DNA from: Bradyrhizobium sp. sBnM-33
GTDB lineage: Bacteria; Pseudomonadota; Alphaproteobacteria; Rhizobiales; Xanthobacteraceae
Assembly: GCF_032917945.1 (NCBI RefSeq)
Contig: NZ_CP136624.1
Location: 2,976,001 to 3,040,000 of the forward strand
Direction of reading: 5' to 3'
Length of the DNA: 64,000 bases
Shown here: positions 1-64,000 of the stretch, in pieces
Layout: each line of letters begins with the position of its first letter
How positions within the stretch are numbered: position 1 is the first letter of the stretch
Notes under the pieces: model-generated
Databases searched by the model: none
What the model saw: only the letters and a program-made list of their open reading frames with translations
Told to the model about the DNA's origin: nothing
Translations under genes and position numbers: made by a program

Positions 1-1
1 C

Positions 2-685
2 GTCACGATCCTGATCGGCGTGGCCTTTGCGCTGATGGTGGTGCACGAGGACCGAACGGGCACCAGGCAGGCCGCAGCACAGGCGCGAGTGGCGAAAGAA
101 GACATGTGGCGGGTGTTTTTGGCGCTTTTGATCGTGGTGATCGCGATATCCACGACGTTTAACGCCATCACCGTGGCGATGCCGAAACTGTTCGCCGAGC
201 GGCTGGCCGGCCTGACCAACAGTCCGGCCCTGCTCGGGGTGATCGCGGCTGGCGTCTATGTGTTCGGCGCGATGACGCAGTACACCATCGGCAAGTTGAT
301 CGACCATTACTCGCTGAAGACCGTGATGCTGCCGCTGTCGTTTCTGCTGGCGCCGTTCATGTATTTCGCGGCGACGCTGTCGAACCTGCCGCTGATTATC
401 GCCTCCATCGGCATCGTGATGGGCGCGTTCGGTCAGGTCACCGTCAATGACGCCATGGTTGGCAAGTACACCACCGAGGAATGGCGCTCGCGCGCCTATT
501 CGGTGCGCTACTTCGTCGGCTTCACCGCTGCCGGCGCCTCCGTCGCGCTGGTGGCCTGGCTCTATGAAAAGGGCGGTTTTGTCACCATGCTGCAGGCGTT
601 CGGCGCGCTGTGCCTTTTGGTGATCGTGGCGGCGATCATCCTGCCGCAGGAGATCAAGGTACCGGCGGCGCAAACCGCGCCGTGA
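2..685 (+). CDS. MFS transporter, C-terminal part (5' end outside window)
   Basis: The reading frame is open from the first bases of the window, so this is the C-terminal part of a larger protein; the GTG at 20 is only an internal codon. About 225 residues are visible, with five to six hydrophobic segments separated by short polar loops (for example around LALLIVVIAISTTFNAI and LCLLVIVAAIIL). This matches the second six-helix half of a major facilitator superfamily permease. Substrate cannot be read from the fragment. The gene stops at 685 and the next gene on the strand begins 180 bp later, so it is probably the last gene of its unit. Confidence 0.75.
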   Translation, partial: VTILIGVAFALMVVHEDRTGTRQAAAQARVAKEDMWRVFLALLIVVIAISTTFNAITVAMPKLFAERLAGLTNSPALLGVIAAGVYVFGAMTQYTIGKLIDHYSLKTVMLPLSFLLAPFMYFAATLSNLPLIIASIGIVMGAFGQVTVNDAMVGKYTTEEWRSRAYSVRYFVGFTAAGASVALVAWLYEKGGFVTMLQAFGALCLLVIVAAIILPQEIKVPAAQTAP

Positions 686-864
686 CATCACTAATCAATT
701 GATCATGCGCCACTTTCCGTCATGGCCGGGCTTGCTTGCCCGGCGAAGCCTTTGCGTAGACGAGTCTCCGTGACGATTTGTTGCGGCGCAATAGCTCCGC
801 CGTGCGGCCGTGAACTCAAACAGAACACTTGACCATCGCCACCCTCCTTGTGTGAGGTGCGCGC

Positions 865-1281
865 ATGACCCGAATCCGGCTTTTCCTGTTCATCATTGCG
901 ATATTTATGCCGTCGCTGGCGGCGGCCCAGACCATGAAATTCGAGGAGGCCGCGGCCATGCTGGCCGCGAGCTGCGGCAAGGACATCGACGACAATTGCC
1001 GCGGCGTCAATCTCGACGCGACGCGCCTCAAGGAATGCCTGGGCCGCAACCAGGACGTGGTGTCGGCGAAGTGCAAGACCGATTATCCCCAGGCTCTTGG
1101 CGCCATCCAGCAGCGCATTACCGCGCGCACCTCCCTTGTGAAACTGTGCAATTGGGAATTGAACAAGCTTTGCGGCGAGGTTCGCCAGGATCCCGTCAAG
1201 GGCCTGCAATGCCTGTTGGAGTCCACCAAGAAGGCCACCCCCAACTGCAACAAGGCGATCAGCGCAGCGGGGTACCGCTGA
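865..1281 (+). CDS. Secreted cysteine-rich repeat protein
   Basis: A 138-residue protein with a clear signal peptide (residues 1-21, cut after AAA). The mature part holds exactly eight cysteines, at 37, 45, 58, 70 and 95, 103, 116, 128. The two sets of four have identical spacing (C-x7-C-x12-C-x11-C), so it is a duplicated module like the Cys-rich repeat first described in eukaryotic Golgi protein GLG1 (family assignment is inference). It should be periplasmic and disulphide-bonded. Its TGA stop overlaps the ATG of the OmpA-like gene by one base (TGATG), so the two are translationally coupled. No enzymatic motif is seen. Confidence 0.85.
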   Translation: MTRIRLFLFIIAIFMPSLAAAQTMKFEEAAAMLAASCGKDIDDNCRGVNLDATRLKECLGRNQDVVSAKCKTDYPQALGAIQQRITARTSLVKLCNWELNKLCGEVRQDPVKGLQCLLESTKKATPNCNKAISAAGYR

Positions 1282-1943
1282 TGCTTTGGGACGAAAAGTT
1301 GCGCGGCATCGGTCTCGTGCTGGGCGCCTTGGCTCTGTTTACCTTTCCGATGACGCCTGGGCGGACGCAAACCGCCATGTCGAGCGGGGACATCATTGAG
1401 AAGCTTGCCGTCGAAGCCGAGTCGGATATCGATTTGGCTGCGTTGCGCCAGCAGGCCGCCGACCGCATCAAGGCGAGAGCGGACGCCCAGCCGCAGAAGC
1501 GCCCGCCGATCGCGCCGCAACTGACGAAGCTGCCGCAAATCCGTGTCGACGTCGTGTTCGACCAGGATTCCTCCCTGATCCGGCCGGCCTCTTATCAGAC
1601 CATCGGCAGCATCGCGGACGCGCTCACAGATCCGAAGACGCGGCCCTATCGCTATCTGATCGTCGACCACGTCGAATCCGCCGGAAGGCGCGACCACAAT
1701 CTGATCCTGAGCCAGCGCCGCGCCGAATCGATCCGGGATGTGCTGGTGAACACCTTCAAGGTATCGCCGAAACGGCTTCAGGCGCTCGGTCTGGGTGAGG
1801 AACAGTTGCAGGATGTCAATCGTCCGGCGTCGCCCGCCAATGCGCGCGTCCAGATCATAGCGATCGGCAAGTTCGAAACGGCCGAGCCGGTAACGCCGGC
1901 TGCGGCTCCAAAAGGTGCGGCTGCGGCAAAAAAGAAACGCTGA
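1281..1943 (+). CDS. OmpA-like C-terminal domain protein
   Basis: 220 residues. The ATG at 1281 overlaps the stop of the Cys-rich gene; the frame is open further upstream, but that part is only a shadow of the preceding gene. The N-terminus is hydrophobic (about residues 10-30, a signal peptide or anchor). From about residue 90 there is an OmpA/MotB-type fold: beta strand with VFDQDSSLIRP, then helix with LSQRRAESIRDVL, then ALGLGEE and a final strand. The family binds peptidoglycan non-covalently. The usual HTD..G before the RRA helix reads HVESAGRRD here, so ligand contacts may differ. The tail is Ala/Pro/Lys-rich. Confidence 0.8.
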   Translation: MLWDEKLRGIGLVLGALALFTFPMTPGRTQTAMSSGDIIEKLAVEAESDIDLAALRQQAADRIKARADAQPQKRPPIAPQLTKLPQIRVDVVFDQDSSLIRPASYQTIGSIADALTDPKTRPYRYLIVDHVESAGRRDHNLILSQRRAESIRDVLVNTFKVSPKRLQALGLGEEQLQDVNRPASPANARVQIIAIGKFETAEPVTPAAAPKGAAAAKKKR

Positions 1944-1998
1944 TCATCCGTGAAGGGATGAATGCGACGCCAGCGATCGGCTGGGGAAGGAGCTCCCG

Positions 1999-2802
1999 AT
2001 GCTCAATCAACTCTCGCCGGCAACGGCCGGTCTCTTGCTGGGATTGACAGTGATGATGACGATGCCCGCTACAGCCGATGCCCTCAAGGATGAGATCGCG
2101 CCGACCGGCAAGCTGCGGGTGGCGATCGCGATCAGTCCGGCCGGTGGCGCGTTCTGGTCGACGAAGACCGCGACCGGTTATGCTGGCGTGCCGGTCGATC
2201 TCGGCAAGGCGATGGCGGAGCAACTTGGCGTGCCCGTCGAATATGTCGCGCACAACAATTCCGGGCAGATCGTCGATGCGGCGTCGAAGGGCACCTGGGA
2301 TGTCACCTTCCTGCCGAAAGATCCGGAGCGAGAGGGCAGGATGTCGTTCGGCCCGATCTACGAGGTTGCGGACGCGACCTACATCGTCAAGCCAGGCTCG
2401 ACGGTCACAAATTTCGCAACGCTCGACCAACCTGGGATCAAGGTCGCTGCCGTGAACAACACTACCACGATGCGCGGCGCGATCGCGCATTTGAAGAACG
2501 CCAAGGTCACGGGGTACCAGACCTATGACGAAATCTTCGGCCTGCTCAAGAATGGCGAGATCGATGCGTTTGCGCTGTCGCGCGACCAGCTCAACGCCAT
2601 GGCGAAGCAGATTCCGGGTACCCGCGTGCTGGATGAAACTTTCAAGCAAACGGTCACGGCCGTAGCGGTGCCACCCAATCGTCCGCTGTCGCTGGCGTTT
2701 GCGGTCAGGTTTCTGAACGAGGCGATCGCCAACGGCACGCTGCGCAAGGCCTACGACAACAACGGCCTGAAGGACCGGCCGGTGCGGACGCAGACGAAAT
2801 AG
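1999..2802 (+). CDS. ABC transporter substrate-binding protein, family 3 (amino-acid type)
   Basis: 267 residues with a signal peptide (about 1-27). The mature chain has the order typical of family 3 solute-binding proteins: GKLRVAI start strand, GVPVDLGKAMAEQLGVPVEYV, WDVTFLPKDPERE in the first lobe, then a crossing segment and IDAFALSRDQL in the second lobe. It should bind a small polar solute, probably an amino acid or derivative, in the periplasm. No permease or ATPase gene lies next to it, so it is an orphan receptor or feeds a transporter encoded elsewhere. A palindromic repeat follows. Confidence 0.8.
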   Translation: MLNQLSPATAGLLLGLTVMMTMPATADALKDEIAPTGKLRVAIAISPAGGAFWSTKTATGYAGVPVDLGKAMAEQLGVPVEYVAHNNSGQIVDAASKGTWDVTFLPKDPEREGRMSFGPIYEVADATYIVKPGSTVTNFATLDQPGIKVAAVNNTTTMRGAIAHLKNAKVTGYQTYDEIFGLLKNGEIDAFALSRDQLNAMAKQIPGTRVLDETFKQTVTAVAVPPNRPLSLAFAVRFLNEAIANGTLRKAYDNNGLKDRPVRTQTK

Positions 2803-2828
2803 CAGGCACGGTCTGGCGCCAATCTATC

Positions 2829-2935
2829 CCCATGTCATCTGGGGCGATGCGAAGCATCGAGCCCGGAATCCGTTTAGCGCCGGAGCTGACGCGACATGGA
2901 TTCCGGGCTTGCGCTACGCGCGTCTCGGAATGACG
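2829..2935. repeat. Dispersed palindromic intergenic repeat
   Basis: Outer arms contain a GTCAT...ATGAC type pair and the inner arms AGCCCGGAATCC (2860-2871) and GGATTCCGGGCT (2898-2909) are perfect reverse complements. This architecture resembles REP/RPT-type elements common between genes in this genus. It lies just after the solute-binding protein gene and may form a stable 3' hairpin. Confidence 0.6.
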
Positions 2936-2960
2936 AGGCGGCACGGTAGGCGCTAACATA

Positions 2961-2974
2961 TGTGCAACTGCACA
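2961..2974. promoter_or_regulatory. Dyad TGTGCA-N2-TGCACA upstream of sigma-54 promoter
   Basis: Perfect 6-bp arms spaced by AC, centred about 100 bp upstream of the -24 element at 3070. That is a usual distance for an enhancer-binding protein. The orientation is opposite to the NtrC consensus (GCAC...GTGC), so the binding protein is unknown. Confidence 0.3.
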
Positions 2975-3069
2975 AATACAGGGCATCAGTCCCAATCAGG
3001 GCAACCCTGCAATAGGACCATAACCACGTAGAAATACGCGTTTTTTAAGCCCGCGGCCCAATTTCCGGT

Positions 3070-3085
3070 TGGCACATCGATTGCT
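3070..3085 (+). promoter_or_regulatory. Sigma-54 (RpoN) -24/-12 promoter
   Basis: TGGCACATCGATTGCT matches the sigma-54 consensus TGGCAC-N5-TTGC(A/T) at every conserved position, with GG and GC at exact spacing. Transcription would begin near 3096-3098, giving a leader of about 285 nt before the FNT channel gene at 3382. In alphaproteobacteria such promoters on nitrogen genes are driven by NtrC-type activators (established knowledge); here that is inferred from the downstream FNT gene. Confidence 0.75.
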
Positions 3086-3132
3086 TAATCCTGTCTCAGT
3101 CAATGACGACTGCCGTCCGTTAGGAGTGCCAA

Positions 3133-3181
3133 GGCCAGCGTTGGCCGAAGGCCGTTGGGATCAAGCGGCCTCACGTGAGGC
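3133..3181 (+). promoter_or_regulatory. Structured mRNA leader, possible ANTAR (NasT-type) attenuator
   Basis: Stem GGCC/GGCC (3133-3136, 3143-3146) encloses the six-base loop AGCGTT, with A at loop position 1 and G at position 4 as in ANTAR-protein RNA targets. It is followed by stem GGCCG/CGGCC (3150-3154, 3166-3170), which is mutually exclusive with a perfect 14-bp palindrome GCCTCACGTGAGGC (3168-3181). Alternative folds in the leader of a sigma-54-driven nitrite-type channel gene fit nitrate/nitrite antitermination of NasT type. No U-tract terminator was recognised, so this remains a proposal. Confidence 0.35.
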
Positions 3182-3381
3182 GCTTCGAGCAGTCTTCGGG
3201 ACCACCTCACGATAGCTCGCGCATCCTAAGTCCCTGATCGGGCCTGACCTGCGTCGTTCTGTGCCGTTCAAAGGCGGCGCGGGATTTGTCGCGCACGAGG
3301 ACGGCAAGATTTTTCACTCAATCGGTGCACGGCTGCGCAGCATCCGGCGCGCTTCAACCTTGTCTCGAAAGGGGAACTGGA

Positions 3382-4233
3382 ATGGCCTATCTCGCGCCTT
3401 CGGAATTCGTGACCAAGATGGTCGACGCCGGAGAATCCAAAATCTTCATGTCGACGCGGGATACGGTCATCCGCGCCTACATGGCCGGAGCGATCCTCGC
3501 GCTTGCCGCGGCGTTTGCGATCACCATCAACGTGCAGACCGGCGTGCCGATCGTCGGCGCCGCGCTGTTCCCGGTCGGCTTCTGCATGCTGTATCTGCTC
3601 GGCTTCGACCTGCTCACCGGCGTGTTCGTACTTGCACCGTTGGCACTGATCGACAAGCGCCCGGGCGTGACGCTCGGTGGCGTGCTGCGCAACTGGGGTC
3701 TCGTTTTCATCGGCAATTTCGCCGGCGCGTTCACGGTGGCGGTGATGATGGCGATCGTGTTCACCTTCGGCTGGTCTCAGCCGCCGGACAAGGTCGGCCA
3801 GGTGATCGGCACCATCGGCGAAAGCCGCACCGTCGGCTACGCCGATCATGGCGCGGCCGGCATGCTGACGCTGTTCATCCGCGGCATGCTCTGCAACTGG
3901 ATGGTCTCGGCCGGCGTTGTGGGCGCGATGATCTCCACGCACGTCAGCGGCAAGGTGATCGCAATGTGGATGCCGATCATGCTGTTCTTCTTCATGACCT
4001 TCGAGCATTCCATCGTGAACATGTTCCTGTTCCCGTCCGGCCTGCTGCTCGGCGGCAAGTTCACCTGGTGGGACTACATCTTCTGGAACGAGATTCCGAC
4101 CGTCGTCGGCAACCTCGTCGGCGGCCTCGCCTTTACCGGGCTGACGCTGTACGCGACCCACGTCAAGACCGGTCCGTCGCGCAACGCGTCGGCTGCGGCA
4201 TCTTCGCGATCGTCCTCGCGCATTGCCGCTTGA
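3382..4233 (+). CDS. Formate/nitrite transporter family channel
   Basis: 283 residues. The ATG at 3382 follows a purine-rich GGGGAA; an upstream in-frame extension has no such site. Six hydrophobic segments are visible, as in the pentameric FNT channels (FocA, NirC). Two family signatures are present: RGMLCNWMVSAGV, and FEHSIVNM with the conserved pore histidine. The C-terminus ends in a Ser/Ala-rich tail that could be a regulatory site. The sigma-54 promoter and structured leader upstream point to nitrite rather than formate, by inference. A kinase/phosphatase fusion follows 61 bp downstream in the same direction. Confidence 0.9.
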   Translation: MAYLAPSEFVTKMVDAGESKIFMSTRDTVIRAYMAGAILALAAAFAITINVQTGVPIVGAALFPVGFCMLYLLGFDLLTGVFVLAPLALIDKRPGVTLGGVLRNWGLVFIGNFAGAFTVAVMMAIVFTFGWSQPPDKVGQVIGTIGESRTVGYADHGAAGMLTLFIRGMLCNWMVSAGVVGAMISTHVSGKVIAMWMPIMLFFFMTFEHSIVNMFLFPSGLLLGGKFTWWDYIFWNEIPTVVGNLVGGLAFTGLTLYATHVKTGPSRNASAAASSRSSSRIAA

Positions 4234-4246
4234 TCTTAAGATGAGG

Positions 4247-4277
4247 ATGGGCCTCTCCTCGCGAGGGAGAGGCCCAT
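4247..4277. promoter_or_regulatory. Perfect 12-bp hairpin between FNT and kinase genes
   Basis: ATGGGCCTCTCC (4247-4258) and GGAGAGGCCCAT (4266-4277) pair perfectly around a 7-base loop. There is no T-tract after it, so it is not a classical terminator. It may protect the upstream message or lower read-through into the kinase gene. Confidence 0.5.
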
Positions 4278-4294
4278 TGTCGTGAAAGCCGGGA

Positions 4295-6031
4295 ATGCCG
4301 CGCGAGCTGAAAATATCGGTCGGACAATTTTCCGATAAGGGAGCTAAGGAAACCAACCAGGATTTCCATGGCGTCCTGATCCCGGACGAGCCGCTGCTCA
4401 GCCTCAAGGGCATTTCCATCGTGCTGGCCGACGGCATCAGCAGCAGCAAGGTCAGCCGGGTCGCCGCGGAATCGGCGGTCAAGGGGTTTTTGACAGACTA
4501 TTACTGCACCTCGGAATCCTGGTCGGTGCGCACCTCGGCGCAGCGCGTGCTGGAGGCGACCAATTCCTGGCTGCATTCGCAGACGCGCAGCCAGTATGCC
4601 TATGACAGGGACCGCGGTTACGTCTGTACGCTCTCCGCCATGGTCATCAAGTCGACCACGGCGCATCTCTTTCACATCGGCGATTCCCGCATCTATCGTC
4701 TCTCCGGCAGCACGCTGGAGCAACTGACCAACGACCACCGCATCGTCATCTCCTCGCAGCAGAGTTATCTCGGCCGGGCGCTCGGTGTAAATCCGCAAAT
4801 CGAGATCGATTACCAGATGCTGCGGCTCGAGCCGGGCGACGTCTTTGTGCTCGCGACCGACGGCATCTACGAGCATCTTAGCGCCCGCCGCATTGCAAAG
4901 GCGGTGAACGAAGGCGGCGCCGATCTCGACGCGGCCGCGAAGGCGATTGTCGACCAGGCTTTTGAAGCTGGCAGCAAGGACAATCTCACCGTCCAGATCG
5001 TTCGCGTCGACGAAGTGCCCGACGGCGCCGCCAGCGAAGTGTTCGCGCAGCCGCATGAATTGCCGCTGCCGCCGCTCCTGGAGGCGCGGGCGGTGTTCGA
5101 CGGCTACCGGATCGTTCGCGAGCTGCACGGCTCCAGCCGCAGCCACATCTATCTGGCCGTCGATATCGAAACCGACGCCGTGGTCACCATCAAGATTCCG
5201 TCGATCGATTTGCGCGACGATCCCGCTTACCTGAAGCGGTTCATGATGGAGGAGTGGGTGGCGCGGCGCATCGACAGCCCGCATGTGCTGAAACCCTGCC
5301 TGCTGCAGCGCAAGCGCAACTTCCTCTATGTCGCGACCGAATACATCGACGGCCAGACGCTGACGCAATGGATGATCGATAATCCAAAACCAAGCCTGGA
5401 AACCGTGCGCGGCATCGTCGAACAGATCGCCAAGGGGCTGCGCGCCTTCCACCGCAAGGAGATGCTGCACCAGGACGTCAGGCCCGACAACATCATGATC
5501 GACGCTACGGGTACGTTGAAGATCATCGATTTCGGCTCGACGAAAATCACCGGTGTCGTCGAGGCCGAGCCATCAGGCATTCGCAATGACATTCTCGGTA
5601 CCCAGCAATACACCGCGCCCGAATATTTCCTCGGCGAGCCGGCGACGACACGCTCGGACCTGTTTTCACTCGGCGTCATCACCTATCAGATGCTGACCGG
5701 AAAACTACCCTACGGCGCGCAGATCGCAAAGGCGCGGACCAGGTCGCAATTCAACAAGCTCGTCTACCAGCCGGCGTCCCATGGCGACCGCGAGATGCCG
5801 CAATGGATCGACGGCACGCTGGAGAAGGCCGTGCACCCCAATCCCTACAAGCGTTATGACAGTTTCTCGGAATTCTTGTTCGACCTGCGCCATCCCAATG
5901 CGAACTATCTCTCGACGTCACGGACCCCGCTGATCGAGCGCAATCCGCTGCTGTTCTGGAAGAGTACGACCGTCGTGCTGGCGCTCGCGGTGATCGTGCT
6001 GCTGGCGATGCAGCACGGGATGCATCGGTAG
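4295..6031 (+). CDS. PP2C phosphatase-Ser/Thr kinase fusion with C-terminal TM anchor
   Basis: 578 residues. Residues 1 to about 245 are a PP2C phosphatase with the metal-binding motifs ETNQDFHG, VLADGISSS, HIGDSRIYRLSG, LATDGIYEHL and SKDNLTVQIV. Residues about 265-525 are a Hanks-type kinase: VTIK lysine (K300), HQDVRPDN catalytic loop (D394, N399), DFG (D412), TAPEYF, DLFSLGVITYQMLTG. The glycine-rich loop is degenerate (HGSSRSH instead of GxGxxG) and HRD reads HQD. A single TM helix (about 553-572) ends the protein, so both domains face the cytoplasm. Position after the FNT channel suggests it controls nitrite transport or assimilation by reversible phosphorylation (inference). Confidence 0.93.
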   Translation: MPRELKISVGQFSDKGAKETNQDFHGVLIPDEPLLSLKGISIVLADGISSSKVSRVAAESAVKGFLTDYYCTSESWSVRTSAQRVLEATNSWLHSQTRSQYAYDRDRGYVCTLSAMVIKSTTAHLFHIGDSRIYRLSGSTLEQLTNDHRIVISSQQSYLGRALGVNPQIEIDYQMLRLEPGDVFVLATDGIYEHLSARRIAKAVNEGGADLDAAAKAIVDQAFEAGSKDNLTVQIVRVDEVPDGAASEVFAQPHELPLPPLLEARAVFDGYRIVRELHGSSRSHIYLAVDIETDAVVTIKIPSIDLRDDPAYLKRFMMEEWVARRIDSPHVLKPCLLQRKRNFLYVATEYIDGQTLTQWMIDNPKPSLETVRGIVEQIAKGLRAFHRKEMLHQDVRPDNIMIDATGTLKIIDFGSTKITGVVEAEPSGIRNDILGTQQYTAPEYFLGEPATTRSDLFSLGVITYQMLTGKLPYGAQIAKARTRSQFNKLVYQPASHGDREMPQWIDGTLEKAVHPNPYKRYDSFSEFLFDLRHPNANYLSTSRTPLIERNPLLFWKSTTVVLALAVIVLLAMQHGMHR

Positions 6032-6036
6032 TTTTC

Positions 6037-6137
6037 GTCATGCCCCGCGAAGGCGGGGCATCCAGTACTCCGTGACATCACGTTTTCACTATACGCGCTC
6101 CGGCGTACTGGATCGCCCGGTCAAGCCGGGCGATGAC
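6037..6137. repeat. Palindromic repeat family A, copy 1
   Basis: GTCAT/GATGAC ends with inner hairpins GCCCCGCGAAGGCGGGGC and GCCCGGTCAAGCCGGGC flanking a core with CCAGTA...TACTGGA. The same design recurs at 45719-45818 and 61468-61565. Short hairpins with a conserved TACTGGAT core are typical of mobile RPT/REP-like elements. Confidence 0.75.
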
Positions 6138-6168
6138 CGGTGAAAAAACGGTTCATCGCAAAATCGGG

Positions 6169-6963
6169 TTAATTCGTCGTCCCCGCCGCGATCGGATCGA
6201 GGCCGCTTTTCACGATCTCCGCGCGCGCCGCGGGGGAGGCGAGGAACTTGATCAGCGCCTTGCCAGCCTCGGGCTCCTTGGAAACGCTGGCGAGCCCCGC
6301 GGAAAACACCGTGATCTTCTGCAACTCGTCCGGCAGCGGCCCGACGATCTCAATGCCTTCCACTGGCTTCAATTCGCTCATCTGCTGGAAGCCGATCTCG
6401 GCGTCGCCGTGGGCGACGATCTCGCCCACCGGAGTGGCGGGAATTTTCCTGGCCTTGTCCTTCATTTCGTCGGCAATGCCGAGCTTGCCGAACATCTCGG
6501 TCGAGACATAGACGCCGCTGGCGCTGTCCGAATAGGCGACGGTCTTGACCGCGAGCAGCGCGCGCTTGAGCGCATCGGGCGTGGAGATGTCCGGCTTCGG
6601 CGTGCCCGACTTTACGGCGACGCCGATCGGCGACTTGACGAGATCGACACTGGTGCCGGCGGTTACTTTGCCTTTCTTGGCGAGATCTTCGAGCGCGTAG
6701 CCGACCATGATGAGAACATCCGCCGGCTCGCCTCGCTCCAGCCGCACCGGAATAGCATTGGTCGTCGTGCCCATCGATGGCCCGTAGGCGGTCAGCACCT
6801 TGTGGCCCGTGCTACGCTCGAATTCCGGAACCAGCGCCTTGTAGGCGGCCGAGAGTCCGCCCGAGATCATCACCCGCACCTCGGCGGCAGAGGCCGTGAC
6901 AGTCAGCAGGAATACGCCGAGAGTGGCGAGCGTGAACGCGCGAAGATTGTTTGAAAGACGCAT
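6169..6963 (-). CDS. ModA-like periplasmic substrate-binding protein
   Basis: 264 residues. The ATG at 6963 has GGGAGA upstream; an extension of five codons is possible but unsupported. A signal peptide (about 1-24, ending SAAE) precedes AEVRVMISGGLSAAYKALVPEF, which resembles the start of ModA-type molybdate-binding proteins. Other matches are GEPADVLIMVGYALEDLAKKG, SDSASGVYVSTEMFGKLGI and the C-terminal KALIKFLASPAAR. It belongs to the ModA-like type II solute-binding group, but no modBC genes are adjacent, so the ligand is not established. Palindromic repeats flank it on both sides. Confidence 0.75.
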   Translation of the reverse strand: MRLSNNLRAFTLATLGVFLLTVTASAAEVRVMISGGLSAAYKALVPEFERSTGHKVLTAYGPSMGTTTNAIPVRLERGEPADVLIMVGYALEDLAKKGKVTAGTSVDLVKSPIGVAVKSGTPKPDISTPDALKRALLAVKTVAYSDSASGVYVSTEMFGKLGIADEMKDKARKIPATPVGEIVAHGDAEIGFQQMSELKPVEGIEIVGPLPDELQKITVFSAGLASVSKEPEAGKALIKFLASPAARAEIVKSGLDPIAAGTTN

Positions 6964-7049
6964 GATGGTTTCTCCCAAGGCGACTCTTGACCGGCCGGCC
7001 TTGGAAGAATGTTAGGGTGCGAAGGGCGAGGCGGCTAGAGCCACCAGCC

Positions 7050-7170
7050 GTCATTGCGAGGAGCGCAGCGACGAAGCAATCCATGCATCAGCGAATGCGG
7101 CGCGATGGATTGCTTCGCGGAGCCTGTCATCGGGCGCGCATTCGCGCGACCCGTTGGCTCGCAATGACGG
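7050..7170. repeat. Palindromic repeat family B, copy 1
   Basis: CGTCATTGCGAG ... CTCGCAATGACG ends with internal GAAGCAATCCATG and GATGGATTGCTTCG arms. The same parts occur at 14580-14664. It is intergenic, between the ModA-like and phaZ genes. Confidence 0.75.
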
Positions 7171-7192
7171 GGGGAGAGTGGCGCGAGCCACC

Positions 7193-8416
7193 TCACGAAT
7201 TCACATGCACGAAATCCCGCAGCAGCGGATAGATATCGTTGTTCCAGCGCTTGCCGGAGAACACGCCGTAATGGCCGACGCCGGCCTGCATGTGGTGGAC
7301 CTTGCGATAGGCGCGCACGCCGGTGCAGAGGTCCTGCGCGGCCAGCGTCTGGCCGATCGAACAGATGTCGTCCTTCTCGCCTTCGACCGTCATCAACCCC
7401 ATGCGCCGGATCGCGGCCGGGCTCACCGGCCGGCCGCGATGCATCAGTTTGCCTTGCGGCAAGAGATGCTCCTGAAACACGTCGCGCACGGTTTCGATGT
7501 AGAATTCCGCTGGCAGGTCCATCACGGCAAAATATTCGTCATAGAAGGTCTTGATCATCGCGGCCTTTTCCTTCTCGCCCTTGGCCAGATGATTGGCGAG
7601 GTCGATGTGCTGCTTGATGTGACGCTCCAGATTCATTGACACGAAAGCGGTAAGCTGCACGAAGCCGGGATAGACTTTTCGGAACGCGCCCTTGCACTGC
7701 ACCGGCACGTAATTGATCAGGTTTTTCTCGAACCAGTTGATTGGCTTGCTCTTGGCGAATTCGTTGACTTTGGTCGGCTGGATCCGGGTGTCGATCGGGC
7801 CGGCCATCAGGGTCAGCGTGGCCGGACGGGCGGGGTGATTGTCTTCCGACATCACGGCGGCCGCGGCCAGTGCCGATACCGATGGTTGGCAGATCGCCAC
7901 CATGTGCGCGCGAGGGCCGATCTTGTCGAGGAAGGTGATCAGGTGATCGGTGTAGTCCTCAAGGCCGAAGCGCCCATGGCCGAGCGGAATGTCGCGCGGG
8001 TTGTGCCAGTCGGTGATGTAGACGTCGTGGTCCTGCAGCAGCGTCTTCACGGTGCCGCGGAGCAATGTTGCGAAATGACCGGACATCGGCGCCACCAGTA
8101 ATAGCCGCGGCTGCTCCGGCGCGTTCTCCTTCTTGAAATGCAGCAGCGAGCCGAACGGGGTGGCGAAGGTGACTTCCTCGATTACCTCCAGCTCCTGGTT
8201 GCCGACCAGCACCCGGTCGATGCCATAGGCCGGCCGGTGATAGGTGAGGGAAGAGCGCGAGATCAATTCGAGCGAGGCGGCCAGCCGTCCGTACAATCTA
8301 TCCGAGACACCCTGCGGCACCAGATTGAGATATTTGAGCGCCGCCGCCGCCCCGGTCCGCCATGGCGACGTCAGATCCATGTGGTTCTGATAGGCTTGGT
8401 ACATCATTGACATCAT
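7193..8416 (-). CDS. phaZ: Intracellular polyhydroxyalkanoate depolymerase
   Basis: 407 residues, no signal peptide, alpha/beta-hydrolase fold. The nucleophile elbow reads AICQPSVSA with a cysteine at position 176 in place of serine, as in intracellular PHB depolymerases of the Ralstonia PhaZ1 type. The acid is likely in VEGEKDDI and the histidine in QAGVGHYGVFSG near the C-terminus. It breaks down stored polyhydroxybutyrate granules. Four Met codons lie within the first five codons, so the start could be 8416, 8413, 8407 or 8404; an AGGGGC sequence about 10 nt upstream favours 8416. Transcribed away from the GST gene. Confidence 0.93.
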   Translation of the reverse strand: MMSMMYQAYQNHMDLTSPWRTGAAAALKYLNLVPQGVSDRLYGRLAASLELISRSSLTYHRPAYGIDRVLVGNQELEVIEEVTFATPFGSLLHFKKENAPEQPRLLLVAPMSGHFATLLRGTVKTLLQDHDVYITDWHNPRDIPLGHGRFGLEDYTDHLITFLDKIGPRAHMVAICQPSVSALAAAAVMSEDNHPARPATLTLMAGPIDTRIQPTKVNEFAKSKPINWFEKNLINYVPVQCKGAFRKVYPGFVQLTAFVSMNLERHIKQHIDLANHLAKGEKEKAAMIKTFYDEYFAVMDLPAEFYIETVRDVFQEHLLPQGKLMHRGRPVSPAAIRRMGLMTVEGEKDDICSIGQTLAAQDLCTGVRAYRKVHHMQAGVGHYGVFSGKRWNNDIYPLLRDFVHVNS

Positions 8417-8594
8417 TCACATCAGCCCCTGTCCGGCGACGCCATGCAATATCGACGCCAGAGCCGGGCCGGCCGCCTCTAAAACTGGCACGTGGCTTGC
8501 TGTACAAATGACCGACGCACAGGCATTGGGCGGCGGCGCCGTAGGTCGTCCTTGCCTGGGCAAAGGCGTTTTGGGGTTCGAGGGAAGGGGCCAT

Positions 8595-9248
8595 ATGGCA
8601 AAGACCACACTGACCATCTCCAGCAAGAACTACTCGTCCTGGTCGCTGCGCGGCTGGCTGCTGGCGAAATTCTCCGGCCTCGAGTTCGAGGAGGTCATCA
8701 CCGCTCCCGACGATGCCTCGGCGCGGGCGGAAATCCTGCTGCTGTCGTCATCGATCCTGGTGCCGTGCCTGCGCCATGAGGGGGCCACCGTCTGGGATAC
8801 GCTGGCGATCGCGGAGTATCTCAACGAGGTTATGCCGGACGCCGGCCTGTTGCCGGCCGACCGCATCCGGCGCGCGCATTGCCGCTCGATTTGCGGCGAA
8901 ATCCATTCCGGCTTCACCACGCTGCGCGCCTCGCTGCCGGTTAACCTGAAGGGCCATTTCCCGGGCTTCAAGATCTGGTCGCGCGCGCAAGCCGACATCG
9001 ACCGGGTCTGCACCATCTGGCGCGAATGCCTCGCGGAGTCAGGCGGACCGTTCCTGTTCGGTGAACGCACCATGGCGGATGCGATGTACGCGCCCGTCGT
9101 CACCCGTTTCATCACCTATGACGTCAAGCTCGAACCCGCCCTTGCGGCCTACGCCAGTACCGTCATGGCGATGCCCGAGATGCAGCAATGGATCGAGGCT
9201 GCCAAGGGCGAGCCCGCCGATATCGAAGAACTCGAGGTCGAATATTAG
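8595..9248 (+). CDS. Glutathione S-transferase family protein
   Basis: 217 residues. The ATG at 8595 sits after an AGGGAAGGGG ribosome-binding site; the longer frame to 8508 is not needed. The N-terminal thioredoxin-like domain starts KTTLTISSKNYSSWSLRGW, with SSWS in the place of the catalytic Ser/Tyr region. The VPCLRHEGATVWDTLAIAEYL segment holds the cis-Pro and glutathione-contact region. An all-helical C-terminal domain follows, with ERTMADAMYAPVVTRF. Probably a cytosolic detoxification or isomerase-type GST; the substrate is unknown. Confidence 0.88.
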   Translation: MAKTTLTISSKNYSSWSLRGWLLAKFSGLEFEEVITAPDDASARAEILLLSSSILVPCLRHEGATVWDTLAIAEYLNEVMPDAGLLPADRIRRAHCRSICGEIHSGFTTLRASLPVNLKGHFPGFKIWSRAQADIDRVCTIWRECLAESGGPFLFGERTMADAMYAPVVTRFITYDVKLEPALAAYASTVMAMPEMQQWIEAAKGEPADIEELEVEY

Positions 9249-9556
9249 GCAGGCGCGGCGCGGCCTTGCCCGCCTCAAGGGCTCAGGGAGCGGGCAGGCT
9301 TGCTCAAGCCGGTGTCGGTCGCGACCTGTGTGCGGCTGGCCCGTTCGCCACTTTCCGCGAGTCGCTGAAACCGGATTCCTGCCTTGGGCCAAGCGGTTCA
9401 GCGCGCCGATGCCGGCCTGATCGCTGCATCGCAACGCGACTGGCGCGGATTTCGCATAGCAACATGCAGCCGTGAACGCGACGATGCGAGGCTGCCGAAA
9501 ATTTGGACGCTCTCCGCGTGGTCGCGTTCTCGCGAACAGGAACCGTGGAGGCTTCA
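9249..9556. other. Intergenic region, nothing recognised
   Basis: About 308 bp between the GST and cupin genes. No gene or clear repeat was seen; the GGAG before the cupin ATG is the only signal recognised. Confidence 0.4.
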
Positions 9557-9991
9557 ATGAACAAGCAGGCTATCGTCAGCAAATTCTCTCACGTCAAACC
9601 CGGCGATACCGAATTCAAGGGCGGAGGTCTGCGCGACTTCTTCCTGTATCGCGACCTCGGCATTGCCGACGCCACCGGCGGGCAGGTGATATGCCATCTG
9701 GTCAAGGCCAACCCCGACTTGCCGCCTGAAGAGGGCACCGGCTGGCACAAGCACGAATGCGAATTCCAGATCGTCATCATGACCAAGGGCTGGGCGCGCT
9801 TCATGTATGAGGACAAGTCGACCCTGGTGCAGGCCGGCGATGTCGTGCACCAACGGCCCGGCATCACGCATTACCTGTACGATTACTCGGAGGACATGGA
9901 GTACCTCGAGATCGTCAGCCCCGCCGACTTCAAGACCGTCGATGTGCCGCCTGCCGTCGACAAGGTGCCGCCGCCCACGGCCTGGAGGTGA
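9557..9991 (+). CDS. Cupin domain protein
   Basis: 144 residues, starting at the ATG after GTGGAGG. No signal peptide. The cupin motif 1 is GWHKHECEFQIVIMTKGWARF (His-His-Glu set) and motif 2 contains AGDVVHQRPGITHYLYDYS with the last histidine, so a metal site is likely. It ends in a Pro-rich tail. Cytosolic, single-domain; function unknown. Distinct from the two secreted cupins at 18.1 and 50.3 kb. Confidence 0.85.
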   Translation: MNKQAIVSKFSHVKPGDTEFKGGGLRDFFLYRDLGIADATGGQVICHLVKANPDLPPEEGTGWHKHECEFQIVIMTKGWARFMYEDKSTLVQAGDVVHQRPGITHYLYDYSEDMEYLEIVSPADFKTVDVPPAVDKVPPPTAWR

Positions 9992-10216
9992 CCGCCATGT
10001 CATCCCCCGAGAAATTAACCTTGTCGTAGGCCGCTGGCCGCGGCCGATTGTTGTGGTGCTTGATGTGGTGCGCCTGGTGGGATGGCGCCCGACATCTAGC
10101 CGTGAACAGAGGAGTACGGCGCCAAATCACTGATTCGGGCGCGGTTCGTTCCATCGCTGTTCCGAACCTTAAAGTTCCGCGCGCGGCCATCGGATTTTGA
10201 CACAATCTGCGACAGG

Positions 10217-10450
10217 TCAAGGCCTGTCCGCGGCGTTTTCAGATCTCGGCCGCGGCAGTCGCCAACCGACCACCGTGGCCTCGACCATGCCGCCAGTCCT
10301 GTCATTACGCCATTGACCGTCGATCCAGCGGCAGGCGAAGGGCAGTTGATAGGTTCCGCTGTGATCCTCGCAAAGAACTTCCACCGGCAGGTTCGCCGGC
10401 GGGTCCCCGTTGCCGTCGAACTGCGCCAGTCGTTTTTCACGCGTTGCCAT
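10217..10450 (-). CDS. Small conserved-looking hypothetical protein
   Basis: 77 residues from ATG 10450, which has TGGAGA upstream; a longer frame to 10531 lacks such a site. The sequence begins MATREKRLAQFDGNGDPPAN, has one central cysteine (VEVLCEDHSGTYQLPFACRW carries two in all) and ends Arg/Pro-rich. Composition and codon use look coding. No domain was recognised. Confidence 0.65.
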   Translation of the reverse strand: MATREKRLAQFDGNGDPPANLPVEVLCEDHSGTYQLPFACRWIDGQWRNDRTGGMVEATVVGWRLPRPRSENAADRP

Positions 10451-10640
10451 ACAATCAATCTCCACTGCCGCAGCCGGCAAACACACCGACGTGCGGCGAA
10501 ATCCATCCACCGTTAACGGAATGAAGCACAACGCCTGAATGAGGTATCAGTATGGTATCTCTGCGAACGGGGCCCTGCTTTGCGCAAATTGCCGTGATAG
10601 ACGTTCCCCTGCGTGAGATGCTTTTGGAACGAGGATTTTG

Positions 10641-11033
10641 ATGATTGCTCCGACGCCCAGGACCACTATCGTCGCCATCGCACTGCTGATGGTTTTGTTG
10701 TCGGAGACGGTCCACGCGCAGGACGTTCCCGGCATTGAGATCTGCACCGTCGAAAAAACCATGGAGCGGCGCACCTCTTGCCTGCAGAGCAATGTCGACT
10801 TCCTGCAGAAGACGATCACAAAACTCACCACAGATCATCAGCAGAAGATTGATGCCGCCAACCGGCAGATCGAGGCGCTGAAGAACGCGGTGATCGGCTT
10901 GCAGAAGCTCGTCGTCGAGCTGCAGGCGGCACAGAGCAAGGCGGCGGAGGATGCGAAGAAGACCGCTGCGCCTGCCACGAAGGATGCCCCACCTGCTGCA
11001 AAGGATGCCGCCCCGAAGGACGGCACGAAGTGA
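10641..11033 (+). CDS. Secreted small coiled-coil protein
   Basis: 130 residues from ATG 10641, with GAACGAGGA upstream. A signal peptide (about 1-26, cut after VHA) is followed by two cysteines (EICTVEKTMERRTSCLQ). A heptad-like helix then runs from about residue 50 to 100 (FLQKTITKLTTDHQQKI and ALKNAVIGLQKLVVELQ). The tail is Lys/Ala/Pro-rich with repeated AxKDAxPA motifs. Periplasmic; function unknown. Confidence 0.75.
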   Translation: MIAPTPRTTIVAIALLMVLLSETVHAQDVPGIEICTVEKTMERRTSCLQSNVDFLQKTITKLTTDHQQKIDAANRQIEALKNAVIGLQKLVVELQAAQSKAAEDAKKTAAPATKDAPPAAKDAAPKDGTK

Positions 11034-11437
11034 TCCGGCTTTGAGCAAGTTGCCTGTTCGTGCGTGCCGGGTAAGGCACGGAGGCCTGCAACTTCAGCCG
11101 CCGCTGCGGCACACTTTAGAATCAATGGCGTGGATGTAGGATCGACCTTGATCAATGAAGCTTGGCCGTTCGCTTCGTATGCGGCGCAACAAGCTGCCCC
11201 GCGCTTCCGCGTCCTTGTGTTGATGGCAGAAGAGGAACATGCGCGCGAGCGGACTCGTTGGAGGCCTGGAGGTTTCCTCAACGAGTCCGCAACCGCCGCC
11301 GCTGCCTTGATACCGCGCAGAAGACCCTTACGAATCCCGGCAACAGAGTCTGTAACGAAGCGAACACAACGATTGCGGAACTCGTGCTATGTTGTAACGG
11401 AGATACATTGTCTTGCGCCAGAATCTATCGCCGGCGG
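11034..11437. other. Intergenic region, nothing recognised
   Basis: About 404 bp between convergent genes. Open frames here have no ribosome-binding sites, no family resemblance and coding-unlike composition. No repeat family or hairpin terminator was recognised. Confidence 0.4.
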
Positions 11438-12544
11438 TTATGACACGCGGTATTGCTCCATAACGGCCTTATCCGGTTCGTAACCGAGTCCCGCCCCCTG
11501 CGGCACCTCCACATCGCCATTGGCATCGACGTCGATGCGACCGCGCCACAAGCAGGCGGCGCGTTTCATGGAGAACACCTCGACGAAGGTTGCGTCGTCG
11601 CGCAGCGACATCAATTGCAGCGTCGCCAGGAAGCCCGGCCCGAAATACGGCGAATGCGGCGCAAGCCTGACGCCGAGTTCGTCGGCGAGGTCGACGACCT
11701 TCAGATACTCCGTGATGCCCCCGACCTTGATGACGGAGGGTTGCGCATGGCTCACCGCGCCCGCGTTCATCATCTGCCTGAACTGATGAACCGTGCAGGC
11801 ATTCTCGCCGGCCGCAACGTTGAGCCCGCCTTTGGTGCGCACTTCGGCCAGCGTTGCAAAATCTTCCGGTGGCCAGACCGGCTCCTCCAGGAACATCGGC
11901 GCGGCGTCGCGGCAGGAATGCGCGAAGGCAATTGCATCCTCGCCATTCAGCGGACAGTTCAAGTCGACCATCAGTGGAATGCCCGGACCGATCGCCTGCC
12001 GCGCGGCGAATACTGCTGATGTCGTGGTCTCATGCAATTTGATCGCCTTGTAGCCCTGCTGCAGCGCGGTCTCGCATCCGCTTGCGATCAGCTCGGGCTT
12101 TCCGATCCGCAGCAGGCTCGCATAGGCGGGAATCCGAGTGCGCCTGGCCTCGCCGATCAGCCGGTGCAACGGCACGCCCTTCGCTTTGGCGGCAAGATCC
12201 CACATAGCGATATCGAGCGCCGATATCGCGAACATGGTGATGCCATAGCGGCCGAACAGATGCAGGTTGCGCTGGATCTGTTCCATGAAGGCGGGAATTC
12301 CGGCCGCTTCTGGAACTTCCTGTCCCTGCGCTTGCGGCGCGATCATTTCTTCTATGGCGGCGTAGCTGGTTCGCGGACAAACATAGGCGAAGGCATCGCC
12401 CCAGCCGGTGAGGCCGGCGTCGGTCGAAACCTCGATCATGACGATTTCCAGGGCCGAGATGGCGGACGCGCCCTGCTTGAAACTAGCCACCCCGGCGTCA
12501 TAGGGAATCCGGATGTGGTGGGCCCGAACTTTCGTGATGAGCAT
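11438..12544 (-). CDS. Mandelate racemase/muconate lactonizing enzyme family protein
   Basis: 368 residues, enolase superfamily. The N-terminal capping domain (about 1-125) starts MLITKVRAHHIRIPYDAG. The barrel carries the ordered metal and base motifs: YKAIKLHE on strand 2, LMVDLNCP (first Asp ligand), MFLEEPVWP (Glu), VAAGENAC (Glu), QPSVIKVGG, and LAPHSPYFGPG late in the barrel. It should abstract a proton alpha to a carboxylate, as in sugar-acid dehydratases or racemases. The substrate is not readable. Divergent from the AraC-type regulator at 12663, which may control it. Confidence 0.87.
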   Translation of the reverse strand: MLITKVRAHHIRIPYDAGVASFKQGASAISALEIVMIEVSTDAGLTGWGDAFAYVCPRTSYAAIEEMIAPQAQGQEVPEAAGIPAFMEQIQRNLHLFGRYGITMFAISALDIAMWDLAAKAKGVPLHRLIGEARRTRIPAYASLLRIGKPELIASGCETALQQGYKAIKLHETTTSAVFAARQAIGPGIPLMVDLNCPLNGEDAIAFAHSCRDAAPMFLEEPVWPPEDFATLAEVRTKGGLNVAAGENACTVHQFRQMMNAGAVSHAQPSVIKVGGITEYLKVVDLADELGVRLAPHSPYFGPGFLATLQLMSLRDDATFVEVFSMKRAACLWRGRIDVDANGDVEVPQGAGLGYEPDKAVMEQYRVS

Positions 12545-12662
12545 GGCACCCTCCCAAAGCGTTCCCTACCTTGTCAGTGGCATGATCGAAGAGCAAGGAC
12601 TGTCAAACGAAGCGCGGCGCAACCACCGATAATACCAATGCTTCGCATGAGAGCTGTCAGTC

Positions 12663-13496
12663 ATGAATCCGGCCCAGAAAGCGCTCTGGTACATCGAAAG
12701 CCATCTCGCCGACCCGCTTACGCTCGATGAGATTGCTAATATTGCCGGCGTCTCGCGCTTCCATCTGGTGCGTGCGTTTGCCGCCGCGACCGGCGTTTCG
12801 GTCATGCGCTATGTGCGCGCTCGCAGGCTCAGCAAGGCGGCGCGTGCGCTGGCTGCCGGGGCGCCCGATATCCTCAGCCTCGCATTGGATGCGGACTACA
12901 GCTCTCACGAAGCTTTCACCCGCGCGTTCCGCGACCATTTCGGCACAACGCCCGAAGCGGTCCGCGCCGCAACGTCGCTCGACCATCTCAAGCTTCAGGA
13001 GCCAATCGTCATGGATTCAACCGCACTCGATCATCTCAAGCCTCCGCGTTTTGAGACCAGCAAGCCGTTGCTGATCGCTGGCATCAGCGAGCGCTGCACG
13101 CATGAGAACGGCGGCGCTGGCATTCCGAACCAGTGGCAGAAGTTTCACCAGACCGTCGACGACATCCCGGACCGGGTCGGAAAAGTAGCCTACGGCGTCT
13201 GCTGTAATGGCGACGATTCCGGCTTCGACTACATCGCCGGCGTCGAGGTGGCAGACTTCTCCGACCTGCCGCGCGAATTCGCCCGCGTGCGGATTCCGGA
13301 GCAGAAATATGCGGTGTTCACCCACACGGAGCACATCTCGACTATCCGTCGCACCGTCAACACGATCTGGAATCACTGGCTGCCGGTATCCGGCATGAAG
13401 GCGGCAGATGCGCCGAGCTTCGAGCGCTACGACGAGAATTTCGATCCCGCCACCGGCAATGGCGGGCTGGAGATATGGATACCGGTGAAGGAGTAA
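12663..13496 (+). CDS. AraC-family regulator with GyrI-like effector domain
   Basis: 277 residues. Residues 1-105 are two helix-turn-helix units of AraC type (LTLDEIANIAGVSRFHLVRAF and the second unit with YSSHEAFTRAFRDHFGTTP). From about residue 125 a GyrI-like small-molecule-binding domain follows, ending GGLEIWIPVKE. This order (DNA-binding first) is that of Rob-type regulators, which respond to small hydrophobic or cationic compounds. It is transcribed divergently from the enolase-superfamily gene, with about 118 bp between starts. Confidence 0.88.
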   Translation: MNPAQKALWYIESHLADPLTLDEIANIAGVSRFHLVRAFAAATGVSVMRYVRARRLSKAARALAAGAPDILSLALDADYSSHEAFTRAFRDHFGTTPEAVRAATSLDHLKLQEPIVMDSTALDHLKPPRFETSKPLLIAGISERCTHENGGAGIPNQWQKFHQTVDDIPDRVGKVAYGVCCNGDDSGFDYIAGVEVADFSDLPREFARVRIPEQKYAVFTHTEHISTIRRTVNTIWNHWLPVSGMKAADAPSFERYDENFDPATGNGGLEIWIPVKE

Positions 13497-13644
13497 CGCC
13501 GCCGCAATGCTGCCCTGCGCCGCTTCATTGCCCGTGATTGCTTGGCAAGCCAAACCGACTTTGCCATAACAGCCGCAACGAATTGTTGCGCGTGCGGGGC
13601 CGAGCCAAAATCCGCCTGCAGCCAAAAGCAAGCCGGGAGGATTC

Positions 13645-14571
13645 ATGGCCGATATCCGCGTTCTCGCCACCGATCTGGAGTTTCCGGAAGGCCCGGTCGT
13701 CATGCCGGACGGATCGGTGGTGCTGGTCGAGATCCGGGGCAAGCGGCTGACGCGGGTTTATCCTGACGGGCGCAAGGAGGTCGTCGCGCAAATTCCGGGT
13801 GGCCCCAATGGCGCTGCGCTCGGCCCTGACGGCAAGATGTACATCTGCAACAATGGCGGCTTTAGCTGGATTCCGACCGGCAAGATGATCATGCCGGGGC
13901 CACAGCCGGATGATTATCAGGGCGGCTCGATCCAGCGCGTGGATCTGCAGAGCGGCAAGGTCGAGACCGTCGTCACCAAATGCGGCGAGCACGCCTTGCG
14001 GGGCCCCAACGACCTGGTGTTCGACAAGCACGGCGGCCTCTGGTTCTCCGATTTGGGCAAACGCCGCGCCCGCGAGATGGATGTCGGGGCGTTCTATTAC
14101 GTCAAGCCGGGCATGACGGAGATCGTCGAGGCCGTGCACGGCGTGCTGCCCGCCAACGGCATCGGCCTGTCGCCGGACGAGAAGACCGTGTACATCGCGG
14201 AGACGCCGACCGCGCGGTTGTGGGCCTATGAGATCTCCGAGCCCGGCACCATCAAGCCGCGTGACGTGATCTACCGCGGCGAGCGCGGCAAGCCGATCGC
14301 GGGACTGGGCGGTTACCAGATGTTCGACTCGATGGCGGTGGAGGCCAACGGCAATGTCTGCGTGGCAACGCTGGTCTCGGGCTGCATCTCGGTGATCGCA
14401 CCCGACGGCACCCTCGTTGAGCAGGTGCCGACCGGCGATCGCGTCACCACCAATATCGCATTCGGTGGGCCGGAGCTGAAGACGGCGTACATCACGCTCT
14501 CGGGCAAGGGCGAGTTGATCGCGATGGACTGGGCGCGGCCAGGGCTGGCGCTGAATTTTTTGAACAAGTGA
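13645..14571 (+). CDS. SMP-30/gluconolactonase family protein
   Basis: 308 residues, with GGGAGG upstream of ATG 13645. A six-bladed beta-propeller of SMP-30/LRE type is indicated by LEFPEGPVVMPDGSVVLVEI (metal Glu), GGPNGAALGPDGKMYICNNGG, LRGPNDLVFDKHGGLWFSDLG (metal Asn/Asp) and ANGIGLSPDEKTVYIAET. The family hydrolyses sugar or other lactones using one divalent metal. No signal peptide, so cytosolic. It could open a lactone made by nearby dehydrogenase-type enzymes, but this is inference. Confidence 0.88.
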   Translation: MADIRVLATDLEFPEGPVVMPDGSVVLVEIRGKRLTRVYPDGRKEVVAQIPGGPNGAALGPDGKMYICNNGGFSWIPTGKMIMPGPQPDDYQGGSIQRVDLQSGKVETVVTKCGEHALRGPNDLVFDKHGGLWFSDLGKRRAREMDVGAFYYVKPGMTEIVEAVHGVLPANGIGLSPDEKTVYIAETPTARLWAYEISEPGTIKPRDVIYRGERGKPIAGLGGYQMFDSMAVEANGNVCVATLVSGCISVIAPDGTLVEQVPTGDRVTTNIAFGGPELKTAYITLSGKGELIAMDWARPGLALNFLNK

Positions 14572-14579
14572 ACCATCCA

Positions 14580-14664
14580 CGTCATTGCGAGCGAAGCGAA
14601 GCAATCCATGCGACCACACGGGGATAGATGGATTGCTTCGTCGCTTTGCTCCTCGCAATGACGG
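14580..14664. repeat. Palindromic repeat family B, copy 2
   Basis: CGTCATTGCGAGCGAAGCGA ... CTCGCAATGACGG with GAAGCAATCCATG and GATGGATTGCTTCG arms. Same family as 7050-7170 but with a shorter centre. Confidence 0.75.
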
Positions 14665-14685
14665 TGGAGAGAGCGGAGTTTACCG

Positions 14686-15279
14686 ATGGCCTTTCTTGAA
14701 CCGGTCACCCTTCGCGGCGAGTACGCGCGGCTGGAGCCGCTCTCGCACGATCACATCAACGGGCTCACGGAAGCCGTAAGCGACGGCGAGCTCTGGAAGC
14801 TCTGGTACACCTTCATTCCGACAGCCGAAAACATGAAAAAGGAAATCGACCGCCGGCTCGGCCTGTTCGCGGCCGGCACGATGCTGCCGTTCACGGTGTT
14901 CGATGCCGAGGGCAAGGTCGCGGGCATGACGACCTACATGAACGTCGATGCCGCCAACCGGCGCGTCGAGATCGGCTCGACCTGGTACGCCAAGCGCGTG
15001 CAGCGCAGCGCGCTCAATACGCAGTGCAAATTGCTGCTGTTGACGCACGCATTCGAGAAGTTGAATTGCATTGCGGTGGAGTTCCGCACCCATTTCTTCA
15101 ATCACCAGAGCCGGCGCGGCATCGAGCGCCTCGGCGCCAAGCAGGACGGCATCCTGAGGAGCCACCAGATCGCGCCAAACGGGACGTTGCGCGACACCGT
15201 CGTTTACAGCATCATTGCCAGCGAATGGCCGACGGTGAAGGCGCATCTCACCTATCAACTCAACGACAAGCCGCGGTAA
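14686..15279 (+). CDS. GNAT family N-acetyltransferase (RimJ/RimL-like)
   Basis: 197 residues. The start MAFLEPVTLRGEYARLEPLS resembles the RimJ/RimL branch. The middle has VAGMTTYMNVDAANRRVEIG and TWYAKRVQRSALNTQCKLLL, corresponding to the beta4 and acetyl-CoA-binding region, then HAFEKLNCIAVEFRTHFFN. It likely acetylates an amino group of a small molecule or protein. The GMC oxidoreductase gene starts 25 bp downstream, so they may be co-transcribed. Confidence 0.85.
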   Translation: MAFLEPVTLRGEYARLEPLSHDHINGLTEAVSDGELWKLWYTFIPTAENMKKEIDRRLGLFAAGTMLPFTVFDAEGKVAGMTTYMNVDAANRRVEIGSTWYAKRVQRSALNTQCKLLLLTHAFEKLNCIAVEFRTHFFNHQSRRGIERLGAKQDGILRSHQIAPNGTLRDTVVYSIIASEWPTVKAHLTYQLNDKPR

Positions 15280-15304
15280 GTAAAGCCGCGCCAGAAACGA
15301 GACG

Positions 15305-16948
15305 ATGGAAACGTTCGATTATGTGATTATCGGCGCGGGCTCCGCGGGAAGCGTGCTCGCCAACCGGCTCAGCGAAGATTCTTCCAGCCGCGTCTGCGTG
15401 CTCGAAGCGGGTGGCAAGGACTGGCATCCCTACATCCATCTGCCGGCCGGCTTCATCAAGACGTTCCACATGAAGAGCGTCAACTGGGCCTACCAGCAGG
15501 AGCCGGGGCCGTGGACCGGCGGGCGCAGCATCTACGCGCCGCGCGGCAAGACGCTGGGCGGTTCTTCGTCCATCAACGGCCATATCTACAACCGTGGCCA
15601 GCGCCAGGATTTCGACACCTGGGCGCAGCTTGGCAATCGCGGCTGGGGCTATCCGGACGTGCTGCCCTATTTCAAGCGGCTGGAGTGCCGCGTCGGCGAC
15701 TGTGACGAGACCTATCGCGGCCGCGAAGGCAGCCTGATCGTCACGACCATGGACTGGAAGGACCCGCTCTGCGAGGCCTTTATGGAGGGCGCCGTCAGCC
15801 TCGGGATCCCGCGTAATCCCGATTATAACGCGGAGATTCAGGAGGGCGTGTCCTACTGCCAGCGCACCATCCAGAACGGCCTGCGCATGAGCGCGGCGAA
15901 GGCGTTTCTGCATCCGGCACGGAAGCGGGGCAACGTCGATGTGCGCACCCATGCGCATGTCACTAACATCATCTTCGAGGGCAAGCGCGCCGTCGGCGTG
16001 CGCTATCTCCGGGGCGGTAAGGGCGGCGTGCCGGTCGAAGTGCGGGCCAACAAGGAAGTCATTCTGTCCGGTGGCGCCTATAACTCGCCGCAGGTGCTGC
16101 AACTGTCCGGCGTCGGCTCGCCCGAATTGCTGCAATCGCACGGCATCGAGGTCCGTCACGCGCTGCCTGGCGTCGGCGAGGGCCTGCAGGACCATTACGC
16201 GCCGCGCTCAGTCGCACGCGTCAAGAACATCAGGACCATCAATGAACTCAGGCGCGGCCTTAGTCTCTGGGTCGAGGCGCTGAAATGGGCGACGACCCGG
16301 CGCGGGCTGCTCTCGCTGTCGCCGACCATGGTTTATTGCTTCTGGCATTCCGGCGAGACCACCGAAAGCTCGGACCTGCAGCTCACCTTTACGCCGGCGA
16401 GCTACAAGGAAGGCGTGCAGGGCCAGCTCGAGGACGAGCCCGGCATGACCGTTGCCTCATGGCAGCAGCGCCCGGAGAGCCGCGGCTATGTCCGCATCCG
16501 CTCCGCCGATCCGTTCGCGCCGCCAATCATTCAGACCAATTATCTGGTGGAAGAGATCGACCGCCGCGTCGTCGTCGCTGGCATGAAGCTGGCGCGCCGG
16601 CTGCTCGCGTCCAAGCCGCTCGCGCCCTATTACGCCTATGAAGATTTCCCGGGGCCGAAGGTGCAGAGCGACGACGAATTCTTGGCGGCCGCCACCGAGC
16701 GCGGCACCACCACGTTCCATCCCGGCTGCACCTGCCGGATGGGACCGGCGGATGCCAAATGGGCCGTGGTCGACGACCAGTTGCGCTTGCACGGCCTGCA
16801 GGGCCTGCGCGTGGTCGATGCCTCGATCATGCCGCGGATGATTTCGGCCAATCTCAACGCCTCGACGCTGATGATTGCCGACAAGGCCTCCGACAAGATC
16901 CGCGGCAAGACCGCGCTGGAAGCGGTGAGATTCCCGGTGTCGGCCTAG
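15305..16948 (+). CDS. GMC family FAD-dependent oxidoreductase (choline dehydrogenase-like)
   Basis: 547 residues, the usual length. FAD-binding motif DYVIIGAGSAGSVLANRLSE at the N-terminus, GMC signature around GKTLGGSSSINGHIYNRG, the second signature SGGAYNSPQVLQLSGVG, and the C-terminal catalytic region with FHPGCTCRMG (active His) and SANLNAST (Asn). It oxidises a primary or secondary alcohol. Substrate is unknown; choline dehydrogenase-like is only the subfamily label. A small unknown gene follows 16 bp downstream. Confidence 0.92.
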   Translation: METFDYVIIGAGSAGSVLANRLSEDSSSRVCVLEAGGKDWHPYIHLPAGFIKTFHMKSVNWAYQQEPGPWTGGRSIYAPRGKTLGGSSSINGHIYNRGQRQDFDTWAQLGNRGWGYPDVLPYFKRLECRVGDCDETYRGREGSLIVTTMDWKDPLCEAFMEGAVSLGIPRNPDYNAEIQEGVSYCQRTIQNGLRMSAAKAFLHPARKRGNVDVRTHAHVTNIIFEGKRAVGVRYLRGGKGGVPVEVRANKEVILSGGAYNSPQVLQLSGVGSPELLQSHGIEVRHALPGVGEGLQDHYAPRSVARVKNIRTINELRRGLSLWVEALKWATTRRGLLSLSPTMVYCFWHSGETTESSDLQLTFTPASYKEGVQGQLEDEPGMTVASWQQRPESRGYVRIRSADPFAPPIIQTNYLVEEIDRRVVVAGMKLARRLLASKPLAPYYAYEDFPGPKVQSDDEFLAAATERGTTTFHPGCTCRMGPADAKWAVVDDQLRLHGLQGLRVVDASIMPRMISANLNASTLMIADKASDKIRGKTALEAVRFPVSA

Positions 16949-16964
16949 CATTGGCACGAGGAGC

Positions 16965-17375
16965 ATGGCGTTCGCGATCAAAGCCGAGGTTTCCGACCCG
17001 CGGCCGAAGACGTTTGTGTTCACCGCGCAAAAGACCATGTATGGCGGCAAGCATATCGCCGAAGGCGACACGGTTTTCGTGTTCGCGAGCGAGAACGAGG
17101 GCGGGCAGGGCCTTATCGCGCGCGGCGTTGTTATTTCAGCCGAAGCGATCGCCAGGAAGCGCGGCATCACCAGGCAAACACCACGTGTGAGCGTCACCAT
17201 CAGACGCACCGCGCTCGCGAAGTGGTCGCTGGGGCGGAGCGAACTCAAGCACTTCACCGACTGGAAAGACGGCCAGCCCGGGACCGAGCTCAATTTCAAG
17301 TTCTATCGTCAGGCAACGAACAAGATCGCCGGCATCTCGGACGAAGCGGCGGCGTTCCTCGGCGAATTCTTCTAG
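16965..17375 (+). CDS. Hypothetical protein following GMC oxidoreductase
   Basis: 136 residues from ATG 16965 after GAGGAGC. No signal peptide or TM helix. The N-terminal half reads like a small beta domain (PKTFVFTAQKTMYGGKHIAE, DTVFVFASENEGGQGLIARG), somewhat reminiscent of PUA/EVE-like folds, but I cannot assign it. Close spacing to the GMC gene suggests co-transcription. Confidence 0.7.
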   Translation: MAFAIKAEVSDPRPKTFVFTAQKTMYGGKHIAEGDTVFVFASENEGGQGLIARGVVISAEAIARKRGITRQTPRVSVTIRRTALAKWSLGRSELKHFTDWKDGQPGTELNFKFYRQATNKIAGISDEAAAFLGEFF

Positions 17376-18072
17376 GGGCGTGTACTCATAAAAGCGTAGA
17401 TGTCCGCTTCTGACGGAGAAGCGGAAATCTTACGATCAGTTAGAGTATTACCGGTCGTGGCCCAACTCGGTCATCGAGGGCAGCAAATGTCAGGGATGGC
17501 GACACAGAGGCTCGGCTGGCTTGTCGCCCTCCTGGGCGCAACCTGCCGGACTGCCATAGTTCGTTCGCGCTACGTCCAGTAAAAAGTAAGAGTTGGAAGG
17601 CGCACGGATGCGTTTCGGCTTTTTCTAACCAGCGATGGCTTGAGGTTCAAACGAGCGGCTAATCGGGGAGGGATGGACCCGGGAGACAAGACGAGATTGG
17701 TGACGAGCCGACGCTCGCGCCAAGGCGTTTAGGACTAGCGCCAGACCAAAGTTTCAACGCCGCGATCGCCCTTCGCAATAAGTTCCGGCGGCTCCAAGCG
17801 ATGCTCATGGGCCATCGCTTTCGCCGCGGCAAATTGCGCGTAGAACGCGCGCTTGGGGAGGATACAGTGAATCATTGAATGTGACCCAGGGCGGGTCACA
17901 AGGACATGACGATTGGCATGAGCCGTTCCGCGACGCGCGAGCAGCGGCTCGACCAGATGCTGACGCAGCCGTTCCGAGAAGACGACCGCAGCTACCCACT
18001 TCGGGCTTGGAAGCCTGGCGCATGATCCTGTCCGCTCTCATGGGGCGCATTCGCAACAAGGAGGACATCGCC
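17376..18072. other. Long intergenic region with dyad
   Basis: About 700 bp. It begins with a degenerate ATGTCCGCTTCTGACGGAGA stretch (17400-17419) related to the dispersed module found elsewhere. A perfect 7-bp dyad GTGACCC-AGGGC-GGGTCAC lies at 17881-17899, about 175 bp before the cupin start. A 39-codon frame (17906-18025) is the only candidate gene and is weak. Confidence 0.4.
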
Positions 18073-18522
18073 ATGACGCCCACGCGTTTCGTTTCAACTG
18101 CCAGCGTGCTGGCGGCAATCTGGCTCGTGACCGGAGCCGCGACAGTGCGCGCCCAGGACAGTGCGCTGCCGGCCGGCTTCAAGACCCAGCCGCTGCTGAA
18201 GACCGGTCAAACCCGAGACAAGCAGCCGATTGTTTATCCGAAGACGGACAAGCCAGAAATGATCTCCGTTATTGGGACCATCGAGCCCGGTGGCCGCACG
18301 CCACTACATGAGCACCCGGTACCGACCTACGTCTATGTCCTCGAGGGCGAGGTGGAGTTGCAGAGTCACGGCGGACAACCGTATCAATATAAAACCGGCG
18401 AAGCCTACATCGAGGCTCTCAATCACCAACACCAGCTTTTCAATAAGGGCAATGTTCCGGCCAAGGTCCTGGTGGTCTTCGTCGGCGAGGAGGGTAAACC
18501 CACAACCATCGCGGCGAAATAG
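18073..18522 (+). CDS. Secreted cupin domain protein
   Basis: 149 residues. ATG 18073 has a near-perfect AAGGAGG ribosome-binding site, which excludes the longer frame from 17875. Signal peptide about 1-27 (ending RAQD). Cupin motif 1 is TPLHEHPVPTYVYVLEGEVEL (HxH...E), motif 2 contains EALNHQHQLFNKG. A periplasmic metal-binding cupin of unknown role. Similar in design to the secreted cupin at 50291. Confidence 0.85.
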   Translation: MTPTRFVSTASVLAAIWLVTGAATVRAQDSALPAGFKTQPLLKTGQTRDKQPIVYPKTDKPEMISVIGTIEPGGRTPLHEHPVPTYVYVLEGEVELQSHGGQPYQYKTGEAYIEALNHQHQLFNKGNVPAKVLVVFVGEEGKPTTIAAK

Positions 18523-18671
18523 CCGCCGGTCCCAGCGCCAGTCGGCACGCCCGCTATCTAAAAAAGCCCGCGCCGCCGCGCTGATCAGGGGTCAACGTCG
18601 TGGCCGCGGATTGACATTTCTCTCTACGGGAGATTGCGCGGCGCGCACAGCTTGGCTTTACGGACCTCGTC

Positions 18672-19325
18672 ATGAAACTTATTGCGCATCGTGGATGGTC
18701 CGCGGGTCGGGGCGAAAACTCGCTCGCCGCGTTCGTACGTGCCGCCCGTGACGGCAGAATATCCGGTGTCGAATTCGACGTCTGCCGTGCAGCGGATTCC
18801 GACACATTGGTGGTGTCACACGACCCGCCGCGTCATGTCGAGAATGCGCTTACCCTCGATGCGGCACTTTCGCTTCTTTCGCCGACTGACCTTGAACTGT
18901 TCGTGGAGGTGAAGGAGACGGGACTTGTCTCTGAAGTCATCGAGAGGCTGGTTGCTAGCGACGTGGCCCGTCGCTCGGTCGTATTTGCCTTTGCCGCCGT
19001 CGCAAGATCCTTTCCGTGGGAGGGTGCGCGACCGGTGCGCCTGGGCATCATCGTCATTTACCCGTGGAACCTGAATCGTGCGGTGCGCAGGTATGCGCCG
19101 GATGTCCTCCTGCTCGGCTGGGACGCGCGCACTTGGACACGAGTCGCTTTTCGCGCCTGGTGGTCCGTTTTCTCCCTTGAGCAGCTTGCGCGACGCCACC
19201 ACGTGCCGGTTGTGGTGGGAATCGTGCAACGCATGGACGACCTTCATTGGCTCTCACGGCAGCGCCTCTACGGGGCGGTTGCCGACGTCGACCGTACTAT
19301 CGGCCGCAGCGCCAGGCCTGATTAG
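18672..19325 (+). CDS. Glycerophosphodiester phosphodiesterase family protein
   Basis: 217 residues, compact for the family. It begins MKLIAHRGWSAGRGENSLAAF, giving the HRG and EN pair of GDPD enzymes. GVEFDVCRA supplies the Glu and Asp metal ligands, VVSHD the catalytic histidine, and FVEVKE a further acidic strand. No signal peptide, so probably cytosolic. It would cleave glycerophosphodiesters to glycerol-3-phosphate and an alcohol. It lies in the accessory region. Confidence 0.82.
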   Translation: MKLIAHRGWSAGRGENSLAAFVRAARDGRISGVEFDVCRAADSDTLVVSHDPPRHVENALTLDAALSLLSPTDLELFVEVKETGLVSEVIERLVASDVARRSVVFAFAAVARSFPWEGARPVRLGIIVIYPWNLNRAVRRYAPDVLLLGWDARTWTRVAFRAWWSVFSLEQLARRHHVPVVVGIVQRMDDLHWLSRQRLYGAVADVDRTIGRSARPD

Positions 19326-19700
19326 GCCACGCAAACCCGTTCGTGGCCCGTGAAGTATGACAGATCGGCCTAGTCTGGCGTGGGGGACCGGCTGTTTCGG
19401 TGATGTCGCCTTTTCGCCCCTTCGAGACATGCCGACCGGCCCCGAAAACATCTACTAGTCGGGGAAGAGCGGAAATCGATTCGAATGTCGCTAATGACCC
19501 TCAACGGACTTTCGCTCGCATCTGCTGAGTTCAGAAAAGGTTCTGGAGTTGCCAATCTCTCCCATGCGCGGCCGGGTGCTGGCTTGATTTGATCCCTATT
19601 GGCCTAGTTTGAAATTTCGGGTGGCCTAGTATGGGTGATTGCCAGAATGGAGTAACCTAAGCTTGGGGGCGACGGTTAACTTACGGCGGAGCCACTTGTC
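19326..19700. other. Intergenic region with degenerate dispersed module
   Basis: No gene seen. 19425-19515 contains GAGACATGCCGACCGG and AATGACCCTCAACGGACTTT, degenerate parts of the recurrent intergenic module best seen at 51344-51466. Confidence 0.4.
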
Positions 19701-19844
19701 ATGACGCCTCTCAATAGAAACATACTGATCGCTGCCGTGGTGGTTATTCTTGCTGGAGTGCTCATTTATATTTACGGCGGATTCGATACGACTACGACAA
19801 CGCCCTCGCCGCCTGCAACGCCGCCCGCGCCAACACAAAAGTAG
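19701..19844 (+). CDS. Small single-TM protein (47 aa)
   Basis: ATG 19701 opens a 47-codon frame: a polar N-terminus (MTPLNRN), one strong TM helix (ILIAAVVVILAGVLIYIYGG), then a Thr/Pro-rich tail (DTTTTTPSPPATPPAPTQK). The GGCGGAG upstream is a plausible ribosome-binding site and a hairpin terminator follows at 19892. Compositional bias fits a real small membrane protein with a periplasmic or cytoplasmic Pro-rich tail. Function unknown. Confidence 0.6.
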   Translation: MTPLNRNILIAAVVVILAGVLIYIYGGFDTTTTTPSPPATPPAPTQK

Positions 19845-19891
19845 CCGTCGAAGCGACGAATCAAAGAGCGAAGGGTACGATTTGCTAGTCG

Positions 19892-19922
19892 AAAGAGGCC
19901 CGCCTCAGTTGGCGGCCTCTTT
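19892..19922 (+). terminator. Hairpin terminator after small TM gene
   Basis: AAAGAGGCC(C)GCC and GGCGGCCTCTTT pair around TCAGTT with a single bulged C, followed by TCATTT. A likely intrinsic terminator for the small gene at 19701. Confidence 0.55.
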
Positions 19923-19941
19923 CATTTCGAATGTCACCTGT

Positions 19942-20038
19942 TGGCCCTAAGCCGAACACCGCACAAGCCTTTGTCATGTCGGCTGGCAGGGGCAGACCGG
20001 ACGCAGGTCCATGCTCGCCTCTACCGTCGCTTGTGATC
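19942..20038. repeat. 97-bp direct repeat, copy 1
   Basis: Starts TGGCCCTAAGCCGAAC and ends TTGTGATC. It aligns without gaps over its length to 20533-20629, sharing among others AGCC.TTGTCA.GTCG, AGACCGGACG/AAACCGGACG and GCTCGCCTC. The pair brackets the YCII-family gene. Confidence 0.6.
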
Positions 20039-20114
20039 CAAGCCAGTCATCATGAACGACGCGAGACGTTCAGCCATCGACCTCAGCGTAGGTTCGGACT
20101 CACATCCTGCGCCG

Positions 20115-20459
20115 TCACACATGGAGTGGCCGGACCTCTTGCGGCCAGCCACAAGCGATTGCGAGCTTGCCGGCCCAAAACTTCGCCGACTCTTGCTCGG
20201 AGACATCAACGACCGTGAAGCCACCGAGATACTCCGGGGCGTTGGAATACCGACCTTCGCTAAACTGCAGTTCGCCGCTGATGTTATTAGCACTAAAAGC
20301 CTTGCTCAGATCTTCATCTACTCCCGCGGCGAAGATGAGCACGCCCGCTTCCTTCATCTCGGCCACGACTGCCCTAGCCAACGGTCCGCGAGACTGAAAC
20401 CACTCTTCGGAGTGATCACCGACCCATTGCTGGTTGAAGTAGATAATGTAGTGGGTCAT
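20115..20459 (-). CDS. YCII-related (DGPF) domain protein
   Basis: 114 residues from ATG 20459 with AGGAAGG upstream. A compact ferredoxin-like alpha/beta domain: MTHYIIYFNQQWVG first strand, helix with RGPLARAVVAEMKEAGVL, then GGFTVVDVSEQESAKFWAG and the last strand EVRPLHV. These are the features of YCII/DGPF proteins, often small-molecule-binding or muconolactone isomerase-like. It lies between two copies of a 97-bp repeat, so the gene may have moved as part of an accessory cassette. Confidence 0.75.
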   Translation of the reverse strand: MTHYIIYFNQQWVGDHSEEWFQSRGPLARAVVAEMKEAGVLIFAAGVDEDLSKAFSANNISGELQFSEGRYSNAPEYLGGFTVVDVSEQESAKFWAGKLAIACGWPQEVRPLHV

Positions 20460-20532
20460 GTGACCTTCCTATTATCTGCGGCCAAGGAGAACATACTACC
20501 CCAGATCATTGGTGTTTGGCGTATTCCGCTTA

Positions 20533-20629
20533 TGGCCCTTAGACGAACAGCTCTTAAGCCATTGTCACGTCGCCTGTCAGCGGTAAACCGGACGTCGCTC
20601 TGCGCTCGCCTCCAACGCCGCTTTTGACC
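20533..20629. repeat. 97-bp direct repeat, copy 2
   Basis: Starts TGGCCCTTAGACGAAC and ends TTTTGACC, where the final GACC is the target duplication of the MITE that follows. See 19942-20038 for the partner copy. Confidence 0.6.
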
Positions 20630-20849
20630 GATTGTGTTGCAAAAGTCGAAAGTTGCAGGGCTCAAGATTTTTCGCAAAAACACTAAGCAGCGAGCGAGCG
20701 TTGATTCGTATGACCTCAATCGCGCTACGAAAGTCGCCTGTGAATTTTGCGCGAGGCCGTGAGGTTCCCTCACATCTTGTACACGAAAGTCGCGCCCACG
20801 GCCCGCAGAATTTTGGTCATCGGCGAAAATCGACTTTTGCAACACAATC
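20630..20849. mobile_element. 220-bp MITE with perfect 19-bp inverted ends, copy 1
   Basis: Ends GATTGTGTTGCAAAAGTCG (20630-20648) and its exact reverse complement (20831-20849). The flanking GACC (20626-20629 and 20850-20853) is a perfect 4-bp target duplication. No coding capacity. The ends resemble those of the IS1182-type element at 21348, so that transposase family may mobilise it. The inner sequence is homologous, in inverted orientation, to 51873-52090. Confidence 0.85.
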
Positions 20850-20853
20850 GACC

Positions 20854-21285
20854 CTAAGCGGACGTGGGCTCCCACGCGACTTCAAGCGCGCGCAGAATTC
20901 CACCGGGCAACTCGTCTTGTCCGGGAAGCTCTCTGAACGTTGCGGCGTAGAACGAAGGGCGAGGTGTGAGCACCTTGATTTGCTCGTTCAGCCATCCGCT
21001 CAGTTCATCGTACTCTGGGACAATGCCGCCGTGACCCGGATGCGTTTCGAGAGGTTCTATGCCTCGATGAAATCTAGCCTCCCAGAACCGGTAAATCGCC
21101 CAGACCCGAAGCTCTCGTTCCATGAACTGAGCAGTCACTGCATAGAGCCGAAAGTGCTGCGTATAGTCGCCTATGTTATCGTCAAACACGGACGCGAAGT
21201 AGTGTGGAGCACCGCTCAGATCGGCGGTGCCGGTTCGGATCCCATCATAGATGTCACGGATCGTGTGAACCTTCTGGAACTTCAT
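20854..21285 (-). CDS. Hypothetical protein
   Basis: 143 residues from ATG 21285, preceded by TTAGGAACC. Soluble, rich in aromatic residues (RVWAIYRFWEARFHRG, HPGHGGIVPEYDELSGWL); no domain recognised. Its stop codon lies only a few bases beyond the MITE, inside the motif CCCTAAGCGGAC, so the 3' end is part of the dispersed module. The clear ribosome-binding site and even composition support a real gene. Confidence 0.65.
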   Translation of the reverse strand: MKFQKVHTIRDIYDGIRTGTADLSGAPHYFASVFDDNIGDYTQHFRLYAVTAQFMERELRVWAIYRFWEARFHRGIEPLETHPGHGGIVPEYDELSGWLNEQIKVLTPRPSFYAATFRELPGQDELPGGILRALEVAWEPTSA

Positions 21286-21347
21286 GGTTCCTAAAATAGA
21301 CCAGATCGATGCCCACTCGCCACCGAGACTTATGTCGGCTCTTGGCC

Positions 21348-22837
21348 GATTGTGTTGAAAAAGTCTTCGGTTGCGCTGGTTGATGTTCGCTGATTCAGTC
21401 GTTGCGAGAGGACTGAATCATGATGGGACATCAGCGAGTTGAGCAGGTCGCGTTGTTCTATGAGTTTTCGCTCGAGCGGCACGTTCCGGCCGATCATTTG
21501 TTGCGATCGATCGACAGGTTCGTGGACCTCGATGGGTTAAGGCGAGAGCTATCCCCCTTCTACAGCACGATCGGGCGGCCCTCGATCGCGCCCGAGCTGA
21601 TGATCCGGATGCTGTTGGTCGGTTACTGCTTCGGCATCCGCTCGGAGCGGCGCCTGTGCGAAGAGGTTCACCTCAACCTGGCATACCGCTGGTTCTGCCG
21701 CCTTGGGCTCGATGGTGACGTGCCCGATCATTCGACCTTCTCAAAGAACCGACATGGCCGCTTCCGCGATAGTGATCTGCTGCGACGGCTGTTCGAAGAC
21801 GTCTTGCGCCGCTGCATCGACGAGGGTCTGGTTGGCGGAGAAGGCTTTGCGGTCGATGCTAGCCTGATCAAGGCCGATGCTAACCGGCAGAACGGCGTCG
21901 AGGGCGAAAAGGGGTTGCCGCCAAAAGCCGCAAGCCGTGCCGTCGACGAGTATCTAGCTGTCCTGGACGATGCGGCGTTTGGGGCCGCGACCGAGATCGT
22001 CCCCAAGTTCATCTCACCGGCTGATCCTGCCGCGCGCTGGACCGGTGCCCATGGCGGACAGGCTTTCTTTGCCTACTCCACGAACTATCTGATCGATGTG
22101 GAAAATGCGATCATTGTCGACGTTGAGCCGACCACAGCGATCCGGCAGGCAGAAGTTCTCGCTGCCAAGCGCATGATCGAGCGGACCGCAAAGAACTTCG
22201 GTCTTCACCCGTCCAGGCTTCTCGGTGACAGCGCCTATGGTTCAGCCGACATGCTGGGCTGGCTGGTCGATGAGCACGGCATCGAGCCGCATGTGACCGT
22301 GTTCGACAAATCAGCGCGCAAGGATGGGACCTTCACACGGGAGGACTTCAACTACGATCCAGTCAGCGACGTCTATATCTGTCCTGGCGGCAAGACGCTG
22401 ACCACAACAGGGACACGTGTGAATGATGGCGAGACGTTGCTTTATCGAGCGAGCAAGGCTGACTGTGACGCCTGCGCCTTGAGGCCACACTGCTGCCCGA
22501 ACACGCCTGCTCGAAAGGTGCCTCGCTCGATCCATGAGAGAGCCCGCGACATGGCGCGGGCGATTGCTAAATCCTGGGAAGGTCGAGCATCGCGACGGCT
22601 ACGTAAGAAGGTCGAAATGTTGTTCGCTCACCTCAAGCGCATTCTCAAGCTCGACCGACTGCGATTACGTGGACCAAACGGGGCTCGCGACGAGTTCCTC
22701 CTTGCAGCAACCGCCCAGAACCTCCGGAAACTAGCCAAGCTGGTCCCAATGCCGCAGCCAAATCCGGCCTGAGAAGCGGTCGGCTGTGCCGCATTTGCGG
22801 CTCGCCTCGCTCGCGGGCCGACTTCTTCAACGGAATC
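21348..22837 (+). mobile_element. IS1182-family insertion sequence
   Basis: About 1.49 kb. Left end GATTGTGTTGAAAAAGTC (21348-21365) and right end GACTTCTTCAACGGAATC (22820-22837) are imperfect inverted repeats with three mismatches. One intact transposase gene lies between. Outer four bases are GGCC on the left and GACC on the right, an imperfect possible target duplication. The right flank reads GACCCCCAGTGGACATG, the same module as beside the MITE. Confidence 0.85.
21420..22772 (+). CDS. IS1182-family transposase (intact)
   Basis: 450 residues. N-terminal DUF772-like region (HQRVEQVALFYEFSLERHVP, RPSIAPELMIRMLLVGYCFG, VPDHSTFSKNRHGRF), then the DDE domain with FAVDASLIKADAN (first Asp), LLGDSAYGSADM (second Asp) and KKVEMLFAHLKRIL (Glu region). 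A cysteine cluster CDACALRPHCC follows YICPGGKTL, as in IS1182 enzymes. No frameshift or stop interrupts it, so the element may be active. Confidence 0.93.
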   Translation: MMGHQRVEQVALFYEFSLERHVPADHLLRSIDRFVDLDGLRRELSPFYSTIGRPSIAPELMIRMLLVGYCFGIRSERRLCEEVHLNLAYRWFCRLGLDGDVPDHSTFSKNRHGRFRDSDLLRRLFEDVLRRCIDEGLVGGEGFAVDASLIKADANRQNGVEGEKGLPPKAASRAVDEYLAVLDDAAFGAATEIVPKFISPADPAARWTGAHGGQAFFAYSTNYLIDVENAIIVDVEPTTAIRQAEVLAAKRMIERTAKNFGLHPSRLLGDSAYGSADMLGWLVDEHGIEPHVTVFDKSARKDGTFTREDFNYDPVSDVYICPGGKTLTTTGTRVNDGETLLYRASKADCDACALRPHCCPNTPARKVPRSIHERARDMARAIAKSWEGRASRRLRKKVEMLFAHLKRILKLDRLRLRGPNGARDEFLLAATAQNLRKLAKLVPMPQPNPA

Positions 22838-23689
22838 GACCCCCAGTGGACATGCCGATCCGTCCGATTGGTGTGTGCTTCCCGGGGTAGACCGGACATG
22901 GCGAAGTAAACCGCCAATTCCGCTCAACTGACAATAGCCTGAAATTTTCGAACCCAGCCGGCTCCGCTGGCGTTCGAAAATTGCTAGCCCGCAACAAATT
23001 CCGCACCTCGTGAACTAAACATTTGACGCGCTGAATTTTCTCTGCGCTTAGATCATGACATTCGTCGCGGGTGAAATTGCCCGCACTCTTGAGGACCGTG
23101 ATGCGCAACGCACGCACACACATTGCAGAGACTGCCGCCCGCGTCCGGCTCAACGGCGATTTGCCGCGCGGGTTGATTTTCTCGTGGCTCGCTGGCTCGA
23201 GCGCTGCGCCACAAACGCCGAGGCCGCACAACGGTTGTTGAGGACCGATCGGAAGCCCACACGTGAGTTCGGGATGGGCGTGAGTCTTGTCGTTTCATCT
23301 CCACGTTGGGATGAGTCCCCATGACGGGGCAGGCGGCGGGGTGGGGATAGCTTCAAGGCATGGAGAGAGGCTGCCCGCATGGCAGCCTCCGTTACTCTAT
23401 TGCCGATCACCTCCGGGCTTCCGAGTTTGCCCAAAGCCGAACAACGTAGGCCCGTCGTCGCCATCGGATGGATTGGCGCGACAATGGCGTTCGGCTATCG
23501 CACCATCGACCCAATAGGGGTCGAGGTTCCGGCATGTCTCATATCTGCCGCACTGTAGACCTATCCCTCGAACGTGTCTGATCTGCCGCACTGTGGACGT
23601 ATTCCGACACGCATGCTCACGGCGTATCTGAGGGGAACGCGCAGCAGTTTGCTGCCTTGTTCCTTCTAACCTAGAGGAAAAGTACCGTG
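22838..23689. other. Long intergenic region with module remnants, hairpin and direct repeats
   Basis: About 850 bp without a convincing gene. CGGGGTAGACCGGA at 22883-22896 is identical to 51403-51416. A perfect hairpin GAGGCTGCC/GGCAGCCTC lies at 23367-23389, without a T-tract. Two direct copies of ATCTGCCGCACTGT(A/G)GAC lie at 23543-23560 and 23581-23598, 38 bp apart, upstream of the small secreted gene. Confidence 0.45.
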
Positions 23690-23878
23690 ATGAAAATTGT
23701 GATTGTTGCGGGTGCAACGCTTGCCGTGGTGACTGCCGCTGGCGCTGCCGACATTCCGCGCCGACAGCCCGTTTATCAGCAGGCCCAAATCGGCAAGATG
23801 CCGATTGGCAAGACCCCAATCGGGAAGACCCCAATCGGCAAGACGCCTGTCGCGACGCGGCCCTATACGCGGTATTGA
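23690..23878 (+). CDS. Small secreted protein with IGKTP pentapeptide repeats
   Basis: 62 residues from ATG 23690 (GTG 23687 also possible) after AGAGGAAA. Signal peptide about 1-20 (ending GAA). After DIPRRQPVYQQAQ come four tandem pentapeptides, IGKMP, IGKTP, IGKTP, IGKTP (residues 34-53), encoded by four near-identical 15-bp units at 23789-23848. The end is VATRPYTRY. Mature protein is very basic. Repeat number could vary by slippage. Function unknown. Confidence 0.65.
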   Translation: MKIVIVAGATLAVVTAAGAADIPRRQPVYQQAQIGKMPIGKTPIGKTPIGKTPVATRPYTRY

Positions 23879-23930
23879 CTTAAGGTCTCGCTGAATCTGA
23901 CCTTTATCGTCGACAGTTGAAGGGCGAAGC

Positions 23931-24638
23931 GTGGCAAATAGGCCGAAGAGGTTAGCAGTATGCTTGCTTGCGGGATTCACACTCGCTGTCTTGCTCCAGT
24001 GCAAAATTCAATCAGCTTCTGCACACGAGATTGACACTCGCGCCCGCTCGGAACGTTTCATTTCCCAGAAACGGGAGGTCCACAAGCGCACCGCCGCCGC
24101 GAACGCGCTTGTTTCCAGTGAGGCGCCCATTGAATCCAAACCGGCGCCACAGTCGACTCGAAAGCCGGGATCGGGAGCAGCAAAGGGCCCGTACTACGTT
24201 GATTTCAGAGCCAGGACGGCGGCGAGTTGGGGACACGCTTTCGTCTGGTTCGGGAAGACAAGCGAGCGAGCAGTTGAAGTCGCGGGCCTTACCCCTGCGG
24301 GAGACACCGCAGCTTATGTACTTGGTCATTTGATGTGGGTGCCGTCCGAGACCGCGGCAAGCTATGGGGATCTTGATCCGCAGTACTTGACCGCCAGTTA
24401 CCGAGTTTACCTGAATGAGCCGGATGCAAAACGGGTTTTCGCATACATCAAGAAATTGCAGGCGAGTTCACCGGTCTGGAACGCCGAAACAACCAATTGC
24501 ACGGCGTTTATCGGTAGCATCGCGGAGTTCATGGGATTAGAAGTTCCTCACCGCTGGAAGCGCCCTGAGGACTACGTCAACAGTCTCAAGGCGATGAATA
24601 GCGGGCGCCAGATGGTCCGCCTGTCGTCAGAACAATAG
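23931..24638 (+). CDS. Secreted hypothetical protein with His...Asn-Cys motif pair
   Basis: 235 residues from GTG 23931 with AGGGCGAAG upstream. Signal peptide about 1-31 (ending ASAH). A low-complexity linker (about 45-85) is followed by a compact domain: YYVDFRARTAASWGHAFVWFG near its start and AETTNCTAFIGSIAEFMGLE near its end. His first and Asn-Cys later is the order of permuted papain-fold (NlpC/P60-LRAT-like) amidases or acyltransferases. This resemblance is my inference; I do not recognise the family. Confidence 0.7.
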   Translation: MANRPKRLAVCLLAGFTLAVLLQCKIQSASAHEIDTRARSERFISQKREVHKRTAAANALVSSEAPIESKPAPQSTRKPGSGAAKGPYYVDFRARTAASWGHAFVWFGKTSERAVEVAGLTPAGDTAAYVLGHLMWVPSETAASYGDLDPQYLTASYRVYLNEPDAKRVFAYIKKLQASSPVWNAETTNCTAFIGSIAEFMGLEVPHRWKRPEDYVNSLKAMNSGRQMVRLSSEQ

Positions 24639-24687
24639 CTCGCGTTCGTCCTTGGCCGCCGTGGCGATCTGGCGCCCGATCCAGGCG

Positions 24688-25668
24688 CTAGACAGGTTCA
24701 GCCCGGTACAGCGTGTCGATGGTCACCACGCCGATCGCGCGCGACACGCACGGGCAGATCTTGCGGTTGTCCTGCTTCTGCTGGTCGCTGAAGAACACAT
24801 CGCGATGATCGATTTCGCCCTCGACGGCGACGACATCGACGGCGCAGACGCCGCATTCGCCGCGCTGGCAATCTGATATCACCTCGAAACCGGCACCGTT
24901 CAGCGCGTCGAGCATCGAGCTGTTCTGCGGCACGACCAGCTCGGCGTCGGTATCTTTCAGCCGCACGCGGAATTCCGCTGTCGGCTTCAGCCCGCTGGAG
25001 CCGAAGGTCTCGTAGCGCAAATCGGCGGGCGCTCGTCTGGCATCATTCCAGGCGCGCCGCGCCGCCTCCAGCATCCGCATCGGCCCGCAGATAACAGCGA
25101 TGGCGTCATCCGGCAGTGCGCGGAAGGTAGCTTCGAGATCGAGCCGGTCGCCCTGGTCGGAGGCGTGCACGATCAGCCGATCGCCGAGCAACGCCGAGAG
25201 CTCGTCGAGGAAGGCGGCATCGCCGCATGACTTGACGGCGTAGTGCAGGGGAGCGTCGATGTTCCTGCGGCGCAGGGCGGCCGCGATACCTGTGATCGGC
25301 GTGACGCCGATGCCGCCGGCGATCAGGCAATAATTCTTCCTGGTCCAATCGATCTCCAGCAGCGAGGTCGGACTTGAAGTCTCGATCCCTGCGCCCGCTC
25401 GCAAATTCCACATACCGTGCGAGCCGCCGCGGCTGTCGGGTGCCAGCCGCACCGCGATGCGATAGGTGTAGGGATCACTGTTCTCCACCAGCGAATAGGA
25501 GCGCCGCGCGGGCTGTCCGTCGATCAACATGGTGACACCGATATGGCTGCCGGGCGGGTAGGGCGCGATATGACCGCTTTCAGGACGCAGGCGGAATTCG
25601 CGGATCGTCGGTGTCACGTCGCGGATAGATTCGACGGTGCACCAGCTCCATTGCTCGGCAAAACGCAT
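24688..25668 (-). CDS. Vanillate demethylase reductase-like FMN/2Fe-2S oxidoreductase
   Basis: 326 residues with the phthalate dioxygenase reductase layout. Flavin domain (ARRSYSLVENSDPYTYRIAV), NAD-binding domain (CLIAGGIGVTPITGIAAAL, and ICGPMRMLEAARRAW), then a C-terminal plant-type ferredoxin with CQRGECGVCAVDV and a later cysteine in KICPCVS. It passes electrons from NAD(P)H to a Rieske oxygenase, here surely the vanA-like protein at 26435. Third gene of a minus-strand operon, 9 bp after the GntR gene. Confidence 0.92.
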   Translation of the reverse strand: MRFAEQWSWCTVESIRDVTPTIREFRLRPESGHIAPYPPGSHIGVTMLIDGQPARRSYSLVENSDPYTYRIAVRLAPDSRGGSHGMWNLRAGAGIETSSPTSLLEIDWTRKNYCLIAGGIGVTPITGIAAALRRRNIDAPLHYAVKSCGDAAFLDELSALLGDRLIVHASDQGDRLDLEATFRALPDDAIAVICGPMRMLEAARRAWNDARRAPADLRYETFGSSGLKPTAEFRVRLKDTDAELVVPQNSSMLDALNGAGFEVISDCQRGECGVCAVDVVAVEGEIDHRDVFFSDQQKQDNRKICPCVSRAIGVVTIDTLYRAEPV

Positions 25669-25677
25669 GCGCTATCT

Positions 25678-26430
25678 CTATTCGACTGGCGATTTCAAAA
25701 GGGCGAGCGCGGGCAGCAAATCGAGATGCGTCCGATTTCGGATCGCGAGCCGCAAATTGCGCGCGGCGAGACGCGAATGCTCGCGCATCACGGCTTCGGC
25801 CCGAGCGCCCTCGCGGTTCTCGATCGCATCGACCACGACGCGGTGATGATCCTGCCCGATCAGCAGGATCTGGTGCGCTTCCGGCAGCGCCGATTGCGCC
25901 ATCACGAACGCGCTGGGCGAAGCAAAGGGTAGCGCCGAGACGCGGTCGATCTCCCGGATCAATGGGGCGCTGGCGGATAGTTCGTTGAGCAGCGCGTGAA
26001 ACCGCGCGTTCATGGTCACATAGGCGGAAAAGGCTTCGACCGAAATCGGGTCCTGCCGAACCAATTGGTCGAGATCGGCAAGGCACTCCTTGAGCGGCTC
26101 GAGGCTGCGCGCGCTGACGCCGCGCTCGGCGGCAAAGCGGGCGGCAAGGCCTTCCAGCGTACCGCGCAGTTCGATCGAATCGAGGATGTCGCGTTCGGTG
26201 AACGCTTTCACCATGAAGCCCCCGGAAGGGATCGCTTGCAGCAGGCCTTCATCCTCCAGCCGCACCAGCGCCAGCCGCACCGGCGTACGCGACACGCCTG
26301 TGACGTCGACCGCCTGTAGCTCGGAGATGCGCTCGCCGGGGCGCAGCCGCCCGGACAGAATCATGTCGCGCAGCGCAAGCTGCGCCCGCACGGTCTGCGA
26401 CACGGAGCGTTCGGCGTCGCGTTCGCTCAT
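25678..26430 (-). CDS. GntR/FCD-family transcriptional regulator
   Basis: 250 residues. N-terminal winged helix (RDMILSGRLRPGERISELQ, VSRTPVRLALVRLEDEGLLQ) and a C-terminal all-helical FCD effector domain (ELRGTLEGLAARFAAE, FHALLNELSASAPLIREIDR, HHRVVVDAIENREGARAEAVMREH) with metal-binding histidines. It is of the VanR/FadR type. Placed between the oxygenase and reductase genes with 4 and 9 bp gaps, it is co-transcribed with them and probably represses the operon until the aromatic substrate appears. Confidence 0.9.
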   Translation of the reverse strand: MSERDAERSVSQTVRAQLALRDMILSGRLRPGERISELQAVDVTGVSRTPVRLALVRLEDEGLLQAIPSGGFMVKAFTERDILDSIELRGTLEGLAARFAAERGVSARSLEPLKECLADLDQLVRQDPISVEAFSAYVTMNARFHALLNELSASAPLIREIDRVSALPFASPSAFVMAQSALPEAHQILLIGQDHHRVVVDAIENREGARAEAVMREHSRLAARNLRLAIRNRTHLDLLPALALLKSPVE

Positions 26431-26434
26431 GCTC

Positions 26435-27484
26435 TCACTCCGCAGCTTGCATGGTCTGCGGTGCGCTCTCGCGCGCCACCATCCGGTCGATCACGCGCCG
26501 CGCCCACATCGCGCCGGCATCGATGTTGAGGTTGTAGAAGGTGCGGTCCGGATTCTCGTCCATCGCGCGCTGCTGCGCTTCGAGGATGAGTTCGTCTTCG
26601 CGGAAAATGTTGGAGACGCCTTCGCGGATTTCGGTGGTCAGTTTCTGCTCAGTGTTCCGGTAATTGCGGACGAAGGCCCAGAAATAGTGACAGGTGGTCT
26701 CGGTCTCCGGCGTCATGGTGTTGAGCACAAAGCCGTTGACGCCCTGCGAGCGGTCGCCTTCCGGCGCGCCGGTGCCGGCGGGCGCCACGCCAACGTCGAT
26801 GTTGACGGTGCCGGGCGCCTGGAAATGGATGATCTGCCAGCGGTCGACCGGGCCCGGCTTCTGCAGTTGCGCGGCCCAGAACGGCGGTGCGTCGATGCCC
26901 TTCATCCAGCGCGTCACGGTGACCGTCTTGTCGCCGTGGGTGACGTCGAACGGAGCTTCGGCGACGTGATCATTGCCGATGCTGGAGCCGTGCACGAAGG
27001 TTTCATGAGTCAGGTCCATCAGATTATCGACCACGAGGCGGTAGTCGCATTTGACGTGAATGGTCTTGCCGTCGCCCGCCCAGGCGGGATCGTCGTTCCA
27101 GTGCATGTCGGGCACCAGCGCAGGGTCAGCCAGCGCCGGGTCGCCCATCCACAGCCAGATGAAGCGATGGCGCTCGACCACCGGATAAGAGCGCACGCAG
27201 GCCGACGGGTTGATGGTGTCCTGCGAGGGCATGTAGGTGCAGCGGCCCTGCGCATTGAATTTCAGGCCGTGATACCCGCAGACGACGGTGTCACCGTCGA
27301 GCCGTCCTTTCGAGAGCGGCACGAGACGATGCCAGCAGGCGTCCTCCAGCGCGCAAACCCGCCCGTTGGACTGGCGGTACATCACGACATGCTTGCCGCA
27401 GATCGTGCGCGGAAACAGCGCGTGCTTGATATCGACGTCCCAGGCGGCGGCGTACCAGGCATTGAGCGGGAATGAGGACGGCAT
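26435..27484 (-). CDS. Rieske aromatic ring-hydroxylating oxygenase (vanillate O-demethylase-like)
   Basis: 349 residues starting MPSSFPLNAWYAAAWD, typical of VanA-type oxygenases; the frame upstream to 27613 is not coding. Rieske cluster: C50-W-H52 and C69-GY-H72. Mononuclear iron site: DLTHETFVH (D157, H160, H165). It probably O-demethylates or hydroxylates a methoxylated aromatic acid. First gene of the vanA-GntR-vanB operon. Vanillate itself is a guess from family; dicamba- or toluate-type substrates are equally possible. Confidence 0.9.
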   Translation of the reverse strand: MPSSFPLNAWYAAAWDVDIKHALFPRTICGKHVVMYRQSNGRVCALEDACWHRLVPLSKGRLDGDTVVCGYHGLKFNAQGRCTYMPSQDTINPSACVRSYPVVERHRFIWLWMGDPALADPALVPDMHWNDDPAWAGDGKTIHVKCDYRLVVDNLMDLTHETFVHGSSIGNDHVAEAPFDVTHGDKTVTVTRWMKGIDAPPFWAAQLQKPGPVDRWQIIHFQAPGTVNIDVGVAPAGTGAPEGDRSQGVNGFVLNTMTPETETTCHYFWAFVRNYRNTEQKLTTEIREGVSNIFREDELILEAQQRAMDENPDRTFYNLNIDAGAMWARRVIDRMVARESAPQTMQAAE

Positions 27485-27819
27485 GGCTGCACTCCTTCGT
27501 TGGGTGCAGTCTGTATACAAAAATCGCGAGGCTCTGGCAAAGAGGCCGTGATTTGCGTAGTATAATACCATTAGCGTATACATGCGCTTTGTGAACTGTA
27601 TCATTTCGCCCATCCCGGTTAAGCGTCACCCTTGATTGCGGGTCAAGCTCGCGAGGCCCAGGGACCTGCTTGCAGGTGTGGTTGGATCGAATAACTCCCG
27701 CCTCGCACTGGTAATGGCCGGCGGGAGCCGCAGCGCCAATTCTGTTCCGAGTAGCACTCGGCAAGCCCGCGGGGAGATCACGTCAGGAGTTCGTAACAGT
27801 CACGGCAAAAGGAGGCGCG
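27485..27819. promoter_or_regulatory. Operon promoter region with two FadR-type palindromes
   Basis: TGTATACA at 27512-27519 fits the FadR-subfamily operator pattern T.GT..AC.A; CGTATACA at 27575-27582 is a near copy. TATAATACC at 27561 resembles a -10 box on the plus strand. These flank the start of the vanA-like gene and are candidate sites for the GntR regulator. The remainder up to the methyltransferase start (AAAGGAGG before 27820) shows nothing else. Confidence 0.5.
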
Positions 27820-28839
27820 ATGACATCTCAACTATCGGCCCTCAGACTTTTCGATCTGATTCAGTCGCACCGTGTAACGGCTGTGATCTACGTGGCGGCC
27901 AGACTTGGACTCGCCGAGCTATTGCGGAATGGACCGCTGACGCTTGGCGACCTCGCAAAGGCAACAAGCGCGGATGAACGGGCGCTTGCGCGTCTGCTCA
28001 CCGCGCTCTCCACCATCGGCATATGTTCGCGAACCGGCGAAGGTAGCTACGCCTTGACGGAAGTGGGCGCCTGCCTCGACAGCGCTGCGGAGCATTCGTT
28101 CAAGGGCTGGGCAATCCTCGAAGCTGAAATGCTTTCAAAGTCCTGGAGCGGGATGCTTGAGTCCGTGATGACCGGCAAGACCGCGGCGGAATTGCAGGGT
28201 GTCGCCGACAGTTTCGAACTGATGGGTCGAACGCCTGAAAACGTCGACAAGTTCAATACCGCGATGACCGAGCTCACGCGGCTGGTAACGCCGGATATCC
28301 TTCGCTCCTACGATTTCAGCGGGATATCCTACCTGATGGACGTCGGCGGCGGTTCCGGCGAATTGATCGGCGCGATCGCGCAGCGAAACCGGGAACTGCG
28401 AGGAATCGTTTTCGATCTTCCGAGGTGCGCTGATGCCGCAAGCAGACATCTTCGGCAGATCGGCGTCAGCGACCGTGTCGAATTTGTCGCGGGTGATTTC
28501 TTCAAATCGGTTCCGGCGATCGCTGATACGATCATCCTCAAGAGCGTGATCCATGACTGGAATGATGCGCGCAGCATCTCGATACTGCGCAACTGTCATC
28601 GGGCGCTCCCGAGTAGCGGCAAGTTGCTGTTGGTCGAGCGGCTGATGCCTGAAAAGCCCGGCATGGCCGATGAAGATAAGGCGCACGCGATGAGCGATCT
28701 GAACATGCTTCGCGGGCCCGGAGGGCTCGAGCGTACCAAGAGGCAATATCGCGAATTGCTCGAGCAAAGCGGCTTCGCTCTGGCTGGGGTTTATCCTGCC
28801 GGCCGCTTCAACGTGATCGAGGCGCGTCCCGCTTTATGA
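27820..28839 (+). CDS. SAM-dependent O-methyltransferase (family 2 type)
   Basis: 339 residues, strong AAAGGAGG ribosome-binding site. N-terminal dimerisation winged helix (AVIYVAARLGLAELLRNGPL, ERALARLLTALSTIGI), then the Rossmann methyltransferase domain with LMDVGGGSGELIGAIA (SAM motif I), FDLPRCADAA, VEFVAGDFFKSVPA and ILKSVIHDWNDARSISILR with the catalytic His-Asp region. This is the COMT/hydroxyindole O-methyltransferase type acting on hydroxyl groups of aromatic or polyketide substrates. It lies next to a demethylase-type operon, but the opposite direction argues against a single unit. Confidence 0.88.
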   Translation: MTSQLSALRLFDLIQSHRVTAVIYVAARLGLAELLRNGPLTLGDLAKATSADERALARLLTALSTIGICSRTGEGSYALTEVGACLDSAAEHSFKGWAILEAEMLSKSWSGMLESVMTGKTAAELQGVADSFELMGRTPENVDKFNTAMTELTRLVTPDILRSYDFSGISYLMDVGGGSGELIGAIAQRNRELRGIVFDLPRCADAASRHLRQIGVSDRVEFVAGDFFKSVPAIADTIILKSVIHDWNDARSISILRNCHRALPSSGKLLLVERLMPEKPGMADEDKAHAMSDLNMLRGPGGLERTKRQYRELLEQSGFALAGVYPAGRFNVIEARPAL

Positions 28840-28845
28840 ATGCCG

Positions 28846-28868
28846 GGTGACGGGACGTCGCCGTCACC
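28846..28868. terminator. Hairpin between convergent genes
   Basis: GGTGACGG and CCGTCACC pair perfectly around GACGTCG, between the ends of the methyltransferase and monooxygenase genes. No T-tract, so a weak or factor-assisted terminator. Confidence 0.4.
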
Positions 28869-28886
28869 TGGGATCAGGCTGCGGTC

Positions 28887-30389
28887 TCAGCCGTAAACGA
28901 ATGCCTTGTCCTTCAGGTCGATCGCCGGAAATTCGTCCTTTTCCGCCCAGTAGTCCTGGTTGTGCTGCCATTCCGGCTTGTCGCCGCGCTTGGGCAGCAG
29001 GTGCATGCCGCGCATCATGTAGCCGGGGTTGAAATTTTCCGGATCGATCCACGGCAACAGCGGCATATTGTGGTCTTCGGGACGAAGCTGCGGCGTTACC
29101 TTTTTCGCACCGGTCTCCTTCATGTGCGTGAGCAGCCGGCAGACGAAATCGGCAACGAGATCGACGCGCAGAGTCCAGCTCGCGCGGAAATAGCCGAATA
29201 CCCAGACCAGGTTCGGTACGCCGGTGAACATCATGCCGCGATAGGTCACAGTATCGGCGAAGTCGAGCGGCTTGCCGTCGATGGCAAACTCGATATCGCC
29301 GGTGGCGCAGAGATTGAAGCCCGTCGCGGTCACGATGATGTCGGCTTCGAGCTCCTTGCCGGATTTCAGCAGGATTCCCTTCTCTGTGAAGCGGTCGATC
29401 TCGTCGGTAACGACGGAAGCTTTGCCCGACTTGATGCCCTTGAACAGGTCGCCGTCGGGAATGAAGGCGATGCGCTGCCGCCACGGCCGGTATTTTGGCG
29501 TGAAGTGGGTTGCGATGTCGTTATCCTTGCCGAGATAGGCTTCGACCGCCGACAACAAATCCCTCTTGGCCGCTTCCGGCTCATTGAAGGTCTTGCGGGT
29601 GAAGGCGTCCTGGTCGAACAGGATTTTGCGCCGGGTGATTTCGTGGATCCACTTTTCATCGACCTGCAGTTTCCGCAGCTCCTCGGCGATCTCGATCGCG
29701 TTGCGCCCGGTGCGGAAATACGTCGGCGAGCGCTGCAGCATGGTGACATGCGCGCAATCGGGAGCCAGCGCCGGTATCAGCGTCGCTGCGGTAGCACCCG
29801 AGCCGATCACGACGATGCGCTTGTTCTTGTAGTCGAGATCCTCGGGCCATTTCTGCGGATGGACGATCGGGCCCTTGAATTTGGCCATGTCCTTCCACTC
29901 CGGCGTGTAGCCCTCGGTGTGGCGGTAATAGCCCTGACACATCCAGAAGAAATTGGCGGTGAAACGCAGCCTCTCGCCAGTGTCGGTGCGCGTGGCCTCG
30001 ATGGTCCAGAGGTTTTCCTCGCTCGACCATGTGGCCGAGGTGATGGTGTGCCGGTAGCGAATGTGCCGGGCGAGATCATTCTCCTCGATCACTTCGCCCA
30101 TGTATTTCAGGATTTCCTTGGCGCTCGCGATCGGCGCTGACGTCCACGGCTTGAAGCGGTAGCCGAAGGTATGCAGGTCGCTGTCGGAGCGGATGCCGGG
30201 ATAGCGGTGGGTGGTCCAGGTGCCTCCGAATGTCTTCTGCGCTTCGAGCGCCACGAATGTCGTGCCCGGGCATTGCGTGGTGAGGTGATAGGCGGCGCCG
30301 ACGCCGGAAATGCCGGCGCCGGCAATCAGAACGTCGAAATGCTCGGTGGTGCGGGGCGACATTGCGTCGATCTGGGTTTGAACGTTCAT
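28887..30389 (-). CDS. Flavin-containing Baeyer-Villiger-type monooxygenase
   Basis: 500 residues. FAD motif DVLIAGAGISGVGAAYHL, NADPH motif RIVVIGSGATAATLIPAL, and between them FKGPIVHPQKWP, which matches the Baeyer-Villiger fingerprint FxGxxxHxxxW. ATGFNLCATGDI is the usual second FAD-contact site. It would insert oxygen next to a ketone or oxidise a heteroatom. Cytosolic. The ribosome-binding site GGAAGA precedes ATG 30389. Confidence 0.9.
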   Translation of the reverse strand: MNVQTQIDAMSPRTTEHFDVLIAGAGISGVGAAYHLTTQCPGTTFVALEAQKTFGGTWTTHRYPGIRSDSDLHTFGYRFKPWTSAPIASAKEILKYMGEVIEENDLARHIRYRHTITSATWSSEENLWTIEATRTDTGERLRFTANFFWMCQGYYRHTEGYTPEWKDMAKFKGPIVHPQKWPEDLDYKNKRIVVIGSGATAATLIPALAPDCAHVTMLQRSPTYFRTGRNAIEIAEELRKLQVDEKWIHEITRRKILFDQDAFTRKTFNEPEAAKRDLLSAVEAYLGKDNDIATHFTPKYRPWRQRIAFIPDGDLFKGIKSGKASVVTDEIDRFTEKGILLKSGKELEADIIVTATGFNLCATGDIEFAIDGKPLDFADTVTYRGMMFTGVPNLVWVFGYFRASWTLRVDLVADFVCRLLTHMKETGAKKVTPQLRPEDHNMPLLPWIDPENFNPGYMMRGMHLLPKRGDKPEWQHNQDYWAEKDEFPAIDLKDKAFVYG

Positions 30390-30424
30390 CTTCCCTGTCT
30401 TTTTCGTTTGTTGTGTTTATTGCA

Positions 30425-30455
30425 AAGCAAAACGCCAGAACCTTGGGTTCTGGCG
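30425..30455 (-). terminator. Intrinsic terminator of the MoxR gene
   Basis: Read on the minus strand, CGCCAGAACC and GGTTCTGGCG form a perfect 10-bp stem with a 3-base loop followed by TTTTGCTTTG. It ends transcription from the MoxR gene before the monooxygenase gene. Confidence 0.75.
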
Positions 30456-30472
30456 CGGTAGTCGTCAGCAAA

Positions 30473-31315
30473 TTACACTTCGCGTCGGCTGAGGAACGCC
30501 AGCCGCTCGAACAGGTGCACGTCCTGCTCGTTCTTGAGCAGCGCGCCGTGCAGCGGCGGGATCAGCTTGCGCGGGTCGCGCTCCCTGAGCATTTCCGGGG
30601 TGATGTCCTCGTTCAAGAGAAGCTTGAGCCAGTCGAGCAACTCCGAGGTCGAGGGCTTCTTTTTCAGGCCCGGCACCTCGCGCACCTCGAAGAAGATGCG
30701 CAACGCTTCCTCCACCAGGCGCTTCTTGATGCCGGGGAAATGCACGTCAACGATCCGGGCCATGGTGTCGGCGTCGGGAAACTTGATGTAGTGGAAGAAG
30801 CAGCGGCGCAGGAACGCGTCCGGCAGCTCCTTCTCGTTATTCGAGGTGATCATCACGATCGGGCGCAGGCTCGCCTTGATGTTCTCGCCGGTCTCGTAGA
30901 CGAAGAACTCCATGCGATCGAGTTCGAGCAGGAGGTCGTTCGGAAATTCGATGTCGGCCTTATCGATCTCGTCGATCAACAGCACCGGGCGCTTTTCGTG
31001 GGTAAAAGCTTCCCACAATTTGCCGCGCTTGATGTAGTTGGAGATGTCGGAAACTCTGCTGTCGCCGAGTTGGCTGTCGCGCAGCCGCGACACCGCGTCG
31101 TATTCGTAAAGACCCTGCTGCGCCTTGGTGGTCGACTTGATGTGCCAGGTCAGAAGCGGCGCGCCGAGCGCCTTGGCGACTTCTTCCGCCAGTACGGTCT
31201 TGCCGGTGCCGGGCTCGCCCTTGATCAGCAGCGGGCGCTCGAGCACGATCGAGGCGTTGACGGCGACTTTCAGGTCGTCGGTGGCGACATAGTCCTTGGT
31301 GCCGGTAAATTTCAT
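30473..31315 (-). CDS. MoxR-family AAA+ ATPase
   Basis: 280 residues. Walker A IKGEPGTGKTVLAEEVA, Walker B VLLIDEIDKADIEFPNDLL, sensor 1 VMITSNNEKELPDAFLRRC with the arginine finger pair. MoxR ATPases act with von Willebrand A proteins to insert metals or assemble complexes. A CoxE-like VWA gene lies divergently at 31800 with a small membrane protein gene between, so they probably work together. Confidence 0.92.
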   Translation of the reverse strand: MKFTGTKDYVATDDLKVAVNASIVLERPLLIKGEPGTGKTVLAEEVAKALGAPLLTWHIKSTTKAQQGLYEYDAVSRLRDSQLGDSRVSDISNYIKRGKLWEAFTHEKRPVLLIDEIDKADIEFPNDLLLELDRMEFFVYETGENIKASLRPIVMITSNNEKELPDAFLRRCFFHYIKFPDADTMARIVDVHFPGIKKRLVEEALRIFFEVREVPGLKKKPSTSELLDWLKLLLNEDITPEMLRERDPRKLIPPLHGALLKNEQDVHLFERLAFLSRREV

Positions 31316-31415
31316 CTATCCGTTTGCCTTATTTTTTTGTTCGTCAGCCGCTCGCGGCGTGAACAGTAAACGACCGCCGGTCCGGCGGTCGCGATTGCAA
31401 GCGATGTGCTTGTCC

Positions 31416-31658
31416 TCAGCGTCTGATCAGCGACAGGATCACCAGGATGATCACCGCGCCGATGGTGGCGTTGATGATATCGCGGACCCAGCCCGCGCCG
31501 AGGCTGACACCAAGTTGCGGCAGCAGCCAGCTCGCGAGCAGCGCGCCGATGATGCCGATCACGATATTGCCGATCAGTCCGAAGCCTGCGCCGCGCACGA
31601 TCAGCCCGGCAAGCCAGCCCGCGATACCGCCAATGACCAGCGCCGCTACGATTCCCAT
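31416..31658 (-). CDS. GlsB/YeaQ/YmgE family small membrane protein
   Basis: 80 residues with three hydrophobic glycine-rich segments (AALVIGGIAGWLAGLIVRG, GLIGNIVIGIIGALLASWLL, IINATIGAVIILVILSLIRR). This is the transglycosylase-associated/GlsB pattern of stress-related inner-membrane proteins. Lies between the MoxR and VWA genes on the minus strand. Confidence 0.9.
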   Translation of the reverse strand: MGIVAALVIGGIAGWLAGLIVRGAGFGLIGNIVIGIIGALLASWLLPQLGVSLGAGWVRDIINATIGAVIILVILSLIRR

Positions 31659-31799
31659 TGAATTTCCCCTGCCGGAATAAGCCTTTTATGGTTCAATTGT
31701 AATTGAAAAAGCCTCCCGGTCTAGGCCTGACAGCTATGCGCCGACCTTTGACATGCTCTGGGCCTTGACGTGTGCCGCCCGGCGGGCAATCTGTATCCC

Positions 31800-32975
31800 A
31801 TGTTCCTGCAATTCTTCACATCGTTGCGCGACGCGCAGGTCCCGGTGACGCTGCGCGAATACCTGACGCTGATGGAGGCGCTCGACGCCGACCTCGCCGA
31901 TCAGACGGTGGAGAATTTCTACTATCTCTCCCGCGCCGCTTTGGTGAAGGACGAGCGCAATCTCGACAAGTTCGACCGCGTCTTCGGCACGGTGTTCAAG
32001 GGGCTGGAAAGCCTTTTGGACGCCATGGAGAAGGCGGACATTCCCGCCGAATGGCTGAAGAAGCTCGCGGAGAAATACCTCACCGAGGAAGAGAAGAAGC
32101 AGATCGAGGCGATGGGCTGGGACAAGCTCATGGAGACGCTTCGCCAGCGCCTGAAGGAACAGCAGGGTCGCCATCAGGGCGGCAACAAATGGATCGGCAC
32201 CGCCGGCACCTCGCCGTTCGGCGCCCACGGCTACAATCCCGAGGGCGTCAGAATCGGCCAGGAGAAGAACCGCAACAACCGCGCCGTGAAGGTGTGGGAT
32301 AAGCGCGAGTTCAAAGACCTCGACGGCAATGTCGAACTCGGCATCCGCAACATCAAGATCGCGCTCAGGCGGCTGCGCAAATTCGCCCGCACCGGCGCGC
32401 CCGATGAACTCGATCTCGACACCACGATCCGGGAGACCGCCAACCACGGCTATCTCGACGTTCACATGCGGCCCGAGCGGCGCAACGCGGTGAAAGTTTT
32501 AGTGTTCTTCGACATCGGTGGCTCGATGGATTCGCACATCGAGCAGGTCGAGGAGCTGTTCTCGGCGGCGAAGTCCGAGTTCAAGCACATGGAATATTTC
32601 TATTTCCACAACTGCCTCTATGAAGGCGTCTGGAAGCAGAACAAGCGTCGCTTCACCGACCGCACGCCGACCTGGGACGTGCTGCATAAATATCCGCACG
32701 ACTACAAGGTGGTGTTCGTCGGCGATGCCTCGATGTCGCCTTACGAGATTATGGTGCCGGGCGGCTCGGTCGAGCACGTCAACGAGGAGGCCGGTGCGGT
32801 CTGGCTGGAGCGCATCACGCGCACCTACCCGCACACGGTGTGGCTCAATCCGGTGGCGCAGAAACACTGGGACTATTCGGAATCCACCACCATTATCCGC
32901 CGGCTGTTGTCTGATCGCATGTACCCGATCACGATCGAAGGTCTCGAAAGCGCGATGAAGGAATTGGTGCGGTAA
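31800..32975 (+). CDS. CoxE-like VWA domain protein
   Basis: 391 residues from ATG 31800 (MFLQFFTSLRDAQVPVTLRE, the usual CoxE-type start). An N-terminal helical part, a charged linker (WDKREFKDLDGNVELGIRNI), then the VWA domain with VLVFFDIGGSMDSHIEQVEE. The MIDAS reads DxGGS instead of DxSGS, so one metal-contact Ser is Gly, as seen in this subfamily. Works with a MoxR ATPase (30473) in metal-centre assembly, by family knowledge. Confidence 0.88.
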   Translation: MFLQFFTSLRDAQVPVTLREYLTLMEALDADLADQTVENFYYLSRAALVKDERNLDKFDRVFGTVFKGLESLLDAMEKADIPAEWLKKLAEKYLTEEEKKQIEAMGWDKLMETLRQRLKEQQGRHQGGNKWIGTAGTSPFGAHGYNPEGVRIGQEKNRNNRAVKVWDKREFKDLDGNVELGIRNIKIALRRLRKFARTGAPDELDLDTTIRETANHGYLDVHMRPERRNAVKVLVFFDIGGSMDSHIEQVEELFSAAKSEFKHMEYFYFHNCLYEGVWKQNKRRFTDRTPTWDVLHKYPHDYKVVFVGDASMSPYEIMVPGGSVEHVNEEAGAVWLERITRTYPHTVWLNPVAQKHWDYSESTTIIRRLLSDRMYPITIEGLESAMKELVR

Positions 32976-32985
32976 CGAGATTTGC

Positions 32986-33142
32986 GTGCCCCGGACGCAG
33001 CGCGGCACCTGAAGCGCGTTTACGCGCGTCTTCGACGCGCTATGGTGATGCGCTGCTGAGCCGGGGCCTATCGATTGGGCCGCGATGTGGGTCCCGGCTC
33101 TGCGGTGCATCGTGAAGAACGCTGCACCGCGTCCGGGACACA
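32986..33142. repeat. GC-rich dispersed palindromic repeat
   Basis: GTGCCCCGGACGCAGCGCGGCAC at one end (32986 onward) and GCACCGCGTCCGGGACAC at the other, with CCGGGGCC and internal GCGTTTACGCGC hairpins. It resembles a widespread rhizobial intergenic repeat and fills the gap before the rhodanese gene. Confidence 0.55.
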
Positions 33143-33176
33143 CGAGGGGAGGCGGCTCAAACAAAGAGGTAACAAA

Positions 33177-33587
33177 ATGCCCCAGACCATTCACCGCGGC
33201 ATCAAATCCCTGATCGACGAAGCCAATGCCGAGATCGAGACTGTCAGCGCCGCTGACGCCATCAAGGCCGCGAAGGATCCGAACGTCGTGATCGTCGATA
33301 TCCGCGACCCCCGCGAGATCGAACGCGAGGGCAAGATCCCCGGCGCGTTCTCCTGCACCCGCGGCATGCTGGAGTTCTGGATCGATCCGCAAAGCCCCTA
33401 TGCCAAGCCGATCTTCCAGGAAGACAAGAAGTTCATCTTCCATTGCGCCGGCGGCATGCGCTCGGCGCTCGCGGCCAAGACTGCGCAGGACATGGGCCTG
33501 AAGCCGGTCGCGCATATGGGCGGCGGCTTCGCCGCCTGGCGCGACGCCGGCGGTCCGGTCGAGAAATGGGAGCCGAAGAAGAAGTAA
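33177..33587 (+). CDS. Rhodanese-domain protein
   Basis: 136 residues; ATG 33177 follows AAAGAGGT. One rhodanese domain with VVIVDIRDPREIEREGKIPG and the active loop FHCAGGMRSALAA (C90, CxxxxR). A sulfur-carrier or sulfurtransferase, cytosolic. A full-length two-domain sulfurtransferase gene follows on the same strand, separated by a palindromic repeat. Confidence 0.88.
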   Translation: MPQTIHRGIKSLIDEANAEIETVSAADAIKAAKDPNVVIVDIRDPREIEREGKIPGAFSCTRGMLEFWIDPQSPYAKPIFQEDKKFIFHCAGGMRSALAAKTAQDMGLKPVAHMGGGFAAWRDAGGPVEKWEPKKK

Positions 33588-33608
33588 TGGGCGCGAGCTT
33601 TAGCCCCT

Positions 33609-33693
33609 CGTCATGCCCGGCTTGTGCCGGGCATCCACGTCTTTGCCAACCGCGAAGGAAGACGTGGATGGCCGGGACAAGCCCGGCCATGAC
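33609..33693. repeat. Palindromic intergenic repeat (CGTCATGCCCGG type)
   Basis: CGTCATGCCCGGC and GCCCGGCCATGACG ends with internal ATCCACGTCTT and AAGACGTGGAT arms. Fills the gap between the two rhodanese-family genes. Confidence 0.7.
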
Positions 33694-33722
33694 GATCGAG
33701 AGAACCTGCGAGAGAAGAATCC

Positions 33723-34574
33723 ATGACCACCACTGACCCGCTCGTCTCCACCGACTGGCTCGCCGCACACCTGAACGATCCCGACGTCAAAATCGTCGAC
33801 GCCTCGTTCAAGATGCCGGGCGTGATGCCGTTGCCGAAGGACGACTATCTCGCCGCGCATATTCCGGGCGCGGTGTTCTTCGATGTCGACGCGGTGTCCG
33901 ACCATTCCAATCCGCTGCCGCACATGTTTCCCTCGGCCGAGCAATTCGGCTGCGACGTCGGCGCGCTCGGGATCGGCAATGACGACACGGTCGTGGTCTA
34001 TGATTCCGGCGGCTGGGTCGCCGCACCGCGGGTGTGGTGGATGTTTCTGTCGTTCGGCAAAGACGTGCGCGTCCTCGATGGCGGCCTCAAGAAGTGGGTC
34101 GCGGAAGGCCGCAAGGTCGAGAGCGGGCAGGTGACGCCGAAGCCTTCGACGTTCAAGGCGACGTTCGATGCGCGGCGCACGCGCAGCATGCAGCAATTGA
34201 TCGGCAACCTCGCGACCCGCGCCGAGCAGGTGATCGATGCGCGGGCCAATGAACGCTATCAGGGCAAGGTCGCCGAGCCGCGGCCGGGCCTTCGCTCCGG
34301 GCACATCCCGGGTAGCCTCAGCCTGCCCTACAACAATCTCTTCGACCCCGCGACCGGCACGATGAAGCCGCTGGATGAATTGCGGGCAGCGTTCACCGGC
34401 GCCGGCGTGAAGCTTGACGCACCGATCGTCACGAGCTGCGGATCCGGCGTCAGCGCCGCCGTGCTGACGCTGGCGCTTTATCGTCTCGGCGTCGAGAACC
34501 CGGCGCTCTATGACGGCTCGTGGACGGAGTGGGGCGCCGCCGACGGCCCGCCGGTCGCAACCGGCCCGGCCTGA
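33723..34574 (+). CDS. sseA: 3-mercaptopyruvate/thiosulfate sulfurtransferase
   Basis: 283 residues, two rhodanese domains. The N-terminal one is inactive; the C-terminal one has IVTSCGSGVSAAVLTLAL with C239 in a CGSGVSA loop, the mercaptopyruvate sulfurtransferase form. Inter-domain signature LDGGLKKWVAEGR is present. It transfers sulfur from 3-mercaptopyruvate to a thiol acceptor. Confidence 0.9.
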   Translation: MTTTDPLVSTDWLAAHLNDPDVKIVDASFKMPGVMPLPKDDYLAAHIPGAVFFDVDAVSDHSNPLPHMFPSAEQFGCDVGALGIGNDDTVVVYDSGGWVAAPRVWWMFLSFGKDVRVLDGGLKKWVAEGRKVESGQVTPKPSTFKATFDARRTRSMQQLIGNLATRAEQVIDARANERYQGKVAEPRPGLRSGHIPGSLSLPYNNLFDPATGTMKPLDELRAAFTGAGVKLDAPIVTSCGSGVSAAVLTLALYRLGVENPALYDGSWTEWGAADGPPVATGPA

Positions 34575-34589
34575 TCTCAAGGCTAGGGG

Positions 34590-35390
34590 CTACCTCGTCG
34601 CGCGCGTCATCGGGAACGGTAAGAACGGATTGGGTTGTTGCTGCTGCAGGGTCAGCGTCGCCTCTCGCGCGAGGCGCGCCCGCCGTGCTGCAGCAATCCG
34701 CTGCCGTTCCCGGGCCCGCTCTGCGGCCCGCTTCTTGACGGCGCTGCGGTCCGGCTTCGCTTCCGTCGCCTTCGCCGATGTCTGTCCGTCGACGATGACG
34801 GCGGGACTGCCGAGCGTTGCGATCCGGGTCGCCGCGGCATTGCCTTCGAATAATGGGACATCCGTCGCCGGCTCCGGTGGAGGCGGGATGGCAGCTGCAG
34901 GCTCCGCCGTTTCCGGGATGGCGGCGAGCTTCACCTCGGTATTGGTAGCGGGCGGCATTTCGGTTTTGGCCGCGGCCCGAGCGACCGGCGTCTCCGGAAT
35001 GGCGTCCTGCGCGGGGGCTTCCGGCCTTGCCGCTTCGACCTGTACCGGCTCGGCCGGCCTCACGGCTGCCAGCTCGGCCTCTGCCGGACTGGCGTCCGGA
35101 GCCTGTCCGACCGGTGCCGGGATATCCGGGGCCGCTTCCGGAGCGGCGGCTGTCGCGACATTCTCCGCCGGCTTCTCCTCGACCGGCGGATCGACGCGCA
35201 GCAGCGCTAGCGTTGGCGGCGTCTCGTCCGTCCGGCGGGCGAACATCGGCTCGGGCGCCGCCCGTCGCAAGGGAAGATTGGCAAATTCCTCATGCGCTGC
35301 CCGCAACAGGGCGGCAGCGCCAAGGCCAAAAACCAGGATCGACGTCGACAGCACGATCGCGGTGAACAAGAAACGAAAGCCGGGAAGCAT
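34590..35390 (-). CDS. Membrane-anchored Ala/Pro/Glu-rich hypothetical protein
   Basis: 266 residues from ATG 35390, preceded by AAGGAGGG at somewhat long spacing (a start at GTG or at 35456 is possible). One N-terminal TM helix (FLFTAIVLSTSILVFGLGAA), then a long low-complexity Ala/Pro/Glu segment (about 60-210) and a basic C-terminus (KKRAAERARERQRIAAARRA). It looks like an anchored spacer protein. Function unknown. Convergent with sseA. Confidence 0.7.
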   Translation of the reverse strand: MLPGFRFLFTAIVLSTSILVFGLGAAALLRAAHEEFANLPLRRAAPEPMFARRTDETPPTLALLRVDPPVEEKPAENVATAAAPEAAPDIPAPVGQAPDASPAEAELAAVRPAEPVQVEAARPEAPAQDAIPETPVARAAAKTEMPPATNTEVKLAAIPETAEPAAAIPPPPEPATDVPLFEGNAAATRIATLGSPAVIVDGQTSAKATEAKPDRSAVKKRAAERARERQRIAAARRARLAREATLTLQQQQPNPFLPFPMTRATR

Positions 35391-35735
35391 GGACTCGGGT
35401 TCCACCCTCCTTGATCTCTGAAGGGTTATTGCTTGCGAAGGGAACGCGGTGACCACTGTGCGGCCGGATGCGGCGGTGGGGGCGCGCGCGAATCAGGCCG
35501 ATTTGAGAGTATCTCAATGCCTGGCGGCTTTTTGTTACAAAATCTGCGGTTCGACGTCGCGCACCACCCGCCGGCGGCGATTTGCGCCGTCCTGAGGCAT
35601 CTTTGCCGCAGCTTGGCTGCGATCACAAATGACTGGTTTGGGCCGAATTTCGCGGATTTGTCTTGAATGCGCCGCGATCTTCCGTCATCTGCCGTTAACC
35701 GTCCGGTGGGGCTTGGGGTCTATACAAAGGCGATG
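35391..35735. other. Intergenic region, probably divergent promoters
   Basis: About 345 bp between divergent genes. Contains the A/T-rich near-palindrome TTTTTGTTACAAAAT around 35530, possibly regulatory. Nothing else seen. Confidence 0.35.
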
Positions 35736-37067
35736 ATGAACAACCGCATTTTGACGATTTGTGCCGCCATTGCCGCTGGCATGGCGGGAACCTCGCTCGC
35801 CCATGCGCAGAGCTATCCGCACGCCCCCGGCCAAGTCTATTCGACAGCTCCGGGACCGTACGTGCCCGGCGGCTATGCGGTTGACGAACGCCGCCCCGGC
35901 GAACCTGATTTCGACGCACTGGAAGACGACGACGAGGCGCCGAACGCGCCGAATTCGGCTGCGTTGCCGCCGCCCGGCCCGGTGCTGTCGCCCTCTGATC
36001 CCCGCTATGGCCGCCCGGCCGCTGCCCCGGTCTATTCGGACCGCGGCGCCCCGATGCCGACGGGCCCGGTCCTTTCTCCCGACGACCCGCGCTATGGCCG
36101 CCCGGCCACCGCCGCGACACCCACCGGCCCGATCCTTTCTCCCGATGATCCGCGTTACGGCCGCCCGGCCGGTCCGCCGCCGGTGATCTATGCGGACCGT
36201 CCGCCCGCATCGCAGCAACAGGTCTATTCAGATCGCGGCGATAGTCGCATTCCCGGCGCCGGGATCGTCTATCCGAACGACGACCGTTCTGGCCTGCGCC
36301 CGCCGGGAGCGATCGGTGCTGCACCGGCGCCCGCGCCCGGTGCTACCGGCGCGCTGCCGCAGCCGCAGCAACCTGCCGTCGGCGCCGACGGCAGGCCAGT
36401 GCAGCTCGCTGCGCTGCCGCCGGAAGAGCAGCCGGAAGTGGGCCCTGCGCAGCTTCCGCCGCACCTGCGCCGCCAGGAAGTGGCCTTTGCGACCAAGGAG
36501 CCCGCGGGCACCATCGTCGTCGATACGGCTAACACCCACCTCTATTACGTCCTCGGTGGCGGTCGCGCGATCCGCTATGGCGTCCGCGTCGGCCGCGACG
36601 GCTTCACCTGGAACGGCGTGCAGAAGATCAGCCGCAAGGCCGAGTGGCCGGACTGGCATCCGCCGACCGAGATGATCGAGCGCCAGCCCTATCTGCCGCG
36701 CTTCATGGCCGGCGGCCCCGGCAATCCGCTCGGCGCGCGTGCCATGTACCTCGGCTCGACTATCTATCGCATTCACGGCACCAACCAGCCCTCTACGATC
36801 GGCAAATTCGTTTCGTCAGGCTGCATCGGCATGCTGAACGAGGACGTCTCGGACCTGTTCGAGCGCGCCAAGGTCGGCACCCGCGTGGTGGTGATGCCCG
36901 GCGGCCCGCCGCCGGCCAACACCGCAAGCGCTTCGGCCGCCCCGCCGCCGTCCGCTCGCCCGGCCGCCGCCGCAGCCTCCGGACCGGCACAGGCCCAACT
37001 GGCGCCTGTTTCCGGTGCACAGCCGACGGTGGTGCCGCCGCTGCCCGCGCCGGTCACGATTCGCTGA
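35736..37067 (+). CDS. L,D-transpeptidase (YkuD) with proline-rich repeats
   Basis: 443 residues (ATG 35733 also possible). Signal peptide about 1-23 (ending AHAQ). A Pro-rich region contains three copies of GP(V/I)LSP(S/D)DPRYGRPA at about residues 80, 110 and 127. The YkuD domain (about 255-385) has YRIHGTNQPSTIG and FVSSGCIGMLNEDV, giving the catalytic His and Cys. The C-terminal tail is Ala/Pro-rich. It cross-links peptidoglycan or attaches proteins to it, in the periplasm. A strong terminator follows. Confidence 0.9.
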   Translation: MNNRILTICAAIAAGMAGTSLAHAQSYPHAPGQVYSTAPGPYVPGGYAVDERRPGEPDFDALEDDDEAPNAPNSAALPPPGPVLSPSDPRYGRPAAAPVYSDRGAPMPTGPVLSPDDPRYGRPATAATPTGPILSPDDPRYGRPAGPPPVIYADRPPASQQQVYSDRGDSRIPGAGIVYPNDDRSGLRPPGAIGAAPAPAPGATGALPQPQQPAVGADGRPVQLAALPPEEQPEVGPAQLPPHLRRQEVAFATKEPAGTIVVDTANTHLYYVLGGGRAIRYGVRVGRDGFTWNGVQKISRKAEWPDWHPPTEMIERQPYLPRFMAGGPGNPLGARAMYLGSTIYRIHGTNQPSTIGKFVSSGCIGMLNEDVSDLFERAKVGTRVVVMPGGPPPANTASASAAPPPSARPAAAAASGPAQAQLAPVSGAQPTVVPPLPAPVTIR

Positions 37068-37092
37068 ACCGCCCGTTTTCGAACAAGCATCT

Positions 37093-37118
37093 AAGGCGCG
37101 CCGAAAGCGCGCCTTTTT
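37093..37118 (+). terminator. Intrinsic terminator of the L,D-transpeptidase gene
   Basis: AAGGCGCGC (37093-37101) and GCGCGCCTT (37107-37115) pair around CGAAA, followed by TTT. Classical rho-independent terminator. Confidence 0.85.
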
Positions 37119-37274
37119 GTTGCGTTAGAGCGTTTCCAGCGAAGCATGCCCTCGGACTTGATCCGTGGGCGGATACCGGTTCGCGGATTTCCGCCGCTGC
37201 CCCATTCGCACGCTTGATTTCACATTCGCGCCGACTACCTGCCGGGCGGTCGCAACGAATGCGAGGATCACGCC

Positions 37275-38237
37275 ATGCGAATTCTTGTTGCGGGTGCCAC
37301 TGGCGCCATCGGCCTTAAGCTCGTTCCGCAGCTCGTTGAGGCCAGTCATTCCGTTGTTGGTACGACGCGAACGGCGGCGAAGGCCGAGGTCATCAAGCGG
37401 ATGGGCGCGGAACCTGCGATCGCCGATGGGCTCGACGCGCAGGTCATTCGCGCCGCCGTGATCGCGGCGAAGCCCGATGTCATCATCGACCAGATGACCG
37501 ATCTGGCTGATGTCACGGATCTCAGGCATTTCGATCGCGCGTTTGCCAACACCAACAAGTTGCGCACGCAGGGCACCGATTTCTTGTTGGCGGCCGCACG
37601 CGAGGCCGGCGTGAAGCGCTTCATCGCACAGAGCTTCTGCGGCTGGACCTACGGCCGCGGCGAAGCGATCAAGACGGAGGCCGATCCGCTCGATTCCGAT
37701 CCGCCGGAGGAGCTGCGCCGCACGCTGCAAGCGATCCAGCATCTGGAGAGCGCCGTCATCGGCTCGGCAAACCCTGAAGGGATTGTCCTGCGCTATGGAT
37801 CATTCTACGGCCCGGATACCGGGCTGCTGTCGCGCGCGATGATTGATCAGTTGCGTCGCCGCCGCGTGCCGCTGATCGGCGGCGGTGGCGGACAGTGGTC
37901 GTTCATCCACGTCGAGGATGCGGCTGCCGCGACCGTTGCTGCCGTCGAACGCGGCAAGCCCGGCAACATCTACAACATCGTTGACGACGAACCGGCGCCG
38001 GTCAGCGAATGGCTGCCTGCTCTTGCCGCGTTGCTCGGTGCCAGGCCGCCAATTCGCGTGCCGGCCTGGCTTGGCCGGCTGTTCGCCGGCGAGCACCTGG
38101 TTTCCATGATGACCGAGGTGCAGGCAAGCTCCAACGCCAAGGCTAAGCGGGAGCTAGGCTGGCAGCCGGCGCATCCGTCGTGGCGTCAGGGATTTGCCGA
38201 GGTCGCAAGCCGCACCACCACGCAATATGCTGCCTGA
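37275..38237 (+). CDS. NAD-dependent epimerase/dehydratase family protein
   Basis: 320 residues. Rossmann motif RILVAGATGAIGLKLVPQL at the start, RYGSFYGPDTG and WSFIHVEDAAAATVAAVERG as in extended SDR enzymes. The classical YxxxK is not obvious (GWTYGRGEAIKTEADP is nearest), so it may be an atypical extended SDR. Substrate unknown. Cytosolic. Confidence 0.85.
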   Translation: MRILVAGATGAIGLKLVPQLVEASHSVVGTTRTAAKAEVIKRMGAEPAIADGLDAQVIRAAVIAAKPDVIIDQMTDLADVTDLRHFDRAFANTNKLRTQGTDFLLAAAREAGVKRFIAQSFCGWTYGRGEAIKTEADPLDSDPPEELRRTLQAIQHLESAVIGSANPEGIVLRYGSFYGPDTGLLSRAMIDQLRRRRVPLIGGGGGQWSFIHVEDAAAATVAAVERGKPGNIYNIVDDEPAPVSEWLPALAALLGARPPIRVPAWLGRLFAGEHLVSMMTEVQASSNAKAKRELGWQPAHPSWRQGFAEVASRTTTQYAA

Positions 38238-38243
38238 GCTTGG

Positions 38244-39203
38244 CTACGCCAGCCGCTGCTTTGGCTCGCCCTTGAACCAGGCGTCGATGCCCTCGACCAT
38301 CTGTTGATAGTGGTTTCGAAAACTGTCCTCGGTGACGTAGCCGAGATGCGGCGTCAGCACGATGTTGTCGAGCTTGCGGAAGGGATGGTCGACCGGCAAC
38401 GGCTCGACCGAGAACACGTCGACGCCGGCACCGGCGATCTTCCTTTGCGTCAGCGCTTCCAGGAGCGCGCCTTCGTCGACGATCGGCCCGCGCGCGGTGT
38501 TGACGAGGTAGGCGGTTGGTTTCATCCGCGCGAGATCATCACGCCCGACCAGCCCGCGCGTGCGCTGGCTCAGCACCACATGGATGGTGACGATGTCGGC
38601 GGTCGAGAACAGCTCTTCCTTGCTGACATAGGTGACGCCGACCTCGTTGCACCTTTCCGGCGTCAGGTTCTGGCTCCAGGCGATCACGTCCATGCCGAAG
38701 GCCTGCGCCAGTTTCGATACTTTCGTGCCGAGCTTGCCGAGGCCGATCACCCCGAGCGTGCGGCCCTCGATCTCCATGCCGACATGTGCCTGCAACGGCT
38801 CGCCGGCATGCATGCGGGCGTTTTCGCGGCCGATATTGCGGGTCAGCTCCAGGATCAGGCCCATGGTCAGCGGCGCTGTCGGGTCGCGGCCCCATTGCGT
38901 GCCGCACAGCACCACCTTGTGGTTCTTGGCGGCCTCCATATCGATGGCGGCATTGCGCAGGCCCGAGGTGATCAGGAGTTTTAGGTTGGGCAGGCCTGCA
39001 AACATGGTGCGCGGGAACGGGGTGCGCTCGCGCATCGCACAGATGATCTCGAAATCCCTAAGCGCGGCGGCCGCGGCTTCCGCGTTTGCAAACGGCTGGT
39101 TGAACACCGTGATGTCGACGCGGTCAGTGACTTTGGACCAGTCGGCGACCTTAAGCGCCACATTGAGGTAATCGTCGAGGATTGCACAGCGCAGCCGCGT
39201 CAT
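38244..39203 (-). CDS. D-2-hydroxyacid dehydrogenase family protein
   Basis: 319 residues. NAD-binding GVIGLGKLGTKVSKLAQAFG, and the catalytic set Arg in YLVNTARGPIVDE, Glu in FSVEPLP and His in LTPHLGYVT. It reduces a 2-keto acid with NAD(P)H. Convergent with the epimerase gene, 6 bp between stops. Confidence 0.9.
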   Translation of the reverse strand: MTRLRCAILDDYLNVALKVADWSKVTDRVDITVFNQPFANAEAAAAALRDFEIICAMRERTPFPRTMFAGLPNLKLLITSGLRNAAIDMEAAKNHKVVLCGTQWGRDPTAPLTMGLILELTRNIGRENARMHAGEPLQAHVGMEIEGRTLGVIGLGKLGTKVSKLAQAFGMDVIAWSQNLTPERCNEVGVTYVSKEELFSTADIVTIHVVLSQRTRGLVGRDDLARMKPTAYLVNTARGPIVDEGALLEALTQRKIAGAGVDVFSVEPLPVDHPFRKLDNIVLTPHLGYVTEDSFRNHYQQMVEGIDAWFKGEPKQRLA

Positions 39204-39311
39204 GAGGAAGTCCGTTGATGGCGAGGATGACGGCTAAGATAGCCGTCGGGGAGGTCGCCATGGTTGCGCGCAAACGGAAAGCGCGCAAGCGGACTTAAAA
39301 GCGGGGCTGCC

Positions 39312-39524
39312 TCAAATAACCGGAAGAGCTCGGTTCTGACGGCCAAGATGCTTGGCGCGCCAGGCCGGTCCCGGGCCACGCATATAGTGCAGTTCCGGGC
39401 GGTAGGGGTTGAACGCCTTGGCCACGAACTGGCGCCAGAAGGCGCGGAGTTCTGCCAACGGTTTTGCCAATCCGGCGTGTGCATGAGCCGAGGCGGAAAG
39501 GGATGCCGAACCGATCGTAGCCAT
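39312..39524 (-). CDS. Small hypothetical protein (70 aa)
   Basis: 70 residues from ATG 39524 with AAGGG upstream. Sequence starts MATIGSASLSASAHAHAGLA and then has a basic helix (ELRAFWRQFVAKAFNPYRPE) and HYMRGPGPAWRAKHLGRQNR. The frame continues open far upstream, but that part is antisense to ettA. Distribution of charges looks like a real small protein of unknown role. Confidence 0.6.
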   Translation of the reverse strand: MATIGSASLSASAHAHAGLAKPLAELRAFWRQFVAKAFNPYRPELHYMRGPGPAWRAKHLGRQNRALPVI

Positions 39525-39752
39525 GACGCGGGCCCTTGTTTTCAAGACGCCTTTTTCGTCTGAAAAGGAGTTTTCGCCTGATTTATTAAAAGATAGTTTC
39601 AATTGTCGGGATCTCGGCGGACATGGTGACCATCCCGTATTCATCCGTGGTGAACGGATGGAAAACGCTTTGCCGCGGTTGCCCTTTGGGGGCCGCGCCG
39701 CTACATCAGCGGCAGCAAATTTCCGTAAAATCCAACGATTCCAAGGATCGCG

Positions 39753-41402
<1,650 letters not shown>

Positions 41403-41528
41403 GCCAATCGGGCATTTGCGTGATTAGTGTCCTGCTTGTGCTGCGGCCAGTTGTCGCTTCACACGACGGTGACAGTGCGTAGATATAGGCGTTGTTCCGC
41501 AATTCCAATCCTGAGCGAGCCATCCCTG

Positions 41529-42119
41529 ATGTCCCTTACCCCCGAAACACCGTTGCCGCCTAAAGGTAAGGGGAAGGCATTGCGCCCCGTTCCGATGCTG
41601 ATCTTCGGCTCCCGCTGGCTGCAATTGCCGCTTTACGTTGGGCTGATTGTCGCGCAAGGCGTCTATGTCGTGCTGTTTCTGAAGGAACTGTGGCATCTGT
41701 TCGCCCACGCCTTCGATTTCAGCGAGCAGCAGATCATGCTGGCGGTGTTGGGCCTCATCGATGTCGTCATGATCTCGAACCTGCTGGTGATGGTGATCGT
41801 CGGCGGTTACGAGACCTTCGTCTCCCGTCTCAACCTGCAGGGCCATCCCGACGAGCCGGAATGGCTCAGCCACGTCAACGCCAGCGTGCTGAAGATCAAG
41901 CTGGCGATGGCGATCATCGGCATCTCCTCGATCCATCTGCTGCGCACGTTCATCGAGGCCGGTGCACTAGCGTCGGGAAAAAGCGTCTACACGGAAACCG
42001 GCGTCATGTGGCAGACCATCATTCATACGGTGTTCATTCTGTCGGCCATCGGCATTGCCTATGTCGACCGGGTGTCGAACATGGCTATCGACGAAGCAAA
42101 GCGCGCCACTTCGCATTGA
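41529..42119 (+). CDS. UPF0114/YqhA family membrane protein
   Basis: 196 residues from ATG 41529. Three to four TM segments ([79 protein letters not shown]) with [10 protein letters not shown], as in the UPF0114 (TIGR00645) family. Function unknown. Its stop TGA overlaps the ATG of the transglycosylase gene by one base (TGATG), so both are translationally coupled. Confidence 0.9.
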
Positions 42120-43387
42120 TGGGCGGTTTGTCGATCATCGGATTTTCAGCTTTGCGAACGAGGGCGGCTGCCGCAGTTCTGATAGTGACTGCGGTGACGC
42201 TCGGCGCGTCGCAACCAGCGTTCGCCGCCGCCGCCGCCTTCACCCAGTTCATCGCCTCGCTGTGGCCGGAGGCGCAGGCAGCCGGCGTATCGCGCGCGAC
42301 GTTCGACGCTGAAACGCAAGGACTGGAGCCTGACTACAAATTGCCCGACCTGCTGCTGCCCGGGCGGCCCCCCACCGGCGCGCCGGCGCAGGCCGAGTTC
42401 GTGCAGGTGCCGGCGGATTATCTGAAGGAAGCTTCCATCGCGCGGCTGGCGGCCGAAGGGCAAAAGCTGATGCAGAAGCATCGCGCCGCGCTGACCGAAA
42501 TCGAAAAGCGCTTCGGTGTACCGGCTAGCATCGTGCTCGCGATCTGGGGTCGCGAGACCGATTTCGGCCGCTACCGGTTGCCTTACGATACGCTCCGCGT
42601 GGTCGCGACGCAGGCCTATGTCGGTCGGCGCAAGGATCAGTATCGCGCCGAGTTCATTCAGGCGCTCAAACTTCTCGGCGAGGGCGCCGTGGCGCGCAAG
42701 GATTTTCGTTCATCCTGGGCCGGCGCCACCGGCTACACGCAATTTCTGCCCTCCGAATATTACAAGCACGGTGTCGATCTCGACGGCGACGGCCGGATCG
42801 ACATCTGGCACTCGGTGCCGGACGCGCTGGCCTCGGCCGCGCGGCAGCTCGTCAACAAGGGCTGGCAGGCGGGCGTGCGCTGGGCCTATGAGGTCAAGGC
42901 GCCCGCCAATGTCGATTGCACGATGGGCGTGCCCGAGGTGACGAAGCCGATCGCCGAGTGGCTGCGCGCCGGCTTTGTGCCGGTGCGCGGGCAAAGATTG
43001 AGCGCGGCCGAGCAGGCGCAGCCGGCCTCGCTATTGCAGGTGGAGGGTATCTACGGCCCGTCGTTCCTGACGACGAAGAACTATTTCGTCATCAAGGAAT
43101 ACAATTTCTCCGACCTGTATGTGCTGTTCGTCGGCCATCTTGCCGACCGCATGACGAGCCCGCTGCCGTTCGCAACGCCGTGGTCGGCCTCGACACAGTT
43201 GCGCTCCGCCGATGTCGAGGCCATGCAGCGTCATTTGACGCGCATCGGCCTCTACAAGGACAAGCTCGACGGCAAGGCCGGCATGCAGACCCGTGCGGCA
43301 TTGGGCGCGTATCAGAAGTCGGCGGGCCTGAAGGTGGATTGCTGGCCGAGCGAGGCGGTGCTGCGCTCGATGGGCGGGGGGCGCTGA
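42119..43387 (+). CDS. Lytic murein transglycosylase (MltB type) with peptidoglycan-binding domain
   Basis: 422 residues. Signal peptide about 1-36. The transglycosylase domain has the catalytic Glu in LAIWGRETDFGRY and the family motif SWAGATGYTQFLPSEYYKHG. The C-terminal part (about 350-420) is a PG_binding_1 domain (VEAMQRHLTRIGLYKDKLDG, TRAALGAYQKSAGL). Cleaves glycan strands to 1,6-anhydro products in the periplasm. The frame extends upstream inside the UPF0114 gene but that is not coding. Confidence 0.92.
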   Translation: MGGLSIIGFSALRTRAAAAVLIVTAVTLGASQPAFAAAAAFTQFIASLWPEAQAAGVSRATFDAETQGLEPDYKLPDLLLPGRPPTGAPAQAEFVQVPADYLKEASIARLAAEGQKLMQKHRAALTEIEKRFGVPASIVLAIWGRETDFGRYRLPYDTLRVVATQAYVGRRKDQYRAEFIQALKLLGEGAVARKDFRSSWAGATGYTQFLPSEYYKHGVDLDGDGRIDIWHSVPDALASAARQLVNKGWQAGVRWAYEVKAPANVDCTMGVPEVTKPIAEWLRAGFVPVRGQRLSAAEQAQPASLLQVEGIYGPSFLTTKNYFVIKEYNFSDLYVLFVGHLADRMTSPLPFATPWSASTQLRSADVEAMQRHLTRIGLYKDKLDGKAGMQTRAALGAYQKSAGLKVDCWPSEAVLRSMGGGR

Positions 43388-43396
43388 GAATTGCTT

Positions 43397-43502
43397 CCCC
43401 TCATGGTGAGGAGGCGCGCAAGCGCCGTCTCGAACCATGAGGCCACAGACGGGCCTGCATCCTTCGAGACGCGGCCTGACGGCCGCTCCTCAGGATGAGG
43501 AA
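43397..43502. repeat. Palindromic repeat family C, copy 1
   Basis: CCCCTCATGGTGAGGAG ... CTCCTCAGGATGAGG with internal CGTCTCGAACCATGAGGCC and TCCTTCGAGACG. Same elements as 58793-58932. Confidence 0.75.
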
Positions 43503-43510
43503 CATACAAA

Positions 43511-43543
43511 CAAAAAGCCCGGCCGAGGATACGGCCGGGCCTT
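43511..43543 (-). terminator. Intrinsic terminator of the small Gly-rich protein gene
   Basis: On the minus strand GCCCGGCC/GGCCGGGC stem with an 8-base loop followed by TTTTTGTTTG. Ends the gene at 43565. Confidence 0.8.
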
Positions 43544-43564
43544 GATCAAACGCGCTAGATCAGA

Positions 43565-43837
43565 TCAGTGGCAGACCTCGACGCGGCGATAGCGCCAGTC
43601 GTAGCCATCCCAGAAGCGCTCGCGCACCATGCGGCACGCCGGATAGGGCGCTTCTTCCACATACACCGGTCCGCCGTAAGCCGGGCGGCTGGAGGCGATC
43701 GCACCGCCGATGATCGCGCCGCCGAGCAAGCCGGCCGCTACGCCTGCGGCAACGCCACGCTGTGCGCTCGCGGGCGTCGAGGCAAGCGAACCGGCAATCG
43801 TTGCGACCGCGACGAAGGCAGCAAATGTCTTCTTCAT
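43565..43837 (-). CDS. Small secreted glycine-zipper protein, paralogue 1
   Basis: 90 residues with AGGAGAG upstream. Signal peptide about 1-25 (ASAQ), then a Gly/Ala zipper (RGVAAGVAAGLLGGAIIGGA) and a C-terminal motif ACRMVRERFWDGYDWRYRRV with two cysteines. Clear paralogue of 44053. Secreted; the zipper may insert in or contact a membrane. Confidence 0.82.
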   Translation of the reverse strand: MKKTFAAFVAVATIAGSLASTPASAQRGVAAGVAAGLLGGAIIGGAIASSRPAYGGPVYVEEAPYPACRMVRERFWDGYDWRYRRVEVCH

Positions 43838-43989
43838 GTCCTGGGCTCTCCTGGAGTGACGCCTTCGGGCGCCGGGTTTAGGGGATGACTCACACGCTGT
43901 TCGCTAAAAAAGCGCACATCGGTCAATCGAAGGTAAACGTCTCAAACGGTCGACGAAAAAAGCGGTCTTTTTCGGGCCGGAAATGACAT

Positions 43990-44021
43990 GCATCCCGGAA
44001 CAGCAGCGCCTTTCCGGGATG
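43990..44021. terminator. Hairpin downstream of paralogue 2
   Basis: CATCCCGGAA and TTCCGGGATG (43991-44000, 44012-44021) pair perfectly over 10 bp. No T-tract on the minus strand, so termination is only possible. Confidence 0.45.
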
Positions 44022-44052
44022 TTGGACGCAATTTAATGAAGATGAACGGGTG

Positions 44053-44364
44053 CTAGTCGCAGACCCTGACGTTGCGGACCCGCCAGCCATAGCCATCCCA
44101 GAACCGCTGCCGCTGCCAGAAGCAGGATTCACCGTAGCCAGGATCGACCACATAGGCCGGGCCGCCATAGCCGGGCCCGTAATAGCCCGGGCCGTAATAG
44201 TAGCCGTTCTGCGAAGCAATCGCGCCGCCGACAATGGCGCCGCCGATCAATCCGGCTGCGACGCCCGCGGCAACGCCGCGCTGCGCCTGGGCGGGAGCGG
44301 GAACCGCCACGGCCGAAACGGTCAACGCAGCGGCGGCACCGAGCGCCATCAATGTCTTCTTCAT
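44053..44364 (-). CDS. Small secreted glycine-zipper protein, paralogue 2
   Basis: 103 residues from ATG 44364 (AAAGGTGAGG upstream; the longer frame to 44421 is not supported). Signal peptide about 1-27 (ending AQAQ), then the same RGVAAGVAAGLIGGAIVGGA zipper, a Gly/Tyr-rich insert (GPGYYGPGYGGPAY) absent from paralogue 1, and SCFWQRQRFWDGYGWRVRNV with two cysteines. Tandem duplication with divergence. Confidence 0.82.
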   Translation of the reverse strand: MKKTLMALGAAAALTVSAVAVPAPAQAQRGVAAGVAAGLIGGAIVGGAIASQNGYYYGPGYYGPGYGGPAYVVDPGYGESCFWQRQRFWDGYGWRVRNVRVCD

Positions 44365-44783
44365 GGCCTCACCTTTCTCGTGGAGCAAACGCATCAGGAT
44401 CTGTCCCGGCAAAAGTTCCACATTTCGCTTGAATGATCAATGAACGGCGGCGCCTCCGCGGGCAACGAAATGGTGAACGCGCGGCGGATTTGCGGTGCAA
44501 CAATACCGAATGCCCGAGGCCCGGCGCGAGCGCAGCGGCGGCGACACCGGCGGCATGGCTTCCAGCGACAGTTCCGGTGAGAGGAGGTGGCAGCGATTGA
44601 TCCCGAAAACCCAACGGGCAAGTCAGCGGCAGCGTGATCTATCGCAATTCCAGCCTTTTAGATTCATTCCAGTATTCCCCCGGCATCAGTTTGGAATTGC
44701 TTGAAAATGCGGCTTTTCCTTTTGCATCTCGGCGCGCCCTTAAATATCGATGAAGCCGCATCACACGAAGGTCTACTGGTTTC
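44365..44783. other. Intergenic region before bfd
   Basis: About 419 bp between divergent genes. TTTAGATTCATTCCAGT at 44657-44673 matches 10 of 14 arm positions of the Irr box (TTTAGAA-N3-TTCTAAA) and might be a weak iron-control site for bfd. Nothing else recognised. Confidence 0.3.
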
Positions 44784-45068
44784 ATGATCGTCTGTTCCTG
44801 CAACGTTTTGAGCGACCACGATGTCCGTAATGCCGTAAGTGCGGCTTCGGACCTGCCGCGGAATCCCAAACAGATTTACGGTTGCCTCGGCTGCAGCGCC
44901 GAATGCGGCCGCTGCGCGCGCACCATCAAGACCATCATCGATGAAGCGCTCGGCGCCTGCGCCAAGGAGTGCTGCTCCGGTTGCCCGCACACGCGTCACG
45001 CCGCCAATGACGAGCCGGCGCAGGAAGCCGCCCCGGCTGCCCCGGCCTTCGCCCTCGCGGCCTGCTGA
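44784..45068 (+). CDS. bfd: Bacterioferritin-associated ferredoxin
   Basis: 94 residues. The BFD-type [2Fe-2S] fold is shown by MIVCSCNVLSDHDVRNAV and YGCLGCSAECGRCARTIK; C4, C6 and the CGRC cysteines are the expected cluster ligands. The C-terminal extension (CAKECCSGCPH and an Ala/Pro-rich tail) holds extra cysteines beyond the usual 60-70 residue length. It supplies electrons to bacterioferritin for iron release. The bfr gene follows after an Irr box. Confidence 0.9.
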   Translation: MIVCSCNVLSDHDVRNAVSAASDLPRNPKQIYGCLGCSAECGRCARTIKTIIDEALGACAKECCSGCPHTRHAANDEPAQEAAPAAPAFALAAC

Positions 45069-45146
45069 AAAACCCTTAAAATCCACCGATTTCCACCGTT
45101 CCCCACGGGTTTTTTCGTGGAACGGTTGCCCTTGGCACTAAACTGA

Positions 45147-45163
45147 TTTAGAAGCGTTCTAAA
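45147..45163. promoter_or_regulatory. Irr box (iron control element) upstream of bfr
   Basis: TTTAGAAGCGTTCTAAA is a perfect 7-3-7 inverted repeat and matches the Irr iron-control element consensus TTTAGAA-N3-TTCTAAA at every position. It ends 43 bp before the bfr start. In Bradyrhizobium Irr represses iron-storage genes when iron is low (established knowledge), so the same control is expected here. Confidence 0.85.
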
Positions 45164-45206
45164 TGTAGTATCAGGCCGCGTCGGCCTGAGGAAATTGGAG
45201 TGGACC

Positions 45207-45692
45207 ATGCAGGGTGATCCCAAGGTCATCGACTATCTCAACAAGGGCCTGCGTAGCGAGCTTACCGCGATCAACCAGTATTGGCTGCACTACCGGCTGC
45301 TGAACAATTGGGGCCTGTTGGAATTTGCCAAGGTCTGGCGCAAGGAATCCATCGAGGAGATGGAGCACGCCGACAAGTTCACCGACCGGATCCTGTTCCT
45401 CGACGGTTTTCCCAACATGCAGGTGCTCGATCCCCTGCGCATCGGGCAGAACGTCAGGGAAATCATCGAATGCGACCTTGCAACCGAGATGACCGCGCGC
45501 GCGCTCTATCAGGAAGCCGCGACCTATTGCCATGGCGTCAAGGATTACGTCTCACGCGACCTGTTCGAGAGCGTCATGAAGGATGAGGAACATCACATCG
45601 ATTTCCTCGAAACCCAGCTTGACCTTATCCAGCGCATCGGCCTCGAGCTCTACACCCAGAAGCACGTCGGCGGGCTGGAGAACGGGGACTGA
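45207..45692 (+). CDS. bfr: Bacterioferritin
   Basis: 161 residues from ATG 45207 (GGAGTGGACC upstream). All ferroxidase ligands are in the classical places: E18, E51, H54, E94, E127, H130, with Y25; the haem ligand is M52. Forms a 24-subunit haem-containing iron store. Lies after bfd and behind a perfect Irr box. Ends in a short Gly-rich tail. Confidence 0.96.
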
Positions 45693-45718
45693 GCTACGTT
45701 CGCTGAACGCTCACAACT

Positions 45719-45818
45719 GTCATCACCCGCGAAGGCGGGTGATCCAGTATTCAGAGACGTCAGTGATTGACCACAAAGGCCGCGGCGTACTGGATACCCC
45801 GCCTTCGCGGGGTATGAC
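45719..45818. repeat. Palindromic repeat family A, copy 2
   Basis: GTCATCACCCGCGAAGGCGG ... CCGCCTTCGCGGGGTATGAC with CCAGTATTCAG and GGCCGCGGCGTACTGGAT core. Shares the GGCCGCGGCGTACTGGAT block exactly with 61468-61565. Confidence 0.8.
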
Positions 45819-45844
45819 GACCGGATTTCGGTCAGATATCGTCC

Positions 45845-46447
45845 CTACAACTGCGTCTTATATCGCTCGTAAATCTCCGCCTGGCTTTCACGCTCGCCGA
45901 GCCCGGTCTGGTCGTGGATCACTTCGCCGATGCTCGGCATCACGGAACGCTCGACCTGCGTGGCCGCCCACAGTTTGGAGCGCATCAGCGCCTTGCCGCA
46001 GTGGAAATAGGCTTCCCTGACGTCGATGCGCAGCACCGCGCGCGGCGGCTTGCCGAACTCGACCATCGACGCCATCAGCTCTGGATCCACCGAGACACTG
46101 CCCTTGCCGCCAACGCGCAGCGTCTCGTCGATTCCGGGCACGAAGAAGATCAACTGCAGGAAGCCCGATCCCTCGACGATATTGCGAAAGCTGTCGATGC
46201 GGTTGTTGCCCGAGCGATCCGGCATCAACAGCAGGTTCGGTCCCGCGACATGGACGAAACCGGGATTGCCGCCGCGCGGCGACGCATCGACGCTGCCGTC
46301 CGAGCCCGAGGTGGCGAGCACGCAGAACGGCGACATGCCGATGAATTTTTTCGCATGGACATCGATCTCCGGCCGCGCCTTCGCGATCACGCGGGGTGTG
46401 GGAGCGGGATAGATCGAGGCGAGGTCGGAAGCGGCAAGATCGGACAA
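45845..46447 (-). CDS. PPOX-class FMN-dependent flavoprotein (pyridoxamine oxidase-like)
   Basis: 200 residues. Split-barrel fold: MSPFCVLATSGSDGSVDASP, FVHVAGPNLLLMPDRSGNNR (FMN contacts), then FFVPGIDETLRVGGKGSV. C-terminal part has RIDVREAYFHCGKALMRSKLW. This matches the MSMEG_1061-type PPOX family. Probably reduces or oxidises a small molecule with FMN or F420; which is not clear. Confidence 0.85.
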   Translation of the reverse strand: MSDLAASDLASIYPAPTPRVIAKARPEIDVHAKKFIGMSPFCVLATSGSDGSVDASPRGGNPGFVHVAGPNLLLMPDRSGNNRIDSFRNIVEGSGFLQLIFFVPGIDETLRVGGKGSVSVDPELMASMVEFGKPPRAVLRIDVREAYFHCGKALMRSKLWAATQVERSVMPSIGEVIHDQTGLGERESQAEIYERYKTQL

Positions 46448-46512
46448 GGGCGGCTCCTTTGCAATTTTCCGTCAGATTATCATCCGCCGGTGCCACCGTC
46501 ATCTTGAAGAAT

Positions 46513-46866
46513 CTAAACCGCGTCCGCCGGCACGAAGCAGCTGATGATGATGCTGCCGCGGTGATGCACGTACCACACCACGGCTTCGCCGATCGGGTTG
46601 CCCTGGTCGCGAATGATCGCGCGCTCGGGCACCTGCATCCATTGGCCCTCGATCGGAACCCAATAGGCCCCGCCGCGGACGTCGTAGCTCGTGCGATGCC
46701 CGTCGGAAATATCGCAACAGGGCACGCCGTTCGGCGCGATTACGCTCTTGAACCAGGCGCGAATATCAGGCGGCACGTGGTCGTACTGGCCCCTGTCGAC
46801 GGCAAGCGCTGCGTCGGCCAGCACCGAAAGGCAGACGAGCAAGCCGAATGGCGCAAGCCTTCGCAT
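46513..46866 (-). CDS. Secreted hypothetical protein with CCDISDGHR motif
   Basis: 117 residues from ATG 46866. Signal peptide about 1-23 (ending ALAV). Mature part: PPDIRAWFKSVIAPNGVPCC, then DISDGHRTSYDVRGGAYWVP and a final IIISCFVPADAV. Vicinal Cys-Cys next to Asp and His suggests a metal or disulphide site. Family name unknown to me; the pattern is common in rhizobial secretomes. Confidence 0.75.
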   Translation of the reverse strand: MRRLAPFGLLVCLSVLADAALAVDRGQYDHVPPDIRAWFKSVIAPNGVPCCDISDGHRTSYDVRGGAYWVPIEGQWMQVPERAIIRDQGNPIGEAVVWYVHHRGSIIISCFVPADAV

Positions 46867-47199
46867 CCGATCCTCCGCTGCGTTTGTCTCGTCCTCGCGG
46901 CGGCGCATGCCGCCCACGATTCGTAATCCGAAGACAATTCAAGCGGAGCCCGGTTGCGGATGCACGCTCAAATAATGAGCGATGTGAGCGAAGCAGATTT
47001 GATGCATTGCGAAATCGGGACTTTCCGGCTGGTCCCGTCCTGTACACAGTTTGATGCGAGCCACGGCCGGCTCAACGATCGCACTGAACTGGTTGCTGCC
47101 CTGAAGTAGGAAAAGTACGAACGTGCTATCGATCTTGCGTATGGATTCGTGGTGAGCTGCCGGGCGCAGCAAGCTGCCTGACATGCGGTCTAACCGCCC
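46867..47199. other. Intergenic region, nothing recognised
   Basis: About 333 bp, somewhat less GC-rich than neighbours. No repeat, hairpin or short gene could be supported. Confidence 0.4.
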
Positions 47200-47883
47200 G
47201 TGCTTGGTGGAAGGAGCCAGTCAACGGTCATCTTCACGATTGGAAACGCGTTGGGCACGAACCCGAAGATTGCGATAGGCCTGCTTTCACCCGTGGGATT
47301 GCTGTTTGCGCTCCCAATATTGCTTTGGGCTTTCAGCTTCACCGAACGTTTCGGACTGGAGAAATGCAGCATCGGTTCGATCAGCGGTGCTGAATACCAG
47401 AACATATTGTCGCGAGCCGGCGAGCAGCGCTGGACAGTATGGCCCGGTTTGTCGAATGGGGTGTTTTGGCCGTCAGACAGGGACTTTCGAGGCCCGACAG
47501 CATCTTTCAACAGCAATCTCAATGATCAGCTTCTCTCGCATATCAGAGAGCTTGCTGGACCCGACGCGTCCATGAACCGCCAACTTGCTTCGGGCCATGC
47601 CGTCATGCGCAGCATGGGCGCAGAATACGTCCAAACTCAAGAACGCGCCGGTTCGCGCGTCCGTTTCACATACTACCTGCCGCAAGTGCGTTTCGCGCCT
47701 GTGTGTGTTCTTTGCCTGATATGGTGGTACACGACCATTGACGTGATCTTTTCTCATGACCTTGCCACCGATCGATACGATTTGCAGGAAGTGAACGTTC
47801 TGTTCGCCGGGCTGAAAGGTAGTCCCGACAAAAATCTCGCGCGCAACGTTCCATGGGGTAGTTGCCCCGAGTTTCGAAGATAA
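47200..47883 (+). CDS. Hypothetical membrane-associated protein, start uncertain
   Basis: Up to 227 residues from GTG 47200; no ATG exists before codon 120, so the 5' end may be truncated or use a rare start. One hydrophobic segment near the N-terminus (IGLLSPVGLLFALPILLWAF) and a second stretch APVCVLCLIWWYTTIDVIF with two cysteines. The end reads NLARNVPWGSCPEFRR. Composition supports coding, but family is not recognised. Confidence 0.5.
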   Translation: MLGGRSQSTVIFTIGNALGTNPKIAIGLLSPVGLLFALPILLWAFSFTERFGLEKCSIGSISGAEYQNILSRAGEQRWTVWPGLSNGVFWPSDRDFRGPTASFNSNLNDQLLSHIRELAGPDASMNRQLASGHAVMRSMGAEYVQTQERAGSRVRFTYYLPQVRFAPVCVLCLIWWYTTIDVIFSHDLATDRYDLQEVNVLFAGLKGSPDKNLARNVPWGSCPEFRR

Positions 47884-47912
47884 TCGTGCCTCTGCTTTCA
47901 CGGATATCGAGT

Positions 47913-48980
47913 TTACATCGCCCGCTGCGGCGCGGTTTGCAGCAACTCCTGCAGCTCCTTCTTGTAGAACTTCGCATTTCCCGTCGTGAGATGGCCGCGC
48001 GTCTCGCTGGAGGCCGGGATCAGGAACAGGCGTCCGTTCCTGACGCGCTTCATCGCCGCCTCGGTGACGCCGGTTTCCGGCGGATTGCGCTCGTCGTCGG
48101 CCGCATTGATCAAGAGCAGCGTGGCTTCGATCTTCTCCAGCGCGGGTGCGGGATTGTAATCGTGCGAGGCCTCCCACTGGTAGATGAAGTCGTTGGCGTC
48201 GGCGGTGATTGCGGTAGCCAGCCGGTCGTCGACCATCTTGTCAGCTTTCGCCGCCGTCGGCGCCAGCGCCTGATATGCCAATGTGCCGCCGGCGGTCGCA
48301 ATGCCATAGGCATTGATGGCGTATTTCATCATGCGCGGCTGGGCTGTGTAGTTGCCGCCATTGTACTCGGGATCGTTCCTGATGGTCTCCAGCATCATCC
48401 GCCGCAGCATCCAGTTGCGCGCCGCCATCTCGGTCGGCTGCGAGGCCATCGGCACCAGCGCGTCCATGAAGTCAGGATATTTGCCGCCCCAGATCCAGGT
48501 GTGCATGCCGCCCATCGAATTGCCGATGACGAGCCGCAGGTGCTTTACGCCGAGACCTTCCGTGACCAGGCGATACTGCGCATCGACCATGTCCTCGTAA
48601 TTGTACTTCGGAAAAATGGCCTTCATGCCGTCGGAGGGCTTTGACGATTTGCCGTGGCCGAGACTATCGGGAATGATGATGTAGTATTTCGCGGCATCCA
48701 GCGGCTGGCCGGGACCGAACAACTCGCCGCCGAAGCCCGCCGTCAGCATGCTGGCGGCCGAGCCGCCCGAGCCATGCAGCACCAGCACCGGCTGACCGGT
48801 CGGCTCGCCGATCGTGGTGTAGTGCAGCCGCAGCTCCGGCATCGTCTCGCCGGTGTGGAATTTGAAATTCTTGGCGATCCAGTTGCCCTGTTTCGGTGCG
48901 GGGTAATCTGCGGCGAAGGCAGTGAAGGAGGTGAGCGCCAGTGCGGCGGCCGCAAAGGCCGCGTGCAAAAAATTCATCAT
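47913..48980 (-). CDS. Secreted alpha/beta hydrolase (homoserine acetyltransferase-like)
   Basis: 355 residues (ATG 48977 equally possible). Signal peptide about 1-24 (ending AFAA). Oxyanion motif VLVLHGSGGSAASML, nucleophile elbow LVIGNSMGGMHTWIW with Ser, Asp region LLINAADDERNPP, His in SSETRGHLTTGN. This resembles the MetX/HTA subgroup of alpha/beta hydrolases but is exported, so an esterase or other hydrolase is more likely than methionine biosynthesis. Confidence 0.88.
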   Translation of the reverse strand: MMNFLHAAFAAAALALTSFTAFAADYPAPKQGNWIAKNFKFHTGETMPELRLHYTTIGEPTGQPVLVLHGSGGSAASMLTAGFGGELFGPGQPLDAAKYYIIIPDSLGHGKSSKPSDGMKAIFPKYNYEDMVDAQYRLVTEGLGVKHLRLVIGNSMGGMHTWIWGGKYPDFMDALVPMASQPTEMAARNWMLRRMMLETIRNDPEYNGGNYTAQPRMMKYAINAYGIATAGGTLAYQALAPTAAKADKMVDDRLATAITADANDFIYQWEASHDYNPAPALEKIEATLLLINAADDERNPPETGVTEAAMKRVRNGRLFLIPASSETRGHLTTGNAKFYKKELQELLQTAPQRAM

Positions 48981-49093
48981 GGTCTCCCCAAGACTTACAG
49001 TTTTCCAGAACCTGCGGCTATCTTTTGCGAGCCGCTTGGCAGGGAACCTAGCACACCGGCTGTTCCCCCGTCACCAAATCGCCGAACGATGCA

Positions 49094-49333
49094 CTAACCC
49101 TCCACCTCGGTTTCCGGCCGGTCGTTGCCGGCGGCAGTTTCCGATTGCCATCGTCCGTCAGCAGTTTCGTATTCGATGACCTCGGTGCGGCCGGGCACCC
49201 GCTGCTCGGCGGCCGCGCGGCGGGCGGCTGCCAGTGCCGCGGCGCGGTTCGGAAACGGCTCGGAAAACACGCCGTTGACGGTGTAGGCCCAGCCGCCGTC
49301 ATGTTCGACGATCTTGTAGGTCAGATGGGGCAT
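49094..49333 (-). CDS. DUF2188-like small protein
   Basis: 79 residues: LTYKIVEHDGGWAYTVNGVF, then SEPFPNRAAALAAARRAAAE and a strand VIEYETADGRWQSE. The beta-beta-helix-beta pattern with HDGGW fits the DUF2188 family. Cytosolic, function unknown. Confidence 0.75.
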   Translation of the reverse strand: MPHLTYKIVEHDGGWAYTVNGVFSEPFPNRAAALAAARRAAAEQRVPGRTEVIEYETADGRWQSETAAGNDRPETEVEG

Positions 49334-49464
49334 CGGGAACTCGCTGCTTGCAGGTGCCGACAGGGGGTAAACGCGCCGCTGGATTCATGACAGAATAAGC
49401 CAGGCTGTCGGATTTTGCACCGGCCGTTCGTCCTTGATCGAAGACCTCTGCAGAAGAGAGAACC

Positions 49465-49731
49465 ATGTGCCGTAACATCAAGACCCTGTTCAATTTCGAT
49501 CCCCCGGCCACGCACGCGGAGATCCATGCCTCCGCGCTGCAATTCGTGCGCAAGCTTTCCGGATTCAATTCGCCGTCGCAGGCCAATGCCGAGGCGTTCA
49601 ACCGCGCGGTTTCCGAAGTCTCCGACAGTGCGCGGCGTCTGCTCGCCTCGCTGCAGACCAACGCGCCGCCGCGCGACCGCGAGGTCGAGGCAGAGAAGGC
49701 GAGGGAGCGTTCGCGGGCGCGGTTTGGGTAG
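49465..49731 (+). CDS. DUF2277 family protein
   Basis: 88 residues beginning MCRNIKTLFNFDPPATHAEI, the strongly conserved start of DUF2277 proteins, followed by ASALQFVRKLSGFNSPSQAN. Small helical protein; function unknown. ATG follows AGAGAG. Confidence 0.88.
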   Translation: MCRNIKTLFNFDPPATHAEIHASALQFVRKLSGFNSPSQANAEAFNRAVSEVSDSARRLLASLQTNAPPRDREVEAEKARERSRARFG

Positions 49732-50290
49732 GGGCGTGGACTCACAAGCGCGCAACTAAATGCGGCGGGCATCGATTCCCGGATCGCGCTAGGGAGCATC
49801 GAACGCAAGACCCAAAGATACCTTTCAGGACGCGTCGGTCGTCAACACGGGGAATGCCACGCCGTTGTTTGGAAGGAACGACCTGATCACAGCGCATCCA
49901 GAGTCTGTGAGTTCATACCGCATGACTCGAGGCTTCAGTTCGAGCGCTTGAATGACAGCTGGATCGATCGAAACCGGACAACCGGCACTTCCGGGATTGA
50001 CCCCCTAAGCGGACATGACAGGGACATGCCAAATCGACGCGAATGACCCTAAACGGAAAACGCATCCGAATTCCGGTAGCCGAGCGCGCCCACAATCTCT
50101 TGAAGAGGCGGCTGCCACGACGTAACCTAAAGCTCCAAGGTGGCGAAATTGCCCCTTGCTTTTTCGGCTGCGCACATAGGCAGCCAAGCATTCGGACAAT
50201 CGATAGAAGGCGCTTTCTTCTTGGGAGCGACCGCTATCGTTCACGCCGATCCTTGGTCATCTGGAACGTCGGATAACAAGGGAGGGATTC
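49732..50290. other. Intergenic region with dispersed module copies
   Basis: About 560 bp without a supported gene. ACCCCCTAAGCGGACATGAC at 50000-50019 and AATGACCCTAAACGG at 50041-50055 are uninterrupted copies of the module into which the MITE and IS are inserted at 20.6 and 22.8 kb. Confidence 0.45.
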
Positions 50291-50755
50291 ATGATCTTTT
50301 CATTCACCCGCGCCCTGATCGTTTTATCTGTCGCTGCGCTTGGGCCGTCCGGTATCTTCGGCGGAGTCGATGAGGCAAGGGCCGACGACGTGCCCGACGC
50401 ACTATCTGTTGAGTGGCAAGGCAAGAAACCTTGCGAGAAGCTTTTTGACGACGCGCATGTCCGCGTGGCCCGGTGCACGTTCCCACCGGGGGCTATGCAC
50501 GTCTGCCACTCACACCCGGGTTACCTTACCTATGTGGTGAGCGGAGGCCAAGGACAGATCGAGGACGAGAAAGGAATACGTAAGATTAATATACCCGCCG
50601 GCGCATTGTTCGATGCGCCTCCAACCCCATGGCATGAGTTTGCAAACCTAGGAGACACCACGATTCAATACATCATCGTCGAGAAAAAATACCAGGGTGT
50701 CACCCCAGTGAGTCAGACCGCATGCCCGAAAGGAACAGTGGGCCGCTCTCAATAA
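50291..50755 (+). CDS. Secreted cupin domain protein
   Basis: 154 residues, strong AAGGGAGGG ribosome-binding site. Signal peptide about 1-31 (ending EARAD). Cupin metal motif MHVCHSHPGYLTYVVSGGQG, then INIPAGALFDAPPTPWHEF with the last His. Periplasmic. In an accessory region; function unknown. Confidence 0.85.
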   Translation: MIFSFTRALIVLSVAALGPSGIFGGVDEARADDVPDALSVEWQGKKPCEKLFDDAHVRVARCTFPPGAMHVCHSHPGYLTYVVSGGQGQIEDEKGIRKINIPAGALFDAPPTPWHEFANLGDTTIQYIIVEKKYQGVTPVSQTACPKGTVGRSQ

Positions 50756-50885
50756 CTGACGGCAGGGTCAAGCCGCCGGCTCACTTTTCGGGTTCGCAGG
50801 CAGCGAGTCGTTTGCTGAAACGACTGCTGGTAGCGCCTTGCGATCGGAAAGGGACAAATCGGGTGCCACAGAATGCGAGACTAGC

Positions 50886-51323
50886 GTGACTTCTCAGTGG
50901 CAGTACCAGGTTAGGTTCGATCTGAACGATTCTGCCACGGCGGAATCGGTACGCCGAAAACACCGTGTTCCGGCACTGGCGCCGCTGTTCGATATCCTCG
51001 CCGAGCATCGCGCTGCGCTGAAATGCCAGTTCGACGCCTTTGCGGAGTATGTCGCCGCAGCAGAAGAGCACGGCGTCGAAAACTATCCGCTCTACCAGTG
51101 GACGAAGGCGACGATCGAAAATCCGGCGAAGAAGGAAAAGTATTTGAGATCCTTTACAGTCTACGTGGACGACCGGGAGGTCTATGCCAAGGAGATTGCT
51201 GACGCGCTGGAGGTGGACTTGCAGCCGCTCGCCACTAGCGGGCTCATCACGCGAATATCCAAGTACGATACCAATCCCGCCAACAATCCTCAGCCGCCGC
51301 AGGGCCCCCGCGAGCGGAGCTAG
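50886..51323 (+). CDS. Conserved-looking hypothetical protein
   Basis: 145 residues from GTG 50886 (frame open to 50838). Soluble, starts TSQWQYQVRFDLNDSATA, with LFDILAEHRAALKCQFDAFA, ENYPLYQWTKATIENPAKKE and a Pro/Asn-rich end (NPANNPQPPQGPRERS). I recall proteins of this form in other Bradyrhizobium genomes but know no function. Confidence 0.7.
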   Translation: MTSQWQYQVRFDLNDSATAESVRRKHRVPALAPLFDILAEHRAALKCQFDAFAEYVAAAEEHGVENYPLYQWTKATIENPAKKEKYLRSFTVYVDDREVYAKEIADALEVDLQPLATSGLITRISKYDTNPANNPQPPQGPRERS

Positions 51324-51343
51324 CCCATCCGCGAGAGCGAACT

Positions 51344-51466
51344 GAATGCCCGCTCCTGGCACCCTTGAGACATGCCCACCTATCCTGAGAATGTCCGTTC
51401 ACCGGGGTAGACCGGAAGTCACCGTGGTCCGGCCAAACCGACGCCAAAGCGAGCATTACCCCTCCG
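51344..51466. repeat. Dispersed intergenic module, longest copy
   Basis: Runs from AATGCCCGCTCCTGGCACCC through GAGACATGCCCACC, GAGAATGTCCGTTCACCGGG and TAGACCGGAAGTC to CCAAACCGACGCCAAAGCG. Parts recur at 19425-19515, 22850-22900, 49990-50060 and 52140-52210. It has no coding capacity. Confidence 0.55.
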
Positions 51467-51578
51467 GCACCCCGGCCATTCGCATCTCACAGTGCGCTCG
51501 CGCCAGAGAAGCTGGTTCGGATTGTCACTCATCAATGCGCCAGCGAAATTGTTGTGCTGACGGCCCCTGCAACACTGT

Positions 51579-51719
51579 TCAAAACAGAACAAAGCTCCCG
51601 ATCAGCAGGCCCGCAGAAAAGGACCAAAGCCCCAAGGTGCAAGCTGACACGAGGCGCACGAGGTTACGAACCTGCACCTCGAATTCCGCTTCTGTTGTCT
51701 CATGGAACTGAGCTGTCAT
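51579..51719 (-). CDS. Small single-TM protein (46 aa)
   Basis: From ATG 51719, with AGGGCC upstream. Charged N-terminal half (MTAQFHETTEAEFEVQVRNL), then one TM helix (LVSACTLGLWSFSAGLLIGS). Clean amphipathic-then-hydrophobic layout suggests a real small membrane protein. The open frame continues upstream to 51848 but without support. Confidence 0.5.
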   Translation of the reverse strand: MTAQFHETTEAEFEVQVRNLVRLVSACTLGLWSFSAGLLIGSFVLF

Positions 51720-52576
51720 TGGCGTGGCCCTGCCCAGTAGGCGCGGTTGGATGTACGCACAAATCATGGTGAAGGTGGGGCATTTGCGCCCGCAGTGATG
51801 GCAATGGTGCTCAGGCTTGAGGGCTCCCAAGCGGACATGCGGCATCATTCCTCCGATGTCTGCTGTCGAGGGGATTGTGTTGCAAAAGTCGTTTTGCCGA
51901 AGGTGTCAAAAATTCTGAGGGCCGCAGGCGCGATTTTCGTGTAGAGATCTGAGGGACCTCATCGCCTCATGCTAAACTCATAGGCGACTTCGGTAACGCG
52001 ATTGAGGTTATCCGAATCGTCGATCGCCTCGCGTTTTAAGGTTTCACCAAAAATTGGACTGATGCAACTTTCGACTTTTGCAACAGTATCGGCACTTTTC
52101 GGAAACCTGACAGGCCCGGCTGATGATGTATGTTCTTGAGGGTAAAGCGGACTGCCGAGTTGCACGCTCGGACTTCCGAATTTGACCCAACTGCGACATT
52201 CTCAGAATGGCGGGGATGAGCGAGTCCGCTCTCCTCCCATACCCCACATCGTCGCTTTCACGCCAATATGACGGCGGCGGCCTCTAAGAGAGCTTCAGCG
52301 TGGGCAACGAGGCGCATCACACAAGGTCCGTTCACTGGCCTCACCAAATACCTCGAAAGAGGTAGTATCGGTGGGCTGAGCCGACCGTTAGAGTGCAAAT
52401 CAGCGTTCAACATGACCCGGTATCAGCGTCCAGTTTTCGCGGACGCGGATCGAGGCAACGGAATAGGCGCCACGAACATCGGCGAGGCGCGCCTTGCGGG
52501 CCGGATTGATCGAAGGCAGTAGCTTGGCCAGCCTAAAGTACCACATGCGGCGCGGCCGGACGAGACGGAGCCTACC
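51720..52576. other. Intergenic accessory region containing MITE copy 2
   Basis: About 860 bp. Besides the MITE (51873-52090), GAGGGTAAAGCGGAC around 52138 is a reverse-oriented trace of the dispersed module. No supported gene; the frames seen here are short and lack ribosome-binding sites. Confidence 0.4.
51873..52090. mobile_element. MITE copy 2, opposite orientation
   Basis: 218 bp. Left end GATTGTGTTGCAAAAGTCG is identical to copy 1; the right end reads, as reverse complement, GATACTGTTGCAAAAGTCG (two mismatches). Reverse-complementing the interior aligns it to copy 1 through blocks such as ACCTCAATCGCG, GAAGTCGCC and TACACGAAA. No target duplication is visible, so it is older or partly decayed. 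Confidence 0.8.
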
Positions 52577-53836
52577 ATGAACATAGGATTGAGAGGCATC
52601 TTCATTGCCATCGTCGAGGATCGGAAGATAGCTTTTAGACCGCATGGCAAGCTTGTGCCAGTGCGACTGGCGACAGTTGTTTTCTTGCTATTGGCCTGCA
52701 TGTTTCATCAGGCTGTGCCGTCGATCGCGCTAACGAATGCGCCTGAAGCTGCACCACAGACACAGCCCTATCCAATGCAGACCATGCCTCGACTGGCACA
52801 GGCCAAGCGCTCCCCTAACCCAAATACTGTTGGGATCGTGACGGGCCGCCCAAACGGAACTGATTTTGCAATCGCGCAAGAGATCTCGATGGTCCTCGCG
52901 ACCGGACAGGAGACTGGTCCGAGAGGTGAGGTGGCATTGCGGATTCTGCCGATGGTCGGAAAGGGCGGCATTCAGAACGTTCGTGACGTGCTAACCCTAG
53001 CTGGCGCCGACATGGGCATTGCGCCCAAAATTTTGCTCGACCGCCTGCGCGCCAGCAAAGAGTTGGGTGATATTTCCAAGAGCCTGGTCTACATCGCCCC
53101 GCTCTTCCAAGAAGAACTCCACGTCCTTGCTCGCCGAGAGATCCGCACCTTTGCCGACCTCGCAGGAAGACGCGTCAACGTTGGTGAGGAGAATAGCGGT
53201 ACGGACATCCTGGCGCGGGACATCCTCAGTCGACTGGGCCTGAAAGCGACAGAAATCAATATTGATCAGAATGCAGCTGTTGAAGGCATGCGGAGCGGCG
53301 ACATCGCGGCCACGGTGTTCATCACAGGCAAGCCCGCTCGTTGGCTTGAACGATACGCGCGCGAGGACGGCTTCCATCTCGTTCCGGTGCCATACACATC
53401 ATCCTTGGAAGAGGACTATCTGCCGGCGACTTTCACCCACCAGGATTACCCGAACCTGATCGCTACTGACGAGCGCATCGCCACGCTTGCGGTTGGTTCG
53501 GTCCTCATTGCTTACAACGCGCCTCGGACAAGCGAGCGCTACCAACGCTTGGAGACGTTCGTCAACGCGTTCTTTTCGCGTATTTCGGAGTTTGAGAATC
53601 CAGCGCGGCACCCCAAATGGAAAGAGATCAATCTTGCCGCGGTGTTACCCGGGTGGACCCGCTTCGCTCCCGCGGAACGCTGGCTGAAGCAGCGCCGATT
53701 AGCGGCACCCGATGCCGAGTCGCGCGCGGAGTTTGAGCGGTACTTGGATCAGTCGGGCATCGTTCCTTCCGCCACCGAGCGCGAACGCTTGTTTAAGGAT
53801 TTCCTACGTTGGTGGCGGGAGGGGAGAGGCCGTTGA
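52577..53836 (+). CDS. TAXI family solute-binding protein (TRAP receptor type)
   Basis: 419 residues. An N-terminal hydrophobic segment (about 28-50, VRLATVVFLLLACMFHQAVP) acts as signal or anchor, then a Gln/Pro linker. The TAXI domain begins NTVGIVTGRPNGTDFAIAQE and includes GADMGIAPKILLDRL, LHVLARREIRTFADLAGRRV and VGEENSGTDILARDILSRLG. TAXI receptors deliver substrates such as C4-dicarboxylates or glutamate to TRAP transporters; no TRAP permease gene is nearby. Lies in the accessory region. Confidence 0.83.
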   Translation: MNIGLRGIFIAIVEDRKIAFRPHGKLVPVRLATVVFLLLACMFHQAVPSIALTNAPEAAPQTQPYPMQTMPRLAQAKRSPNPNTVGIVTGRPNGTDFAIAQEISMVLATGQETGPRGEVALRILPMVGKGGIQNVRDVLTLAGADMGIAPKILLDRLRASKELGDISKSLVYIAPLFQEELHVLARREIRTFADLAGRRVNVGEENSGTDILARDILSRLGLKATEINIDQNAAVEGMRSGDIAATVFITGKPARWLERYAREDGFHLVPVPYTSSLEEDYLPATFTHQDYPNLIATDERIATLAVGSVLIAYNAPRTSERYQRLETFVNAFFSRISEFENPARHPKWKEINLAAVLPGWTRFAPAERWLKQRRLAAPDAESRAEFERYLDQSGIVPSATERERLFKDFLRWWREGRGR

Positions 53837-53894
53837 TCGATCTCACATCCGTTACAGGGCGGCCTACGAGCAGCAATGGAAAGGGGTCATGACA

Positions 53895-54587
53895 ATGATG
53901 ACGCATGCATCTGCCATCGGATTTCTGGCCATCCTCGCTATGCCTCTTGCGGCGAACGCGCAGACAGCAGGCAAAACGGAAACCCTCACGCGCAGTCCAC
54001 CTGCACGAGTGGCGCTGGACATCAGCGACAAGAAGAGCGATCGCCTGGGATATAAGAAGCTGGGCTCGCTCGTGAATTTTCCGCCCTTCGTCCCCAACAT
54101 CGGCACGCTTAACGGCCAGCCCAAGGCGCTCCCGGGCGGACCGTGCCGTGCTTTCGACCTTGGGGACGGACTGAGCAGGACGATCTACATGCGCGCGCGC
54201 TACATGCGCACGCGCAGGCCGAAACGAGTGGCGGTGCACATAAGCGACAGAAGGAAGAGCGAGCGCATAGGATATAAGAAGGTGAGCTCGCTCGTGAATT
54301 TTCCGCCCTTCTTTCCCGGAATCGGTGCGCTTTACGTTCAGCCCGAAAAACTCCCGAACGGACCGTACCGTGCTTTCGACCGCCGGGGCAGACTGAGCAG
54401 CACGATCTACATGCTCCCCATCGAGGACCTTGAGAATCGGAAACACTTCGATCTTGAAGGCCTCGCCGGAAAGGGCGACCACGTAACATTCTACTTCAAT
54501 TCCGGTCACCCTGGACTCGATAAGCCCCATTATCACATCCACATTTGGCACGTGAGCAAGAAGGGTGAAGAGCGGGTCGCGAAATAG
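53895..54587 (+). CDS. Secreted protein with a recent tandem internal duplication
   Basis: 230 residues from ATG 53895 (ATG 53889 also possible, GGAAAGGGG upstream). Signal peptide about 1-19 (ending ANAQ). Two adjacent copies of a 62/63-residue unit are encoded at 54006-54191 and 54225-54413: each has RVA..ISD, GYKK..SLVNFPPF, a Gly/Leu-Pro stretch and STIYM/RTIYM. The DNA identity is high, so the duplication is recent. The C-terminal part (HYHIHIWHVSKKGEER) is not duplicated. Family not recognised. Confidence 0.78.
   Translation: MMTHASAIGFLAILAMPLAANAQTAGKTETLTRSPPARVALDISDKKSDRLGYKKLGSLVNFPPFVPNIGTLNGQPKALPGGPCRAFDLGDGLSRTIYMRARYMRTRRPKRVAVHISDRRKSERIGYKKVSSLVNFPPFFPGIGALYVQPEKLPNGPYRAFDRRGRLSSTIYMLPIEDLENRKHFDLEGLAGKGDHVTFYFNSGHPGLDKPHYHIHIWHVSKKGEERVAK
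54006..54413. repeat. In-frame tandem duplication within the secreted protein gene
   Basis: Unit 1 is 54006-54191 (186 bp) and unit 2 is 54225-54413 (189 bp, one extra codon), with a 33-bp Arg-rich spacer. Shared runs include GCTCGCTCGTGAATTTTCCG and GTGCTTTCGACC. Confidence 0.85.
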
Positions 54588-54942
54588 CGAGCAGTGGGAC
54601 CTTATTAGGCAGGATCGTGTGGTCCCGCAGAACATTTTGTTGGCGCGGGGACCGACGTCGGTCGCTGCACCGCCAAGGCACGCGAAACCGGCGACGCTGC
54701 TCGGCCGGGCGGACGAGGTGATCAAATAATCTATTTGCTGCGGTGCATAAGTCCGGAGATGGCACTTTTCGGACCTCACGCGATGTCTGACGTGAGTCCG
54801 GAACGCGCATCAAAGCGGAAGTCCGCCAACCACTCTGGATTTATGCGTTCATAGCCTCGGCGCACCGTGACGCTGCTCACGGTGCCGCGAGGTCGTAGCG
54901 CTCATGATGCCATCCATCGCAAGCCATCGGGGGGGGGGTATC
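54588..54942. other. Intergenic region with bulged hairpin and poly-G
   Basis: CGGACCTCACG and CGTGAGTCCG at about 54772-54803 pair with one bulge. The module-like AAAGCGGAAGTCCGCC lies near 54817. A run of ten G (54929-54938) lies just before the next ATG. No gene seen. Confidence 0.4.
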
Positions 54943-55134
54943 ATGGATCAGGCAACACGGTTGAAGCTTGGCGCTATCTTCTTCGCCGTCTTCTGGACCG
55001 GCGGAATGCTGTGGTGGAGCGGCGAGTATCATCCCGCCTACATCATCCTTCTTGCCGTTTGCGGGACCATCGGAGGTTATCTCTGGTACCTCGCGATGCG
55101 CTGGGTGTTTCAGCATATGCACCATTCCGGGTAG
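54943..55134 (+). CDS. Small two-TM protein behind a poly-G tract
   Basis: 63 residues from ATG 54943. Two TM helices (LGAIFFAVFWTGGMLWW and AYIILLAVCGTIGGYLWYLA) and a His-rich end (FQHMHHSG). The ten-G tract ending four bases before the ATG occupies the ribosome-binding site, so its length will affect translation. Function unknown. Confidence 0.7.
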   Translation: MDQATRLKLGAIFFAVFWTGGMLWWSGEYHPAYIILLAVCGTIGGYLWYLAMRWVFQHMHHSG

Positions 55135-55195
55135 CGCGATCATCGACACGTTGTCTTATCAGGAATGCCCGCGCCAGTAGGCCGTCACGGCGAGA

Positions 55196-56368
55196 TCACG
55201 CCGCATCCCACTTCACCGGAAGATTGAGCAACCCCCGAAACGCCCAGCCGCCGATCCGCACCGGCTCGCGCTCGTCCAGCCGCAGGCCTTTCAGCCGCGC
55301 GAACAGGCTCGGCAACGCGACGTCGGCCACCATGGCGCGGGAGGCGAACGCGCCGGCGCAATAATGCGGGCCGGCGCCGAAGGCGATGCTTTTTTGCGTA
55401 TCGCGGGTGATGTCGAAACGATCGGGATCGCTGAAGCAGGCCTCGTCGCGGTTGGCCGAGCCGAACATGAAGAACACGCGGTCCTCCAGTTCGAAGTCGA
55501 CGCCGTGATACGTCCACGGTTTTGCGACGCGGCGCGGCGACATCTGGATCGGCGCGATCCAGCGCGCATATTCCTCGAACACGTCGATCCATTTCGCTTT
55601 TCCCTCGCGCACCAGCGCGAGCTGATCGGGATGCGTCAGCAAGGCCCAGGTCGCGCCTGATATCGCATCGCGCGGCTCGTTCTGTCCGCCGGAGATCGCG
55701 AGCTTGACGTTGGCGCGGATGCTTTCCATGTTCTGGCCTGAAGCCAGCAGCACGCTCAGGATCGAGGTGTTGGGGTGTTTCTTCACCACCGGAATCATGT
55801 CGTCGATCGCGGCGTCGATGCCGGCGGTTGCGGCATGGCAGCGCGCCTCGACCTCTTTGTTGCCGGTGTAATTGGCGATGCCATCGATCATCGCCTGCGA
55901 CCACGCGTCCATGTCCTGGTAGCGCATGTTGGTCAGCCCGGTGACGTCCTTCAGGCATTCGGCCGATAGCGGCAGTGCGAACGCCTTGCAGAGATCGGCG
56001 CTGCCTTGCGGCGCCAGTTCATCGAGGATGCGGTCGGCATGGGCCTGAAACTGCCGGATCCAGGTATCGCGCACCGTGCGCGGCGACACGGCGGGAAACA
56101 TCGCCTGCCGCTCCGTCATGTGCGCTTCGCCGTCCTTGCGCATCATGTTGTGGCCCATCAACACATTCATCAGCCCGTTCGGCTGATGCGAGGAGAACAC
56201 GTCAATGCGCTTCTCCTGGGTGAAGATGTCGTCGCGCCGGGTGAACACGGTCGAGCCGAGCTGCGGCACGAACGCGATCGGCGCCTCCTTCCGCATCTTC
56301 GCCAGCGCAGGATAGGGATCGGCCCAGAAGGCGGGGACGTCGATGTTGAAGTGCGGGGCGTTGGACAT
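55196..56368 (-). CDS. Cytochrome P450
   Basis: 390 residues, soluble bacterial type. Haem-thiolate motif FGAGPHYCAGAFAS; ExxR lies in the region EEYARWIAPIQ. The I-helix reads SGGQNEPRDAIS, replacing the acid-threonine pair (A/G-G-x-D-T-T) by E-P, so proton delivery may be non-standard. Translated just after the SDR gene on the same strand (7 bp gap), so they likely act on one substrate. Confidence 0.9.
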   Translation of the reverse strand: MSNAPHFNIDVPAFWADPYPALAKMRKEAPIAFVPQLGSTVFTRRDDIFTQEKRIDVFSSHQPNGLMNVLMGHNMMRKDGEAHMTERQAMFPAVSPRTVRDTWIRQFQAHADRILDELAPQGSADLCKAFALPLSAECLKDVTGLTNMRYQDMDAWSQAMIDGIANYTGNKEVEARCHAATAGIDAAIDDMIPVVKKHPNTSILSVLLASGQNMESIRANVKLAISGGQNEPRDAISGATWALLTHPDQLALVREGKAKWIDVFEEYARWIAPIQMSPRRVAKPWTYHGVDFELEDRVFFMFGSANRDEACFSDPDRFDITRDTQKSIAFGAGPHYCAGAFASRAMVADVALPSLFARLKGLRLDEREPVRIGGWAFRGLLNLPVKWDAA

Positions 56369-56375
56369 GATGACC

Positions 56376-57134
56376 TCACACCGCTCGATATCCGCCGTCG
56401 ACCATCACGATCGATCCGGAGACATAGGCCGACAGGTCGGACGCCAGGAAGATCGCCGGGCCGACGATGTCCTCCGCGGTACCGGGCCGACCGAGCGGCG
56501 TGTGATCCATGAAGGTCTTCACCAGTTCCGGATTGCTGGCGCGGGCATTGGCGTTCAGTGGCGTTGCGATGAAGCCGGGGCCGATTGCATTGACGCGGAC
56601 GCCTTCCTTGCCGAGTTCGGCGGCGAGCGCCTTGGTGAAGCCGAGCACGCCGTGCTTGGAGGCGGTGTAGGCCGGCGAGCTCGGCGTGCGCACATGCACG
56701 AAGGACTGGATCGAGCCGATGTTGACGATGCGCCCCTTGCTCGCGCGCAAGGGTTCGAGAAAAGCATGCGTCACGTTGAAGACGCCGGTGAGGTTGATCG
56801 CGATGATGTCCTCCCAGTCGCTGATCACGGCCTCCGCCGCGCCCAGCATGCCGTTGCGTCGGACAATGCCGGCATTGTTGACGAGGATCGAGACCTGGCC
56901 GACCTTGTCGGCGATCTGCTTCGCCATTGCGACGCAATCCTCGCGTTTGCTGACGTCGAGCGCAAAGCTGACGGCCTTGTCGCCGATTTCCCTTGCTGCT
57001 TCGGCTGCCGCCTTCTCGTCCCTGTCGAGCAGCACGACGCGCGCGCCCTCGCGGGCGTAGCCGAGTGCGATGGCGCGTCCGATGCCGGAGCCTGCACCGG
57101 TGACGACGGCGATGTGATTTTGGAGAAGGGGCAT
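56376..57134 (-). CDS. Short-chain dehydrogenase/reductase
   Basis: 252 residues from ATG 57134 (the open frame further upstream includes a palindromic repeat and is not coding). TGAGSGIGRAIALGY cofactor motif, NNAGIVRR, catalytic NIGSIQSF Ser and AYTASKHGVLG Tyr-Lys. GPGFIATPLN follows. Acidic residue after strand 2 (LLDRDEKAA) indicates NAD preference. First gene of the SDR-P450 pair. Confidence 0.92.
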   Translation of the reverse strand: MPLLQNHIAVVTGAGSGIGRAIALGYAREGARVVLLDRDEKAAAEAAREIGDKAVSFALDVSKREDCVAMAKQIADKVGQVSILVNNAGIVRRNGMLGAAEAVISDWEDIIAINLTGVFNVTHAFLEPLRASKGRIVNIGSIQSFVHVRTPSSPAYTASKHGVLGFTKALAAELGKEGVRVNAIGPGFIATPLNANARASNPELVKTFMDHTPLGRPGTAEDIVGPAIFLASDLSAYVSGSIVMVDGGYRAV

Positions 57135-57213
57135 GGGGGCGTTTCCTCTTGCTTGGTTTTGCCAGAGGATAGCAAGCGTGCCCGCTTGTACAAGTGGGAG
57201 CGGTTGTTGCAGT

Positions 57214-57300
57214 CCGTAGGATGGGTATCGCTGCGCGAAACCCATCAATGGTGCCGGTGAGCGAAATGATGGGTATCGCGCAGCGATACCCATCCTACGG
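57214..57300. repeat. Palindromic repeat with perfect 25-bp arms
   Basis: Left arm 57214-57238 and right arm 57276-57300 are exact reverse complements (starting CCGTAGGATGGGTATCGCTG) around a 37-bp centre. It lies between the SDR start and the small secreted gene. Confidence 0.85.
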
Positions 57301-57314
57301 AACTGCTATTGCAC

Positions 57315-57566
57315 TTACAGCTTGCAGGTGCCGTTCTTGAGCATGCCGTCCTTTACCGCAAGCGCGGCGGCAAATGTCGGGACCGGCTTGCTGACCGTCT
57401 TGTAATTCGAGGGGATCGGCTTGGTCGGGATGCTCTGATCCCAGACCTGGCAGACGCCGGTGCCTTCCCAACGGATCAGGTGAAAGGCGGCTTCGGCGGG
57501 GCTGGTCGTGGCGATCGCCGTGAGCGCGAGGCCGGCGGTGGCAGCAAGGGCGGTAACTCGAAGCAT
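57315..57566 (-). CDS. Small secreted protein, paralogue 1
   Basis: 83 residues from ATG 57566 with AGGAG upstream. Signal peptide about 1-25 (ending AEAA), then FHLIRWEGTGVCQVWDQSIP and FAAALAVKDGMLKNGTCKL with two cysteines. Tandem paralogue of 57811. Function unknown; the pattern is common in rhizobia. Confidence 0.82.
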   Translation of the reverse strand: MLRVTALAATAGLALTAIATTSPAEAAFHLIRWEGTGVCQVWDQSIPTKPIPSNYKTVSKPVPTFAAALAVKDGMLKNGTCKL

Positions 57567-57700
57567 GGGCAAAATACTCCTGTCTTAGAAATACGTGGCC
57601 GCGCTCCGCAAGGGGAATTGACGGAGCGGGCTTCCGGCCGGGATGACCGGGCATCCCTTTGGTGTAACCGACCCGTGATTGGTTCAAACGTGCCTCACGA

Positions 57701-57739
57701 AAAAGGCCGGCGAGTCATCCTCTCGCCGGCCCCTTTTTC
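57701..57739 (-). terminator. Hairpin terminator of paralogue 2
   Basis: CCGGCGAG and CTCGCCGG pair, extended by GG/CC; on the minus strand it is followed by CCTTTTTCG, and A/T runs on both sides could make it bidirectional. Confidence 0.7.
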
Positions 57740-57803
57740 GTAGCCCACATGAGCGCAGCGACATGCGGGTCTGTTCGAAGGACCCGGATATCGCTGGGCT
57801 ACG
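57739..57803. repeat. Short palindromic repeat (CGTAGCCCA...TGGGCTACG)
   Basis: 9-bp perfect arms with GCGCAGCGA and a GGGTC/GACCC inner pair. Adjoins the terminator upstream of it. Confidence 0.6.
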
Positions 57804-57810
57804 AACGAAG

Positions 57811-58065
57811 TCAGAACGAGCAGGTGCCGTTGCGCAGCATGCCGTCCTTGAAGAGCAGCGCGTCGCCGAACGTCGGCACTTCGCTGCCGGCGATCACAGC
57901 ATAATTCCCGGGATACGGCGCGGTCGGGATGCTCCGGTCCCAGATCTGGCAGAAGCCGGTGTCCTGCCAGCGGATCAGGTGATACGCGGCCTGCGCCGGG
58001 CTCGACGCGGCAAGTGCGGTGAAACCGATAACGGCAACGGCGCAAAGGGCAAAAATGCGACGCAT
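57811..58065 (-). CDS. Small secreted protein, paralogue 2
   Basis: 84 residues from ATG 58065. Signal peptide about 1-26 (ending AQAA), then YHLIRWQDTGFCQIWDRSIP and FGDALLFKDGMLRNGTCSF. About half of the mature residues match 57315, including both cysteines. Secreted, unknown function. Confidence 0.82.
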   Translation of the reverse strand: MRRIFALCAVAVIGFTALAASSPAQAAYHLIRWQDTGFCQIWDRSIPTAPYPGNYAVIAGSEVPTFGDALLFKDGMLRNGTCSF

Positions 58066-58242
58066 CTTCAATCTCCTGTTTGGCATACGGCGCTCAGCGC
58101 CCGATCACCGATTGAGTAGCGAGGAGGGCGAGAAGGTTCAAAGATGAGAGCTGCGGAATGGGTTAGCGAAATCCTCAGGCCCTGTTCCAATTTGCTGCCG
58201 TCGGCCGCGGCGCGATGCCGTTGGAGTTGAAGGAGGCCAGGC

Positions 58243-58782
58243 ATGACGCAAACGGCAACCGGATGGCGAGCGTCGCGCCGGCGCAGCGGCGTGCTGACGA
58301 TGCTGTGCGCGCTGGCCGCATTGTCGTTTGCATCGGGCGGATCGCCGGCCGCCGCGCCGATCGCGGTCGCCGTAGCGGATTTCGATTATTTCGATACTTC
58401 CGGCGAGGTTTTGGACCAGAGCGCGGAGCATCGCGCTCGCGTGGCGTCGTTTGCCGCGTTGCTGCGCGATAATCTGGCGGCGCAGGGCGGTTATCGCGTG
58501 GTGCCGATCGAATGTCCCGATCATCCCTGCACGGCCACCAGCATGTCGCAGGACCTCTTCATCGCCGCTGCCCGCAAGGCTGGCGCGCGCCTTGTGGTCT
58601 ATGGCGGCATCCGCAAGATGAGCACGCTGGTGCAATGGGGCGAAATCCAGTTGCTCGACCTCGAAGCCGAGAAACTGTTGATGCGGCGAACCGTGACGTT
58701 CCGCGGCGATAACGATGCCGCCTATCGCCATGCCGCCGATTTCGTCGGCAATGCGCTGAAGGAATCCATGCCGAAGCCGTGA
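58243..58782 (+). CDS. DUF2380/DUF3280-like secreted protein
   Basis: 179 residues with GGAGG-like sequence upstream. A hydrophobic signal (about 17-38) is followed by APIAVAVADFDYFDTSGEVL, CPDHPCTATSMSQDLFIAAA and GARLVVYGGIRKMSTLVQWG. The ADFDYxDTSGE start is typical for DUF2380/DUF3280 proteins. Periplasmic; function unknown. Confidence 0.8.
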   Translation: MTQTATGWRASRRRSGVLTMLCALAALSFASGGSPAAAPIAVAVADFDYFDTSGEVLDQSAEHRARVASFAALLRDNLAAQGGYRVVPIECPDHPCTATSMSQDLFIAAARKAGARLVVYGGIRKMSTLVQWGEIQLLDLEAEKLLMRRTVTFRGDNDAAYRHAADFVGNALKESMPKP

Positions 58783-58792
58783 GCGTCATAAG

Positions 58793-58932
58793 CCCCTCAT
58801 GGTGAGGAGCGCCAACGGGTCCGCGCAAAGCGCGGCCCGATGACAGGCTCCGCGCCGTCTCGAACCATGAGGCCCGGTCCGTGGCCTACATCCTTCGAGA
58901 CGCCCGCTCTGCAGGCTCCTCAGGATGAGGGG
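58793..58932. repeat. Palindromic repeat family C, copy 2
   Basis: CCCCTCATGGTGAGGAGCGC ... GGCTCCTCAGGATGAGGGG, with CCGTCTCGAACCATGAGGCC and ATCCTTCGAGACG. Same as 43397-43502 with a 35-bp insertion in the left half. Confidence 0.75.
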
Positions 58933-58965
58933 TTCAAGCAGGTGACGCAGTAGAGCCAATCCGCC

Positions 58966-59355
58966 CTACGCCTTCGTCAGTGAGGCAACAGCTTCGATCT
59001 CGATCAGCATCTTCGGGTCGGGCAGCGCCTGCACCACGCAGGTGGTGCGGGCGGGGTAGGGCGCCGGCCCGAACGCCGCCGCATACAGCACGTTCATCGT
59101 GGCGACGTCGGATGCGCGCGTCAGCAGCACGTTGACCTTGACCAGATCGCGAAACGTCGCGCCGGCTTCGTCGAGCACGCGCTTGATATTGGCGACGACG
59201 AAGCCGAACTGTGCCTCGAAACCATCCGCCAGCGCGCCCTTGTCGTCAAAGCCCGGAATGCCCGAGATGAACAGCAGGTCGCCGGTGCGCGTGGCAAAGG
59301 ATAGCGGCGGGGCCTTGACGCCGGCAGGCGGCGCAAAATGCTGGATCGGGGGCAT
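58966..59355 (-). CDS. RidA family protein
   Basis: 129 residues. GDLLFISGIPGFDDKGALAD, NIKRVLDEAGATFRDLVKVN, and the C-terminal RTTCVVQALPDPKMLIEIEA with the conserved Arg that binds the imine carboxylate. RidA proteins deaminate reactive enamine/imine intermediates. Cytosolic trimer expected. Confidence 0.9.
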   Translation of the reverse strand: MPPIQHFAPPAGVKAPPLSFATRTGDLLFISGIPGFDDKGALADGFEAQFGFVVANIKRVLDEAGATFRDLVKVNVLLTRASDVATMNVLYAAAFGPAPYPARTTCVVQALPDPKMLIEIEAVASLTKA

Positions 59356-59734
59356 GGGACACCTCGTGGATGGTTCGGTGCATTCAAGCCTAACGCGCCG
59401 CTGCCTCGCTGGAAAGGCAGCGGCGCACGCGCTTCACGACCCGCCGATTGGTTTGAAGGTCCCGCAAGTCAGGGAAATTCGCCCGACACGAAATAGCGGG
59501 TTACGGTTGCTGTGACAGTAATGCAGTTCACAGGGCCGGGATTTTGTGTTCGTGCAATCGTGATGAAATTGTGTCGGGCGCACGGCGCGGGTCGACGCGG
59601 AGTCCGTCGCGCAGGGGCCTGAATATGCTTTGCCCCTTCCGCCGATCGGTTACAATCCGATAGTTGCGACTCAATCTGAGCCGCAAAGCCCACCCGACAC
59701 TTTCTGATTTTGCAAGCCTCCGGAGATACGATCC
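59356..59734. other. Intergenic region, nothing recognised
   Basis: About 379 bp between divergent genes, with a less GC-rich stretch around 59500-59580. No repeat or short gene supported. Confidence 0.4.
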
Positions 59735-60175
59735 ATGAACATGCCATCCGCCCTTCGCGCCGCCGTGCTCGCGCTTGCGGCTTTTGCGGGCGTCACGCTG
59801 TCCTCCGCCGCGCATGCCGACGAAGGTTTCGTGCAGCTCACGATCTACAAGGCGGGCTGGGTGATCGGCGGCTCCGGCGGCAGCGGCGTCCTGGATTTCC
59901 GCGGGCGGCGCTACCCGCTTTCGACCGGCGGGCTCGACTACGGCCTGGTGTTCGGCGGATCGAAGACGGTGCTGCGCGGCCGCGTCAGCAACATCTATCG
60001 CCCCAGCGACGTCGCCGGCGTTTACGGCGCAGCCGGCGCGGGCCTTGCGATCGGCCGCGGCGCGCGCGCGATCGTGCTCACCAACCAGAAGGGCGCGGTG
60101 CTGGAATTGACCGGGCACCAGGTCGGCTTGATGGCGAACGCGGATCTCAGCGGGCTAGCGATCACCATGCGGTAG
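59735..60175 (+). CDS. Secreted glycine-rich hypothetical protein
   Basis: 146 residues. Signal peptide about 1-28 (ending AHAD). Mature: EGFVQLTIYKAGWVIGGSGG, SGVLDFRGRRYPLSTGGLDY, AGVYGAAGAGLAIGRGARAI. Beta-rich and glycine-rich, somewhat like DUF1134-type envelope proteins, but not assigned with confidence. A palindromic repeat separates it from the next gene. Confidence 0.78.
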   Translation: MNMPSALRAAVLALAAFAGVTLSSAAHADEGFVQLTIYKAGWVIGGSGGSGVLDFRGRRYPLSTGGLDYGLVFGGSKTVLRGRVSNIYRPSDVAGVYGAAGAGLAIGRGARAIVLTNQKGAVLELTGHQVGLMANADLSGLAITMR

Positions 60176-60183
60176 AAAAGAGA

Positions 60184-60270
60184 TGGGTGGGCAAAGCGCA
60201 GCGTGCCCACCATTTTGATCAGTGTCTTGGATGGTGGGCACGTCGCTTCGCGCCTTTGCCCACCCTACGG
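60184..60270. repeat. Palindromic repeat (TGGGTGGGCAAAGCG type)
   Basis: TGGGTGGGCAAAGCGCAGCG and CGCGCCTTTGCCCACCCTA ends, internal GTGCCCACCAT and ATGGTGGGCAC arms. Ends about 20 bp before the HD-domain gene start. Confidence 0.75.
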
Positions 60271-60290
60271 CAGGGACGCGGAGCCTTGCG

Positions 60291-60836
60291 ATGAACCGCG
60301 AACAATTGATCGCCGCTTACTCTGCCCCGGGCCGCCACTACCACAACCTCACGCACATCGAGGACTGCCTTGCTGCGCTCTCGCGCGTCGACAATCTTTC
60401 GGCAGCCGAGCGCGAAATCCTCACCGAGGCGATCTGGTGGCACGATGTCGTTTACGATCCGACCCGCTCGGACAATGAAGAGCTCAGCGCGCAATCGGCC
60501 GAGCAGCACGTCCGCGAGGATATCGGAGCGGAAGTAGCCCGCCTGATCCGCCTGACGAAGACGCATGACGTCCAGCCCGGCGATCGTCTGGGCGCCATTT
60601 TGATCTCGATCGATCTCAGCATCCTCGGCGCCGAGCCCGCGCGCTACGACGCTTACGCCGCCGCGATCCGGCAGGAGTTCATCCACGTGCCGAACGCCGA
60701 CTATCGCGCCGGCCGCGCCAGGGTGCTCGGCCAGTTCGCCGCGCGGCCGGTGATCTTTCCCGATGCGACCTTTGCTGCGAGATATGACCGGCAGGCCCGC
60801 GAAAACCTTGCGCGCGAACTGGCGTCCTTGCGCTGA
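60291..60836 (+). CDS. HD-superfamily metal-dependent phosphohydrolase-like protein
   Basis: 181 residues from ATG 60291. YHNLTHIEDCLAAL and AIWWHDVVYDPTRSDNEELS give the His/His-Asp metal set of HD-type hydrolases; SIDLSILGAEPARYDAYAAA holds a later Asp. Small cytosolic enzyme, substrate unknown. It lies after a palindromic repeat. Confidence 0.85.
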   Translation: MNREQLIAAYSAPGRHYHNLTHIEDCLAALSRVDNLSAAEREILTEAIWWHDVVYDPTRSDNEELSAQSAEQHVREDIGAEVARLIRLTKTHDVQPGDRLGAILISIDLSILGAEPARYDAYAAAIRQEFIHVPNADYRAGRARVLGQFAARPVIFPDATFAARYDRQARENLARELASLR

Positions 60837-60839
60837 CGA

Positions 60840-61343
60840 TTACCTCACCCCGAGAAAATCCCGCTTGCCGATTTCCACGCCGTTGTGGCGCAAAATGCCG
60901 TGCGCGGTGGCGGCGTGGAAGTAAAAATTCGGGAACGCAAAATTGACGAGATATTGCTGGCCCTTCACCGTCATGGTGTTGCTGGGGCCGATCGGGAAGG
61001 TCACTTCGCGCATCTCGCCACCCTCAAACTGCGCCGGCTTGAACGCCTTCACATAGTCGACCGTCTTCGCGATCCGCTGCTGCAATTCCTCAAAACTCTT
61101 TTCGGTGTCGGGCGTGGACGGCACTTCGCTGCCGGTGAGGCGCGCGCAGGTTTTCGCGGCAAAATCGCAGACGGTCTGCACCTGGCGGATCAGCGGATAC
61201 ATGTCCGGATAGAGCCGCGCATTGAGCAGCACCTCGGGCTCGATGTTCTTTGCCTTGCAATGCGCTTCCGCTTTGGTGAGCAGGCCGGAAAGGCTGCCGA
61301 GAATTTGCAGGAAGGCCGGCACGGTTAGGTCGTGGAATGACAT
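60840..61343 (-). CDS. DUF1993 family protein
   Basis: 167 residues from ATG 61343. MSFHDLTVPAFLQILGSLSG, LLNARLYPDMYPLIRQVQTV and NFYFHAATAHGILRHNGVEI with metal-like histidines, matching the DinB-like DUF1993 family. Cytosolic four-helix bundle expected. Convergent with the HD gene, stops 3 bp apart. Confidence 0.88.
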   Translation of the reverse strand: MSFHDLTVPAFLQILGSLSGLLTKAEAHCKAKNIEPEVLLNARLYPDMYPLIRQVQTVCDFAAKTCARLTGSEVPSTPDTEKSFEELQQRIAKTVDYVKAFKPAQFEGGEMREVTFPIGPSNTMTVKGQQYLVNFAFPNFYFHAATAHGILRHNGVEIGKRDFLGVR

Positions 61344-61467
61344 GCGATGCTCTTTTCGTGATGTGGAATGGTGCCTCGGGAGGATGAGGCTTGTTCGAGA
61401 TGGGGAGCTGCGAAGGAAATACAACGCTCGCAGCTTACCGAACGCGGTCAAATATTCTCCGCTCGTC

Positions 61468-61565
61468 GTCGCCCGGCTTGACCGGGCGATCCAGTATTCC
61501 AGAGCAGTTGCGATTAACCCGATAGGCCGCGGCGTACTGGATTCCCCGCCTTCGCGGGGAATGAC
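61468..61565. repeat. Palindromic repeat family A, copy 3
   Basis: GTCGCCCGGCTTGACCGGGC, CCAGTATTCCAGAG, GGCCGCGGCGTACTGGAT, CCCCGCCTTCGCGGGGAATG. Combines hairpins seen separately at 6037 and 45719. Confidence 0.8.
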
Positions 61566-61572
61566 TGGGGTG

Positions 61573-62937
61573 CTACCGCGCCGCCGGCATTACCAGGCCG
61601 GCGGGCTGCGCCTGGACGCTGGGGCCGCGCATTCGCGCCAAGAGCTCCGCCGTCGGCCAGGAATCCGCAGGCAGGCCGTATTTGATCTGCATCGCCTTCA
61701 CCGCCGTGCGGCTCAATTGCCCCATCACGCCGTCGACCTTGCCGACATTGGAGCCGGCGCGCACCAATAAAAGCTGCAATTCCTTCAGCTCGTTAAGCGG
61801 CAGTTGCGCCACCGGCGCCGACGGCTGCCGCATCGGCGGGGCGCCGGCGATACGGGTGGCGAGATAGGCTGCGGTGGTCGAATAGATCAGCGAGTTGTTC
61901 CACTCGGTATACGCGGCGAAATTCGCATACGCCAGGAACGCCGGCCCGGTGCGGCCCATCGGCAACAGCAGCGAGGCCGGCAAGTCGTCGTTCGGCAGCG
62001 GCCGGCCGTCGGGATAGGTAACGCCGAGCTGCGCGAATTTCGCGCGCGGGAGTTTTGTCGTGAGGTCAGCCTGCTCCCACGGAAAATTTTGCGGCGCGCG
62101 CACTTCCTGCAGCCACGGCTCGCCGCGCCGCCATTTCAATCCGTTGGCGATATAGTTCGCGGTCGAGCCGATTACGTCGGACGCGCTGCGCAACAGGTTG
62201 CGATGGCCGTCGCCATCATAGTCCACCGCGTAATTGAAGTAGTGCGTCGCAAGAAACTGCGTCTGCCCGAGCTCGCCGGCCCATGCGCCGATCATCTCGC
62301 TTGCCGTGAGATCGCCGCGGTCGATGATCTTCAGCGCGGCGATGGTTTCCTTCTGGAACATCTCGGAGCGCCGGCAGTCATAGGCCAGCGACACCAGCGA
62401 GCGCAGCGTATGCAGATTGCCCAACTCGGCGCCAAAACTGCTCTCCAGCCCCCAGAACGCGGCGATCACGGCCGGCGGCACGCCATATTCCTTCTCGGCG
62501 CGGTTGAACGCGGCCGCATGCATCCGGATTCGCGCTTGCGCATTTCTTGCCGCGGCATCGGAGGCCCTGTTCCGCGCGAACTCGGTGAACACCTGGCCGA
62601 ATACGCGCTGGCCGCGGTCGCGGTTGACGATGCCCTGGTCATAGACGAGGTAAGGTGCGGCTTCGGCCAACGTGCGCTGCGAGACGCCTTCCGCAACCGC
62701 CTGCTGCTTGAGGTCGGCAAGGAAACGATCGAACGACATGCCGTTGTGGCAGGCCGCCGCGCGGGGCGAGGGGGCGAGGGCGACCGGCTGGGCGGCAACG
62801 CCGGCGACCGGAGGTCTCGGCGCTGCCACGGGCCGGACCGCGGCGGGCCGGACGGGGGTGGGCGCCGGTTGCGCTATGCTTGCCGATGAGAATGCCAACG
62901 ATGCCGCGGCGACCAGGAGAAATCTGCAAGTTGGCAT
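61573..62937 (-). CDS. Lytic murein transglycosylase (second MltB-type)
   Basis: 454 residues from ATG 62937; a longer frame to 63075 overlaps the SDR gene. Signal peptide about 1-22 (ending SIAQ), Pro/Ala-rich linker, then CHNGMSFDRFLADLKQQAVA, catalytic Glu in AAFWGLESSFGAELG and AWAGELGQTQFLATHYFNYA. C-terminal peptidoglycan-binding domain (LKELQLLLVRAGSNVGKVDG). Paralogue of the enzyme at 42119. Confidence 0.92.
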   Translation of the reverse strand: MPTCRFLLVAAASLAFSSASIAQPAPTPVRPAAVRPVAAPRPPVAGVAAQPVALAPSPRAAACHNGMSFDRFLADLKQQAVAEGVSQRTLAEAAPYLVYDQGIVNRDRGQRVFGQVFTEFARNRASDAAARNAQARIRMHAAAFNRAEKEYGVPPAVIAAFWGLESSFGAELGNLHTLRSLVSLAYDCRRSEMFQKETIAALKIIDRGDLTASEMIGAWAGELGQTQFLATHYFNYAVDYDGDGHRNLLRSASDVIGSTANYIANGLKWRRGEPWLQEVRAPQNFPWEQADLTTKLPRAKFAQLGVTYPDGRPLPNDDLPASLLLPMGRTGPAFLAYANFAAYTEWNNSLIYSTTAAYLATRIAGAPPMRQPSAPVAQLPLNELKELQLLLVRAGSNVGKVDGVMGQLSRTAVKAMQIKYGLPADSWPTAELLARMRGPSVQAQPAGLVMPAAR

Positions 62938-63008
62938 CAATGTCACCGCCGCAATCAGAGGGATCGTAGAGTCCCCGAGCCGTACCGTCATCAGCCCAGC
63001 GCACGCCA

Positions 63009-63749
63009 TCAGAACAATGCCGCGCCGTTGACCCGGAGCCGTTCGCCGGACAGCCAGCGCGCTTCCGGCCCGCACAGGAAGGCGACCACATCCGCGATGT
63101 CTTCAGGTTTCGCAATCCGCCCGAACGGCGAACGCTGCGCTGCCGCGGCACGCCCGGCTTCGGTACTGAGGCCAAGGTAAAGTTCGGTCTCCGTCGCGCC
63201 AGGGCTGACGGTGTTAACCACGATGCTGCGCTTGCCGAGCTCCTTCGCGGCCGCCTGGCCGAATTGCTCCAGTGCGCCCTTGGTGCCGGCATAGAGCACC
63301 GTGTTCTCATAACCTACCGCGGTCATGGCCGCCGAAATGCTCACGATCCGACCGCCATCCGCCATCCGCAGCGCGGCCTGCTGAAAGGCAAAGAACGCCG
63401 CCTTGACGTTCACGGCCACCGTCTGGTCGACTTCGGTCACCGTGTCGATCTTCGCAAACCGGGCGATGGCGGCGTTGTTCACCAGCATGTCCACGCGGCC
63501 GAATGCGGCCAGCGCCGCGTCGAATAGCGCGCGCACGGCGGCCTCGCCGTTCAGTTCCGCCTGCACCGCGAGCGCGCGGCTGCCCCCGGCCTCGATCGCA
63601 GCGACCGTCTCCTTTGCCGCGCTGTGGTTATGCGCGTAGTTCACGACCACCGATGCTCCCTGGCGGCCAAGCGCCCTAGCCACTGCGCTGCCGATGCCGC
63701 GTCCGGCTCCTGTCACGATCGCGACCTTGCCCGCGAGCCTTGCTGTCAT
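63009..63749 (-). CDS. Short-chain dehydrogenase/reductase
   Basis: 246 residues. TGAGRGIGSAVARALGRQGA, NNAAIARFAKI, SISAAMTAV Ser, VLYAGTKGALEQFG with Tyr-Lys, SPGATETELY. VVVNYAHNHSAA after strand 2 suggests NADP preference. Substrate not known. Confidence 0.92.
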   Translation of the reverse strand: MTARLAGKVAIVTGAGRGIGSAVARALGRQGASVVVNYAHNHSAAKETVAAIEAGGSRALAVQAELNGEAAVRALFDAALAAFGRVDMLVNNAAIARFAKIDTVTEVDQTVAVNVKAAFFAFQQAALRMADGGRIVSISAAMTAVGYENTVLYAGTKGALEQFGQAAAKELGKRSIVVNTVSPGATETELYLGLSTEAGRAAAAQRSPFGRIAKPEDIADVVAFLCGPEARWLSGERLRVNGAALF

Positions 63750-63981
63750 CCGGCATTTCCCTCATCAAAACGAAAGTAGCGATCTCGACCACAAATTGGC
63801 GATTCCGACCAGCCCTGCCGCCCACACAATCCCGCCTTGTGCATAGGAGCCTGCCGTATCAACCTGATCTCGCAGGCTGTTCCAACCGCTTTTCCCCGTG
63901 TAGGCTTGCCGTCTGCCCGACTTTTGAAGGTGAGCCGACAATCACTGGGGCGGGCGGAACGAGGGAGATGGCGGAAAGACC

Positions 63982-64000
63982 ATGACGGAACTCCGATATC
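63982..64000 (+). CDS. Possible start of a gene running out of the window
   Basis: ATG 63982 follows GGCGGAAAG and opens MTELRY to the window end, divergent from the SDR gene. Only six codons are visible, so this is tentative. Confidence 0.3.

Follow-up and report, generated by a model that had tools for sequence, protein, structure and literature searches.

A sigma-54 promoter and a dual-hexaloop leader RNA predicted to set nitrogen control on an FNT channel and PP2C/kinase gene pair in Bradyrhizobium

When a membrane channel and a signalling protein are encoded side by side, the question arises of what conditions call for the two together. The window analysed here, a stretch of 64,000 nucleotides from Bradyrhizobium sp. 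sBnM-33, carries such a pair: a gene for an FNT-family channel of 283 residues (3382-4233, + strand) and its downstream partner, a gene for a 578-residue fusion of a PP2C phosphatase and a Ser/Thr kinase (4295-6031, + strand). Reading from sequence, we consider it likely that the two form a nitrogen-controlled, nitrate-inducible transcription unit. A preliminary description of this DNA had proposed two layers of nitrogen control on the channel and the kinase, one at initiation and one in the leader RNA, and the promoter, the NtrC-type site and the hexaloops (six-nucleotide loops with A at position 1 and G at position 4, A1/G4) described below support that proposal.

The channel protein belongs to the FNT family by its match to PF01226 (210.6 bits) and falls below the NCBIfam equivalog cut-offs of both FocA (formate) and NirC (nitrite). 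FNT matches were found in 89 of 98 same-genus genomes. For the leader counts, 75 same-genus loci were taken (L003-L077, the window's own included), with about 80% identity or more; relatives of 41-45% identity were excluded. The kinase match is present at all 75 loci and, at the 71 where the distance was measurable, lies on the FNT strand, 24-266 nt (median 70) past the last aligned FNT residue. A gene for an ABC-type binding protein lies upstream in the window (1999-2802) and was detected within the fetched flank at 23 of the 75 loci; the FNT promoter is therefore the probable beginning of the unit. Inverted-repeat, REP-like DNA surrounds GAAGCATCGAGCCCGGAATCC at about 2830-2935, and some relatives, L011 and L017 among them, have similar stretches 5' of their promoter.

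The promoter is a predicted sigma-54 -24/-12 element, TTGGCACATCGATTGCT, at 3069-3085 (+ strand). It had been noticed earlier as a complete match to the RpoN consensus; the site, TGGCACATCGATTGCT, is indeed present at 3070-3085, but together with the preceding T it agrees at 12 of the 13 informative positions of YTGGCACGN4TTGCW, with one A for G. The element is conserved at all 75 same-genus loci, where no other GG-N10-GC site in the 450 nt preceding the FNT gene scores higher. Against the same consensus it scores 10, 11, 12 and 13 of 13 at 4, 25, 44 and 2 loci, respectively, and just 1 of 73 control segments reaches 10/13. Two matches to TGGCAYRN4TTGCW occur in the whole window, versus 0.08 expected, and a search for a sigma-70 promoter at 3060-3400 found none. 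The distance from the -12 to the ATG varies from 203 to 324 nt. The other -24/-12 element of the window, CTGGCACGTGGCTTGCT (8485-8501, + strand), matches at 13/13 and stands just 5' of an ORF (8508-9248) that reads like a glutathione-S-transferase-type protein.

Mutant data from another strain bear on this promoter. In rpoN mutants of Bradyrhizobium sp. DOA9, the orthologous fnt (BRADOA9_v1_41483) and prkC (41482) are down (PMC13207237), and this, with the conservation at 75 of 75 loci, upholds the earlier claim of an RpoN promoter before the FNT gene. The paper also reports, for its smaller, plasmid-RpoN motif set, a C before the GG of the -24, the same change that we find in clade B. The promoter positions differ: the DOA9 sigma-54 site proposed there for fnt/prkC, CGGCAGGCCGCCCGC, lies at -88 to -74 from the ATG (our L039/L140), whereas the conserved -24/-12 begins at -263, 175 bp further up. 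The DOA9 stretch that holds CGGCAGGCCGCCCGC folds into a leader hairpin (-17.1 kcal/mol). This suggests that the published promoter position falls inside the leader, where it could mislead reporter or EMSA work.

Upstream of the promoter, the preliminary description had picked out a dyad, TGTGCA-AC-TGCACA, at an enhancer-like distance. The dyad is present at 2961-2974, once in the window (0.13 matches expected with one mismatch allowed), and is kept about 100 bp 5' of the -24 in many clade-A relatives and, in other clades, as TTGTGC-N3-GCACAA. Its description can be refined, as within this upstream activator region it overlaps a predicted NtrC-type site, TGCAC-AAATACA-GGGCA (2969-2985, + strand; form YGCAC-N7-G[TG]GCA). 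We take this 17-mer to resemble the NtrC consensus TGCAC-N7-GTGCA. A related consensus for NtrC is found in PMC5424462. In the -160 to -40 region the best 17-mer scores at least 9/10 in 60 of 74 upstreams and in 0 of 73 control segments, a count that is descriptive because the pattern was picked after inspecting the sequences; in a few of the 60, the best match sits away from the dyad.

Transcription from this promoter would begin at about 3096, 12 nt past the C of the -12, and the predicted leader RNA (3096-3381, + strand) is then 286 nt long, in line with the earlier figure of about 285 nt; the start is placed from the position of the -24/-12. The key RNA element of this leader is a predicted dual hexaloop, its first hairpin starting at the putative transcription start. 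This hairpin, P1 (CAGTC-AATGAC-GACTG, 3097-3112, + strand), had been missed, and the A1/G4 stem with loop AGCGTT that had been taken as the leader's ANTAR-type element stands as the second one, P2 (GGCC-AGCGTT-GGCC, 3133-3146, + strand; loop 3137-3142). Both have the form of an ANTAR dual hexaloop, that is, two 6-nt loops with A1 and G4 on stems of at least three pairs. With stems of at least four Watson-Crick pairs they are the window's only A1/G4 hexaloop hairpin pair within 60 nt, on either strand. Among dinucleotide shuffles, two such hairpins appeared in the first 90 nt in 0 of 2000, and 7 of 2000 had at least two over the full 286 nt. The two are separated by 20 nt, longer than the 5-12 nt of eut-type targets, and a small hairpin, TCC-GTTA-GGA (3116-3125, + strand), lies inside this linker. 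P2 is framed by an outer stem, GCC/GGC (3128-3130/3150-3152, + strand), and followed by a hairpin that we call H4 (AAGCG-G-CCTC-ACGT-GAGG-CGCTT, 3163-3185, + strand). Rfam gave no match above the gathering score in the window.

The P1 core, GTCAAYG[AT]NGAC, is found within 60 nt of the promoter at 75 of 75 loci, 28-30 nt after the start of the promoter element in 70 and 34-35 nt after it in 5. It also occurs at all 33 named Bradyrhizobium loci of a wider 80-locus set, some genomes of which are shared with the 75. Searched across the genome by itself, the core is no commoner than chance (13 matches, against 10 for the control), and the composite of sigma-54 element and P1 has a single occurrence in the 9.18-Mb genome. 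Conservation of the A1/G4 hexaloop among relatives, put forward earlier as a check, was borne out within the window's clade and only partly beyond it. In clade A the P2 loops read AGCGTT, AGTGCT, AGTGTT, AGCGAA, AATGCT and others, with A1 in 36 and G4 in 36 of 38 leaders; in clades B-D, 43 of 59 leaders keep a 6-nt loop with G4 at the P2 position, its first letter being T or G, and the clade B loop is without A1. One same-genus leader, L012, has lost parts of both hairpins.

A covariation search, likewise proposed earlier, was run on a clade-A alignment. This holds 38 distinct leaders (41 candidates, 3 identical ones dropped); seven P1-bearing leaders from other genera were excluded from both alignments used here. 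On the 38, RNAalifold returns P1, the linker hairpin, P2 with its outer stem and part of H4, and favours a neighbouring CCG/CGG pairing over TCC-GTTA-GGA. Our structure of 24 pairs is paired in 89.2% of cells, a share that drops to 42.9% or less on sliding. Its two-sided cells number 28 (shuffles 13.4; 0/500) and its covariation score is 0.140 (shuffles 0.102; 0/500); measures based on pair counts and pair types were not above shuffles (167/500 and 243/500). The covariation lies mostly in H4, where two-sided changes affect 4 of 9 pairs (in 11 sequences, for example, CG replaces UA) and 80.1% of cells are paired, and in the P2 outer stem, with two-sided changes in 2 of 38 sequences. The linker hairpin is paired in 100% of lettered cells, with one-sided changes only. 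P1 and the inner P2 stem show no covariation among the 38 leaders; they hardly vary, and there is therefore little covariation support for pairing there; what speaks for these two stems is the pattern of their loops.

Similar hairpins recur beyond the genus. The 80 named loci include 47 from outside Bradyrhizobium, 46 of these with at least 200 nt upstream, and the 46 hold 24 A1/G4 hexaloop hairpins versus 4.6 expected. Such a hairpin occurs at 17 of the 46 loci (4.3 expected) and two or more at 5 (0.3 expected), while 29 have none at the same strictness. A/G is the commonest of the 16 possible loop letter pairs at these loci, the next reaching 13. In L171 and L185 (Rhodopseudomonas and Pseudolabrys MAGs), tandem hexaloops 5 nt apart lie just past -24/-12 elements that score 13/13 and 12/13. 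Methylobacillus L165 carries a terminator of 20 bp with seven T, and this overlaps the second of its hexaloop stems. Long hairpins before U-runs, as folded by RNAfold, include the hexaloop 3' arm in Ramlibacter L146, Polaromonas L149 and Methylobacillus L166, where the hexaloops were read by eye with a stem containing one G-U pair; the terminator scanner found no match in L149.

A candidate reader of these loops is encoded elsewhere in the genome. There, a REC-ANTAR protein gene overlaps a gene of the NMT1_2 family and is followed by nirA, which is the order nasT-nasS-nirA. The nirA leader of the same genome carries CTGGCACGCAACTTGTA, with no GC at -12 (the -12 box reads TTGTA or TTGAA, not TTGC), and a single hexaloop, CAGC-AACGAA-GCTG; its DNA was found in 49 of 60 genomes, in some as pieces only. 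A narK-like gene, whose 249.5 bits fall short of the TIGR00886 cut-off, has a -24/-12 element that matches at 13/13 and, on a stem of 3 pairs, the hexaloop CTC-AACGAC-GAG, a stem which in relatives extends to 5 pairs, GTCTC/GAGAC; this leader was found in 15 of 60 genomes. About 240 bp above the narK-like gene's 13/13 element (L207:1325-1341) lies a GTTGTGCACAAC dyad (L207:1080-1091). The genome encodes a second ANTAR protein (L002:1075-1740), which from its context we presume to be AmiR-like. Its gene lies between two genes resembling those for ABC-type amide/urea-binding proteins.

We propose a model in which nitrogen scarcity leads to activation of sigma-54 polymerase from the NtrC-type site about 100 bp upstream and transcription would begin at about 3096, a step that is well supported. 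The dual hexaloop, with P1 at +2 and P2 at +38, would be the first RNA made and, judging by motif conservation, is predicted to be bound by NasT. Nitrate or nitrite would release NasT, the product of the gene overlapping nasS, from NasS. NasT on P1/P2 may then keep the nascent leader readthrough-competent into fnt and the kinase gene, and without NasT transcription would stop within the leader. We infer this termination step for the Bradyrhizobium leader, as the scan turned up no terminator-like site in the window leader and matched in 6 of 75 same-genus leaders, at differing places; nor does a second hairpin overlap an intrinsic terminator in the window leader, as it does in the usual ANTAR target. 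RNA-seq of a nasT deletion in B. diazoefficiens lists no FNT or PP2C/kinase gene (PMC6759348). This is weak but real counter-evidence, because the cells were given ammonia and organic nitrogen (PMC6759348), a supply under which an NtrC promoter should be off.

How could a leader of this kind switch between states? The preliminary description had offered a stem at 3150-3170 that excludes a perfect 14-bp palindrome at 3168-3181. Both are present as written, but the switch between them is not conserved: of the 38 leaders in the clade-A alignment, only that of the window strain has the C (column 68) that completes the 5-bp stem and, with it, the full stem, and we rejected the switch for that reason. 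The palindrome is a hairpin, part of H4, that relatives maintain by two-sided changes. A different pairing would involve P1 itself. A segment that we call anti-P1, CAGTCTTCGGGAC (3190-3202, + strand), is complementary to P1 with internal loops, weakly so in the window strain. Without NasT, P1 could pair with this segment about 90 nt downstream and close a multi-hairpin domain; NasT would capture P1 as it emerges and block that pairing, so that the regulated step is the capture of P1 rather than a contest between P2 and a terminator. We regard this as possible, though on balance we lean against it.

Several measurements speak for the pairing. Of 107 distinct leaders with P1, 97 have their best anti-P1 at a distance of 78-95 nt past it, the pairing has a probability of at least 0.5 in 19 of the 27 leaders folded, and duplex energies of -14.5 to -23.2 kcal/mol, against control means of -6.3 to -7.4 kcal/mol, exceed the controls in all clades. 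Across 59 clade B-D leaders the helix has 89.8% of cells paired (at most 55.8% when slid) and 5 two-sided cells versus 1.2 in shuffles (13/500). However, anti-P1 was selected as the best complement, and this selection favours the pairing. In the same clades the sixth loop position, which varies, stays unpaired in 42 of 59 leaders, pairs with a two-sided change number 1 (shuffles 0.7; 281/500) and additional pair types 9 (shuffles 9.3; 478/500), and the covariation score is matched in 36 of 500 shuffles; RNAalifold there gives P1 only, not the longer helix. Clade A shows no covariation for the pairing, and the window strain prefers the P1 hairpin (0.90 versus 0.03). Partner choice is also at odds with it, since the own-clade anti-P1 is the best partner only for clades C and D: clade B P1 pairs better with the anti-P1 of clades C and D than it does within clade B, and for the P1 of clade A, too, C and D supply the better partners. 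The pairing is a lead. The fuller claim would make the Bradyrhizobium leaders an ANTAR variant that lacks a terminator. Its switch would be P1 itself, the recruitment hairpin with which the sigma-54 transcript opens, and the choice of P1 between NasT and an anti-P1 about 90 nt downstream would gate the nitrite channel and the PP2C/kinase signalling protein together. This fuller claim seems to us rather doubtful. Segments resembling anti-P1 5' of P1 were tried and rejected in two other leaders: that of nirA was promising in the window strain but is not conserved, and that of narK sits at or before the predicted start site.

Other readings of the same features place the control elsewhere. NasT might act on translation, with binding to P1/P2 unmasking a Shine-Dalgarno sequence otherwise covered by the segment just 3' of anti-P1, and in clade B the segment GATTCCC-AAG-GCTTC can indeed pair with GAAGC-AAAA-GGAAC before the start codon. 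Such pairing would span 100-200 nt and ranks in the top 5 of 100 shuffles in only 9 of 95 leaders, which are themselves related, and we think it unlikely that translation is the regulated step. It is also conceivable that the sigma-54/NtrC layer alone is real and the leader hairpins are structural or incidental. RpoN dependence and an activator site require no RNA layer, and the leader's first 125 nt fold with no unusual stability (z -1.22). Against this stand the keeping of A1 and G4 while other loop positions vary, the enrichment of hexaloops in other genera and the near-fixed spacing from promoter to P1, and together they leave it quite improbable that the hairpins are without a regulatory role. 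That the leader is read by the AmiR-like protein instead of NasT is very unlikely in our view: the genome does encode this second ANTAR protein, but the gene context of the FNT family is one of nitrite assimilation, and the nirA leader beside nasTS carries the same type of loop.

The joining of sigma-54/NtrC initiation to ANTAR attenuation is already known for nitrate assimilation, in Paracoccus and in Klebsiella, where nasF has an Ntr/sigma-54 promoter. The Klebsiella nasF operon leader with NasR is a case of nitrate-responsive ANTAR control of a nitrogen-assimilation leader below general nitrogen control (PMC3369931, PMC5424462), and the locus studied here would resemble it. NasR, however, is a sensor and ANTAR protein fused, whereas Bradyrhizobium NasT has a separate NasS, the gene pair under control is another, and no conserved terminator was found in the Bradyrhizobium fnt leaders. 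The Paracoccus denitrificans nasABGHC system offers NasT readthrough (predicted here), an NtrC layer and a nitrite transporter, NasH (PMC5424462). There the transporter is inside the reductase operon and the tested NtrC site lies before nasT, whereas the Bradyrhizobium FNT gene stands behind a predicted promoter and leader of its own, with a PP2C/kinase gene as its partner.

Closer to home, NasT of B. diazoefficiens acts on nos and nap, and NasT hairpins have been predicted at nirA, coxS, narK and bjgb (PMC6759348). The fnt leader, with its predicted NasT-interaction hairpin, would join these as a target of the same regulator in the same genus; it differs in the dual hexaloop of the window's clade, and the FNT-kinase operon is absent from the text and tables of PMC6759348. 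Two A1/G4 hexaloops are also found in the Enterococcus faecalis eut leaders read by EutV (PMC3369931, PMC8934654), and, as in eut, the second stem of L146, L149, L165 and L166 shares sequence with a terminator hairpin. The long linker and the scarcity of terminator matches set the Bradyrhizobium leaders apart; in eut, lengthening the linker to 14 nt cut induction (PMC3369931). What is new is such predicted control on a separate FNT-kinase unit, conserved through the genus and recurring in other genera. The open-licence literature yielded no report of ANTAR control of an FNT-kinase pair, and PMC3369931 names nitrate and nitrite transporters among the genes after its predicted ANTAR RNAs. If the model is true, nitrate-gated antitermination would govern how much of a phosphatase/kinase signalling protein is made, along with the channel, and such control would span Bradyrhizobium and several other proteobacterial genera. 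The leader also provides a conserved, testable RNA for NasT in a nitrogen-fixing genus.

Last is the matter of what the channel carries. The earlier description as a nitrite channel is sound as to the FNT family and gains from gene context, although the protein scores below both equivalog cut-offs given above. Neighbouring nirD and nirA genes favour nitrite as the substrate. At 17 of 108 loci (L085-L192), no more than about 130 nt separate the end of a nirD-like match from the FNT start; at two more the distance is about 1 kb, and L134 has a weak match. Two of these nirD-like genes were confirmed by HMM. In eight genomes with a second FNT (about 43% identity), the nirA leader sequence lies just 5' of this gene and the nirA start just 3' of it. 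Seven such second FNT genes were collected as loci (L078-L084, about 43% identical), each with a nirA-type NasT leader before it and nirA after it.
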